Of a DNA stretch of 42,860 nt, positions 1-42,860 are shown in pieces (position 1 is the first letter of the stretch; each line of letters starts with the position of its first letter). Made by a program: the position numbers and the translations under genes. The stretch is taken from positions 1 through 42,860 of IMG/VR virus record IMGVR_UViG_3300028920_000131; one strand, given 5' to 3'. The notes under the pieces were generated by a model. That model was not told the DNA's origin and ran no database searches. It saw nothing but the letters and a program-made list of their open reading frames with translations. The DNA comes from a virus.

Positions 1-163
1 TCAACCCCTTAATCAACAGGGCTTGATAATCGCCTTTCTTAGCCTCACCTTTGAGCTGATCCATCCATCCCTCTATTTTCTTGATATTACATTGCTTCCC
101 ATATTTTACCTCAAAACTCCAACCATCAGTACCTTCTATGTCTACGCCCCCGTCTCTAGTTTG
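1..163. repeat. Direct terminal repeat, left copy
   Basis: These 163 bases are the same as the last 163 bases of the window apart from one substitution (C at 127, A at 42824). The repeat lies inside a minus-strand nuclease gene, which becomes complete only when the two ends are joined. It is either the overlap left by assembling a circular or permuted genome, or a short real terminal redundancy. The mismatch changes residue 44 of the nuclease (Asp in this copy, Tyr in the other). Confidence 0.95.
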
Positions 164-256
164 TTCCATTAGGTTACGCTTAGCCTTTGGAAAGATTGGT
201 TTTAAAAGGTTCACAAAGTATCTCTCCCCGTATTTGCCCTTATTACGACTACTCAT
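1..256 (-). CDS. PD-(D/E)XK nuclease (Holliday-junction-resolvase-like), N-terminal part
   Basis: The start codon is at 254-256, after a good ribosome binding site (GGAGG). The gene runs off the left edge and continues at the right end; joined, it is 109 aa. Residues RDGGVDIEG (34-42) followed by FEVKYGK (48-54) form the D-x9-ExK core of a PD-(D/E)XK nuclease, with likely metal ligands D39, E49 and K51. Small single-domain enzymes of this type in phages are often branch-cutting or repair nucleases. That role is inferred here; the nuclease fold is the safer claim. It is the far end of the minus-strand block that starts near 1756. Confidence 0.7.
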   Translation of the reverse strand, partial: MSSRNKGKYGERYFVNLLKPIFPKAKRNLMEQTRDGGVDIEGTDGWSFEVKYGKQCNIKKIEGWMDQLKGEAKKGDYQALLIKGL

Positions 257-289
257 GTTTTTCCCTCCAGCCAAAAGACTTGGCTATGT

Positions 290-469
290 TTATAATCTCT
301 TTTCTATGTCCAAAATCTTGATTACTTTTTTACACCCTTCTATAGCCCTTTTCATCTGCTTATCGAGAAGGTCTTGGATAAAATTAAGCTGATTTTGGCT
401 AATCATCAGCCTTTCTTTACAACAAAGCTCTACAAACTCTTCTTTCCACGCTTCACTTTGTTTTTTCAT
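290..469 (-). CDS. Small helical hypothetical protein (59 aa)
   Basis: An ATG at 467-469 follows a strong GGGGGAGGAGAT ribosome binding site and opens a 59-aa frame ending in TAA. The protein is lysine- and glutamate-rich and predicted mainly helical, with a CC pair at residues 16-17 and no recognised domain. The reading frame overlaps the end of the upstream gene by 17 bases, as expected in a tight phage operon. The family is not recognised. Confidence 0.6.
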   Translation of the reverse strand: MKKQSEAWKEEFVELCCKERLMISQNQLNFIQDLLDKQMKRAIEGCKKVIKILDIEKRL

Positions 470-698
470 ATCTCCTCCCCCTAAACTCTTTATCTATAGC
501 CTTCTCCACCTGCTCACGAATAGTGGAGGATAGGAAGGATTTAACATCTTCTGCTGGTATTATTTCTGAAATACCATTTTCTCTTTGATAAGCTACCACT
601 CTACTTCTATCAAAACAATCCCATACACTTACAAATCTATCATCAAACTCCTCTAAAACTGATTTTATCTCTTGGTCTAGGTTATTTTTTGTTTTCAT
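453..698 (-). CDS. Hypothetical protein (81 aa)
   Basis: This 81-aa protein follows an AAGGACA-type ribosome binding site. The middle (residues 20-45) looks like a small beta-rich unit and the C-terminus is helical and charged. No family is recognised. It overlaps the next gene by 17 bases, so the two are probably translated from the same minus-strand message. Confidence 0.6.
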   Translation of the reverse strand: MKTKNNLDQEIKSVLEEFDDRFVSVWDCFDRSRVVAYQRENGISEIIPAEDVKSFLSSTIREQVEKAIDKEFRGRRYEKTK

Positions 699-719
699 AG
701 GTGTCCTTAGATTTAATAA

Positions 720-911
720 TTAAAATAACTCTGGTTTTTTAATTACTTTGTTAATAACATCATCAATAGATTTAGATATCTCTTTTGCGGGGATATTATT
801 TTGGTAACTAAATTTTTTAATTCCAAAATCATTATATTCGATAGAAATAATTGTCGCATTTTCAATTTCCTCAATCTCTATTTTCTTTATTTTTATTCCT
901 TTATCTTTCAT
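720..911 (-). CDS. Hypothetical protein (63 aa)
   Basis: A 63-aa, lysine- and isoleucine-rich protein with a strong GGAAAGGA ribosome binding site just before its ATG. Alternating charged and hydrophobic residues suggest a small alpha/beta fold. No known family. It is spaced about 20 bases from its neighbours in the minus-strand block. Confidence 0.55.
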   Translation of the reverse strand: MKDKGIKIKKIEIEEIENATIISIEYNDFGIKKFSYQNNIPAKEISKSIDDVINKVIKKPELF

Positions 912-930
912 ATTTCCTTTCCTTTTTGCA

Positions 931-1116
931 TTAATAACTAATACAGACTGTTTTTTTAATAGCTTGAGCTTTGTTAAATTGTGAAGCTCCCAAGTAATAC
1001 TCTACTGTTTTCCACTCCTTACAACTAATTATCATTACTAACTTATATGTTGCCATTGTTAGCAACCAAGTAAACATCCATAAGCAAATTATTTTTAATA
1101 ATAAAGATTTATTCAT
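931..1116 (-). CDS. Small membrane protein (61 aa)
   Basis: The first 32 residues are almost all hydrophobic after one lysine (LLLKIICLWMFTWLLTMATY), so this is a signal anchor or single-pass membrane protein with a short soluble tail. Its start overlaps the stop of the upstream 50-aa gene by 8 bases, suggesting coupled translation. The function is unknown; small membrane proteins are common in phage early regions. Confidence 0.55.
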   Translation of the reverse strand: MNKSLLLKIICLWMFTWLLTMATYKLVMIISCKEWKTVEYYLGASQFNKAQAIKKTVCISY

Positions 1117-1261
1117 CTTTTTTTCTTTCTATTTTTTTATCACAATCTTCCTCCCAGCCTCTACACCTGCTACATCTAGTTCTCGGATTCTTTTTCATGT
1201 CTCTAGCAGAAGAACTTTCTTCTTTGTCTGCTATACGTTTCCAAAAACATCTTTTCTCCAT
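1109..1261 (-). CDS. Small cysteine-rich protein (50 aa)
   Basis: The 50-aa frame starts at 1261. It has C5 and a CxxC-x6-C arrangement (C30, C33, C40) between basic and acidic stretches, consistent with a small metal-binding knuckle, perhaps for nucleic-acid binding. It directly follows (in minus-strand order) the structured segment at 1281-1585. No obvious Shine-Dalgarno was seen. Not a recognised family. Confidence 0.5.
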   Translation of the reverse strand: MEKRCFWKRIADKEESSSARDMKKNPRTRCSRCRGWEEDCDKKIERKKDE

Positions 1262-1280
1262 AGTTATTTAATTTTATAAA

Positions 1281-1585
1281 GATCCTCCCAGCCCTGTCCG
1301 TTAGGACAGAGCCGAGGGATTTGTGCGAAGAAGGGGTAATGAGCCACCTTCTCTGCATTACAAGCGAGGAGAGAGATTTTTCTCAAAGAGAATGACAGGC
1401 TCTCTCCTCACCTCTAGTATTTATCGGCTGGTGGGGTTGTAGGAGACCCGCATTCGCAGTTCTCTTGTAAACCCCCATCAACCGATAAATGTTTTAAATG
1501 TGCTGTGAGCAGACAAAGGTGCGACCTTCGACTTTTGAGCCAGGTTTTAAAAAGCTCAAACTGCCCCTCGCAAGGGTTCTGCTCA
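1281..1585. ncRNA. Densely structured non-coding segment (candidate RNA)
   Basis: About 320 bases without a gene hold a series of strong inverted repeats. They are CTGTCC/GGACAG (1294-1299/1304-1309), GAGGAGAGAG/CTCTCTCCTC (1366-1375/1400-1409, with an inner TTCTC/GAGAA), a roughly 18-bp arm starting ATTTATCGG at 1419 and ending CCGATAAAT at 1490, GAGCAGA/TCTGCTC (1507-1513/1578-1584) and TTTGAGC/GCTCAAA (1534-1540/1554-1560). The GC content is higher than the flanks. It lies between two minus-strand genes, so it may be the leader or intergenic part of that message, but the wobble and mismatch pattern does not settle the strand. It is not a tRNA and matches no RNA family I can name. Confidence 0.5.
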
Positions 1586-1756
1586 TTTATCTTCTCTCCA
1601 ATTAACCCCGTACCATCCTATTTTGTTATTCTTTCTATATTGATTAGCACATTTTCTACAACAGTATATTTTTTTAGAGTAGGCACTCTTACTAAGCTTA
1701 TTCCCCGACTTGTCATATCTGGGAATTTCTTTATTACAATTTAAACACCTTGACAT
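1583..1756 (-). CDS. Zinc-ribbon protein, leaderless (57 aa)
   Basis: Starting at the ATG at 1754-1756, the protein has CLNC near the N-terminus (residues 4-7) and a second cysteine group YCCRKC in the middle, a typical four-cysteine zinc ribbon. The tail is aromatic and basic. An in-frame upstream start exists (1774), but it overlaps the -10 box TATACT (1763-1768), which sits 6 bases before the chosen ATG, so the mRNA is probably leaderless. It is the first gene of the minus-strand block and faces the late operon across a shared control region. A DNA-binding or small nuclease-like role is possible. Confidence 0.65.
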   Translation of the reverse strand: MSRCLNCNKEIPRYDKSGNKLSKSAYSKKIYCCRKCANQYRKNNKIGWYGVNWREDK

Positions 1757-1762
1757 AATGTC

Positions 1763-1791
1763 AGTATAGCACAAAATGGAGTCGATGTCAT
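1763..1791 (-). promoter_or_regulatory. Minus-strand promoter of the zinc-ribbon gene
   Basis: On the minus strand ATGACA (1786-1791) is 17 bases from TATACT (1763-1768), a near-consensus sigma70-type promoter. The start codon begins 6 bases after the -10 box. The -35 lies inside a 12-bp perfect palindrome (1785-1796) that contains GTCATGAC. Confidence 0.6.
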
Positions 1792-1848
1792 GACATGTTT
1801 ATATGAGTAAATATATAGTTTGATTAGTCATGACAACTAAAGTACAAT
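1785..1848 (+). promoter_or_regulatory. Plus-strand promoter with GTCATGAC operator palindromes
   Basis: TTGATT (1820-1825) is 17 bases from TACAAT (1843-1848), 6 bases before the ATG at 1855. GTCATGAC occurs at 1827-1834, two bases after the -35, flanked by TTAGT/ACTAA, and again at 1787-1794 inside the palindrome covering the divergent promoter. A GTCATGAC also starts two bases after the -35 at 10851-10856. The layout suggests a dimeric regulator controlling both directions. Confidence 0.6.
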
Positions 1849-1854
1849 TGAGGC

Positions 1855-2028
1855 ATGAAAAAAATAAGTATTCGTGAATTTAATAGAAGGATGTATCATT
1901 ACATCAATAAGCTCCCAGTCATAGTACAAAACCTTAAAACTGGAGAGGATTTATTTATAGTTAAAAAGATTGGAGGTGTTGATAATGAAATACGAACCAA
2001 AGATACTGGTAAACAAGACAGGTCATGA
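1855..2028 (+). CDS. Small protein with weak Phd/YefM-like look (57 aa)
   Basis: A 57-aa frame opens 6 bases after a TACAAT box with a 17-bp-spaced -35, so translation is probably leaderless. The N-terminus (KKISIREFNRRMYHYINKLP followed by a short beta pattern VIVQNL and LFIVKK) resembles the start of Phd/YefM-type antitoxin folds, but this is weak. Its last 44 bases overlap the next gene in another frame. It is the first gene of the plus-strand late block and could be a regulator binding the nearby palindromes. Confidence 0.5.
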   Translation: MKKISIREFNRRMYHYINKLPVIVQNLKTGEDLFIVKKIGGVDNEIRTKDTGKQDRS

Positions 2029-2293
2029 GGTGGAGTTTTTTTGTGGGGGGACAATACACATATTTAAACCAAGAGAACAGCGTCCTGTGGATGGATTTGT
2101 GGCCCACCACGCCCTAAATAGGGCTAATACTGGATTAACAGAGGTGGGAACAGAACCCAAGATGCCCTCAATGCCAGTAGATGAAATGAATTGGAAGCAA
2201 CTTAGACAAATGGTAGGCAAAGACGGAGAAAAAGTATATAAACTGGGCATGAATAGGGAGGAATTAATTAAAGCAATCAAGGAAAATGTCTAA
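1985..2293 (+). CDS. Hypothetical protein upstream of terminase (102 aa)
   Basis: The ATG at 1985 is chosen over an upstream TTG because GGAGGTG (1972-1978) is spaced correctly for it. The N-terminal half is beta-rich. The C-terminal half ends in a helical stretch beginning MNWKQLRQMVGK that resembles the small HeH/LEM-like helix-extended-loop motif found at the C-terminus of many phage head proteins. It sits directly before the large terminase, overlapping it by 8 bases. It may be a head-completion or packaging accessory protein. Confidence 0.6.
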   Translation: MKYEPKILVNKTGHEVEFFCGGTIHIFKPREQRPVDGFVAHHALNRANTGLTEVGTEPKMPSMPVDEMNWKQLRQMVGKDGEKVYKLGMNREELIKAIKENV

Positions 2294-3806
2294 ATTAGAG
2301 CTATACGAAACATTGCTTGCCAAAAAACGCCTAAAGGGATTAAATAATTTATATTTTTTTAACAAATATATAATAGAGTCTTCTCCCGATAGGCGTAAGT
2401 TTATTGTCCCACACGTACACAAAGAGTGGGCAGATTGGTATGAGAAATCTACTAAGCGTATCAAGATGATTCTTGTTCCAAGGGGAAGCTTTAAATCTAC
2501 TTTTTTTACGGTGGGCAACACTCTAAAAAAAATAGCTGCTGATAGAAACGAGCGTATTCTAATTGCTAACGCCACTCTGTCTAACTCCCAAAACTTCCTT
2601 AGTGAAATAAAAGATCATATTATAAAAAATAAAGAGTACAACCTGCTTTATTCACAATATAGAGGTAAAGATTTGCCGCTTTTTAATAAGGGTCTGAGAT
2701 GGAATGAGGATCAGATAGAAGTAACGGGAAGAGACACTGGCATCAGAGAGCCAACCATTACTGCCGTAGGCGTGGGCGGAAACCTAGTCTCGCAACACTA
2801 TTCATATATAGTTGCTGACGACTTAGTGTCTGATATAAATTCGGCTACTCGTTATCAGGCAGACAAGGTGATAGATTGGTGGAAGAAATCATTTTCACTG
2901 TTAGACCCAGAAGGAGAGATGCTAATAATCGGTACTCGCTGGGCATATTATGAGCTTTATTCATATATTTTAGATAGCCTCGGAGATCAAGTAGATGTGT
3001 TTATCAAAAGTGCCTATAACCCAGACGGATCTCTATATTTCCCAGAGAGGTTGAATCACAAGAAATTAAAGGAGCTTAGGGCGCTACACGGATCATACTT
3101 TTTTTCGGCTTTCTATTTGCTTGACCCAGTTGATGAAGATTCTGCCCTGATTAAAAAAGAACATATTAAATATTATGGAGAGAATGAAGAAGTGGGCCTT
3201 CCCAAGAATATAACAAAATTTTCGATGTGTGACCCAGCAGTATCTCAACAAGAAAGCGCAGACTACTCTACTATAGTAACCGTTGGAGTAGATGAGTTTG
3301 ACAACTGGTATGTGCTTGAGGTGAGAAGAGAAAAATGGACTGTGGGAGAGCTAATCGACAACCTATTCTCAGTGTACATTCAGTGGAAGCCGATTACTAT
3401 GAGTATTGAAGTTATTGGTCAGGCCCAAGGACTGCTAACCCCAATAGAAATGGAAGAAACTAGAAGAGCCCAGATTGGTAAGCCAGTCTATCTTCCCCTA
3501 GTAGAGATTAAATCACGCCCTCCAGTAAGAAAAGAGAATAGAATTAGGTCGGTTTTACAACCAAGGTTTGAGAGGGGTAAGGTGTTTATAAAAAGAGACA
3601 TGTATGACCTAGAGGAGGAGTTGTTAAAGTTTCCCAAGTCTAAACACGATGATATTATTGATTCTCTAACTGATATGGAGGAGATAGCTTTCCCAGCAGA
3701 CGAGCAAGAAGTAGAACATAAAGACCCTACAGGGCTAATCTCAAAGCTGAAAGCCACCATCCAATCTAAAAAAATCGTAGACCCGCATATGGGAGAGCGG
3801 TTCTAA
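2286..3806 (+). CDS. terL: Terminase large subunit
   Basis: This 506-aa protein is the DNA-packaging ATPase and nuclease. The Walker A motif is VPRGSFKST (residues 64-72) and the Walker B is IVADDL (175-180). A C-terminal RNase H-like nuclease starts at MCDPAVS (D316) and has later acidic residues in KHDDIIDSL. Length and motif order match tailed-phage TerL. It is followed by a small membrane protein and the portal gene, the usual packaging order. The candidate small subunit (38750-39187) is far away but in the same direction across the joined ends. Confidence 0.93.
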   Translation: MSKLELYETLLAKKRLKGLNNLYFFNKYIIESSPDRRKFIVPHVHKEWADWYEKSTKRIKMILVPRGSFKSTFFTVGNTLKKIAADRNERILIANATLSNSQNFLSEIKDHIIKNKEYNLLYSQYRGKDLPLFNKGLRWNEDQIEVTGRDTGIREPTITAVGVGGNLVSQHYSYIVADDLVSDINSATRYQADKVIDWWKKSFSLLDPEGEMLIIGTRWAYYELYSYILDSLGDQVDVFIKSAYNPDGSLYFPERLNHKKLKELRALHGSYFFSAFYLLDPVDEDSALIKKEHIKYYGENEEVGLPKNITKFSMCDPAVSQQESADYSTIVTVGVDEFDNWYVLEVRREKWTVGELIDNLFSVYIQWKPITMSIEVIGQAQGLLTPIEMEETRRAQIGKPVYLPLVEIKSRPPVRKENRIRSVLQPRFERGKVFIKRDMYDLEEELLKFPKSKHDDIIDSLTDMEEIAFPADEQEVEHKDPTGLISKLKATIQSKKIVDPHMGERF

Positions 3807-3823
3807 CAAATAAGTTATAAATT

Positions 3824-3832
3824 TGATAAAAT
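3824..3832 (+). promoter_or_regulatory. Extended -10 promoter for leaderless gene
   Basis: TGATAAAAT (3824-3832) is an extended -10 element ending 6 bases before the ATG at 3839. No good -35 is visible. The spacing puts the transcription start on the A of the start codon. Confidence 0.5.
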
Positions 3833-3838
3833 ACAGGC

Positions 3839-4075
3839 ATGACAGAAATTTTAATTGGAATCATATTATTACAGTGGGCGTATATAATTTTTAAAGATGT
3901 TATATATAAAAAAGAGAGAGATGAAATGCAGTTAAAACTAATGAGCAAAGATTTATCAGAATATAAGTCCGCCACAGAACCAGAGCCAAAACCAGCAAAG
4001 AAGAAAGAAGACCCCTATGTAGATATTGCCGAAGTCCCCGTTAATAAATTACTAAGAGCAGAAGATAACTTATGA
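3839..4075 (+). CDS. Small membrane-anchored protein between terL and portal (78 aa)
   Basis: Residues 3-22 (EILIGIILLQWAYIIFKDVI) form one membrane segment. A charged region and a Pro/Lys/Glu-rich tail ending in a short helix follow. Its stop overlaps the portal start (ATGATG). Its own -10 box suggests independent leaderless expression. The function is unknown. Confidence 0.65.
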   Translation: MTEILIGIILLQWAYIIFKDVIYKKERDEMQLKLMSKDLSEYKSATEPEPKPAKKKEDPYVDIAEVPVNKLLRAEDNL

Positions 4076-5958
4076 TGGAATTAAAAAAGTGGAAAAAATA
4101 CACAGACGAAGAGAAAATCTCTTATTTGGAGGGGTTATTTGAAGACTCAAAAAAGGCTTTGGCCAAGCCCCATTTTGAGTGGTATATGAACTACATGTTC
4201 ATAGATGGCAACCACTACGCCTCATACAACTCAGTAACTAACAGATTAGAAATTCCCCCCAGAAAAGAGGGAGAGGTGAGAATGGTGGTAAACAAGGTTA
4301 AGTCTAATATTAGGGCAGTTAAGAACTACCTTACCAAGACAGAACCCAAGTGGGATATACTTCCTGGAGATCTAGACGAGGATACGATAAAAAATGCTCG
4401 CAGGGCGGGTAAGTTTATGGACTATTTGTATAGGAAACTCCATCTAGAAGGAACTGTTAGTGGAATGGTTGATTATGTACTAAACACCTCAATAGCTTGG
4501 ACAGAACTAGATTGGGACGAGAAGGCAGAGTGGGGATTGGGACAAGTTAGAGTTAAGCTGCACGACTCATTTGATATTTACCCAGACCCAGGAGCATACA
4601 TTTACGCAGGCAGATATAAGGGATCTTACTTGGCCAAGGCCATTAAGAAGCCATTGGCAGAGATTCAGGCAGACGATAAATATGACAAGAAAAAGAGAAT
4701 GAAGGTAAAAGCAGATGATAAAAAATCAGAATCAGAAATGAAGTCTCGGCTAATGATTAAACAGTCGGGTAACTTAGATCAAGAGAAAACCAAGAGGACT
4801 ACAATTAAAGAATTTTTGCTTTACACTTACGAAGAAAACGAAAAGGGCGGGAATATTATGTTATGTACCTATGCAGGAGGGCAGTATTTAAGAGAGGAGT
4901 ACTTAGAAGACACAGAGTATAGAATATACCCAATGCAGATAGACATGAAACCAAATAAAATAATCCAAAGGTCTTGGACAGCAGACGCTATTCCCCTAAA
5001 CAAGGCCCTAGACAGAGCCTTCTCTCAAGAAATCATGTATAACAACCAAGCTCTTATTTATAGAATAATTGCCGAAAAAGGTCATGGGGTAAACGAGATT
5101 ACCAATGAAATGGGGATTGTCTACGAAATTAACAAGAATCGAAAATGGGAACAGATGGAAATGAAACCATATCCCAGCTCTGGAGATAGCCTGATTAGTA
5201 AGTCGGTAAACTTCATTGAAGACACTCTTGGCGCACATGAGGCATCCATGGGATCACTCCCAGCAGGAGCTAGGTCTGGAAAAACATTAGAGGCTCTACA
5301 GGCGGCAGACTCAATTAACCTTAACGGGATTGTCCAATCACTCAATTCCTATCTGTCGGTTCTTGGAACTGAAATACTTAATATTGTGGCAGAGAAATAT
5401 GTCGCCTCAAGAATAATTAAACTTACCGAACCAGAAGAGGGTCAGGAATATGATAGGGTGGTAGGAGAAGAAGCCCCAGGAGGAAAAGAAAACTCTGTAA
5501 TTATTACCAAAGACAATGAAGTAATTGTAAAGATTGGCTCTTGGCTTGGACACACCCTTGAAGCACAAAGAGAAACCCTACTTAAACTAGCTGAAATCGG
5601 GGCAATTCCTACTGAAGAGATACTTAGACATTTTGAGTTCCCCAATATTAGTGAATTATCTGAAAAAGCTAGAGAAGAAAGGCTAGAAAAACACGTTATG
5701 GATGCAGAAATAGCAGGTCGTAATCAACCCCAGCAAGCAGACAAAGCTGATCCAATGGTTCAGTTAGCCGACAAAGAAATGATGGAAATGGCCAACGGAC
5801 AAGTCTTACCGCCAACAGAGGGAGCTTCAGTAGCTCACACCCAAGCACATATAGATTTTACTAAAACAGACACCTTTGCAGGTCTACCACCAGAGGCACA
5901 GCAAGCGATAGTACAACACTATCAAGGTGAAGCTCAGGTGAATGGACTAATGCAGTGA
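4072..5958 (+). CDS. Portal protein (podovirus/P22-like)
   Basis: At 628 aa this has the size and character of P22-type portal proteins: an acidic alpha/beta N-terminal half with the typical stretch NKVKSNIRAVKNYLTKTEP (residues 75-93). The helical region near 340-440 contains the clip/stem, and the Gln/Ala-rich C-terminal tail could form a barrel or crown. It forms the dodecameric ring for DNA entry and exit at the capsid vertex. It lies between terL and the scaffold gene, the standard place. Confidence 0.85.
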   Translation: MMELKKWKKYTDEEKISYLEGLFEDSKKALAKPHFEWYMNYMFIDGNHYASYNSVTNRLEIPPRKEGEVRMVVNKVKSNIRAVKNYLTKTEPKWDILPGDLDEDTIKNARRAGKFMDYLYRKLHLEGTVSGMVDYVLNTSIAWTELDWDEKAEWGLGQVRVKLHDSFDIYPDPGAYIYAGRYKGSYLAKAIKKPLAEIQADDKYDKKKRMKVKADDKKSESEMKSRLMIKQSGNLDQEKTKRTTIKEFLLYTYEENEKGGNIMLCTYAGGQYLREEYLEDTEYRIYPMQIDMKPNKIIQRSWTADAIPLNKALDRAFSQEIMYNNQALIYRIIAEKGHGVNEITNEMGIVYEINKNRKWEQMEMKPYPSSGDSLISKSVNFIEDTLGAHEASMGSLPAGARSGKTLEALQAADSINLNGIVQSLNSYLSVLGTEILNIVAEKYVASRIIKLTEPEEGQEYDRVVGEEAPGGKENSVIITKDNEVIVKIGSWLGHTLEAQRETLLKLAEIGAIPTEEILRHFEFPNISELSEKAREERLEKHVMDAEIAGRNQPQQADKADPMVQLADKEMMEMANGQVLPPTEGASVAHTQAHIDFTKTDTFAGLPPEAQQAIVQHYQGEAQVNGLMQ

Positions 5959-5962
5959 TGTC

Positions 5963-5992
5963 TTGACAATAAAAGAAGTAAGTCTATATAAT
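5963..5992 (+). promoter_or_regulatory. Consensus promoter before scaffold/capsid genes
   Basis: TTGACA (5963-5968) and TATAAT (5987-5992) are both perfect, with an 18-bp spacer. This gene has a leader of about 40 bases, unlike the leaderless genes. The -35 overlaps GTCTTGAC (5960-5967), one base different from the GTCATGAC operator seen elsewhere. Confidence 0.75.
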
Positions 5993-6037
5993 ACGACAAA
6001 AGACCAAGTTATAACACAGTCTTTTTAGAAAGTTAAA

Positions 6038-6754
6038 ATGCCTGAAGACCAAGTTGAGGTCGCAGAGAATACTGAATCTAAAACTACAGAGGTAGCAGAA
6101 GACAATCAGGAAGCTCAAGCCGATCAAGAACAGTCTGGTGAAGAAGAAAAGGTGTTTACTGATTCCTTTGGGAATAAGTATACTGCCGATGAATTTCAAG
6201 ATAAATTCAATGAAATTCAGGGAAGCTTCACCCAGAAAGCACAAGAGGCGTCTGTTTATCAGAAAGAACTTGATGCTATTAAAAAACAGTCTCAATCTGA
6301 TGCCCGCAAAAGCGTCAACGAGAATGATAGCCTAAAAGACGTCCCTCAAGATGTCAAAGAAGCGATTATCTCAGTTGTTCAACCAGAGATTGAAAAAGTC
6401 TTGCTGAAACAAAAGCAGGAAGAACAACAGCGTGAAGACGATATGCGGTTTAAGAGAGAGCTAGACGAACTCGAAAAAGAATTCGATGGCAAAAACGGCA
6501 AACCAAAATTTGACCGAAACCTAGTCTTAAAGGCGATGAAGGACCCTAACAATAGAATATTCGATCCTAGAGCTAAATTCTGGGACATGCACAAAGACAC
6601 CTTCAATGACATCATAGTCAGAGAGGCTCTAAAAAAGCAAAAGGGTGGCATAAAAACAGAAGATACTAAAGGAGACCATTCTAAACCAGAGCCCCACACC
6701 CCTAAAAACTGGGGAGAGGCCAGAAAAGCCGCCCTTGCCAGATTCATTTCGTAG
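6038..6754 (+). CDS. Capsid scaffold protein
   Basis: The 238-aa protein is very acidic at its N-terminus (residues 1-45), rich in Glu/Lys/Gln helices in the middle and basic at the end, as in phage scaffolding proteins. These guide procapsid assembly and bind the capsid protein through a basic C-terminal helix. Position between portal and major capsid genes supports this. No protease domain is visible. Confidence 0.75.
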   Translation: MPEDQVEVAENTESKTTEVAEDNQEAQADQEQSGEEEKVFTDSFGNKYTADEFQDKFNEIQGSFTQKAQEASVYQKELDAIKKQSQSDARKSVNENDSLKDVPQDVKEAIISVVQPEIEKVLLKQKQEEQQREDDMRFKRELDELEKEFDGKNGKPKFDRNLVLKAMKDPNNRIFDPRAKFWDMHKDTFNDIIVREALKKQKGGIKTEDTKGDHSKPEPHTPKNWGEARKAALARFIS

Positions 6755-6813
6755 TTCCCCCAAATTGATTAAATAAAACTATACATAACCTAGAAAAGAG
6801 GTGAATATTATTT

Positions 6814-8040
6814 ATGGCACAAAATTTAACTAATTTCGATGAAGCACTAAAAATCGACTATCTACCAGTTGTCAGAGAACAGCTTGAAAACTCTACCGTT
6901 CTTCTTTCTAAAATTGAAAGAGACAGTGAAAATGTTGAAGGCAAACGATGGCAATTGACAGCCCACTATCAAAGAAATAGTGGTGTCGGTGCTGGTGCTG
7001 AAACCGATTTACCAACCGCAGGCAATCAGGCCTACAAGAATCCTTATGGCAATGTGAAATACAATCGTGGCAGAATCCAGGTATCTGGTCCTGTTATGAA
7101 GGCTTCCAAAACCAATAAGGGTGCTATGGTCAGAGCCCTTGATTCAGAAATGCAAGGGGTTACCAGAGATCTTAAAAAAGAAATCAACTATCAGTTATTT
7201 AACGATGGTACATCAAGAAGGTGTTTGGTGAATGGAGACCCAGGAACGGGAACTACTTTAACAGTAGATACTCCAGGAACCCAATATTTATCTGATGGAA
7301 TGGTTATCTCTGTTATTTCCGATGATGCAGGTACTGCTACAGACGCTACTGCCACTATTACTTCCGTTGATTCTTCAACCGAGGTTACAGTCTCCGCATC
7401 TCTTGATACCAATATTGATGATAACGATTGGGTTATCCGATATGGTTCTCATGATGGCGCAGGCATTACCCCGTCTGATTCATACGAAGTAATGGGGCTT
7501 AAAGGTATTGTTGATGATGCTACTTACGTAACCACTCTTCACAATATTGATAGATCAAGCTATGTCTGGTGGAACTGTTCTACATTCTCCAATGATGATA
7601 ACTCTGGAACAAATAGAGATTTAACGCTCGACCTTATCCAAGAGGCTATTACCGCTGTAGAAAAGAACGGTGGCGAGGTAAACATGATTCTTTCTTCTCA
7701 CGATTTAAGAGATACTTATGTATCACTTGTAACCGCCGATAAGAGGTTTGTGAATACCTTGACACTTGATGGAGGCTGGAAAGCCCTTGAATATTCAAGT
7801 GGTGGCAACGGAGCTATCCCTTGGGTAGCCGATGTTGACTGTCCTCCCAACACCATTTTCTTCATTGACACCAAACACCTTCGCATCATGGAAATGAGCG
7901 ATTGGGATTGGATGCAAGAAGATGGAGCTATCTTATCCAGAGTTTCTGGATCTGATGCTTACGAAGCTGCTTTGTTCTGGTATTCAGAGCTAGCAACTGA
8001 TAGGCCGAGAGCTCACTCATTCCTAAGAGACGTTCAATAA
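6814..8040 (+). CDS. Major capsid protein with inserted domain
   Basis: This 408-aa protein follows the scaffold gene and has a clear AGAGGTG ribosome binding site. The N-terminal arm and the stretch around residues 45-130 are typical of HK97-fold capsid proteins. Residues about 137-213 form a Thr/Ser/Asp-rich beta segment that looks like an inserted surface domain. The message is probably abundant: two strong hairpins lie just downstream. Confidence 0.8.
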   Translation: MAQNLTNFDEALKIDYLPVVREQLENSTVLLSKIERDSENVEGKRWQLTAHYQRNSGVGAGAETDLPTAGNQAYKNPYGNVKYNRGRIQVSGPVMKASKTNKGAMVRALDSEMQGVTRDLKKEINYQLFNDGTSRRCLVNGDPGTGTTLTVDTPGTQYLSDGMVISVISDDAGTATDATATITSVDSSTEVTVSASLDTNIDDNDWVIRYGSHDGAGITPSDSYEVMGLKGIVDDATYVTTLHNIDRSSYVWWNCSTFSNDDNSGTNRDLTLDLIQEAITAVEKNGGEVNMILSSHDLRDTYVSLVTADKRFVNTLTLDGGWKALEYSSGGNGAIPWVADVDCPPNTIFFIDTKHLRIMEMSDWDWMQEDGAILSRVSGSDAYEAALFWYSELATDRPRAHSFLRDVQ

Positions 8041-8054
8041 AAAAGGACGGTTCT

Positions 8055-8103
8055 GGGGGTGTCCGATAACATCCCCATCCTAAGTATCCCCAAATTAGGG
8101 GGG
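8055..8103 (+). promoter_or_regulatory. Two tandem RNA hairpins after the capsid gene
   Basis: GGGGGTGT (8055-8062) pairs with ACATCCCC (8069-8076), 8 bp including one G-U, loop of 6. CCCC (8088-8091) pairs with GGGG (8098-8101), loop AAATTA. No T-run follows, so these are more likely mRNA-stabilising or processing hairpins, or a weak attenuator, than a full terminator. Confidence 0.5.
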
Positions 8104-8134
8104 TAAACTGTATCACTGAAGGGGGTGAAACAAA

Positions 8135-8536
8135 ATGATTAAAAGGCGCAATATCTCTAAAACTCATAGAGATACATTCGTTATCCAAGACTATCAGGCC
8201 TCTTCTATCGCCGATAAGATTATCGGAATTGTTCCAGTAAAAAGCGAATTGATTGCAGTTAAAGAAGTTCATGGGACAAAAGGCAGTGATGGTAGTGCTG
8301 TAACCCTTTCTATTGAAAGACTACAAGGAACTGAAGCATCAACAGAGGGAGATGCTGTGGTTAATGCCACAATCAACCTCAAGGGAACTGCTAATACAGT
8401 TCAGTCTGGAACTATTGTAACTGCCTCCAATATCCATCAGTTCGCTGCTGGAGATAGGGTTGGAATTAATGTTTCTGGGACAACAACTGCAGTGGCAACC
8501 ATGAATGTTGTTTGCCAATTTAGACCAATAGATTAA
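8135..8536 (+). CDS. Capsid decoration-type protein, copy 1 (133 aa)
   Basis: Start follows GAAGGGGGTGA, a strong ribosome binding site. The protein starts MIKRRNISKTHRDT and is otherwise beta-rich with Thr/Val repeats. It is clearly paralogous to the next gene over its whole length (shared YQASSIADK, PVKSEL, KEVHGT, GTANTVQ, AGDRVG and FRP-[IV]-D end). Place and size fit a head-decoration or head-stabilising protein. Confidence 0.65.
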   Translation: MIKRRNISKTHRDTFVIQDYQASSIADKIIGIVPVKSELIAVKEVHGTKGSDGSAVTLSIERLQGTEASTEGDAVVNATINLKGTANTVQSGTIVTASNIHQFAAGDRVGINVSGTTTAVATMNVVCQFRPID

Positions 8537-8552
8537 AAAATGAAAGGAAAAT

Positions 8553-8945
8553 ATGATAAAGCGCAGAAATATTGCCAAGACTCATAGAGACACATATACT
8601 CTCTCTGATTATCAGGCTTCTTCCATAGCCGACAAGGTTTTTGGAATTTGCCCTGTTAAATCTGAGCTGGTGTGTGTCAAAGAGGTTCATGGCACTGCTG
8701 CTGGTCAGACTTGTACTATTGCAGTTGAAAGATTGCAAGCAGTAGAAACCTCTGGAAATGGCGACCAAGTGGCCACAGGCATAGATGGCGAGGGAACTGC
8801 TAATACAGTTCAAACAGCCACTCTAACCACAACTGCTTCAAATTTAATATTTGAGGCTGGTGATAGAGTTGGAACGAATATGTCTGGAACAAGTACGACA
8901 ATGGCTACAATGAACATTGTTTGTGAGTTTAGACCAGTAGATTAA
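8553..8945 (+). CDS. Capsid decoration-type protein, copy 2 (130 aa)
   Basis: Tandem paralogue of the preceding gene, with a GAAAGGA ribosome binding site. The core is conserved while surface loops differ; this copy has gained cysteines (for example C33, C42, C54). Two diverged copies suggest two non-equivalent sites on the capsid or different surface chemistry. A terminator follows. Confidence 0.65.
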   Translation: MIKRRNIAKTHRDTYTLSDYQASSIADKVFGICPVKSELVCVKEVHGTAAGQTCTIAVERLQAVETSGNGDQVATGIDGEGTANTVQTATLTTTASNLIFEAGDRVGTNMSGTSTTMATMNIVCEFRPVD

Positions 8946-8950
8946 AACTA

Positions 8951-8979
8951 AAGGGGAGTAGCAATATTCCCCTTTTTTT
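8951..8979 (+). terminator. Rho-independent terminator after capsid block
   Basis: AAGGGGA (8951-8957) pairs with TCCCCTT (8968-8974), then T7. It separates the abundant capsid message from the following glycosyltransferase gene. Confidence 0.8.
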
Positions 8980-8981
8980 AG

Positions 8982-8998
8982 TACAATCAAGTCATGAC
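8982..8998 (+). promoter_or_regulatory. -10 box and GTCATGAC site at glycosyltransferase start
   Basis: TACAAT (8982-8987) ends 6 bases before the ATG at 8994, again a leaderless arrangement. A GTCATGAC palindrome (8991-8998) covers the start codon. The -35 is weak. Confidence 0.45.
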
Positions 8999-9680
8999 CA
9001 AAGATAAACGCAAAAAGGTATTTATAGTAATTCTAAACCAAGGAGAAACCAAGTCTGGATTAGAGACACAAGTATATTTATGGATGCAAGAGCTGGGGAA
9101 CAAATATGTTTATAATTATTATCCCACAAAGTATGCTCATCGCCCAATATCTAATAATAGAAATCATATTGTAAAAGATTTTTTAGCTACAGACTGTGAA
9201 TATCTGGTAATGATAGATGATGATACCTTCCCCATAAAAAATCCCCTAGAACTAATAGAATATGATAAAGATGTAATTGGCGCTATTTATCCTGGTAGAG
9301 ATGAAATGGGAATACACTATCACATATACAAATTTGGTAAGGATTATCCAAAAAAGATTACATTTGACCAATATGAGAATAATGAAATTAAGGGATTAAC
9401 CAAAATAGACGCAGTTGGAACTGGTTGTATTTGTATTAGAAGAAATGTGCTTGAGAAGATAAAGCGCCCCTTCGATGACCTATTTGATAAGGATGGTTTG
9501 ATGATAACTAACGACGACCTTCATTTTTCGATCAAGTGTCAAAAAGAGGGATTTGAGGTTTGGACTCATGGAGATTATATGTGTAGTCATTATAAAACAG
9601 TGGACTTATTACAGATGGCTCATCTGATAATAAAGGCAAGAAATGATAGGGGAAAAGCAGATAAAAAGAGAAAAGGCTAG
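8994..9680 (+). CDS. GT-A fold glycosyltransferase
   Basis: The 228-aa protein has SNNRNHIVKDFL, then the DxD-type metal/nucleotide-sugar motif MIDDDTFP (residues about 75-82), and later DAVGTGCICIRRNVLEKI, an acceptor-side pattern common in GT2-like enzymes. It should transfer a sugar from a nucleotide donor. Acceptor unknown. It lies between the decoration proteins and the first Ser-Pro repeat protein, so a virion glycoprotein acceptor is a reasonable inference. Confidence 0.75.
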   Translation: MTKDKRKKVFIVILNQGETKSGLETQVYLWMQELGNKYVYNYYPTKYAHRPISNNRNHIVKDFLATDCEYLVMIDDDTFPIKNPLELIEYDKDVIGAIYPGRDEMGIHYHIYKFGKDYPKKITFDQYENNEIKGLTKIDAVGTGCICIRRNVLEKIKRPFDDLFDKDGLMITNDDLHFSIKCQKEGFEVWTHGDYMCSHYKTVDLLQMAHLIIKARNDRGKADKKRKG

Positions 9681-9957
9681 GGTTAAGGAGTTTAACAAAA
9701 TAGATGGTTTGGTTGGAGCACAAAACGTAGGCCATATTGTTGACTCCATGAATGAGGATTTAGAAAGGAAAAGAGAGAAAGAGTATGAAAATGAGATGAA
9801 CGCCAGAAACAAATATTTCCTCCCCCTGTGGAGAAGGGCCATAGAAGAACTAAGGTCTGGATTTAGGGTTGATCCCAAGAAAGAAAAGAGGCCAGAGGTC
9901 TATCAAGTTCCCAAAATATATGTGCCAAGAAAAAAAGATCCAATTGTTGTAAAATAA
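9643..9957 (+). CDS. Charged helical hypothetical protein (104 aa)
   Basis: The 104-aa frame overlaps the glycosyltransferase by 38 bases. Lys/Glu-rich helices dominate (RKREKEYENEMNARNKYF near residues 43-60), with a basic proline-containing tail. It may be a small virion or adaptor protein. No family recognised. Confidence 0.55.
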   Translation: MIGEKQIKREKARVKEFNKIDGLVGAQNVGHIVDSMNEDLERKREKEYENEMNARNKYFLPLWRRAIEELRSGFRVDPKKEKRPEVYQVPKIYVPRKKDPIVVK

Positions 9958-9959
9958 TA

Positions 9960-9988
9960 TTGTTTACTTTTATAAACTTCTATATAAT
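9960..9988 (+). promoter_or_regulatory. Promoter of first Ser-Pro repeat gene
   Basis: TTGTTT (9960-9965), 17-bp spacer, TATAAT (9983-9988). The ATG is 8 bases later (9997), giving at most a very short leader and no Shine-Dalgarno. Confidence 0.6.
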
Positions 9989-9996
9989 ATACCTAT

Positions 9997-10818
9997 ATGA
10001 ATAAACCCGCACAATACCTAGACGGCAATCGCAACGTCATCCCAGATACAGACTGGGGATTAAGGTCTGAAACAGTTGCCACCCTAGATGCTGGAACTGG
10101 CTCATACACACTTTTTACAGTTACTGGAACAGTTCTGTTTAGAATATTAGCCATTTGTGAAACCACTTTAACTGGAGCTAGTGCTACAATAGAGGTGGGT
10201 ATTTTGGGAAACACAGCGAAATTAATTGCCCAGACCACTGGAACCAATCTGGCAGCTGGTGAGATTTGGCATGACAACGATCCTGACTCTGGTATAGAAG
10301 CAACTACGGTAATGACAGAGAATGTGTTATCTAATGGAGCAGATGTTCTTCTAACGATTGCCACAGCCCCATTAACCGCTGGTCAAATTAAATTTATTGC
10401 TTTTTGGTATCCCCTATCTTCTGACGGCTTCGTAGAGGGAGTTAAAGGAATGACCCTGGCTATCGGCAGTCCGTCGGTGAGCCCAAGTGTTTCTCCTTCA
10501 GCCAGCCCTTCTCTTAGCCCTTCAGCGTCTCCCTCCGTCAGCCCCTCATCTAGCCCGTCAGCCAGTCCAAGCTCATCCCCTTCTGCCTCCCCATCAAGTA
10601 GCCCGTCGTCTAGCCCAAGTGCCTCACCTTCATCTAGCCCGTCAGCCAGTCCTTCAGTCAGCCCCTCATCTAGTCCATCCGTATCTCCATCGGCCAGTCC
10701 GTCAATTAGCCCGTCGCCAAGTATTTCGCCCTCTTCCAGCCCATCTGTTAGTCAGTCGCTTAGTCCTTCGCCCAGTCCTTCAGTTAGCCAGTCGGTTAGT
10801 CCGTCGGTTAGCGACTAA
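9997..10818 (+). CDS. Ser-Pro repeat virion protein 1 (273 aa)
   Basis: Residues 1-155 form a beta-rich globular domain (Thr/Ala/Gly-rich, no recognised family). Residues about 157-272 are an almost pure array of SPS[VASIL] units. There is no hydrophobic signal or membrane anchor, so the array should be an exposed polyproline-like rod on the virion. Its own promoter and a terminator isolate it as one transcription unit. It is the first of three such proteins and lies directly before the glycan-enzyme cluster, making it a candidate acceptor for O-linked modification (inference). Confidence 0.7.
   Translation: MNKPAQYLDGNRNVIPDTDWGLRSETVATLDAGTGSYTLFTVTGTVLFRILAICETTLTGASATIEVGILGNTAKLIAQTTGTNLAAGEIWHDNDPDSGIEATTVMTENVLSNGADVLLTIATAPLTAGQIKFIAFWYPLSSDGFVEGVKGMTLAIGSPSVSPSVSPSASPSLSPSASPSVSPSSSPSASPSSSPSASPSSSPSSSPSASPSSSPSASPSVSPSSSPSVSPSASPSISPSPSISPSSSPSVSQSLSPSPSPSVSQSVSPSVSD
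10465..10812 (+). repeat. Ser-Pro repeat array 1
   Basis: A 12-base coding period giving S-P-S-x units, x mostly A, S or V. The protein repeat is regular but the DNA is not: Ser uses AGC, AGT, TCN and Pro uses all CCN codons in mixed order. Confidence 0.9.
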
Positions 10819-10824
10819 TAAAAT

Positions 10825-10846
10825 GCCCCAGAAATGGGGCTTTTTT
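10825..10846 (+). terminator. Rho-independent terminator
   Basis: GCCCCA (10825-10830) pairs with TGGGGC (10835-10840), loop GAAA, followed by T6. Ends the first Ser-Pro repeat gene. Confidence 0.85.
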
Positions 10847-10850
10847 AATG

Positions 10851-10879
10851 TTGTAATGTCATGACTAAATTAGTATAAT
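10851..10879 (+). promoter_or_regulatory. Promoter of the glycan-enzyme operon, with GTCATGAC operator
   Basis: TTGTAA (10851-10856), 17-bp spacer, TATAAT (10874-10879), ATG 6 bases later. GTCATGAC (10858-10865) begins one base after the -35, nearly the same place as in the promoter at 1820-1848. This suggests joint regulation of the two units by one palindrome-binding protein. Confidence 0.7.
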
Positions 10880-10885
10880 CTCACT

Positions 10886-11677
10886 ATGAAATTATCCGTA
10901 ATCATCCCAAGCTATAAAGACCCCTATCTCAAAAAGACTATCAGCTCCATCCTGGATAACTCAGAACTACCAGAAGATCAACTTGAAATTATCCCTGTAT
11001 TAGATGGTTATTGGTCAGACGATGATATTTACCAAGATGATAGAGTTAAAATTGTTCATCTGGGCAAGAATGTGGGAATGAGAGAGGCGATTAACAGCGG
11101 GGTTAGGGTGGCTACTGGAGAGTTTCTAATGAGATCTGATGAGCATTGTATGTTTGACAAGGGCTTTGACCGAAAAATGACTGGCGTATGCGAGCCGAAC
11201 TGGATAATGTGTGCCACCCAGTATTATTTGGACCCGATTAAATGGGAAAAAATGGATTTACCCCCAGTTAATCACCAGAAGCTTGTTATTCAGGGGGGAA
11301 AGAAGTTCGCAGGCAGGAGATGGCCAGAGAGAGACGAAGCCAAGAAACACAAGAAATTAAGTCAAACTATGGCTATGCAGGGATCATGTTGGGTTATGCC
11401 TAGAAAATGGTGGGAAGACGTAATAGTGGGACTACAGACAGAAGGATATGGGCCATTGATACAAGATAGTCACGAAATGGTGTTTAAGACATGGAAAGCA
11501 GGGGGTAAGTTAGTTTTAAACAGAGACACATGGTTTGCCCACAAACATCGTAGTTTTCCCCGCACTCATAATAATGGAACCAAACAAACCCCAGCTAACT
11601 GCGATGCTGGATACAAGTACGCCCTAGATATGTGGGGGGAATATTATAAACAAATAAAAAGAAGGTGGAAAATATGA
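10886..11677 (+). CDS. GT2 family glycosyltransferase
   Basis: A 263-aa enzyme that starts with the classic GT2 sequence LSVIIPSYKDPYLKKTI. It has VLDGYW (residues 38-43) and a DxD-equivalent RSDEH (83-87). The C-terminal part contains QGSCWVMPRKWWED and a GP-x5-HE region resembling polypeptide GalNAc-transferase-like GT2/GT27 layouts. First gene of an overlapping chain of nine more genes. It is paralogous to the last gene of the chain (shared VLDGYWxD and D[EA]HC). Confidence 0.85.
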   Translation: MKLSVIIPSYKDPYLKKTISSILDNSELPEDQLEIIPVLDGYWSDDDIYQDDRVKIVHLGKNVGMREAINSGVRVATGEFLMRSDEHCMFDKGFDRKMTGVCEPNWIMCATQYYLDPIKWEKMDLPPVNHQKLVIQGGKKFAGRRWPERDEAKKHKKLSQTMAMQGSCWVMPRKWWEDVIVGLQTEGYGPLIQDSHEMVFKTWKAGGKLVLNRDTWFAHKHRSFPRTHNNGTKQTPANCDAGYKYALDMWGEYYKQIKRRWKI

Positions 11678-12588
11678 GATTTACAAATTACCAGAATCTT
11701 GGAGACGGCATAAAACACAAGTTGGCAGACAAACAAGAAGGGAGTGTCTTTTGGGAAAAGGGGAAGTGGGACAATTATGTTTTGCCATTATTACCCAAAA
11801 ACCCAAAGGGCTTAACCTACATAGACATGGGTACAAATGGTGGCTTATTTTTACACTACGCAAAAGACTTAGGATTTAAGAGGGCCGTTGGGGTTGATAT
11901 AAACCCAGACGTAGTTGAGAGGGGTGTAAAATATAGAGATAGGGTGGGCGGAGACTGGGAAATATTTGCAGCTAGAATGGAAGAGGCGATAGATAATTTG
12001 CCCATGTGTGACTATATGACTTTTATTAATTCACATTATTATTTGCTTATTAAAGAGTGGTTAGAGTTAGTAGACAAGTTAAGACGCAAAACCAGATATG
12101 TAATTATAACGACTGTCAATAAATATAGATGGTATTGTATGGCCTCTGGTAGATCTAGAGATGTGAAAAAATACTTTAAGGATTGGGAAATGGCTGGATA
12201 CGTTCCACAACTTCCAGTTGAGGGAGACTCATGTCCAAGAAGCCTGTCCACCATAAACTTTATGAACAAAGACTTAGAAAGGGTTAAGATTGGCGATTTA
12301 AAAAGAGGGGCTCATGTGAAAACAGATTTCCACGAAGAGGTGGACAAGGGAGTAGATCCGTTTAAAACAAAATATTTTAGAAGACTAAGGGCTAATCATA
12401 AAAAATCTCCCATAGAAGAATTGCGGCTAAAGATGTTGGGAAAGGTTGAGATGTTTAATGATGTTAAGAAAAATGGAGTTAAAGAACCAATTATAATTAA
12501 TAAACATAATCGAATTCTAGATGGAAATCATAGAGCAAGGATTCTTGACTATCTTGGATATGAGTCTGCCATAGTAAGGAGAGTATGA
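11674..12588 (+). CDS. SAM methyltransferase fused to ParB-like domain
   Basis: Start is the ATG at 11674, which overlaps the previous stop (ATGA). The Rossmann methyltransferase motif is YIDMGTNGG (49-57), with VDINPD (74-79). The last 45 residues contain GVKEPIIIN and LDGNHRARILDYLGY, the pattern of ParB/sulfiredoxin-like domains. Such fusions occur in phage and CPR genomes but the role is not known. It may methylate a sugar or protein. The ParB-like part could bind nucleotide or substrate. Confidence 0.7.
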   Translation: MRFTNYQNLGDGIKHKLADKQEGSVFWEKGKWDNYVLPLLPKNPKGLTYIDMGTNGGLFLHYAKDLGFKRAVGVDINPDVVERGVKYRDRVGGDWEIFAARMEEAIDNLPMCDYMTFINSHYYLLIKEWLELVDKLRRKTRYVIITTVNKYRWYCMASGRSRDVKKYFKDWEMAGYVPQLPVEGDSCPRSLSTINFMNKDLERVKIGDLKRGAHVKTDFHEEVDKGVDPFKTKYFRRLRANHKKSPIEELRLKMLGKVEMFNDVKKNGVKEPIIINKHNRILDGNHRARILDYLGYESAIVRRV

Positions 12589-12782
12589 AGAAAAACATTG
12601 GAGAACTTATAGACGAGCTTAGTATCACAAATACAAAAATATTTTATTTAATAGATAAAATACAAAGCGATAATTTTACTAAAAAAGATTCTAAAGAAGT
12701 TCAAGCTCTCAATATTTACAGATCTAAGCTACGAAATGCAATAAATGAATATTTTAATGAAAATCAAACCATAAAAGTATGA
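12585..12782 (+). CDS. Small helical protein (65 aa)
   Basis: MKKNIGELIDELSITNTKIF starts a fully helical 65-aa protein coupled by ATGA to the methyltransferase and by 4 bases to the next gene. Its pattern resembles small proteins often found beside sugar-modifying genes in uncultured phages, but I cannot name the family. Possibly a partner subunit of a neighbouring transferase. Confidence 0.55.
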   Translation: MKKNIGELIDELSITNTKIFYLIDKIQSDNFTKKDSKEVQALNIYRSKLRNAINEYFNENQTIKV

Positions 12783-13570
12783 TAAGTATATTTTGGGCAG
12801 ATAAACACAAATATCGCTTGTCGGCCAGAATAAGGGGCAATGAAATAGCAGAACGACTAGGGGTCAAATTAAATCCGAAAGATGGATATGAAAATGATAC
12901 TCGTATTTATATAAAGCCTAACTCCCTTGACTATGTTCTTAGAGATTCGTGGGTAGACGTTCTAGATGGGGGTAAATTTGTCAAGAAAATAGCAAAAAGG
13001 CCAGACTTAAAACTCATCGCCTGTACTCAGCACAGCTATGATGTGTTGAAAAAAATGTTGCCTAATAAAATTGTATTAATACCCCACCACCATCTTAACT
13101 TTGAAAGATATGTTAGGGATAGAAAAAGCATAGACACCTGTGGGTATATTGGTAGCCCGTCTTCATTGGCATATAAAATGTATGGGAAAATTGGAAAGGA
13201 AATAAGGAAAAGTGGCATGAAATTTGTGGCCAAGTTTAAGTTAAACAAAAGAGAAGTTGCTGTTAATTTTTATCGTAAAATAGATATTTTGGTTATTGGG
13301 GCTTGGGAGTTAGGAGACAGACACCCCCACAAAATACCGACTAAAATAATTAATGCGGCATCATTTGGGATACCCACTGTGGCGTATCCCCTAAATGGAT
13401 ATAAAGAAATAGAGGGGCATTATATTAGGGCAGGGAACATGAGGGAAATGATTGATGGGATTAATAGGCTAAGGAACAAACATTATTATTGTCAGTGGCC
13501 CCAAGAATTGATTAAAATGGCAGAGCCATATCATATAGACAATGTTGTTAAATTGTATAAAAATCTATGA
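12779..13570 (+). CDS. GT-B-like glycosyltransferase (GT4-like C-terminal half)
   Basis: The 263-aa protein has a C-terminal segment HPHKIPTKIINAASFGIPT followed by VAYPLNGYKEI, which fits the donor-binding E-x7-E region of GT-B enzymes. A GYIGSPSS loop is in the middle. It is shorter than typical GT4 (about 370 aa), so the N-terminal acceptor domain is reduced. Coupled to both neighbours by 4-base overlaps. Confidence 0.65.
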   Translation: MISIFWADKHKYRLSARIRGNEIAERLGVKLNPKDGYENDTRIYIKPNSLDYVLRDSWVDVLDGGKFVKKIAKRPDLKLIACTQHSYDVLKKMLPNKIVLIPHHHLNFERYVRDRKSIDTCGYIGSPSSLAYKMYGKIGKEIRKSGMKFVAKFKLNKREVAVNFYRKIDILVIGAWELGDRHPHKIPTKIINAASFGIPTVAYPLNGYKEIEGHYIRAGNMREMIDGINRLRNKHYYCQWPQELIKMAEPYHIDNVVKLYKNL

Positions 13571-14223
13571 AAATCACTATTCTTTATTACACCAGCAACC
13601 AGGAAGGAAATAAGTTCGAGGAACGAGTTAAACAAAACATATTAAAAGTTAAAAAAGATATTCCAATTATAAGCGTATCTCAAAAACCGATAGATTTTGG
13701 TCACAATATATGTGTAGGAGAACATGGAGCGTCTGGTTTTAATATGTTCAGACAGGTTCAAATAGGTCTTAGAAAAGTTAAGACACCGTTTGTGGTTTCG
13801 GCAGAAGCAGATTGTTTATATCCGCCCAAATACTTTACTCATATTCCAAGAAAACTAGATGTAGCTTATCGGTCATGGAACACATACGTTATGCCACAAT
13901 GGAGAGCCTTTTTCTTCCACAAATATATGGGGGCTACTCATTCTCAGGTGGTGGGAACAAAATACTACTTAAACAGACTAAATAAATTATTTGAGGGAGC
14001 TCCAGATTGGTCTACAAAAGAAAAGAATTTCCCCAAAGAAAGAACTGGAATGGAAGATGTGTTTGATGAGGTAATTCTGTATAAAAGTCGCTATCCAGTA
14101 GTTCAGATAAAGACTACAAGAAGTATGAGGCACTATACCTTTTCGGATAGAACCCCAGTACTAGAACTTCCACATTGGGGAGATGGAAAAGAGTTTAGAA
14201 AAAAATATTATGGAGATGAATAA
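13567..14223 (+). CDS. Putative GT-A glycosyltransferase
   Basis: A 218-aa protein opening ITILYYTSNQEGNKFEERV, with a metal/donor motif VVSAEADCLYPP (about residues 77-88) in the place of DxD. A GMEDVFDEVIL stretch lies before the end. The family is not certain, but the GT-A like order (beta strand, ExD, acceptor loop) and its place in the cluster support the call. Confidence 0.55.
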   Translation: MKITILYYTSNQEGNKFEERVKQNILKVKKDIPIISVSQKPIDFGHNICVGEHGASGFNMFRQVQIGLRKVKTPFVVSAEADCLYPPKYFTHIPRKLDVAYRSWNTYVMPQWRAFFFHKYMGATHSQVVGTKYYLNRLNKLFEGAPDWSTKEKNFPKERTGMEDVFDEVILYKSRYPVVQIKTTRSMRHYTFSDRTPVLELPHWGDGKEFRKKYYGDE

Positions 14224-14705
14224 TGTTTGTAATTTTAACCAGTCAAAGGGCTGGCTCTCATTTATTAGCATCTCTTTTAAATTCGCACCCAGATCTTAGG
14301 TGTTACGATGAAATATTTTTATTACCAAAAACCAGGCCGACAAAATTGGGAAGAAAAGAATTTAATAAATTAAAGTGGAATGAGGGGTTTATCCTACATT
14401 ATAGTCAGTATATGAATTTATCGGATGAAAGAAAAAAGATTATTAAGAGCAGGGTAATCCATCTAACTCGCAATAAGGTGAATCAGGCAAAGTCTATGAA
14501 AAGAAATATAAAAAGAGCTAAAAGGTTGATAGACTATAGGTGGTATGTTTTTAGGGATAAATTTGAAAACATATATAACATTACTTATGAAGAAATATGC
14601 AATAATAAAAACATTTCAGAATATAGTAATGACAAATTATTAAAATTTTTAGGGGTAAAACCCCATACAATGAAAACAAATTTCAAGAAAGGAATAGATC
14701 CATGA
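14223..14705 (+). CDS. Sulfotransferase (PAPS-dependent), short
   Basis: The N-terminus has a P-loop-like PAPS phosphosulfate motif SQRAGSHLLASLLNSHP (residues 7-23). HLTRNKVNQAKS (80-91) fits the 3'-phosphate binding motif (R...S). At 160 aa it is shorter than usual sulfotransferases (about 250-300). It would move sulfate from PAPS to a sugar or protein hydroxyl. Start overlaps the previous stop by one base (TAATG). No PAPS synthesis genes are present, so the donor must come from the host. Confidence 0.75.
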   Translation: MFVILTSQRAGSHLLASLLNSHPDLRCYDEIFLLPKTRPTKLGRKEFNKLKWNEGFILHYSQYMNLSDERKKIIKSRVIHLTRNKVNQAKSMKRNIKRAKRLIDYRWYVFRDKFENIYNITYEEICNNKNISEYSNDKLLKFLGVKPHTMKTNFKKGIDP

Positions 14706-15358
14706 AATTGATAGATGCTATGAAAAAAGAGGGTCGTCCATTCGAAATCCCAGACTGCTCTCGTAATGAACTCCCAGAGTTTTTTAAAGAAATGGGATAC
14801 AAAGTGGGGGCTGAAATAGGGGTATATAAAGGACACTATACCCGAAGATTCGCCAAAGCTGGTCTTAAAATATATGGAGTAGACCTATGGAAGCCGTATA
14901 AGGATTTTGACAGAGAAACAGATAATCGGGTGACCAGACAAGAAGAGCTGTTTGAAAGGGCTACAAATTTCCTTTCTCGGTATAAAGAAGTTACTCTTAT
15001 AAGAAAAAAATCTATGGATGCAGTTAAAGATTTCGAAGACGAGTCTTTAGACTTTGTTTATATTGATGCCAATCATAGGATTAAATTTGCCCTAGAAGAT
15101 ATTTATGAGTGGTCTAAAAAGGTTAGAAGGGGCGGAATTGTGTCTGGGCATGATTATGTTGATGCCAGTGATTTTGGAGAGAATATAAATACCAAATATA
15201 AGCGCTGGTATGATAGGAATATTCATGTTAAATATGCGGTTGATGCCTATACAAAGGCTAAAGAATATGAAATAAAGAACTGGTATGTCCTGGGCAGAAA
15301 AGAAAAGAGAGATGGAGAGAAAAGAGATAAGTGTAGAAGTTTTATGTGGATAAAATGA
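14702..15358 (+). CDS. Class I SAM methyltransferase
   Basis: The 218-aa enzyme has AEIGVYKGHYTRRFA (37-51), YGVDLW (58-63), DFVYIDANHR (117-126) and GGIVSGHDY (144-152). This is the Methyltransf_24/FkbM-like pattern typical of sugar and small-molecule O-methyltransferases. It is 4 bases overlapped with the sulfotransferase, supporting action on the same product. Confidence 0.8.
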   Translation: MKLIDAMKKEGRPFEIPDCSRNELPEFFKEMGYKVGAEIGVYKGHYTRRFAKAGLKIYGVDLWKPYKDFDRETDNRVTRQEELFERATNFLSRYKEVTLIRKKSMDAVKDFEDESLDFVYIDANHRIKFALEDIYEWSKKVRRGGIVSGHDYVDASDFGENINTKYKRWYDRNIHVKYAVDAYTKAKEYEIKNWYVLGRKEKRDGEKRDKCRSFMWIK

Positions 15359-16134
15359 AGAACCTATTTATTTATATCACTCCAGAGAAAACTTTTGAGC
15401 ACGACGAAGAGCTTTCTAAGCTGGTTAAAATATCCATAGAAAATAGCAATTTCTTTGGGCTAGATACGGTGCTAGTAACTAACTTTGATTATGAATATCA
15501 CGGGGTTAGGGCAACCATAGTCCCAGATGAGTGCTTTTCTTCGTTTAAGCCAACTACTACTAAACTAAAAACTATTATCTACATGATAGAGAATGGGATG
15601 ATAGATAATGACTGGTATTGGTTTCATGATCTAGATGCCTTTCAATTAGAATATATTACCCTAAACGAGGTCTTACATGAGCTGGATGGAAGGAATATCG
15701 GCATGACAGATTATGGTAGGAGCAGCATCAATCGGGGAAGAGATAAGAGGTGGAGCACGGGAACAATATTTTTTAATAAAGACTGCAAAGACTTTTTAGA
15801 TAAGTGGTGGCAGGTTACTAAGTTATATAAAGTAAATGAAGAAGTATCTTTATTGGAAATGTTAAAAAAGGAAAGATATAAAAAATATAGAGATCAAATA
15901 ACTAAAATAGATATTACATATAATCTTGGGACCAGAAAAAGAGATGTAAAATATGTTTATGACATGGCTAAAAAACCACTTAAAGTAGTCCATTTCCACC
16001 CCCATGACAAGAGAAAGCTCTCCCTTGAGGATGGAGATAATCTTGATGTATGTATGTATGGTAAGAGCAGGATTGGCAAACCACTAATGACACCGCACCT
16101 AATCCATTTATTTAATAAACATGGCATAAAATGA
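15355..16134 (+). CDS. Putative GT-A glycosyltransferase
   Basis: Start at ATG 15355 (ATGA with previous stop) is preferred over a GTG nine bases upstream. The 259-aa protein has WYWFHDLDAFQ (DxD within HDLDA) followed by NIGMTDYGRSS and WSTGTIFFNK, the donor-site and substrate-loop order of GT-A enzymes. C-terminal KVVHFHPHDK has a His-rich metal-site look. Confidence 0.6.
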   Translation: MKNLFIYITPEKTFEHDEELSKLVKISIENSNFFGLDTVLVTNFDYEYHGVRATIVPDECFSSFKPTTTKLKTIIYMIENGMIDNDWYWFHDLDAFQLEYITLNEVLHELDGRNIGMTDYGRSSINRGRDKRWSTGTIFFNKDCKDFLDKWWQVTKLYKVNEEVSLLEMLKKERYKKYRDQITKIDITYNLGTRKRDVKYVYDMAKKPLKVVHFHPHDKRKLSLEDGDNLDVCMYGKSRIGKPLMTPHLIHLFNKHGIK

Positions 16135-16586
16135 GTATTAAAATAAGAAGCAAAGAACCAAAAACATATATAGTAATGGGAGCACCACACTCTGCTACTT
16201 CTTTTATTTCTAAAATATTACATGAGAATGGGGTGGACATGAATCCGTCTGATGAAAAATATTATGAAGACAATCAGTTTGCGTATTTTAATCTTTGCAT
16301 GGAAAAAAAGAATAAAGAATGGCCTGGTCACATGAAGAAGTTAATAAGAAAAAGACAAAAGAAGTTTTGGGGGTGGAAAGATCCGAAAACCGCTTTTACC
16401 CTAGATAAATACCTCCCCCACCTTAAAAACGATGTTTACCTAATCTGTTGTTTCCGTAAACCAAGCAGGGTATTAAGAAGCTGGAGAAGGTCAAGAAAGG
16501 CCAAGGAGGGCAGGGGGTTGTTAGACAAATATAATAACGCTTTATTAAAATCAATAAAATATTTTTTAGAATATGAAGATAAATAA
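16131..16586 (+). CDS. Second sulfotransferase, short
   Basis: 151 aa. GAPHSATSFISKIL (17-30) fits the 5'-phosphosulfate loop, WGWKDPKTAF (80-89) is a common sulfotransferase pattern, and CFRKPSRVLRSW (107-118) fits the 3'-phosphate site. It differs from the first sulfotransferase in all motifs, so it is not a recent duplication. It overlaps both neighbours. Confidence 0.75.
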   Translation: MSIKIRSKEPKTYIVMGAPHSATSFISKILHENGVDMNPSDEKYYEDNQFAYFNLCMEKKNKEWPGHMKKLIRKRQKKFWGWKDPKTAFTLDKYLPHLKNDVYLICCFRKPSRVLRSWRRSRKAKEGRGLLDKYNNALLKSIKYFLEYEDK

Positions 16587-17481
16587 ACAATTATCCATTT
16601 TAATCCCAGCTCGAAATGAGGAGTTCTTAAAAATTACCATAGAAGAACTGCTCAAAAAAATAGAAGCAGATACAGAGGTGATTGCAGTTTTGGATGGATA
16701 CTGGCCAGATCCCCCACTAAAACATGATGATAGGTTAAAAGTTATTCATCTTAACAAGGCTATCGGGCAAAGAGCAGCCACCAATATGGCAGCCAGACTA
16801 TCTAAGGCTAAGTATGTAATGAAAATGGATGCTCATTGTGCAGTATCTCGGGGGTTTGACAGAATCATGATTGAAAACATGAAAGACCATTACACTATGA
16901 CCCCTCTAATGAGAAACCTATGGGCATTTGATTGGAAGTGTATGAAGTGTGGTAAAAGGTGGTATCAAGGCCCAGAACCAACTAAGTGTCAAAATGAGGA
17001 GTGTGATAGCAAGGAGTTTACCAAGAAAATTAAGTGGAAGGGAAAAGAAAGACCCCAGAGCTATGCTTACAGATTTAACAGTCAACTAGAGTTTAAATAC
17101 TGGGGAGAATATAAGAAACGACAAAAGGGAGACATTGTAGACACGCTGGGACTTCCAGGTTCTTGTTTTATGTGCACGAGAGACAAATACTGGGAACTTA
17201 ATATCTGTGATGAGTCTTGGGGCAGTTGGGGAGGTCAGGGTACTGAGGTATCTCTAAAAACATGGCTGTCTGGTGGAGAGGTGAAGGTGAACAAAAAGTG
17301 TTGGTATGCACACATGTTCAGAACTCAACACGGCTTCTCGTTCCCCTATCCCAACCCAGCCAGAGATCAGCTAAAAGCCAAGAATACCCTAAGAGACATA
17401 TTCTTAAAGGATAAATGGCCACAAGCTAAGATGAAATTGAAAGATTTGATAGACAAGTTTGCCCCAGTTCCAGATTGGTAG
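16573..17481 (+). CDS. GT2 glycosyltransferase with inserted zinc ribbon
   Basis: This 302-aa enzyme opens LSILIPARNEEFLKITIEEL, then VLDGYWPD (39-46) and DxD-like KMDAHC (84-89). Residues about 120-150 carry C123-x2-C126 and C139-x4-C144, a zinc ribbon not found in the paralogous GT2 at 10886. The C-terminal half has GLPGSCFMCTRDKYWE and a W-G-G-Q-G-E motif, as in GalNAc-transferase-like GT2 enzymes. Last gene of the coupled cluster; a separate promoter follows. Confidence 0.8.
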   Translation: MKINKQLSILIPARNEEFLKITIEELLKKIEADTEVIAVLDGYWPDPPLKHDDRLKVIHLNKAIGQRAATNMAARLSKAKYVMKMDAHCAVSRGFDRIMIENMKDHYTMTPLMRNLWAFDWKCMKCGKRWYQGPEPTKCQNEECDSKEFTKKIKWKGKERPQSYAYRFNSQLEFKYWGEYKKRQKGDIVDTLGLPGSCFMCTRDKYWELNICDESWGSWGGQGTEVSLKTWLSGGEVKVNKKCWYAHMFRTQHGFSFPYPNPARDQLKAKNTLRDIFLKDKWPQAKMKLKDLIDKFAPVPDW

Positions 17482-17502
17482 ATAGAGGTTTTGTCACAAT
17501 GT

Positions 17503-17511
17503 TGATATAAT
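17503..17511 (+). promoter_or_regulatory. Extended -10 promoter
   Basis: TGATATAAT (17503-17511) ends 6 bases before the ATG at 17518. It decides the start: the alternative TTG at 17512 would lie before the predicted transcription start. Confidence 0.6.
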
Positions 17512-17517
17512 TTGGGT

Positions 17518-18924
17518 ATGGCAACAAACACCCATTCAATTCTATTTGACGATTCTCCTGAATATGCTTATCGTGCGGCTGCAAGCCTATCTGGATTTGA
17601 TAGTTTGGCTGGAATAACCATAGAGGCATATATTTATTTTGATTCCCTTAGTGGTCTTATAATCCCGATATCTAACTGGGGCACGGCTGCTGCATCTAGG
17701 CAATTTACCGTATACACCAACGATGATAACAAGTTGTATTTTGGATTTTCTACTGCTGACCCATACGCAAGAAATGTAATTAGTGATAACGAAGTATTAA
17801 GTACTGGCTCTTGGCTTCATATTGGGGCGTATCTTAATCCAGGCGGAAACTGCACTATGTGGGTTGACAGGGAAGTTGTTGCTTCTAGCACTGGAGGGAC
17901 TACTGGAACGAACCTGGTTAATGGGACAGACGCAGATTACGGCTTGCATTTTGGATATAGAGAACCGTCTTCAAACGGACAGCTATCTGGGAAGATAGAC
18001 GAAGTTAGATTTTGGAGTGGATATAGAGATTTGGCTGCTGACAGCGACGACCAAATAGACCCATCTACATCTGGATTAATCGCTTATTATAGATTTAATA
18101 ATAGTGCATTAGATGAAACCAGTAACGATAACGACTTAACTGTATCTGGAGCTACTTATTCAACATCAGTTCCCTTTGCTGGTACTTATCCCAGCGGAAC
18201 AAGCGCCTCTCCATCTGTCTCTCCCTCAGTTTCTCCCTCGGTTAGCCCAAGCGTTTCTCCGTCCATTTCTCCAAGTGTTTCCCCCTCTATTTCCCCATCC
18301 GCAAGCCCTTCAGTTTCTCCCAGCGTTAGCCCCTCAATTTCTCCCTCCATATCCCCCTCTGCGTCGATTTCTCCCAGTATAAGCCCGTCAGTATCGCCAT
18401 CCATATCCCCATCGATTTCTCCGTCTGCCAGCCCGTCTGTGTCCCCCTCTTTGTCTCCATCACTATCACCAAGTATCTCGCCATCTATCAGCCCATCGGT
18501 ATCTCCGCCAGCAGATAAGACTTACACAAGGGGAGACTATAATGCCCTACCAGCAGATGACACAGATTTAGAAAACGCATTTATAGGTAGTGATTATACA
18601 GATGTATCTAGCGATAACGATGTCTACGTAACTCAAGGCGCTACAGATGAATATGCCATATTCTTATTCAAAGACCAAAACGACAACAACACAGACCCAA
18701 TTACTCCCAATTGGAAAGGTAAGAGCGATTTAGCCCCCTCTAGTTCTAAGGTTGCATTACAAATTTATGACTTTGATGGTGAGACTTGGGAAGATGTAGC
18801 TGAAGAAAACGAAGCAGATGCAGATGAAGAATTTATTTTAACTGGAACAATTAGTTCAGATTTAGACCATTTTTATGGTGAAGATAACTGGGTAACCTTT
18901 AGGGTTTATCAGGATGCAATATAA
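17518..18924 (+). CDS. LamG-like domain / Ser-Pro repeat virion protein 2 (468 aa)
   Basis: Residues 1-225 fit a LamG/concanavalin-like jelly-roll (SILFDDSPEYAYR, TIEAYIYFDS, WLHIGAYLNP, GKIDEVRFWSG, LIAYYRFNN), a fold often binding glycans. A Ser-Pro array follows (about residues 229-330). The rest is an acidic beta-rich C-terminal domain. It is probably a receptor-binding or decoration fibre subunit with the repeat as a stalk between two domains. Starts right after the glycan-enzyme cluster and is coupled to the next repeat protein (TAATG). Confidence 0.75.
   Translation: MATNTHSILFDDSPEYAYRAAASLSGFDSLAGITIEAYIYFDSLSGLIIPISNWGTAAASRQFTVYTNDDNKLYFGFSTADPYARNVISDNEVLSTGSWLHIGAYLNPGGNCTMWVDREVVASSTGGTTGTNLVNGTDADYGLHFGYREPSSNGQLSGKIDEVRFWSGYRDLAADSDDQIDPSTSGLIAYYRFNNSALDETSNDNDLTVSGATYSTSVPFAGTYPSGTSASPSVSPSVSPSVSPSVSPSISPSVSPSISPSASPSVSPSVSPSISPSISPSASISPSISPSVSPSISPSISPSASPSVSPSLSPSLSPSISPSISPSVSPPADKTYTRGDYNALPADDTDLENAFIGSDYTDVSSDNDVYVTQGATDEYAIFLFKDQNDNNTDPITPNWKGKSDLAPSSSKVALQIYDFDGETWEDVAEENEADADEEFILTGTISSDLDHFYGEDNWVTFRVYQDAI
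18203..18510 (+). repeat. Ser-Pro repeat array 2
   Basis: S-P-S-x units (x mostly V, I, A, L) with mixed synonymous codons, linking the LamG-like domain to the C-terminal domain. Confidence 0.9.
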
Positions 18925-21900
18925 TGCCAATATTAGACGCACAAACACTACCACCAGAGATAACAGATAAATACGAAGTTACCGACAATGCTTTAACTTA
19001 TATTCCCAAAGAAGATGTAAAAGACAAAATCGAAGTAGAAATAGGAGATAGTAAACAAGTAGACTTCAAACCTCAGTTTAAGATAATGCGTTGGGATAAT
19101 GAGGTAAACTTTTCTATTCGTGCAATCGAAGATCCGACTGCTACAACTGAGTATGATAAGGAAAAGATTAAGTACATAGCTAAAGATTACGAACTACATA
19201 TATACGACAAGCCAGAGGCAAGTGAAGATGGAGGCTATGAGGTAGAGTTTGTTTTACCATCAAAGCCAAGTTCTAATATTATTACCTCAACTATTGAAAC
19301 TAAGGGATTAAACTTTTACAAACAATTAGAATTAACTCAGCAAGAGATAGATGGTGGAAATGATAGACCTGAAAATGTAATTGATTCCTACGCAGTTTAT
19401 CACTCGACTAAAGGAGGAATGAATAATAGTGCTGGAAAAGAATATAAGGTCGGTAAGGCATTTCATATTTATAGAATAAAGGCTACTGACGCAAATAATA
19501 AAGAAACTTGGTGTGACCAAGATATAGATATAGAACATAAAACCCATACAATTACCATCCCTCAGAAATTCTTAGATGAAGCAGTTTACCCAGTAATTGT
19601 TGATCCAACGTTTGGGTATACAAGCATTGGAGGCTCTGATATATCAAGAACACAAAACTATTTTAGAGCTATTAGTGGTTATTCTCCTGTTTCTGATGGA
19701 ACATTAGATTCTTTGTCTTGGTATGGATATTGGAATTACAGTTCTAATTACAGTAAGATGGGTTTATATAATGGAACATCTTTAATTGCAGAATCTAGTT
19801 CTATTATTAATCCATCATCAGCTCAATGGAATGAAAGATCATGTGGAGATGAGAATATTTATTCAGCAAATAGCTATTATATTGGAGAAGTTCATGAAGA
19901 TTATTCATGTGTTTTATATTATGATTCTGAAGGATCTCATTACTTATTTGCTCATACATATAGTAATAGTTTTCCAAACCCATGTACATGGAATGTTACG
20001 GAATATGACAATTTGTGGTCATTTTACGCTACCTATACAGCCAGTGGGGGAAGCGCCTCTCCCTCCATCTCACCATCAGTTTCTCCATCTGTATCCCCAT
20101 CTATAAGTCCTTCTATTTCCCCCTCGGTCTCTCCAAGTGCTAGTCTTAGTCCATCAGCCTCTCCTAGTTTAAGTCCCAGTGTATCCCCATCCATTTCCCC
20201 TAGCCTATCTCCTAGTGTTTCACCCAGCGTATCCCCAAGCGTCAGCCCCAGTATCTCTCCCAGTGTTAGTCCCAGCGCCTCTATATCTCCAAGTTTTAGT
20301 CCATCTATATCGCTTAGCGTTAGCCCAAGTGTATCTCTCAGTATTTCCCCTTCCGTTAGCCCCTCTGCCTCGATTAGTCCGTCTATTAGTCCAAGTATCA
20401 GCCCTTCGGTGTCTCCCAGCCTAAGTCCAAGTATATCACCTAGTATTAGCCCAAGCGCATCGCCTAGTGTGAGCCCTTCGGTTAGTCCTAGTGCGAGTCC
20501 CTCGGTGTCTCCAAGCGTGAGTCCGAGTGTAAGCCCATCAGCCTCAATATCCCCCTCTATTAGCCCGAGTATCTCGCCATCTATAAGTCCGTCTATTTCG
20601 CCTTCGGTAAGTCCATCATTGTCCCCATCTGCGAGCATAAGCCCATCATTGTCGCCCAGTGTAAGCCTAAGCCTGTCCCCCTCTGTGTCGCCGAGCGTAT
20701 CACCTAGTGTTTCACCCAGCATTTCCCCGAGTGTCAGTCCGAGTGCATCTCTCTCTCCTAGCCTATCCCCATCCATTAGTCCAAGCATTTCTCCATCTAT
20801 TTCACCAAGTGTGTCTGAAGCGGTTGAAATAGTTTTGAGTACCGATTTATGGGAGGTAACCTTTGGGGGGGTAAGTGCCAGCCCAAGCGTATCGCCCAGC
20901 GTATCGCCCAGTATCTCTCCTAGCGTCTCTCCGTCGGCGTCAATAAGCCCAAGTTTATCACCCTCTGTATCTCAGAGTGTATCGCCTTCAGTTTCACCAT
21001 CAATCAGCCCGAGCGTGTCCCCAAGTGCATCTCTATCACCCAGTGTCAGCCCCTCTATCAGTCCTTCCATATCACCTAGCATTTCTCCGTCCATTTCACC
21101 CTCAGTAAGTCCATCAGCCAGCTTATCTCCCTCGGTATCTCCATCCGTTTCGCCCAGCATAAGTCCTTCTCTTAGTCCATCGATTAGTCCAAGCATAAGC
21201 CCCTCAGTGTCGCCCAGTGTTTCTCCAAGTGCTAGTATCAGCCCATCATTGTCTCCAAGCATATCCCCATCGGTTAGCCCATCGGCCTCTCCTAGCATAA
21301 GCGTATCGGTAAGCCCCAGTGTGTCCCCCAGTGTTTCACCTTCTGCTTCTATCAGCCCATCGGTATCCCCCTCTGTATCACCCAGCCTATCGCCCTCGGC
21401 TTCTCCATCTGTCAGCCCTAGCGTATCTCCCTCAGTGTCACCCAGTGTTTCTCCAAGTGCTAGTGTTAGTCCCAGCATCAGCCCGTCTGTATCTCCATCT
21501 GTGTCGCCAAGCCTTAGCCCATCAATCAGCCCTAGTTTATCTGGGGTAAGTGCATCTCCATCTATCTCGCCGAGTGTTTCCCCGTCTGCCAGTCCCTCGG
21601 TTTCTCCATCGGCATCAATCAGCCCCAGCGCCAGTCCTAGCCTATCCCCCTCGGCAAGCCCATCTGTTTCCCCGAGTGTGTCCCCAAGTGCTTCGCCTTC
21701 AGTATCACCTTCAGCCTCGCCCTCAGCATCCCCGTCTGCATCTCCCTCAGCCTCCCCCTCGGTGTCACCATCTGCGAGTCCATCACTATCACCCTCTATC
21801 AGTCCGTCTGCATCCCCGTCTGTGTCTCCGTCTGCATCCCCGTCTATTAGCCCAAGTTTATCCCCAAGCGTATCCCCATCTCTTTCGCCCAGCGTGGTCT

Positions 21901-21986
21901 ATTACAAATACAGGCCTGTAGTTAATATTGAAAGGGAAAAACCAACGCCAAATATTGATGGAGATAACCCAATAATAATTGTATAA
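18924..21986 (+). CDS. Giant Ser-Pro repeat virion protein 3 (1020 aa)
   Basis: Residues 1-235 resemble a phage structural domain that ends VYPVIVDPTFGYT, a pattern seen in many uncultured phage tail or fibre proteins. Residues about 236-374 are a Tyr/Ser-rich beta domain, perhaps carbohydrate-binding. Then about 600 residues of S-P-S-[VILA] repeats are interrupted twice (residues near 632-650 and 873), followed by a short basic tail ending in PIIIV. If extended, the array would be a very long thin rod. No signal peptide or membrane anchor. Probably a stalk or brush on the virion. Confidence 0.75.
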   Translation: MPILDAQTLPPEITDKYEVTDNALTYIPKEDVKDKIEVEIGDSKQVDFKPQFKIMRWDNEVNFSIRAIEDPTATTEYDKEKIKYIAKDYELHIYDKPEASEDGGYEVEFVLPSKPSSNIITSTIETKGLNFYKQLELTQQEIDGGNDRPENVIDSYAVYHSTKGGMNNSAGKEYKVGKAFHIYRIKATDANNKETWCDQDIDIEHKTHTITIPQKFLDEAVYPVIVDPTFGYTSIGGSDISRTQNYFRAISGYSPVSDGTLDSLSWYGYWNYSSNYSKMGLYNGTSLIAESSSIINPSSAQWNERSCGDENIYSANSYYIGEVHEDYSCVLYYDSEGSHYLFAHTYSNSFPNPCTWNVTEYDNLWSFYATYTASGGSASPSISPSVSPSVSPSISPSISPSVSPSASLSPSASPSLSPSVSPSISPSLSPSVSPSVSPSVSPSISPSVSPSASISPSFSPSISLSVSPSVSLSISPSVSPSASISPSISPSISPSVSPSLSPSISPSISPSASPSVSPSVSPSASPSVSPSVSPSVSPSASISPSISPSISPSISPSISPSVSPSLSPSASISPSLSPSVSLSLSPSVSPSVSPSVSPSISPSVSPSASLSPSLSPSISPSISPSISPSVSEAVEIVLSTDLWEVTFGGVSASPSVSPSVSPSISPSVSPSASISPSLSPSVSQSVSPSVSPSISPSVSPSASLSPSVSPSISPSISPSISPSISPSVSPSASLSPSVSPSVSPSISPSLSPSISPSISPSVSPSVSPSASISPSLSPSISPSVSPSASPSISVSVSPSVSPSVSPSASISPSVSPSVSPSLSPSASPSVSPSVSPSVSPSVSPSASVSPSISPSVSPSVSPSLSPSISPSLSGVSASPSISPSVSPSASPSVSPSASISPSASPSLSPSASPSVSPSVSPSASPSVSPSASPSASPSASPSASPSVSPSASPSLSPSISPSASPSVSPSASPSISPSLSPSVSPSLSPSVVYYKYRPVVNIEREKPTPNIDGDNPIIIV
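20050..21894 (+). repeat. Ser-Pro repeat array 3 (three blocks)
   Basis: Blocks at about 20050-20814, 20875-21540 and 21550-21894 of S-P-S-x coding units. The x position is almost only V, I, L or A. Ser and Pro codons are shuffled, so DNA-level identity between units is low. The first break reads VEIVLSTDLWEVTF. Confidence 0.9.
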
Positions 21987-21987
21987 T
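21982..21987 (+). promoter_or_regulatory. -10 box before adaptor gene
   Basis: TATAAT (21982-21987) is 8 bases before the ATG at 21996. It overlaps the end of the giant repeat gene. No Shine-Dalgarno; near-leaderless. Confidence 0.5.
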
Positions 21988-21995
21988 ATAAATAT

Positions 21996-23117
21996 ATGTT
22001 AATTAAAATAGACCATCCACAAATAGACCAACAAATGACTAGGCTATCAGCCAATGTTGCAGCCTCAGCCTCCTCATCAACAGTAGAAAACAATGATGGT
22101 TTTGCTGCTGATATTTACGCATTATTTGGTAAATTAGGACAGGAAAGAACCGAAATAGTCTTACTTACCTCAGTAACTGGAAATACTACTCTGGGTCATA
22201 CTACTGGGCCCGTTTTTGCCCATTCAGCTCGCACCCCAATATATAAGATAGGCTTTAATCAAGCAGAGATATACAGTGCCACTAGTGAAACTGGAACTTA
22301 CAGCTTACTTACCACAGTAGACCTAGACGTAGACGAAGATTACACAATTTATGACGATGAAGATGTCACTACTACTACTTGGTACAAGGTCAGATATAAG
22401 AATGAGACTACCGAAGCTAGATCAGAATACAGTGATGTAGTTCAGGGGACTGGATATACTGAAAACTCTCTTTATTCGATGGCCAAGGAAGTGGCAGAAG
22501 AATTTGGAGATCCAGACTTTAGAGAGATAAGTAGGGCTGATGTTTACCGAAAACTTAGGGCTGCGGTTAGGAGAACAGTTATTGAAGTCGCTAAGAATGT
22601 TAAGGGATTCATGAGGGCGTATAAAGAAGAAGCTATGGCTGGTTCAGCCGAGTATACAGTTCCAGACAGGTTAATACACCTCTATAAAATAAGAACTAAC
22701 TATTCTGGCAATACGATTGCTGATTCTTACCCAGTAAAAATCTTTACCTCTAAAGACAAGGTTTATGACCAGTCAGACTACAGTTCTATAGATCCACACG
22801 CTTACTGGGAGGGAGATAAGGTGGGGCTTGTTCCAACCACTAATAGCTCTGGATATATTTACTGGTATTACTTACAAGCCCCAGAGGACATGTCTGATCC
22901 AACTGATACTCATGGCCTACCCTACGGAGCAAGAGACCTACTGGTCTTATACGCCCTAGACAGATTATGGAGAGAAAAGAATCAAGACAAAGCTAAAGTT
23001 TATCAAAGTGACTACTATGAGGCTTTACCAGAATATATTGACTTTGTAGCTCAGAGCAGGCAGTCTGTTATGAGCCCCAGAGTTAAGATTGTGTTTGGCG
23101 AAGACCTGTATTGTTAA
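21996..23117 (+). CDS. Head-tail adaptor-like protein
   Basis: 373 aa. The N-terminal 150 residues include a Tyr/Thr-rich beta (fibronectin-like) segment. The C-terminal half (ADVYRKLRAAVRRTVIEVAK and ARDLLVLYALDRLWREKNQD) is the helical pattern of podovirus adaptor or gp4-like connector proteins that sit under the portal. Followed directly by the beta-propeller tail protein, as in short-tailed phages. Confidence 0.65.
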   Translation: MLIKIDHPQIDQQMTRLSANVAASASSSTVENNDGFAADIYALFGKLGQERTEIVLLTSVTGNTTLGHTTGPVFAHSARTPIYKIGFNQAEIYSATSETGTYSLLTTVDLDVDEDYTIYDDEDVTTTTWYKVRYKNETTEARSEYSDVVQGTGYTENSLYSMAKEVAEEFGDPDFREISRADVYRKLRAAVRRTVIEVAKNVKGFMRAYKEEAMAGSAEYTVPDRLIHLYKIRTNYSGNTIADSYPVKIFTSKDKVYDQSDYSSIDPHAYWEGDKVGLVPTTNSSGYIYWYYLQAPEDMSDPTDTHGLPYGARDLLVLYALDRLWREKNQDKAKVYQSDYYEALPEYIDFVAQSRQSVMSPRVKIVFGEDLYC

Positions 23118-24520
23118 TGAAATATAAGGAAATCATAGGATTTTCAGGAATTAATAGACAGGTATCTAATTTTCTTGTTAAACAAGGAGAGTTTAGTGAT
23201 TCGCAAAACTTTAGAACCCAGAAAATCGGGGTGCTTAAAAAAGCAGGAGACTACGAAGCCTATTGTGCCAAGATAACCGCCCATACTATCTATTCTGGAG
23301 TACAACACACCTTAGCCGCAGGGACCAGAGAACACTTTGTAGCCATTAACGGCTCTGCCAATGCTGGAATATATAAGAATGTAGCTGGCACATGGACTAG
23401 CCAATCTCAGGCTCTTACAAAAAATAATGTCGTCAGAATGGCATATTTTCCTCCTCTTTTGACTACATTTGCAGTCAATTATGCCGATGCTACTCGCTCA
23501 TACAGTGCTGCCTCATGGTCTACTTCTACCAATGTTACTGACGCTCCCAAAGCTAAAGACGTAATGTCATTCGGAGATAGGGTGTACTTATTTAATTGTG
23601 TAGTTGGAGCAAATTCATATCGAGACAGGGCTTATCGTTCTTCTATTGTAGATACCTCAATCACTTGGGATACGGACAATGATTGGATAACCTTTGAAGA
23701 TGAGGTTGTCGGGGCGGGAAGAATGGGAGAACACATGTTTGTAGGTTGTAAATCATCTTGCTATCTGTTCACTCTTAATGATGAGAAAATACTTATCTCT
23801 ACTCAGGGATTAGTGGGGATAAATGCTATTGCTTCTTATGGGAAGTTGGTATTTTATGCCACCAGAGACGGAGTATATGCCCACGATGGTGGCGAAGAAA
23901 CTAAAATCAGCGAGCCGATTCAAGATTACTGGGATGCTATATCAGAAACTAATATTGGTAGCGTGGTAATGGGAGTAGATGGTAATTCGCTATTTGTTTA
24001 TGTGGGAACAATAACAGTTGATGGAACCTCAATGCCCACTACTGTGTTTGAATACGACATTCTACAAAATGATTGGAATAAGCTTAATTATGGGCTGACA
24101 ATTACCGAGATGCACAACTTTATTGACAGCACTTATGGGCAGCAACTATATGCTGGCACTTCTACTGGCTATGTGTGGAAATTAAATAGTTCTCAGTCCC
24201 AGAATACTGGCGTAATACATTCTTATTATGAAACTGATTGGCAGTATGGGAATGACCCCAAAGAAATGAAAACATTTTATGAACTCTGGGGTTATGGTAA
24301 AGAGCTATCAGGATTGAATGTCAGCTACAAGGTAGATGATAGGGATTGGGAATCAATTGGACAATTAAACGGAAGCAGGGATTTTTGTAAATTTAAGGTT
24401 AGGGGATACAGAATCAAGTTTTTATTAGAAGAATCATCTAAAGATAACATGTATGAACTTCACATGTTAGAATACGGTTATGAACCTCAATATGAGGAAA
24501 ACCGAGATAAGGAGAGATGA
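23117..24520 (+). CDS. Beta-propeller tail (nozzle-like) protein
   Basis: Start at ATG 23117 (TAATG). The 467-aa sequence has repeated blade-like strands (for example MSFGDRVYLFNC, ASYGKLVFYATRDGVYAHD, YGQQLYAGTSTGYVWKL) resembling P22 gp10 or T7 gp12-type tail nozzle proteins. It should close the short tail. Its place between adaptor and tailspike genes supports this. Confidence 0.7.
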   Translation: MKYKEIIGFSGINRQVSNFLVKQGEFSDSQNFRTQKIGVLKKAGDYEAYCAKITAHTIYSGVQHTLAAGTREHFVAINGSANAGIYKNVAGTWTSQSQALTKNNVVRMAYFPPLLTTFAVNYADATRSYSAASWSTSTNVTDAPKAKDVMSFGDRVYLFNCVVGANSYRDRAYRSSIVDTSITWDTDNDWITFEDEVVGAGRMGEHMFVGCKSSCYLFTLNDEKILISTQGLVGINAIASYGKLVFYATRDGVYAHDGGEETKISEPIQDYWDAISETNIGSVVMGVDGNSLFVYVGTITVDGTSMPTTVFEYDILQNDWNKLNYGLTITEMHNFIDSTYGQQLYAGTSTGYVWKLNSSQSQNTGVIHSYYETDWQYGNDPKEMKTFYELWGYGKELSGLNVSYKVDDRDWESIGQLNGSRDFCKFKVRGYRIKFLLEESSKDNMYELHMLEYGYEPQYEENRDKER

Positions 24521-25890
24521 TGGATTATAGAGACTTAGGCTTTTCTGGATTTTTAACAAAATCCTTATTTAAAAAAAGACAATCCTCTGCTGATGTTAGG
24601 GGAGATCTAAGTTCCAATACAGTTGGAGCTAAAGAATTGAAAAAGAAATCTATTGATAATGAGCAAGTAAAATATAACTATCGTGGATTCAATGCGGTAG
24701 TAGATGCTGGGGGAAATGGAGACTTTAAAGACATACAAGAAGCTATAATTTATGTTAATGATAATGGCGGAGGAAGAATTTTAATCAAAAAAGGTACTTA
24801 TACACAAACTACAGACATAATAATGTATGACAATATTACATTAGAAGGAGAGGGGTCATACAATGGCACTAACATTTCTTTTAATAGCTTGGGGAATGGT
24901 ATTTTTATCCATGATTTAAACAATGTTAGAATAACTAATCTTTGTATAATCGGCAGTGCAAGTTCTACAATCGGAGCTATAGATATAGATGATTCGACAA
25001 GGATTAAGATTGATAATGTCTTCTTTTCTGCAAATGTTAGTGGGGGGAGTGGGATTGATATAAGAATTGTTGGCGACTCTTATAATGTAAGCGTAAGTGA
25101 TTGTACTGGAGAAGGCGGAGAAACATTTTTATATATGGATTCTAGTATTTCTTCTCCTAAATTTTTTACAAACATTTCTTTAACTGATTATTCTGGAGAT
25201 GTTATTTTTGGAGACGGAGAGATTGATGGTTTAAAAGGAGTGTTCTTTTCAAATGTTAGTATATATACTTTTGCTGAGGCAGCAATAAAAGGGCAGTTAA
25301 ATCATTGTAAATTTTCTAATATATATATCTATAATTCTGGTACAAGCACGACTAATGTAATAGATATAACCAGTGGAAGCTCAAATGAATTTACCAACCT
25401 AGAAGTTATAGCAAATGCTACGGGAGATTTAATAAATATAGATAGATTATATAATCAATTTACTAATTGTTATATTGAAAATGGAAGTAGTGGAGATGTA
25501 GTAGATATTTCTAATACTCACAATAGTTTCTCTAACTGCAGGATGGTAGGATCAACTTCAACAAATAAAATATTGAGGATTTCTGGAAATGATAATAAAA
25601 TTAATAGCTGTCAGATAATAAATACTAGCTCTGGTATACCAGTAGAAATATCATCAGCCTATAATGGAATAACTAATTGCAATCTGGATGGAAATAGCTC
25701 TAACGCATATACTCTACAATGCCTCTCTGCTGGAGATGGAAATATGATAACTGGATGTAAGATTGGTCAATATGCAACTAATGCAGTAAGATTTGATTCT
25801 GGAGCAGACTATAATGTTTTGACTGGAAACAGGGTCTTTTCATCGGTTTCTGACGCTGGAACTGGAAACGTAGACTCAGGCAATGCTTAA
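24517..25890 (+). CDS. Tailspike, right-handed beta-helix (pectate-lyase-like)
   Basis: 457 aa. The N-terminal 60 residues are likely the virion-binding part. FNAVVDAGGNGDFKDIQEAI and GGGRILIKKGTY open a pectate-lyase-3-like beta-helix, followed by many Asn/Ser-rich coils such as NxITNC or NxFTNC repeats. Such proteins bind or cut host surface polysaccharides. Catalytic residues cannot be assigned by eye. Coupled to the nozzle gene (ATGA). Confidence 0.75.
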   Translation: MMDYRDLGFSGFLTKSLFKKRQSSADVRGDLSSNTVGAKELKKKSIDNEQVKYNYRGFNAVVDAGGNGDFKDIQEAIIYVNDNGGGRILIKKGTYTQTTDIIMYDNITLEGEGSYNGTNISFNSLGNGIFIHDLNNVRITNLCIIGSASSTIGAIDIDDSTRIKIDNVFFSANVSGGSGIDIRIVGDSYNVSVSDCTGEGGETFLYMDSSISSPKFFTNISLTDYSGDVIFGDGEIDGLKGVFFSNVSIYTFAEAAIKGQLNHCKFSNIYIYNSGTSTTNVIDITSGSSNEFTNLEVIANATGDLINIDRLYNQFTNCYIENGSSGDVVDISNTHNSFSNCRMVGSTSTNKILRISGNDNKINSCQIINTSSGIPVEISSAYNGITNCNLDGNSSNAYTLQCLSAGDGNMITGCKIGQYATNAVRFDSGADYNVLTGNRVFSSVSDAGTGNVDSGNA

Positions 25891-25897
25891 TAAATCT

Positions 25898-25906
25898 TGA
25901 TATAAT
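25898..25906 (+). promoter_or_regulatory. Extended -10 promoter before ejection genes
   Basis: TGATATAAT (25898-25906), ATG 6 bases later at 25913. Same design as 17503-17511 and 39369-39377. Confidence 0.6.
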
Positions 25907-25912
25907 ATATAT

Positions 25913-26974
25913 ATGCCATTCAAAGAAGCAGGAACAACAGTAACATGGGCAAACCCACAATTTGTCCCAGAAAGTCAGCGTGAAAACGGTGGCTGGTATT
26001 ATAATCCAGATACTAACAGAGTAGATCGCTGGTGGAGCGATGGTGGAAGTTCTAGTCAAAACAGCACTGGATCTCTAGAACAAGAAGCAGAAGATAGAAT
26101 GGTAAACGACACTGCTGATCTAATTTCAGAGTATCTAGACAAACTTAATAGGGCAGACAACATAACATTTTCAGATGAAGAGCTCCAAAATTTCCTTGAT
26201 AAAGCTACTGCAGAAGTACAACCATATTACGATAAAAGGTTAGCTGAAATTAAGACTGGTATACAAGAGGGACAGATTCAAGATGCAGAAGATCTACTTA
26301 TTGCCCTAAGAAGAAGCAAAGACGAAGTAGAAATGTCTCTCAAAAAGTATGACTTAGAAGAAGCCCAAACAGAGGAAGAGTTTATAAACACCCTTGCACA
26401 GATTACTTCTCAAGAAGGAGAAGATCTGGAGCTAAGTAGATTAAACTGGAGGGATAGAGTTAATCAGGCCAGAAACCAACAAGTTCAAAAAGGTATTCAA
26501 ACTAGCGGTATTGGAAAACAAGAGACTGCTACGCTAAATCAAAGAGCAGACATTGAACAAAGTGGTATCGCTAGAAGAGCAGATGAGAAACAACTAGCAC
26601 TAGAAACTGGTAAAAAATATTCATTAGAAAACATTGCCCTTGCTAGAGAAGCAGTCCAAAGAGAAAGAGTGAGAAAATACGGGACAGAAGATGAGGCTAC
26701 CGCACTAGAACAAGGCCTTAAAGATAGGGCTGGTGTAGAGGGAGATGACTTCTCTGAAATTGGATTACTTAGTAACAGAGCCAAGAGAAATGTAACTGCC
26801 TATAAACCAGAAGCCTTAACTCAGACAGAAGAGGAAAGAAAGAGAGCTATAGAGTCAAGAAAACTAAGATTACAAGAAGAAGAAAGATTGGCAAAGTCTG
26901 CTAGACTAAGATCAGAGGCAACAAACCTAAGAATGAGTAATAGTAACTTAAATAATTATCTAAATAATAACTAA
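25913..26974 (+). CDS. Internal virion / ejection-type protein 1 (353 aa)
   Basis: After an N-terminal Trp/Tyr-rich segment (residues 20-45) the protein is almost all Glu/Lys/Arg/Gln helix, predicted as long coiled coils. This and the next two genes take the place of the podovirus internal (ejection) proteins that leave the capsid before the DNA. No sequence family recognised. Confidence 0.55.
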   Translation: MPFKEAGTTVTWANPQFVPESQRENGGWYYNPDTNRVDRWWSDGGSSSQNSTGSLEQEAEDRMVNDTADLISEYLDKLNRADNITFSDEELQNFLDKATAEVQPYYDKRLAEIKTGIQEGQIQDAEDLLIALRRSKDEVEMSLKKYDLEEAQTEEEFINTLAQITSQEGEDLELSRLNWRDRVNQARNQQVQKGIQTSGIGKQETATLNQRADIEQSGIARRADEKQLALETGKKYSLENIALAREAVQRERVRKYGTEDEATALEQGLKDRAGVEGDDFSEIGLLSNRAKRNVTAYKPEALTQTEEERKRAIESRKLRLQEEERLAKSARLRSEATNLRMSNSNLNNYLNNN

Positions 26975-26975
26975 T

Positions 26976-27950
26976 ATGCCCACATACGAAGAAGACTACT
27001 TAAAAATCAAGAACGCTAGAGACAAGCAAGGACAGATGAATAAACAATCAGCTGATCTAGCTGCTGGTGCTCAAACATTCGGAGATAGAGTTAAGGCTAA
27101 AGTCAGAGAAAAGATGGCTGCATCTGGGATGGATAAATTATCCCAAGATTATGGTCGTGCCACAGGGCAACTAGTCAGTGAACCAGCAGCCATGAGAGCT
27201 AGAATGGCTGATGTAAACCCTCTACAAGTAGATGCCCTAACAGCTAAACAAACAGGACAGACACTTGATACTCTAACTTCTACTAGCGAGTTTCAAAAAC
27301 TAAGAGATGCGAGTATTACAGACGTTATAGATTCTAGTACTAACAAGATACTAGCCCAAGCAGCTCAAAAGAAAGCTGAGGCTGACAAGGCTCAACAAGA
27401 GGCAGACTCACTGATCGAGGAGATTAGACTAAGAATGGACCAACAAAAAGCCAGTATGTCTGGTGAGTCTAAACAAACAGTTAATTTACCTGGATTTGGA
27501 GATGTACAACTAACAGATAGTCAAATAGCTAGTCTGTGGTCTAGCGGTAAATTAGGAGGTAGTGGATTAGATCAAAAAACACAACAAGAATATTCTTCGG
27601 TAAGTAAAATAATTAACCAACTAAAAGATATGTATTATGGACAAGAGGGATCAGAAGATGATCTATCTAGGGGCAGATTAGGAGGGGCTTTCTCTAATGT
27701 AAAATCTTGGATAGGGATGGACAGTGATGTCAAAAACTATAATAGAACCAAAGACGGTATTGTATCAACACTAAAAGGGCTTGTTGGAGAGAGTGGGGTT
27801 TTATCAGATGAAGACACTAAGAGGCTTAAATCTTTACTTCCCAAGACCACAGATACAATGGAAGAAGCAAAAGAACAATGGAAAGAAATAGACAATCTTT
27901 TGAATAACAAATATGGATTAAGTTGGCAAATAACTGGAGTACAGGAGTAA
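26976..27950 (+). CDS. Internal virion / ejection-type protein 2 (324 aa)
   Basis: Helical, Ala/Gln/Lys/Asp-rich, with many LxxA-type heptads in residues 90-165 and a Gly/Ser-rich region after that. Located between two other helical proteins. The function is inferred from place and composition. Confidence 0.55.
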   Translation: MPTYEEDYLKIKNARDKQGQMNKQSADLAAGAQTFGDRVKAKVREKMAASGMDKLSQDYGRATGQLVSEPAAMRARMADVNPLQVDALTAKQTGQTLDTLTSTSEFQKLRDASITDVIDSSTNKILAQAAQKKAEADKAQQEADSLIEEIRLRMDQQKASMSGESKQTVNLPGFGDVQLTDSQIASLWSSGKLGGSGLDQKTQQEYSSVSKIINQLKDMYYGQEGSEDDLSRGRLGGAFSNVKSWIGMDSDVKNYNRTKDGIVSTLKGLVGESGVLSDEDTKRLKSLLPKTTDTMEEAKEQWKEIDNLLNNKYGLSWQITGVQE

Positions 27951-27951
27951 T

Positions 27952-29490
27952 ATGAAATACGAAATAACCAATAAACAAACTGGGGAAGTTAAATATGTAA
28001 CCGCAGATCAGTTGGCTAACTACGGTTTGTCTGCCCCATCATCAAGTCAACAGACAACTGAGCCAAAGGAAGAAAAAAATACGGCTCAAAAATTAAGCGA
28101 TTTCTTTGCTCCAGCCTCTAGAAAATTTGGAGAGCTGTTGGGCGGATCTGCTCTTATGGGCAAACAAAATAAGGCCAACGAACAATTGTTGGAACAACTG
28201 AAAATAAGACACCAATCTCTGCTTGATGAGGCAGCTAGAGAAACAGACTCAAGAAGAAAAGCAGAGACGCTTAAAATGGCTAAAGATACGGTTAATAGAA
28301 TGAATGAGCTGGGTGGAGAGACTCAAGAAATGGTTAAGGGGATAGAAGAAAGATCTGGGTATGATCCAAATAGGTCTGCCGTGTCCAACTATTTAAAACA
28401 AGCCGCTGGAGTAGGAGCTGAAGTAGGAACTTATGTTGCCCCTACTGGTAAAAACTTAGCTGGTAAGGCTGGAATGGGAGCTATAGAGGGAGCTTTAACT
28501 GGAGTAAGCGAAATGGATAACTGGGGAGAAGCTCAAAAGATTATTAATGGAGCACTGGGAGGAGCGATAATGACTGGGTCTTTAGATTTAGTCGGGAAAG
28601 GGCTCGGGAAAGTGTGGAAGACATTTACTAAAACTTGGCCTGAAGCATCTTTTGCTAGGGGACTAGATGTTAAAAACCAATCAGAAATTAAAAAAGCATA
28701 CAAGGTTTTGAACCAAATGTCTGAAGATGGATTCAAGGGTAGCTATAAAGACTCAATTAAATACCTAAGAACCCTAGGAGAAGGGGCCGAAGAAGTTTTA
28801 CAGAAAAAGCAAGGTTCATATAGCGCTAGAAAGCTGTTGGGAAATGTAGACGATGAAGTCTTAGATGATACATTAAATGAACTTGCTGATATAGCTGGAG
28901 ATATTAAGGTAAGTAAGGCAATTAAACCAGATTCTACCTCTGTATTTAAAGGTGCTAATGGTGAAAAAGCCTTAGAATCTCTAAGTAAACTTAAAATGGG
29001 AGAAGAAATAGATTTGCAAGAAGCTTTGAACCTTAAAAGGGTGGCTCAAACAGCATCTAGTTGGTCTAAGGATTCTAGTAAACAAATGTTTGATAGGTTT
29101 GGGAATATAAGTAAAAAGATAGGCCAAACACTTAAAAATTCAGACGATGAGATTAAAAGGGCGTTAGAACTAGAACAAATTTCTACTGTTCTTGGCCCAT
29201 TAGCTGATGCTGCCTCTGCAAAAACATTTAAAAATGCGCTGCCTACAATTCTTGAATGGTCAGCTTTAATTGGTTCTGGGTTTGCTGTTGCTACTGGTAA
29301 CTATGGATATGGAGGAGTGGCTGGAACTGCGTTTGCACTAAATAGAGCTTTGTCTGGAAACAAGGCGGTTGGCACATATAATTTTGGCAGGAATGTAGAG
29401 GGCAAGCTAGATAACCAAGCCGTTAAGCAACTAAGAAACTTTTTATGGAGAACTAGCGCTAGAGAAGGAGCTAAACTAGCAAATGAATAA
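27952..29490 (+). CDS. Internal virion / ejection-type protein 3, with Gly/Ala-rich membrane-like segments (512 aa)
   Basis: Residues about 150-220 (GAEVGTYVAPTGKNLAGKAG and GALGGAIMTGSLDLVGKGLG) and 425-465 are Gly/Ala-rich and could cross a membrane, as in proteins that form the trans-envelope DNA channel. The rest is helical. Followed by a lytic transglycosylase, the usual partner for cell-wall passage. Confidence 0.6.
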   Translation: MKYEITNKQTGEVKYVTADQLANYGLSAPSSSQQTTEPKEEKNTAQKLSDFFAPASRKFGELLGGSALMGKQNKANEQLLEQLKIRHQSLLDEAARETDSRRKAETLKMAKDTVNRMNELGGETQEMVKGIEERSGYDPNRSAVSNYLKQAAGVGAEVGTYVAPTGKNLAGKAGMGAIEGALTGVSEMDNWGEAQKIINGALGGAIMTGSLDLVGKGLGKVWKTFTKTWPEASFARGLDVKNQSEIKKAYKVLNQMSEDGFKGSYKDSIKYLRTLGEGAEEVLQKKQGSYSARKLLGNVDDEVLDDTLNELADIAGDIKVSKAIKPDSTSVFKGANGEKALESLSKLKMGEEIDLQEALNLKRVAQTASSWSKDSSKQMFDRFGNISKKIGQTLKNSDDEIKRALELEQISTVLGPLADAASAKTFKNALPTILEWSALIGSGFAVATGNYGYGGVAGTAFALNRALSGNKAVGTYNFGRNVEGKLDNQAVKQLRNFLWRTSAREGAKLANE

Positions 29491-29492
29491 TT

Positions 29493-30233
29493 ATGTTTGA
29501 TAAAATAATGCAAAGATTGCGAGGAACGGTTGGTGCAGCACTTAACGCCCCCAGGCTAAGGCGGGAAAATGAATACAATGCCAGAGGCAGGCAGGCCGTA
29601 TCAGACACAGAGGCGTTTGAAAGAATGGCAGGATATTACGACAAGGATGCCATGAACCCCAAAATGTTTCAAAGAAATGCAGTAATGCAGGCTACTGGAC
29701 AGACTATACCTATACCTCCAAAAGCTTCTGAGATTATTCAAGAACAGGTAGGAGGAAATAGACAGGCACTAGAGTCAATAGAACCACAAACACCTGGCAT
29801 GGAAGTATATCGTAAAGACATGGAAATGAACCCAGACTTATTTGATGTGATTATGAACGCTCAAATACCTGGAGATCCAGATGAACAAGTAGGAGGAATG
29901 AGAGCTGAAGATTACATCAGGAGAATGGTAATGAATTTAGCTGCAAGAGAATCAAGCGGAGGGAAAAACCTATCTGGGGATAGTGGTAATGCTTTTGGTC
30001 CTTATCACATCAATCAGCTCTATAGAAAAGATATAACTCCAGATGAAGCGATGGACTTTGAAAAAGCAACAGAATATGTTTTAAAGGAAATTAACAGGAA
30101 TAGAAAATCTGGTAAAAATTACGATCAGTGGCTTAGGTCTTGGAACAGTAAATCTGGATATGTAAATGATGCCCCTAGATATGATGTAGAAATGCCAAGA
30201 ATGGCAACCTCATCAGCTTTTACTAGGAAATAA
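29493..30233 (+). CDS. Virion-associated lytic transglycosylase
   Basis: 246 aa. Residues 151-170 (ARESSGGKNLSGDSGNAFGP followed by YHI) match the SLT-type active-site pattern, with E153 as the likely catalytic acid. The N-terminal 100 residues are helical and probably bind the virion. It would cut peptidoglycan glycan strands during entry. Last plus-strand gene of the late block; it converges with a minus-strand gene (11-base overlap). Confidence 0.75.
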   Translation: MFDKIMQRLRGTVGAALNAPRLRRENEYNARGRQAVSDTEAFERMAGYYDKDAMNPKMFQRNAVMQATGQTIPIPPKASEIIQEQVGGNRQALESIEPQTPGMEVYRKDMEMNPDLFDVIMNAQIPGDPDEQVGGMRAEDYIRRMVMNLAARESSGGKNLSGDSGNAFGPYHINQLYRKDITPDEAMDFEKATEYVLKEINRNRKSGKNYDQWLRSWNSKSGYVNDAPRYDVEMPRMATSSAFTRK

Positions 30234-30552
30234 ACACACCCTCTGCCATATTTTCCCAATTTTCTTTTTTACTCCACTGTTCTAATTTCTTCTGTATTTC
30301 TGGAATAGTGAGCCGTTTATTACAACCAGCTGGAATAAAATCAGCACAATCCTCACAATTCCAATGCCCAGACCGAGCCGTTTTTACTTTACATTCATAA
30401 CAAACCCCATTCCCACCCACCTCCTCACTACCAAAGTCTTTATTTTTTTTCCATGCTTCTACAGCATTAATAATTTCTAGTAATTTTTTTTCTTTATTAT
30501 TACAATTACTTTTTTTTATTTCTCTATATAATTTTCTATAAAAATCTAACAT
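30223..30552 (-). CDS. Zinc-finger-like protein (109 aa)
   Basis: Contains CYEC (52-55), then CEDC (about 68-71), with a further Cys (C78), between an N-terminal basic helix and a C-terminal helix. Likely one zinc ribbon. It has a TTGGAAA ribosome binding site. Last gene of the minus-strand early block and next to the large structured segment. Confidence 0.6.
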   Translation of the reverse strand: MLDFYRKLYREIKKSNCNNKEKKLLEIINAVEAWKKNKDFGSEEVGGNGVCYECKVKTARSGHWNCEDCADFIPAGCNKRLTIPEIQKKLEQWSKKENWENMAEGVFIS

Positions 30553-30560
30553 ATATTTCC

Positions 30561-31080
30561 AAGAGGGAGTAAGTAAATTTGTCCTCTTAGTATTTTGATT
30601 AGTTAATAAATACTAGAAACCCTACCTAAAGCATTTAGGCAATACAGTTACGTCGGTAATGGTGCAAGTACTTGTTGACAGTTATTTCCTGTCGGGAGGT
30701 TAGATTGCTGTCTAACTCATGTAATCTGGAACTTGTTTAACGCCTCATCCAGCATTTCTGTTTGTCCTTGGCGTTAGTTTTCACTAACACAGACAGAGAG
30801 TACCCTTTAGCTTACAGATCTAAGCGGTCTATAGAGTTGAAAACTGCTCTTATGAAATTGTACGGGGGCTCTATAGATACTCCCTGTAAACTCTCTCTGC
30901 CTATGTTAATGAACTAAAAAGAACCCACAACTCAAGTTAAGAAAAATTGTGGGCTCGTGTTAATTATTAAGTAGGTCATAAAAAAATCAGTTACTCTATT
31001 CTTGGGCGCAGTGGGTATGTTGTCCTTAACCCATACCCAAGAATACAATAACTGATACGGACAACATTTTCACTGCTTTA
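30561..31080 (+). ncRNA. Candidate large structured RNA with 3' H-type pseudoknot
   Basis: No gene in about 546 bases; instead at least twelve inverted repeats. Helices: 30561-30566/30583-30588, 30588-30595/30608-30615, 30625-30630/30634-30639, 30677-30681/30689-30693, 30699-30704/30711-30716, 30738-30744/30770-30776, 30794-30800/30893-30899, 30812-30817/30884-30889, 30828-30836/30869-30877 and 30924-30930/30947-30953. The 3' end forms an H-type pseudoknot: stem 1 is 30986-31006/31036-31056 (18 bp plus a 3x3 loop), and stem 2 is 31008-31025/31059-31076 (17 of 18 pairs, two of them G-U on the plus strand). The G-U pairs favour plus-strand transcription. A TATAAT at 30527-30532 could be its promoter. 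Size and style recall ornate large phage RNAs (ROOL, GOLLD), but identity is not shown. Confidence 0.6.
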
Positions 31081-31098
31081 ATATAAGAGTATTATAGT

Positions 31099-31374
31099 TT
31101 ATTTTCTTAATTTTGTAAATATCTTTTCGGTCAATTCCTTATTATTCTCTATCTTCTGATGACAGGCTACACAGGCTAAGCATACCTCATTAAAGTCCCA
31201 GAGCTTCTCTGGTTGAGAGTAATACCACACTCTCTTATGTCTGTGAGCAAAGCCTAGAAAGCTGTGATTTAAACAGCCTTCCAGACCTATCTCACATGTC
31301 CTTATATCCTTGTCCCAGAACAGTTGCTTGAGTTTACGATTTGCTTTTTGATTTATTTTTGTTTGTCTTCCCAT
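31099..31374 (-). CDS. HNH endonuclease-like protein (91 aa)
   Basis: C27 and C34, then FAHRHKR (42-48), then CLACVACHQKIEN (65-77) give an HNH/zinc-ribbon layout with H44/H46 and H72. The N-terminus is very basic. Small HNH proteins in phages may act in packaging or as free-standing nickases. It lies beside the structured segment, not next to the terminase. Confidence 0.7.
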   Translation of the reverse strand: MGRQTKINQKANRKLKQLFWDKDIRTCEIGLEGCLNHSFLGFAHRHKRVWYYSQPEKLWDFNEVCLACVACHQKIENNKELTEKIFTKLRK

Positions 31375-31551
31375 TTAATCCTCGTCTAATTTCATAACAT
31401 GAATAATGTAAGTTCCATCTTCTTCTTCTCCATTAACAACAATAACATTGTCTGGTAATTTAAAATCCTTATCTCTACTGTCCGCTGTCCAAAACTCTTG
31501 GCTTTCAAATAATGTATCAGAAATTAGTCTAGTCATTTTTTTAATTGTCAT
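31375..31551 (-). CDS. Small acidic hypothetical protein (58 aa)
   Basis: The frame starts at 31551 and overlaps the nuclease stop as ATGA. It has a mixed charged N-terminus, a beta segment near NVIVVNG and an acidic loop GEEEDG followed by TYIIHVMKL. No family known. The gap to the HNH gene is zero. Confidence 0.55.
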   Translation of the reverse strand: MTIKKMTRLISDTLFESQEFWTADSRDKDFKLPDNVIVVNGEEEDGTYIIHVMKLDED

Positions 31552-32105
31552 ATTAATCCTTCCTTTTTAAAGAACTCATATATCTCATAGCCATAAGAGT
31601 CTATGTAATCTCTTGCATAGTCTCTAGCTAGTTTAGAGTTCCAGTAAATAATATAATCTTTTTCTTTGAGATACTGATTCCACCTCATGAGATACATCTT
31701 TTCTATGGGTAGCTCAGCTAACTCACACACTAGAAAGTAGAATGGGATTTGAGCTTTTCTAGACCATTCCAAACTATTGGAAACTCCTGTCTTATACTCA
31801 AACCCCACTCCAGAGTCATAGGTATCTATAATACACTTCACATCAAAGATGTCATTATACGAAGCTACTACCACCTTCTCATTCTCAGGGTGCTTAAAAC
31901 TCCCCTCAAAATTTTTAATATCAAAGAACCAATCGGGGAACTGTCCTTTTTCCTCAATGGGTTTTTGTATTTCCTCGTGTAGTCTCCTACCATCTATCAT
32001 GTATTTATTGGGAGTAGACTTCATGTGAAAATAGGTTTGGATAGCTTGATCTACTTCTCCTCTAGCCCACTGACTGAGTAGTGAATAGGATAGTCTTAGT
32101 TTCAT
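31548..32105 (-). CDS. RecB/Cas4-like PD-(D/E)XK nuclease (185 aa)
   Basis: Motifs in order: GRRLHEE (H43), IIDTYD (D94), FEYKTG (E103, K105) and AQIPFYF (Q119). This is the layout of RecB/Cas4-family exonucleases, though the four-cysteine iron-sulfur motif of Cas4 is absent. It probably processes DNA ends for recombination or replication. Sits beside a zinc-ribbon protein and other small genes that may form a recombination module. Confidence 0.75.
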   Translation of the reverse strand: MKLRLSYSLLSQWARGEVDQAIQTYFHMKSTPNKYMIDGRRLHEEIQKPIEEKGQFPDWFFDIKNFEGSFKHPENEKVVVASYNDIFDVKCIIDTYDSGVGFEYKTGVSNSLEWSRKAQIPFYFLVCELAELPIEKMYLMRWNQYLKEKDYIIYWNSKLARDYARDYIDSYGYEIYEFFKKEGLI

Positions 32106-32257
32106 TCTAATATTAAAATGGTTTTAATTAACTCTATTGTTTCCTTGTCGCTTCTTTTTAGTTCTTTACATAAATCTAACATGCTTTTTATTTGTTTAGA
32201 CATAGCCCTAAGCCCTGTATAAAAAGATTCTTTTTCTTTGTTTTTAAATATTTTCAT
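32102..32257 (-). CDS. Small helical protein (51 aa)
   Basis: Begins at 32257. A Lys/Glu-rich helical protein with one internal CK-x-LK segment. Ends in ATGA overlap with the nuclease gene. No known family. Confidence 0.5.
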   Translation of the reverse strand: MKIFKNKEKESFYTGLRAMSKQIKSMLDLCKELKRSDKETIELIKTILILE

Positions 32258-32688
32258 TATTCCTCCAAAAACTTATTATTAAGCGAAAATGAGATAGATT
32301 TAGTTCTGTCCTTCTCATGAATCCCATCAGGCATTTCCCCTACCTCTTTAACATACTTATCTACCTTACTACTATCTACAGAGTAATAGATCTTCTCTTT
32401 GAGAAAGGGTTTGGCTATCTCTATCTCACTCATTTTATAGGTATACTTAGCCCCATAAGAACGATAAATAGCTTTTACCCTTTCTCCTATGACTCCTTTA
32501 AATGATGGGTCAATAGTCTCTCCCGCTTGTTTAATGGACTCCTTAACGTGGCCTACGGCTTCATTAACGATATTCTGTAGCTCTAAGAGCTTAACTAGGT
32601 ATTCTTCAGCTTCTCTTTTTAACACTAGCTTACCTGCCTTCTCAGAGAGTTCTACTGGGTATTTAGGATCAACCATTATTTTACTCAT
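32257..32688 (-). CDS. Hypothetical protein (143 aa), possible recombination accessory
   Basis: N-terminal half is a long helix (residues 20-55, LxxLLELQNIV pattern). The centre has YRSYGAKYTYK, and the C-terminus ends FSLNNKFLEE. Its place beside the RecB-like nuclease suggests a DNA-metabolism role, but no family is recognised. Confidence 0.55.
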   Translation of the reverse strand: MSKIMVDPKYPVELSEKAGKLVLKREAEEYLVKLLELQNIVNEAVGHVKESIKQAGETIDPSFKGVIGERVKAIYRSYGAKYTYKMSEIEIAKPFLKEKIYYSVDSSKVDKYVKEVGEMPDGIHEKDRTKSISFSLNNKFLEE

Positions 32689-32833
32689 TTTGTTCCTCCA
32701 AGTATTTCATGTATCTAAATAGTCCCCAGGCTGTAGTTTCTCTGCCTTCCATATATAAATCTATTAAAATTTTTTTTATATCATCTAGAGTATAAGTGGG
32801 TTTAGTAGGGAACTTGGGCAGTTTATTTCTCAT
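32681..32833 (-). CDS. Small hypothetical protein (50 aa)
   Basis: Basic N-terminus, then TYTLDDIKKILIDLYMEGRE and a short aromatic helix (TAWGLFRYMKYLEEQ). Could be a small DNA-binding or adaptor protein. Its ATG overlaps the upstream stop as ATGA. Confidence 0.5.
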   Translation of the reverse strand: MRNKLPKFPTKPTYTLDDIKKILIDLYMEGRETTAWGLFRYMKYLEEQNE

Positions 32834-33078
32834 ATAATAAACCAATCATCGGCGATCATGTCTGTTTCATGAACCGCCCATTGATGGGTTTTTCCTTTAG
32901 TATGTATTGATAAAAACTCATTGTGCATGAGTGCGTATTCATTCTTATCTTCCCAAGCTAACCGAGAGACTTTCTTACCTTTGTGTACTTGTTTAATAGC
33001 CTGATAAAAGTCAAAGGGCTTTGTCTCTTTTTTAGGGGTTATTATGGGAACTGGTTTGTTAGGTACTGGAGAGTGCAT
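32830..33078 (-). CDS. DUF2829/Tad2-like protein (82 aa)
   Basis: After a Pro-rich 20-residue lead, FDFYQAIKQVHKGKKVSRLA then WEDKNEYALM, a FLSIHT strand and a C-terminal ADDWFII match the DUF2829 pattern (GKKVxRxxW, final DW). Tad2, a known member, sequesters the nucleotide signal of Thoeris defence. Whether this protein does so is inference; the ligand residues cannot be verified by eye. Confidence 0.55.
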   Translation of the reverse strand: MHSPVPNKPVPIITPKKETKPFDFYQAIKQVHKGKKVSRLAWEDKNEYALMHNEFLSIHTKGKTHQWAVHETDMIADDWFII

Positions 33079-33079
33079 A

Positions 33080-33571
33080 TTATTTATTTAGATTACTATT
33101 TATAATTTCACTAGCTTGGACTTTAGTCATTCCCTCAAGCCATAGCTCAGGCCATTTGTCCATGATTAGCTTTTTCTGTGCTGGTGTTGCCATCTCTTTT
33201 CCAGTCCCACTAGGTGCAGAGTCAGACCATTCTACAAAGTCACAGCCACTAGATTGCTTAGTCTTCCAGTCATATTTAGCAGTAGAACACTTGATGTGCT
33301 TTTTACCCTTAGCTTCAAAATAAATCAGCTTAGAACCACACTTAGGACAGGTTCTATCAGGTACATATTCAACTTCTTTCTTATAGCTTGAATATCCCCT
33401 CTTAGCCTGAGCGGTAAAGCCATTAGAGGCAAAGTACTGCTCTTGGACTGCCATTCTATTGAGTAAATCGTCCTCATCATTCCCTCTCATAGTAAACAGT
33501 ATGGGAAACCCAGCTTGAGTATTTAGAGAGTAAGTAACACTGGCTCTAGCCTCATTGAAATCATTTGCCAT
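33080..33571 (-). CDS. Zinc-ribbon protein, possible ssDNA-binding (163 aa)
   Basis: Residues 73-77 (CPKCG) and two later Cys (C95 and C110) form a topoisomerase-like zinc ribbon. The last 40 residues (ATPAQKKLIMDKW through KVQASEII) match a short helical motif seen at the end of many phage DNA-binding proteins. The N-terminal half is beta-rich. It may be an ssDNA-binding or annealing accessory next to the nuclease. Confidence 0.6.
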   Translation of the reverse strand: MANDFNEARASVTYSLNTQAGFPILFTMRGNDEDDLLNRMAVQEQYFASNGFTAQAKRGYSSYKKEVEYVPDRTCPKCGSKLIYFEAKGKKHIKCSTAKYDWKTKQSSGCDFVEWSDSAPSGTGKEMATPAQKKLIMDKWPELWLEGMTKVQASEIINSNLNK

Positions 33572-33815
33572 ATCTTTTCCTTTCTCTATTTACAATTATC
33601 TGTAAATAGCTAGTTGATAGACCATAACCGCCAGCAGACTTAGGGTAACTCAGTTCCCTGTAAGATTTGGGGTCAAAGTCTTTCTTTCTTTTTAATGCTT
33701 TTTTAACTAAGTGTTCTAGTTCTTTGTGTGATAGTTTAGAGTTCACCCATGCAGGGTCATAACCGCACTTCTCTAGAAAGATCTTAGTATTACGATAGCG
33801 TTTTTCTGGATACAT
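33561..33815 (-). CDS. Hypothetical basic protein (84 aa)
   Basis: Very basic and helical at both ends, with KALKRKKDFDPKSYRELSYP in the middle. Has a TAAGGAA ribosome binding site and its own promoter upstream (33843-33871). Overlaps the zinc-ribbon gene by 11 bases. Confidence 0.55.
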   Translation of the reverse strand: MYPEKRYRNTKIFLEKCGYDPAWVNSKLSHKELEHLVKKALKRKKDFDPKSYRELSYPKSAGGYGLSTSYLQIIVNRERKRYGK

Positions 33816-33842
33816 AGTATTCCTTAATTTAATAACACATAG

Positions 33843-33871
33843 ATTATAACAGGTTGTATAATACTATTCAA
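33843..33871 (-). promoter_or_regulatory. Internal minus-strand promoter
   Basis: On the minus strand TTGAAT (33866-33871) and TATAAT (33843-33848), 17-bp spacer. Transcription would start about 20 bases before the gene at 33815 and serve the downstream recombination-type genes. Confidence 0.65.
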
Positions 33872-33923
33872 TATCTTTAATAGCTAGATAGAATACAACC
33901 ATCCAAATTAGTACTGCAATCAT
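33864..33923 (-). CDS. Possible 19-residue membrane microprotein
   Basis: Begins at 33923 as ATGA with the upstream stop. MIAVLIWMVVFYLAIKDIE is a single hydrophobic segment with an acidic end. The overlap and composition support a real microprotein, but it is very short. Confidence 0.35.
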   Translation of the reverse strand: MIAVLIWMVVFYLAIKDIE

Positions 33924-34234
33924 ACATTTTCTCGATAGACATGAGTACCTTTCTCATTCTGTCGCTTCTTTCTTAGCATTTTAATAACTGGATTGGGTTG
34001 CCATCTTGGTTTAACCCCAAACTTTTCAGCTCTCTTTCTATCATTAGCCTGAACCATACGCCTAGCTCTGACTACAGAAGAATATGGTGGCATTTCCAAA
34101 AACTCTTGATAACTCATGGTATTCCTTGCAAAAGCATGCAATTCCATGTGCATATGCCAGAACAAAGACCTATCATCGCTTCTAGTTTCGGGATATTCCT
34201 CTAGCATATTTTGTACTAACTTGTATAATTTCAT
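33920..34234 (-). CDS. Conserved phage hypothetical protein (104 aa)
   Basis: EEYPETRSDDRSLFWHMHME followed by SVVRARRMVQ is a pattern I associate with a small, widespread phage protein of unknown role (start PxTR-x-D, then RARR). The basic C-terminus may bind nucleic acid. Coupled to both neighbours by ATGA. Confidence 0.6.
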   Translation of the reverse strand: MKLYKLVQNMLEEYPETRSDDRSLFWHMHMELHAFARNTMSYQEFLEMPPYSSVVRARRMVQANDRKRAEKFGVKPRWQPNPVIKMLRKKRQNEKGTHVYRENV

Positions 34235-34398
34235 TTGCGTGGACGGATAGTAGAGTAGAACCCTACTATCTGTCTATTTAATTTATTAAGATTTGCAATT
34301 GCTTTTTTGTTAAGTTCTTCTCGGCAGATTTCTTCGTGTTCTGCCTCAAAGTCTTGGTCATACTCACAATCGCAGATTGGACATCTAGTTATGCTCAT
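34231..34398 (-). CDS. Small zinc-knuckle protein (55 aa)
   Basis: CPICDCEYDQDFEAEHEEIC (residues 6-25) has a C-x2-C...H-x3-C zinc-finger layout. A basic helix follows. ATGA overlaps with its neighbours on both sides. Confidence 0.55.
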   Translation of the reverse strand: MSITRCPICDCEYDQDFEAEHEEICREELNKKAIANLNKLNRQIVGFYSTIRPRK

Positions 34399-34640
34399 AA
34401 TTCTGCTGGAATGCCATCTCCTTTATAGCTCCCATGTTTTTTTCTATTTTCTGACTCTGCCTCTACTATTAAAACAATGTCTTTATAGTTAAGGCACTCT
34501 CTAATGTCCCATTTAGTATTGACTAACTTTCTTATTACTTCCTCTGGTTTTTCATGAAATTGGGTAGCTAACTCCTCGACAATCCCTTGAAATTCCAAGA
34601 TCATATCATAATAATCATCTGCTAATTTTTGCTTATCCAT
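34395..34640 (-). CDS. Hypothetical helical protein (81 aa)
   Basis: Acidic, helical, with DYYDMILEFQGIVEELATQF near the start. No family. Start context ACAAATATG is shared by several genes of this block and has no strong Shine-Dalgarno. Confidence 0.55.
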   Translation of the reverse strand: MDKQKLADDYYDMILEFQGIVEELATQFHEKPEEVIRKLVNTKWDIRECLNYKDIVLIVEAESENRKKHGSYKGDGIPAEL

Positions 34641-34645
34641 ATTTG

Positions 34646-34810
34646 TTAGTTAATCTTTCTATAGATTGAAACTATTTTGTATTGTTTATAATTGACTGGC
34701 ATATCTTGTAAGAAGTCATCTAAGTCCTCTTTAGTGTCAAAATATACAGTTCTGATTTGGAGCTTACCTTTATGGATAAACTCAAAATTTAACTGAAATT
34801 TGTCCTTCAT
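34646..34810 (-). CDS. Small hypothetical protein (54 aa)
   Basis: Begins at 34810 after AAGGAGAAA, a strong ribosome binding site. Alternating pattern (FQLNFEFIHKGKLQIRTVYF) indicates a beta-sheet half, then a helix and a basic end. No family recognised. Confidence 0.5.
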   Translation of the reverse strand: MKDKFQLNFEFIHKGKLQIRTVYFDTKEDLDDFLQDMPVNYKQYKIVSIYRKIN

Positions 34811-34818
34811 TTTTCTCC

Positions 34819-35034
34819 TTAATATATATATTTTTTAATAACATCAAACTCCTTTTTGCTTAGCTCTGATATGCTGTTTATTTCGGCTTGTCGATAATCA
34901 TCTTCTATCCATTGACTATCTTCTCTTCTAATTTTTAACTCAGCCATATCTCTGCTTTCTGCCATTACTGGTGTTTGATACATATACTCATATTCTCCAT
35001 CTCTGATGGTATGAGTAACAATAAAGTATTTCAT
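34819..35034 (-). CDS. Hypothetical protein (71 aa)
   Basis: MKYFIVTHTIRDGEYEYMYQ followed by VMAESRDMAELK suggests a small beta-beta-alpha unit. GTGA-type ribosome binding site. No function known. Confidence 0.5.
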   Translation of the reverse strand: MKYFIVTHTIRDGEYEYMYQTPVMAESRDMAELKIRREDSQWIEDDYRQAEINSISELSKKEFDVIKKYIY

Positions 35035-35101
35035 TTTTTATTCACCTCACTTTCATTTTAATAATAATAATACATAAACTAAGAATAATACTGATATAAA
35101 A

Positions 35102-35257
35102 CTAATAATATCCTTTATTTTCTCCATATTCACATATAGTCATAATTAAATCTTGCAAGATCTCTTTTTCATTCATTTCAAAGATTTCACAGTCATAACT
35201 GACTTTTTCTAATAAGTTTTTTAACTTGATAGTGGCTTGTTTATTGTCCATTATCAT
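35102..35257 (-). CDS. Small hypothetical protein (51 aa)
   Basis: Starts at 35257 as ATGA with the previous stop. A helix (KQATIKLKNLLEKVSYDCEI) then an acidic helix ending in YY. No known family. The 35035-35101 stretch after it is AT-rich and empty. Confidence 0.5.
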   Translation of the reverse strand: MIMDNKQATIKLKNLLEKVSYDCEIFEMNEKEILQDLIMTICEYGENKGYY

Positions 35258-35466
35258 AAAAATTCCCCTCTTAATATAGATACTAGCGGTACTTCGTGTC
35301 TTACTAATTGGCCTAAGAATTGATGTTCAACTAGATACATTACTTGTATTATTTCATTGGCCATATTCCTAGTAACATGAATATCTACTATGGTTTCAAT
35401 GGCTTTAGCTTTATTATTGGCCTTGTATTGTTTACCAATATATTCTGGCCTAATTTTATTATCCAT
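35254..35466 (-). CDS. Hypothetical protein (70 aa)
   Basis: Small beta-rich protein (KAIETIVDIHVTRNM and IIQVMYLVEHQFLGQLV). Followed by the coupled 51-aa gene. Upstream there is a pseudoknot-capable spacer (35489-35555). Confidence 0.5.
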   Translation of the reverse strand: MDNKIRPEYIGKQYKANNKAKAIETIVDIHVTRNMANEIIQVMYLVEHQFLGQLVRHEVPLVSILRGEFL

Positions 35467-35488
35467 ATTTTTATTCTATTTATTAACT

Positions 35489-35555
35489 GATATCCCACTA
35501 CTACAGAGGTAAATAGTGGGGTATCAATCAATAAGCAAGTATCAGAGCCTCTGTA
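35489..35555. promoter_or_regulatory. H-type pseudoknot-capable spacer
   Basis: GATATCCCACTA (35489-35500) pairs with TAGTGGGGTATC (35514-35525), 12 bp with one wobble. TACAGAGG (35502-35509), in its loop, pairs with CCTCTGTA (35548-35555). The order 5'S1-5'S2-3'S1-3'S2 is that of an H-type pseudoknot. It lies between minus-strand genes, but the wobble is T-G on the plus strand, so orientation is unclear. Confidence 0.5.
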
Positions 35556-35560
35556 TTAGT

Positions 35561-35752
35561 TTATAATCTTTCTATTTTCCACCAACCTCTAATTTCCTCA
35601 TCATTTTCATCTAAATAATTTAATTCTCCTTGATTATAGCCCGCCACTATCATTTCCTTAATGTGCGTTTGTTCGCTTTCTGGCATTTCCATATCATTAT
35701 CATAGTAAAAATAATTGATATTGTGTTGTAAAATTGTTATATTTTTATTCAT
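35561..35752 (-). CDS. Hypothetical acidic protein (63 aa)
   Basis: An N-terminal strand (KNITILQHNINYFYY) is followed by an acidic loop and WWKIERL end. Its leader contains the boxA-like element and hairpin (35782-35828). No family. Confidence 0.5.
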   Translation of the reverse strand: MNKNITILQHNINYFYYDNDMEMPESEQTHIKEMIVAGYNQGELNYLDENDEEIRGWWKIERL

Positions 35753-35765
35753 ATTTATTCCCTAA

Positions 35766-35828
35766 TGCTTGCTATTGTTGATGTTAAGGAGCTAAACTTT
35801 CACATTGCAAGCGGTAAGAGTTTACCGC
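35766..35828 (-). promoter_or_regulatory. Repeated leader element 2 (hairpin plus boxA-like)
   Basis: In minus-strand order a 7-bp hairpin GCGGTAA/TTACCGC (35811-35817/35822-35828) is followed by GCTCCTTAACA (35782-35792), one base from the bacterial boxA GCTCTTTAACA. The whole stretch is similar to 37045-37107. GCTTGC/GCAAGC (35767-35772/35807-35812) can pair across it. Confidence 0.45.
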
Positions 35829-35843
35829 CTGTCATCTGAGGGG

Positions 35844-36032
35844 TTAAGATTGCATTGAACAATAAAACTTGCTAATTGCCATATCAAAATTTGATGGCTT
35901 TCTATATTCATCAGTCCACTTTTCAGTCTCATTTAAAACAAGTTTTATAATATTCTTAGTGATATATTTAGTTGTATATCCCCTTAACTCAAATTCTTTT
36001 ATTATTATTTTTATTGATTGATTGATTGTCAT
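35844..36032 (-). CDS. Hypothetical protein (62 aa)
   Basis: Very helical N-terminus (INQSIKIIIKEFELRGYTTK), basic overall. GGTGAAAAT ribosome binding site. No family recognised. Confidence 0.5.
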   Translation of the reverse strand: MTINQSIKIIIKEFELRGYTTKYITKNIIKLVLNETEKWTDEYRKPSNFDMAISKFYCSMQS

Positions 36033-36079
36033 ATATTTTCACCTATAAACTATTAGCTTATATAGTGATCTTGATTTTG

Positions 36080-36373
36080 TTAAAAGCTTTCAATAATAAA
36101 GGATTCATCATCAATCATTATTACGGTTGTCTTATCCTCTAAGTCCTCCATTGATTCTATATTGTCATAATCACTTTGTAATTCCTTTAGATTCTTATAT
36201 TCAGTGAAATCAAAACAGAAAGTAATGGGATCAAAGTCTATTTCCTGTCTTATTCCTTTCTCGTATTCCTCAAAATAATCAAATAGTGCTTCTAAACCTT
36301 CATAACTAAAATTCTCAGGCATGATATCTAGGAATCTAGAGCAGAATTGAGTTTTATTGAGTGTGATCTTCAT
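36080..36373 (-). CDS. Acidic conserved protein (97 aa)
   Basis: Contains FSYEGLEALFDYFEEYE (residues 22-38), a signature I recognise from many small acidic phage and plasmid proteins of unknown role. Asp and Glu make up roughly a quarter of it, so a DNA-mimic or anti-defence role is possible (inference). Long leader of about 110 bases. Confidence 0.6.
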   Translation of the reverse strand: MKITLNKTQFCSRFLDIMPENFSYEGLEALFDYFEEYEKGIRQEIDFDPITFCFDFTEYKNLKELQSDYDNIESMEDLEDKTTVIMIDDESFIIESF

Positions 36374-36407
36374 AGTATTTCATAAAATAGATTATTCTAT
36401 TCTATGC

Positions 36408-36453
36408 CTTGATTTTTATAATTGTCTCTAACAATCCAAACATCAGCCAACAA
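36408..36453. repeat. Repeated leader element 3 (inverted orientation)
   Basis: Read on the minus strand, TTGTTGGCTGATGTTTGGAT and TGTTAGAGACAATTAT match the plus strand of 37045-37085 with few changes. The related boxA-like text TGTCTCTAACAATCC therefore reads on the plus strand here. It lies in the leader of the acidic protein. Confidence 0.4.
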
Positions 36454-36482
36454 GATTTGATTAATGTATTTTAATTAATGCC

Positions 36483-36731
36483 TTACTTGTTTATTCCTAA
36501 TTCTCTAGCAAGGGAATAAATCTTGCTTGATAGTTTACAAAGATAATCCCTCTCTTTATATGCTTGGTCTTTAAACTCATCTGAAAAAGTTAAATTAGCA
36601 CCAGTTTTATAAATTTCTTCTAAAAAGTTTATTTTTTTAGAGATAATACTAATACTTTTATAGAATAAGTCATTTTGATCAATGATTAAATCTTTGACTA
36701 TCTCATATTGTTTTTGTAAGTTTCTTTTCAT
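36483..36731 (-). CDS. Helical hypothetical protein (82 aa)
   Basis: Almost all helix (LQKQYEIVKDLIIDQNDLFY at the start, ending SLARELGINK). Coiled-coil-like. ATG one base from the upstream stop. No family. Confidence 0.5.
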   Translation of the reverse strand: MKRNLQKQYEIVKDLIIDQNDLFYKSISIISKKINFLEEIYKTGANLTFSDEFKDQAYKERDYLCKLSSKIYSLARELGINK

Positions 36732-36732
36732 A

Positions 36733-37035
36733 TTATTTATTCAAATCAGTGAGTATATATTCTCCTGACTTGATTTTTTCCTGTATTTCTTTTTTACTTG
36801 ATGTTCCTAAAAACTGATTGAGATATTTCAAGGTGGTTCTTGAATAATCCCAGTAATTAATATCTAAATAGATTTGATTTATATATTTATTCTCTGGTTT
36901 ATAATCTAGTCTTTTTGCTTTGGCAATTATAGATTTATAACTTTGAAAATAAACATTCCATTTATCATCTACTATAATATATTGATTTGCCACTGGTCGT
37001 CCTGATCGTGGACTTATCATATTTGATACTTTCAT
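36733..37035 (-). CDS. Hypothetical protein (100 aa)
   Basis: ISPRSGRPVANQYIIVDDKW near the N-terminus opens a small beta unit, then an aromatic segment (YFQSYKSIIAKAKR) and a basic helix. A pattern of a small phage protein of unknown role. Leader (37036-37120) carries the boxA-like element. Confidence 0.55.
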   Translation of the reverse strand: MKVSNMISPRSGRPVANQYIIVDDKWNVYFQSYKSIIAKAKRLDYKPENKYINQIYLDINYWDYSRTTLKYLNQFLGTSSKKEIQEKIKSGEYILTDLNK

Positions 37036-37044
37036 ATTTGTATC

Positions 37045-37107
37045 TTATTGGCTTGTGTTTGAATTGTTAAAGAGCTTAATTTATACATTAGAAGGGATAT
37101 AAGTCCC
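37045..37107 (-). promoter_or_regulatory. Repeated leader element 1 with boxA-like sequence
   Basis: In minus-strand order a small hairpin (GGGA 37094-37097/TCCC 37104-37107) is followed by GCTCTTTAACAATT (37062-37075), which is the E. coli rrn boxA core. Hairpin then boxA is the order in rRNA leaders, where NusB/S10 bind for antitermination. It is in the leader of the second gene of the early operon. Confidence 0.45.
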
Positions 37108-37120
37108 CTCTATCTATAAA

Positions 37121-37270
37121 CTATAATAGATCGTAATTCCCCTCTGATAACTCTTGAAAAATAACCTCTTCCATCTCTTCTATCTCTTCTAATTCGTAAC
37201 TCTTAACAGTCCTATCTTCTAACCATTGAGTAAAGTCTTCACCGTTTACTCTGTCTGTAGCTTGATACAT
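37121..37270 (-). CDS. Small acidic protein, first gene of the early operon (49 aa)
   Basis: ATG at 37270 is chosen because the longer frame would start upstream of the promoter's -10. Acidic C-terminal half (ELEEIEEMEEVIFQELSEG). It has an AAATATG start context shared with its neighbours. No family known. Confidence 0.55.
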   Translation of the reverse strand: MYQATDRVNGEDFTQWLEDRTVKSYELEEIEEMEEVIFQELSEGNYDLL

Positions 37271-37317
37271 ATTTATTCTGATAATGCTTATCAGATCCTT
37301 AACTTGATAATATATCC

Positions 37318-37346
37318 ATATTAACACGGTATACAAGGCATGTCAA
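37318..37346 (-). promoter_or_regulatory. Main promoter of the minus-strand early operon
   Basis: On the minus strand TTGACA (37341-37346), 17-bp spacer, TAATAT (37318-37323). Strong consensus. Predicted start near 37311, with a CTGATAA/TTATCAG hairpin or operator at 37278-37294 in the leader. Confidence 0.75.
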
Positions 37347-37677
37347 GTATCAATTAACAGGCACAGGCTTATCAATCCTATATTCAAAGCAAGCTAATCA
37401 TTAAGGTAATAGTGTTATTAGAAGTTATTAGATCAACGCTAGATCATGCTAGTTAGAATCCCCATATTCTATGTCTAGTAAAGTATTGTATATATAATTA
37501 AGTAGTAGTAGCTATTTATTAGTAGAGTAGTAGCCACCTCTTTTTCTTTCTTATTCTTATAATTATATTAATTAACAGAGGTAATATAGGGGGGGTAGGT
37601 AGTCAAATGACCTGATAAAATTAAAATTAGTGTATCCCTCCATCCCCAAATTTCTAATATTTTTTAGTATTTTATAC
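37347..37677. other. AT-rich divergent intergenic region, possible origin
   Basis: About 330 bases without a convincing gene between the divergent early promoter and the RHH gene. It contains the direct repeat GTTATTAGA (twice near 37408-37427), repeated CTAG-containing words (ACGCTAGATCA, TGCTAGTTAGA), AGTAGTAG runs near 37503-37536 and a G7 run near 37590. The mix of AT-rich DNA and short repeats is compatible with a replication origin, but no initiator gene is recognised. Confidence 0.35.
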
Positions 37678-37717
37678 CACAATTGTGTATTGATATAATT
37701 GTGTAATTGTGTATAAT
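37678..37717 (+). promoter_or_regulatory. Promoter and operator repeats of the RHH gene
   Basis: AATTGTGTA occurs at 37681, 37697 and 37705, and the palindrome CACAATTGTG covers 37678-37687. Two -10 boxes lie among them: TGATATAAT (37691-37699) and TATAAT (37712-37717), the latter 6 bases before the ATG at 37724. RHH proteins usually bind short repeats over their own promoter, so autoregulation is likely. Confidence 0.6.
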
Positions 37718-37723
37718 ATTTGT

Positions 37724-37954
37724 ATGATTAGAACTAACATATCCTTACCAGAAGAACTGTATGAAAGATTGCGGGAAAAAAAGTTTAGGGAAAACAGATC
37801 GTTGTCTGAGATGGTGAGAGAGGCACTAGAGGGGTATTTGTTTAAAGAAGTTAAATCTTCCCTGGAAAAAGAACAAGATGCTGTTAAAATTAGAAAAGAT
37901 ATTTGTGAACACGGCTTGCCCAAGAGTTTGTGCAAGAGGTGTATGTTCAAATGA
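37724..37954 (+). CDS. Ribbon-helix-helix regulator with C-terminal zinc knuckle (76 aa)
   Basis: The upstream in-frame GTG lies before the predicted transcription start, so ATG 37724 is used. MIRTNISLPEELYERLREKK, then NRSLSEMVREALEGYL (residues 24-39), is a CopG/Arc-type RHH dimer. The C-terminus CEHG-x6-CKRC (C62, H64, C71, C74) is a zinc knuckle, unusual for this family. First gene of the plus-strand block leading to small terminase and lysis genes; overlaps the next gene as ATGA. Confidence 0.75.
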   Translation: MIRTNISLPEELYERLREKKFRENRSLSEMVREALEGYLFKEVKSSLEKEQDAVKIRKDICEHGLPKSLCKRCMFK

Positions 37955-38766
37955 AAAAACTAGGCAAACCAGAACCTGACTCAGAGGTGGTCAATAAAGA
38001 ACCTCGTGTATTGTTAATTGGATATGGGTGGGTAGGACAGTATATGGGGAAGTATTTTAAAACTGCGGATATTGTGGATTCTAGTGGGTATGTTAAAAAG
38101 GAACATGATAATTATGATCTGGCAATTATTTCAGTTCCTACTCCAGACATGAAGGGGAAGTGTGACGCCTCAATTGTTGAGGAGGCGGTGGATAAGTATC
38201 AGGACATGGTTGATATTTTCCTGATTAAAAGTACGGTAGAGATTGGTACAAGTAGACGACTAGAGGAGAAATATCAGGCGTATGTGTGTATGTCTCCTGA
38301 GTATATTGGGGAAACCCTAGGCCATCCCCTGTTAGAGCCACGCAGAGATGCTTTTCAAATTATCGGGGGCAGTCCCAAGGCAACTGAGAGAGTGGCAGAA
38401 ATGTTTATGAAAGTTTTACACGCCTCTGCCCCCATGTTGTTAGTTAGTCATGAAGAGGCTGAAATTATCAAATATTGTGAGAATTATTGGATAACTAGAA
38501 GGGTTGATTACTGGAACGATGTACTGGAGATTTGTGATAGTTTTGATGTATCATTTACCAGGGTAAGAGAAGGAGTTGTCTTAGATCCCAGAATGGATCG
38601 TACCCACTCTAATGTTTACCGAGACAACAGGGGCTGGGCAGGAAAATGTCTGCCCAAAGATATGAACGCTCTGGCCTACTCTATGAGAAAGAGGGGCAAT
38701 CCACTCACCACCTTAGAACAATTAATTGATAAAAATAATAAACTCAGAAATGAAACTAACTCCTAA
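37951..38766 (+). CDS. Short UDP-glucose/GDP-mannose dehydrogenase-like enzyme (271 aa)
   Basis: Start ATG 37951 (ATGA). RVLLIGYGWVGQYMGKYF (19-36) is the NAD Rossmann loop, then ISVPTPD, STVEIGTSRR, SPEYIGETLGHPLL, and GWAGKCLPKD with the catalytic Cys at 233. This matches nucleotide-sugar 6-dehydrogenases, but the C-terminal nucleotide-sugar domain is missing (usual length 390-440). It could make a sugar acid for the glycan cluster, or have another role. The active-site Lys and Asn of the family (CEN-YW stretch) look partly kept. Confidence 0.75.
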   Translation: MKKLGKPEPDSEVVNKEPRVLLIGYGWVGQYMGKYFKTADIVDSSGYVKKEHDNYDLAIISVPTPDMKGKCDASIVEEAVDKYQDMVDIFLIKSTVEIGTSRRLEEKYQAYVCMSPEYIGETLGHPLLEPRRDAFQIIGGSPKATERVAEMFMKVLHASAPMLLVSHEEAEIIKYCENYWITRRVDYWNDVLEICDSFDVSFTRVREGVVLDPRMDRTHSNVYRDNRGWAGKCLPKDMNALAYSMRKRGNPLTTLEQLIDKNNKLRNETNS

Positions 38767-39187
38767 ACAACAGGCGGTCGTAGAGATAGCAGTAAATGAT
38801 GTAGCGGAGGGAAGGGGGTTAGATCTGACCGAGGCTACACGCAAGATTTACAATGTTAACGGGAAGAGAAGCGCTCAGGCCATCTCGGGCAAGAATTTAA
38901 CCAGGAAACATTTTAGGCAGGCGTTGATGAACGGATTGACCAAGAGAAATATAATCGGGGAAAATTCCAGGGTAGAAGTAGTCTTGGATCAAGGATTGGA
39001 TGCTGAGTTTAAGGGGAGACCAGATCACAAGACACGCCTAGAATATGTTAAGGAGATTAATAAGATTAGCGGGGTCTATGCGGCTGAGAAGAGAGAGACC
39101 AAGAGCATGAACCTGAATATTGATATGTCCCAAGAGGAGCTAGAGGAAAGAATTAAAAACCTTAACAAGGAGCTAAATGAACCATGA
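38750..39187 (+). CDS. Small terminase-like DNA-binding protein (145 aa)
   Basis: Start at ATG 38750 (overlaps the previous gene by 17). MKLTPKQQAVVEIAVNDVA, then a long helical HTH-like part, then DHKTRLEYVKEINKISGVYA and a C-terminal acidic coil is the order seen in Terminase_2-type small subunits. It would bind the packaging start. It is about 6.2 kb upstream of terL across the joined ends, which is unusual. Confidence 0.6.
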   Translation: MKLTPKQQAVVEIAVNDVAEGRGLDLTEATRKIYNVNGKRSAQAISGKNLTRKHFRQALMNGLTKRNIIGENSRVEVVLDQGLDAEFKGRPDHKTRLEYVKEINKISGVYAAEKRETKSMNLNIDMSQEELEERIKNLNKELNEP

Positions 39188-39371
39188 GGCTCTCGATACC
39201 GCCATTGATATTTTAAGAGACAAGGGACTTTTAAAAGATATTTGTGGCATTTTTACTTTAGAGCTTGTAGAGACTTATTTAGATCAAAGTCATGATGAAG
39301 AAACCATAAGAGATGTGCCGACTCTGTTTTGTGAGATAGTGATTCAACTACTAGAAGACGGCGTGTGTTGA
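39177..39371 (+). CDS. Small acidic hypothetical protein (64 aa)
   Basis: Helical, acidic (ALDTAIDILRDKGLLKDICG near the start), with three Cys. Overlaps the previous gene by 11 bases. A new extended -10 promoter follows inside its stop region. Confidence 0.5.
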   Translation: MNHEALDTAIDILRDKGLLKDICGIFTLELVETYLDQSHDEETIRDVPTLFCEIVIQLLEDGVC

Positions 39372-39377
39372 TATAAT
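39369..39377 (+). promoter_or_regulatory. Extended -10 promoter of lysis-type genes
   Basis: TGATATAAT (39369-39377), ATG at 39385 (7 bases later). Overlaps the TGA stop of the previous gene. Confidence 0.6.
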
Positions 39378-39384
39378 ATAAGGT

Positions 39385-39456
39385 ATGGCAGAAAATATAA
39401 CCAAGCCAGAAAAGGCGAAAACACCTCAAAAGTTAAAAAATGGCAAAAAAAAATAA
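39385..39456 (+). CDS. Leaderless 23-residue peptide or 5' part of membrane protein
   Basis: Lys/Pro-rich peptide starting MAENITKPEKAKTPQKLKNG. It ends within an A9 run and overlaps the next gene by 17 bases in the +1 frame. Removing one A from the run would join the two frames, so this may be the true N-terminus of the membrane protein, a slippage site, a leader peptide, or a sequencing error. Confidence 0.4.
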   Translation: MAENITKPEKAKTPQKLKNGKKK

Positions 39457-39805
39457 ATCAACCGAATACACACCCATTACGCCTAAAAATTTTCGTGAGA
39501 AACTTAAAGGCCTTGCTTCGTTATTTAGGGACATATTGTGGCTTGCGACAACGGCATTTGCTTTTATTCTTTTTGCTAGTAATAGCTGGTTTGCTTTTAA
39601 ATCTGCACACATTATTGCGATTATTGAAGACCTCACCAGTGCAATCGAAGTCAACGCAGCTAATATTAGCTATTGCCGACAGAATTATGAGCATATTCAG
39701 GAGGTTGTGGAAATTTATATAAAGGAAGATAGGAAGAATACGGAGATAGTCAAAGAAAATATATCTGAGATCAATGGGTATTTGAGAGGAATAGAGAATA
39801 GGTAG
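39440..39805 (+). CDS. Single-pass membrane protein, lysis region (121 aa)
   Basis: A basic N-terminus is followed by one membrane segment (residues 31-52, LWLATTAFAFILFASNSWFA) and a long acidic helical ectodomain. The form is spanin- or holin-accessory-like. The ATG is within the A-rich overlap. Followed by the endolysin gene. Confidence 0.6.
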   Translation: MAKKNKSTEYTPITPKNFREKLKGLASLFRDILWLATTAFAFILFASNSWFAFKSAHIIAIIEDLTSAIEVNAANISYCRQNYEHIQEVVEIYIKEDRKNTEIVKENISEINGYLRGIENR

Positions 39806-39840
39806 ACTGGTTACACATTTATCTATGTTGGTGACGGGGG

Positions 39841-39846
39841 TATAAT
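39841..39846 (+). promoter_or_regulatory. Promoter of endolysin gene
   Basis: TATAAT (39841-39846) with a weak TTTATC -35 (39818-39823), 17-bp spacer. Leader of about 45 bases before ATG 39897, with only a weak GAAAG ribosome binding site. Confidence 0.5.
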
Positions 39847-39896
39847 TAGAATATAAACAAGGTTACAAAAGCTAGAAAACTAATTGAAAGACTAGT

Positions 39897-40928
39897 ATGA
39901 GATTAAAGCTAAAAAATGAATATGGACAACGAGATAATCGCTGGGCTAATGTTTTACTTGGTTATAATAAGAACACTCTTTATAATATTGGAGGATGGGG
40001 ATGTTTAATTACTTCCTTAGGAAATTATGTTGGAAAGACCCCCATTGAAGTTAATGATATTCTTAAAGCGAACGGTGGCTTTACTGCTAACTCTGGTAAT
40101 TTTATATGGAGTCATTGTCGTGATTTGGGGCTTGCACAAACATATCAATCACCTTATTATTCTGGGCCAGTAACCAGTCAGGGGCTTTCTAAGATGAAAT
40201 CCCTTTTAGATCAGGGTTTGCCATTGCTAACCCATGTAGACTTTGATCCGAGAGATCCCGATGATGACATGCACTGGTTATTGGTAATTGGATATGAAAA
40301 TGACGACTTCTTTGCTTTTGATCCTTGGACTGCTACTCACATTAACTTGGATGTTTATGGTGGCAGTGCAGCGAGGGCTGTTTTAGAGTTTAGGGCTTAT
40401 GATAAAAAGTTAGAAAAGGAAGGAAGTACAATCTCCATTGAACAAGGCTTGTTTGAAAAGCTAGTTAGCAAGTCAGCCAAGTATGATGAGTTTGTAAAAA
40501 TGGGATTTAGCGATCCCATGCAAATTGAAAATCAGATTGCCAAATTAAATAAAAACAAAGAAGAAGTCCAAAAACAGAATCAGGCACTAGAAGATTTGCT
40601 TACTAAGCGCAATGAGGAGGTTGAGGAGCTAAAAAAAGAGCTTTCACTAGCAAATAGTGCAAAAACTAATCTACAAGAAAGTGCAAAATCACTATCCAGA
40701 GAATTATCGTCTATTAGAGTCGAGCTAGCAGAGTCTACCTCAGATAATAACAGGCTAAAAAGCTCTCTAGGCAGGTGTAATAACAGATTAGCAGAAGCGA
40801 AAGAGGAAATTGGCAAGCTAAATGACTATATTAAAGACTTAGTTGAAAATGGTGGTTGTGAAAATGTGGTTGTTGAGCCGATATTTGAAAGATTTATAAA
40901 TTGGATTAAAAAAATGTTAAAGAAATGA
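39897..40928 (+). CDS. C39-like cysteine peptidase endolysin with coiled coil (343 aa)
   Basis: Residues 1-165 match Peptidase_C39-like folds: GGWGCLITSLG (catalytic C36), MHWLLVIGY (H125) and AFDPW (D141). Residues 190-310 are a long coiled coil, and the last 20 are basic with hydrophobic residues (FERFINWIKKMLKK). The peptidase probably cuts peptide cross-links at lysis, with the coil or tail anchoring it. A holin-like gene lies downstream. Confidence 0.75.
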   Translation: MRLKLKNEYGQRDNRWANVLLGYNKNTLYNIGGWGCLITSLGNYVGKTPIEVNDILKANGGFTANSGNFIWSHCRDLGLAQTYQSPYYSGPVTSQGLSKMKSLLDQGLPLLTHVDFDPRDPDDDMHWLLVIGYENDDFFAFDPWTATHINLDVYGGSAARAVLEFRAYDKKLEKEGSTISIEQGLFEKLVSKSAKYDEFVKMGFSDPMQIENQIAKLNKNKEEVQKQNQALEDLLTKRNEEVEELKKELSLANSAKTNLQESAKSLSRELSSIRVELAESTSDNNRLKSSLGRCNNRLAEAKEEIGKLNDYIKDLVENGGCENVVVEPIFERFINWIKKMLKK

Positions 40929-41065
40929 AACTAACTAAATCCAAAAGACGCAAAGATAAGTGGATACTAAATAAAGGTGAATTTGACATAACAGAACTTA
41001 TGGAATTAAAAAACAAAATAGAAGATATCTTGGAGCGTGAGTCCCAAGAGTCTGTAAAACAATGA
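40925..41065 (+). CDS. Small basic protein (46 aa)
   Basis: MKLTKSKRRKDKWILNKGEF, then a short acidic helix. Coupled on both sides (ATGA). No family. The N-terminal basic patch could bind RNA or membranes. Confidence 0.55.
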   Translation: MKLTKSKRRKDKWILNKGEFDITELMELKNKIEDILERESQESVKQ

Positions 41066-41247
41066 AAAAACTTACAATTACTTATTTTTGCGAAGAAGAT
41101 GATCAAATAGTAAAAACAGACGAAGAGATTATTAAATTGATAAAACCATTTACAGATAAAAATAATCTACAATATGATGGAACATCGTATGGTTTTAAAA
41201 ATAATGACAGAACTCTTTATTATTATAAAAAGAAGGAGAAAAAATGA
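41062..41247 (+). CDS. Small hypothetical protein (61 aa)
   Basis: KKLTITYFCEEDDQIVKTDE, then a basic helix and Lys-rich end. Coupled to both neighbours. No family recognised. Confidence 0.5.
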   Translation: MKKLTITYFCEEDDQIVKTDEEIIKLIKPFTDKNNLQYDGTSYGFKNNDRTLYYYKKKEKK

Positions 41248-41435
41248 AAAAAGCACATCGAGCTAAGTGGCTCAAAAATACCTGGTTATTTTTAAAGCCA
41301 GCATTGGTAGTTTCAGCGATTGCCTTTTTGGGATATCTGTCTGATGCTCTACCACCTGTCGCTGGTGTATTTACACCATTGGCTCTTTACTTAATCAATG
41401 TTGCCATTGACTACTTGAAGAAACAAAGGAAATAG
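41244..41435 (+). CDS. Holin-like membrane protein (63 aa)
   Basis: A basic N-terminus, then two hydrophobic segments (PALVVSAIAFLGYLSDAL and PVAGVFTPLALYLINVAIDY), then a Lys-rich tail. Size and form match small class II holins. Just downstream of the endolysin. A short GGGC/GCCC hairpin (41435-41447) follows. Confidence 0.65.
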   Translation: MKKAHRAKWLKNTWLFLKPALVVSAIAFLGYLSDALPPVAGVFTPLALYLINVAIDYLKKQRK

Positions 41436-41453
41436 GGCAAATAGCCCGATTTT

Positions 41454-41603
41454 ATGTCTCGCATAGAGTCATTTTTGATTAAATTAATCCTGATTCTAAG
41501 GGATATTTTACAAAAATATCGCATCTGGCACTTAAACAGACAGATTGCTAACAACCAAGACCTAGAAACACTAGGCGAAGTTAAAAAATTCAAAGGAACT
41601 TAA
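41454..41603 (+). CDS. Small basic protein (49 aa)
   Basis: An amphipathic helix MSRIESFLIKLILILRDILQ followed by a basic end. Could be membrane-associated. Coupled to the next gene (stop and ATG are one base apart). Confidence 0.5.
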   Translation: MSRIESFLIKLILILRDILQKYRIWHLNRQIANNQDLETLGEVKKFKGT

Positions 41604-41604
41604 A

Positions 41605-41781
41605 ATGTTAGAGAAACCAAGCTATGTAGAGGAAAGCTGGGAAAACTGGAGAGCTACTAAAAAGCGTAAATGGGAGGCGATGGCAGAAAGAGCAGAATCA
41701 GAAGGCTATAGAAAAAGGATAAAGCCAAAAGAAGAAGAAATAGATGTAGACGAAGTGAACAGACAATTATTTGGACTATAA
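41605..41781 (+). CDS. Small charged helical protein (58 aa)
   Basis: Trp-rich, Lys/Glu helical protein (SWENWRATKKRKWEAMAERA). Followed by a terminator. No family recognised. Confidence 0.5.
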   Translation: MLEKPSYVEESWENWRATKKRKWEAMAERAESEGYRKRIKPKEEEIDVDEVNRQLFGL

Positions 41782-41786
41782 AACTA

Positions 41787-41811
41787 AAAGACGGGATAAC
41801 CGTCTTTTTTT
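41787..41811 (+). terminator. Rho-independent terminator
   Basis: AGACGG (41789-41794) pairs with CCGTCT (41800-41805), loop GATAA, then T7. Ends the lysis block. Confidence 0.85.
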
Positions 41812-41821
41812 GTAAGCAAAA

Positions 41822-42136
41822 ATGTCAAGAGAATCTAGGCGAGGTTACGAATTTCCCAAAGGGGTTAGGGAAAGTGCTTGGAGGAAATATAAAAGAGAAA
41901 GTGGAAATGGAGCAAACAGAGAAGATTATGACTTAGATCATATAGCCCCAATATATGCTTGTAGAAGGGCTGGGGTTGATCCTAATTTAGTTAAAGCCCC
42001 AGTAAATGCAAGATATATGAAAAGAAAAGATCATCAAGCCAGAGACCATTTTGATGAAGAAGAAGTCGGAGAGGCAGTGCAAAAATTAAAAAAATTACAA
42101 CCACGATTAATTCCGTGGGATGAGGAGGACTGGTAA
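41822..42136 (+). CDS. HNH-like nuclease (104 aa)
   Basis: DYDLDHIAPIYACRRAG with a downstream APVNARYMKRKDHQAR fits the HNH beta-beta-alpha metal site (DH...N...H). Basic N-terminus. No Shine-Dalgarno is evident 10 bases after the terminator. May support packaging or DNA processing. Confidence 0.65.
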   Translation: MSRESRRGYEFPKGVRESAWRKYKRESGNGANREDYDLDHIAPIYACRRAGVDPNLVKAPVNARYMKRKDHQARDHFDEEEVGEAVQKLKKLQPRLIPWDEEDW

Positions 42137-42330
42137 TGGAAAGACGAGTTATCAGCAGAAGATGGTTAATAGACGGAACTCTGCAAAGAGTTAGACCCCA
42201 AGATCGAGGACACGTTGATAGTACTTGTGATAAATGTGGGTGGGATAAGGATTGGGCGGTAATGGAAGATGGGGAATTGATAGCGATTACTAGCAATAAG
42301 GAAAGAGCTGATCGGTTGGCAAGAGAGTAG
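42136..42330 (+). CDS. Small zinc-binding hypothetical protein (64 aa)
   Basis: Basic N-terminus with a TCDKCGWDKDW motif (CxxC) and an acidic end. Overlaps the HNH-like gene by one base. Converges with the minus-strand gene at 42331. Confidence 0.5.
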   Translation: MERRVISRRWLIDGTLQRVRPQDRGHVDSTCDKCGWDKDWAVMEDGELIAITSNKERADRLARE

Positions 42331-42597
42331 TCACCAAGTATGTCCCTTCTTTTTATCAAAGAGGATTATTTCGTGTTGTTTGTCTTTATCACATCTTGGG
42401 TTGCATATCTGACAGTTCGTGTGGCATTGTCCAGCCCAATACCCTTCTTTCAAAACTGGACAGTAATATCTCTTTTTGTTTCCCAAAATCTTTGTTGGCT
42501 TACTTTTTTTTATTGGTTTTAGCGATCCAGTTAAGTTCCTTTTTTGATTGCGAGTTAAATGTCCGTCTTTAAACTTATTAAAAGCGTACTTGTTCAT
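42331..42597 (-). CDS. Cysteine-rich zinc-binding protein (88 aa)
   Basis: Very basic N-terminal 45 residues, then YYCPVLKEGYWAGQCHTNCQ and ICNPRCDKDKQHE with five or more cysteines and histidines, consistent with one or two zinc knuckles. AGAGGG ribosome binding site. Last gene of the minus block that runs through the ends. Confidence 0.6.
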   Translation of the reverse strand: MNKYAFNKFKDGHLTRNQKRNLTGSLKPIKKSKPTKILGNKKRYYCPVLKEGYWAGQCHTNCQICNPRCDKDKQHEIILFDKKKGHTW

Positions 42598-42623
42598 TCT
42601 ATAATTTCCCTCTTAATATTTAA

Positions 42624-42860
42624 TCATTTCTTAGCCTCATTAAATTCTAACATGGTCATCCAATCATCAAATGGCATAATCACCAAAGGCTTTCTTCTCA
42701 ACCCCTTAATCAACAGGGCTTGATAATCGCCTTTCTTAGCCTCACCTTTGAGCTGATCCATCCATCCCTCTATTTTCTTGATATTACATTGCTTCCCATA
42801 TTTTACCTCAAAACTCCAACCATAAGTACCTTCTATGTCTACGCCCCCGTCTCTAGTTTG
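42624..42860 (-). CDS. PD-(D/E)XK nuclease, C-terminal part (end copy)
   Basis: Continuation of the gene at 1-256 when the ends are joined. Residues through PLVIMPFDDWMTMLEFNEAK to the TGA stop at 42624-42626. The N-terminal codons are cut by the window edge. This copy reads Tyr at residue 44 where the left copy reads Asp. Confidence 0.7.
   Translation of the reverse strand, partial: QTRDGGVDIEGTYGWSFEVKYGKQCNIKKIEGWMDQLKGEAKKGDYQALLIKGLRRKPLVIMPFDDWMTMLEFNEAKK
42698..42860. repeat. Direct terminal repeat, right copy
   Basis: Same 163 bases as 1-163 except for A at 42824 (C at 127). Joining the copies gives a circle of 42,697 bp. Confidence 0.95.

Follow-up and report, generated by a model that had tools for sequence, protein, structure and literature searches.

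A gene-free segment of an uncultured tailed phage carries interleaved stems, a predicted terminator, and a probable copy of a hairpin shared among phages

A gene-free segment within a minus-strand gene block

What does a tailed phage encode in about 520 nt without genes, and from which strand would it be read? The segment in question lies at positions 30561 to 31080 of the window, by which we mean the whole stretch of DNA analyzed, a linear uncultured-virus record of 42,860 bases that contains terminase, portal, and major head genes. The original prediction had placed here a large plus-strand RNA in the style of ROOL and GOLLD, located between convergent operons and ending in an H-type pseudoknot. 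The absence of genes was borne out, the largest open reading frames (ORFs) inside the segment being of 51, 38, and 22 amino acids (aa) with TTG starts. The convergent operons were not, as both neighbors are on the minus strand and plus- and minus-strand genes converge only at about 30230. The segment sits within a minus-strand gene block, with an ORF matching the HNH endonuclease PHROG upstream (31374-31099) and, downstream of the RNA, a 109-aa ORF with CxxC pairs (30552-30223) for which family searches gave no match. BLASTN of the segment in the phage collection produced chance-level matches alone, and searches for relatives using single neighboring proteins (of 512 and 185 aa) gave no result.

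Interleaved stems and the probable strand of transcription

The two stems of the predicted pseudoknot are present where they had been placed, stem 1 at 30986-31006/31036-31056 and stem 2 at 31008-31025/31059-31076. In stem 1, 19 Watson-Crick pairs form on either strand, accompanied by 2 mismatches on plus and by 1 G-U pair and 1 mismatch on minus. Stem 2 has 15 Watson-Crick pairs on either strand, accompanied by 2 G-U pairs (17 of 18 positions paired) and 1 mismatch on plus and by 3 mismatches on minus. Stem 2 does gain its two G-U pairs only on the plus strand, the reason given for a plus-strand RNA, but stem 1 gains one only on the minus strand, so that the G-U argument cuts both ways. No other interleaved pair of the window reaches 15 or more Watson-Crick pairs out of 18 in both stems, and a second scan that required a U-tract after the interleaved pair returned one case in the window and none in eight shuffled genomes. 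At a looser threshold of 13 of 18, chance interleaved pairs were frequent (0 to 10 per shuffled window).

Read along the minus strand, stem scans place the arms in the order b (31076-31059, 5′ arm of stem 2), a (31056-31036, 5′ arm of stem 1), b′ (31025-31008, 3′ arm of stem 2, within the loop of stem 1), and a′ (31006-30986, 3′ arm of stem 1), with a U7 tract directly 3′ of stem 1 (30985-30979). Because of this order, stem a/a′ and its U7 tail constitute a predicted intrinsic terminator, that is, a stable hairpin followed by a U-tract, about 105 nt from the putative start. The stems span 21 and 18 positions, and the linkers between their arms measure 2, 10, and 1 nt, lengths that would not let both stems stack in full, which implies side-by-side packing or mutual exclusion. 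Judging from this geometry, both full stems should be unable to stack in the classical H-type manner, and the predicted fold on either strand prefers stem 1 enclosing a short hairpin, so the label of H-type pseudoknot was not confirmed. The minimum-energy fold of the approximately 105-nt minus-strand element is stem a/a′ with the inner hairpin (−35.6 kcal/mol, z of −4.8); b/b′ alone reaches −21.4 kcal/mol, and the geometry disfavors full b/b′ and a/a′ together.

A promoter-like site, TTTACA-17-TATAAT, precedes these arms on the minus strand (31119-31091), matching 11 of 12 consensus bases with a 17-base spacer. It ends at 31091, and the start predicted from it, at about 31084, coincides with the edge of the structured segment. 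The window has three sites with at least 11 of 12 matches, this one among them, and a shuffled window yields 0 to 4 per strand, so that such a site alone is not rare; weaker promoter-like sites were as numerous in the region as in shuffles in a simple promoter scan. Whole-segment folding was stronger than in dinucleotide shuffles on both strands, with a z of −8.0 on the minus strand and −3.7 on the plus strand, and for 30561 to 30912 the values were −4.1 and −1.5, respectively. The U-tract follows the interleaved stems on the minus strand only, and there is no good promoter on the plus strand. Promoter, U-tract, gene direction, and folding z-scores all favor a minus-strand transcript over the plus-strand RNA initially proposed, and the interleaved stems would form its 5′ end rather than its termination.

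Past the U7 tract, sequence and fold indicate a second terminator-like hairpin at 30956-30916 (GAGCCCACAA/UUGUGGGUUC, then UUUUU), which the terminator scan did not return because its 16-nt loop exceeds the loop limit of that scan. It is followed by a long folded hairpin at 30913-30780, with an outer stem of 21 positions (30913-30893 with 30800-30780), and by more helices between this hairpin and the 109-aa ORF.

A hairpin motif shared with other phages

Terminase and capsid searches led to a group of phages with mostly 55 to 75% identity in those proteins. The nearest relative having the region, G010, has, in the same operon, a stretch without genes (L025 4480-4051, minus strand), with a terminator-like stem at the corresponding place and no interleaved pair at the threshold used; homologue searches found no close homologue spanning the interleaved stems of the window. 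Relatives have gene-poor folded stretches, mostly of unrelated sequence, towards the end of this operon, at L025 4480-4051 itself and at L023 4631-5200, L028 11075-11676, L033 11186-11620, and L031 11400-11930. In the junction regions of these four additional relatives (L023, L028, L031, and L033), searches found neither the motif described below nor interleaved stems.

The window and the gene-free stretch of G010 have the letters ATGANNTAGACAGCANTCTA in common. Scanning the viral collection with this pattern retrieved three further records, two of them identical in sequence, and a looser pattern, filtered by stem complementarity, added three further distinct members. The resulting hairpin, AUGA-CCNNGA-CAGCAU-UCNNGG-AG, is 26 nt long and was found at six distinct phage loci outside the window. 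Across these six members, 20 columns are invariant, a figure biased towards the motif at AUGA, GACAGCA, and UC, which both search patterns fixed. In two of the six pairs both partners vary, and no cell is unpaired, a count likewise biased, as the members from the second pattern had been prefiltered for paired stems. Among 500 column shuffles, one attained the covariation score. The CC/GG pairs and the loop U do not vary among the six members, even though neither pattern had specified them. The hairpin had no Rfam match, and literature searches returned a paper on ROOL and GOLLD structure but nothing on the hairpin. BLASTN queries with further members against the phage collection, and with one against plasmids, yielded chance-level matches only. 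Seven pattern matches in genome contigs looked like chance occurrences, most of them falling within genes, and the member count leaves them out.

A model built without the window copy had its best window match at 30720-30699 on the minus strand, with 16.1 bits and an E value of 0.0058 in 320 kb that is optimistic, since it was the comparison between window and G010 that had supplied the seed. This copy, AUGA-GUUAGA-CAGCAA-UCUAAC, has the AUGA, GACAGCA, and UC of the shared hairpin, the same letters that had served as search seed. It departs from the members in GU/AC (still paired) for CC/GG, an A in place of the loop U, and the lack of the 3′ AGA, with CU where they have AG. In our judgement, it probably belongs to the group.

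In most members, the shared hairpin lies 110 to 420 nt ahead of a co-directional ORF; the next ORF comes within about 150 nt in the window, G010, G016/G017, and G051. In L178 and L037, a promoter-like site or an AT-rich start lies shortly before the hairpin, and a terminator-like hairpin comes after it. The RNA of G017 and G051 is located ahead of rightward genes, including terminase genes. One 138-kb phage, G052, has two copies (L247 1501-1526 and L251 1501-1526), the second with the loop CAGGAU. A GA-rich tract follows the hairpin in most members but not the copy in the window.

The member that most resembles the window in layout is G051, despite no detectable similarity to the window in terminase, portal, or capsid and only a weak match to its sugar-nucleotide dehydrogenase ORF. 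Its unit (L165 1151-1301) begins with TTGACA-17-TGTAAT (L165 1151-1179), a promoter read by eye, and continues with b (CCAACGACGA), a (AAAGAACCACTATTTGTGGCTT), b′ (TCGTCGTTGG), a′ (AAGCTACGAATGGTGGTTTTTT), and a U-tract, ending about 165 bases upstream of the G051 shared hairpin. The promoter and b-a-b′-a′-U order are those of the window in different letters, with the predicted terminator about 105 to 116 nt after the promoter, and the arrangement is unique in the 43-kb G051 record. A strict scan for interleaved stems with a U-tract found it once in the window (minus strand) and once in G051 (plus strand), against none in the other phage stretches scanned and none in eight shuffled genomes. 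G054 is 99.9% identical to G051 over 26.7 kb. No clear relationship was seen between the ORF that follows the RNA in the window and its counterpart in G051, and the interleaved layout was not seen in G010, G016/G017, L178, L211, or L037.

A possible conditional terminator and its alternatives

The reading that we consider best, with confidence slightly short of even, is a conditional-terminator or small-RNA (sRNA) cassette leading into a structured leader. Its transcription, termination, switching, and control are predictions drawn from the stems, U-tract, promoter-like sequence, strand bias, and G051 layout. Minus-strand transcription would start at about 31084 from a promoter of its own where the HNH gene ends, and the first 105 nt or so would fold as the interleaved stems b/b′ and a/a′. 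As b′ is made before a′, b/b′ could form first, and the 2-nt linker should then hinder the full terminator stem a/a′, so that the element might work as a conditional terminator. By default, an RNA of about 105 nt would be released; when the terminator failed, read-through would proceed via the second terminator-like hairpin and a structured stretch of about 400 nt, containing the shared hairpin, into the 109-aa gene. G010 and four other members are without the interleaved pair, which counts against this reading, as do the departures of the window hairpin from the other members and the number of weak promoter-like sites, no higher than in shuffles. A broader proposal, possible but held with less confidence, is that phages without detectable structural-gene homology to one another carry regulatory RNAs of a new class, built on the strongly conserved 26-nt hairpin module. 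In some members, the module would be preceded by a promoter and a terminator with its loop captured by the 5′ flank (b-a-b′-a′-U), acting by topological exclusion and not by shared bases. If true, several uncultured phages would share an RNA hairpin module that Rfam lacks, and two of these phages would also have an unusual terminator layout in common. This would provide a small testable system for how helix pairing with a terminator loop sets read-through, as well as a search model for further members.

Some known systems come close. Attenuators and riboswitch expression platforms also consist of a promoter, a short structured leader, an intrinsic terminator, and a gene, and in them an earlier helix competes with the terminator, as b/b′ may do in the window. 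This candidate competing helix differs in pairing the 5′ flank with the terminator loop, without sharing terminator-stem bases, and unlike in riboswitches, there is no Rfam aptamer in the segment. The leader of the lambda late promoter (pR′-tR′, 6S RNA, Q antitermination) has an intrinsic terminator within 100 to 200 nt of the promoter and a short RNA as default product, as the window element would, and the position of the RNA in G017 and G051 ahead of genes that include terminase genes is a further resemblance. In contrast, the window RNA comes at the end of a leftward block, followed by a single small ORF, and no Q-like gene was identified. Type III toxin-antitoxin RNAs (ToxI) combine a promoter, a pseudoknot RNA, a terminator, and a downstream ORF, and the window has the corresponding series with an interleaved-stem RNA. 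It could not be assigned to them, as tandem RNA repeats were absent and no ToxN-like gene was found, the downstream ORF having no family match.

Two alternatives dispense with switching. A stable minus-strand sRNA acting in trans might have an independent gene, either the promoter-stem-terminator unit or the hairpin RNA shared among the phages, an explanation that we rate as rather unlikely. It would suit L178 and L037, where the hairpin sits between a start and a terminator-like hairpin much like a stand-alone sRNA gene, and the two copies of G052 and the occurrence in otherwise unrelated phages; the ORF within about 150 nt after the hairpin in the window, G010, G016/G017, and G051 weighs against it. 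Slightly less probable still is that stem 1 with U7 and the hairpin at 30956-30916 are ordinary terminators of the HNH-gene transcript. The interleaving would then be fortuitous, or the inverted repeats would serve as a protein-binding site in the DNA, and what remains of the segment would be unselected spacer. The position directly after the HNH stop codon, the tandem U-tailed hairpins, and the segment's lack of close homologues would all agree with this. Ordinary terminators leave unaccounted for the minus-strand folding of the part past the terminators, the near-consensus promoter in front, and the recurrence of the b-a-b′-a′-U order ahead of the shared hairpin in a phage unrelated to that of the window.

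The remaining explanation is that of a plus-strand ornate large RNA, of ROOL or GOLLD style or of a new class, ending in a pseudoknot. Stem 2 pairs better on the plus strand, which also folds more strongly than shuffles, although much more weakly than the minus strand, and the plus strand has neither a U-tract, a good promoter, nor the gene neighbors. Rfam covariance models for ROOL and GOLLD gave no match at gathering thresholds or up to an E value of 10, nor was there any match in the segment to group I or II introns or another Rfam RNA. A tRNA search of the window found none. ROOL is often located near tRNA islands, and many GOLLD members exceed 800 nt (PMC12286853). The segment resembles both in being phage borne, gene free, and structured and differs in the lack of a model match and of tRNAs, in being on the opposite strand to that claimed, and in being shorter than GOLLD. 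This explanation is highly improbable, and we rejected it on the strand evidence and the absent Rfam match. From the original prediction, a structured phage RNA stays plausible, and no known class fits, but its strand, orientation, and comparison to ornate RNAs fail.

Other features of the window

A strongly structured stretch at 1310 to 1560 (minus-strand z of −6.8) lies ahead of the terminase genes and includes long inverted repeats at 1359-1416 and 1419-1490. Positions 1 to 2000 contain no minus-strand ORF of at least 100 aa, even with open ends, and the stretch is possibly a second RNA or a packaging site. Strong folding was also seen at 35401 to 35550 (z of about −4.5) and 42601 to 42750 (z of about −5.0). 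Three predicted proteins (9997-10818, 17512-18924, and 18924-21986) have long SPS(V/I/A/L)SPS repeats, and the structural block includes, at 8994 to 17481, a cassette of glycosyltransferase-, methyltransferase-, and sulfotransferase-like ORFs, recognized by eye and with one weak Pfam glycosyltransferase match.
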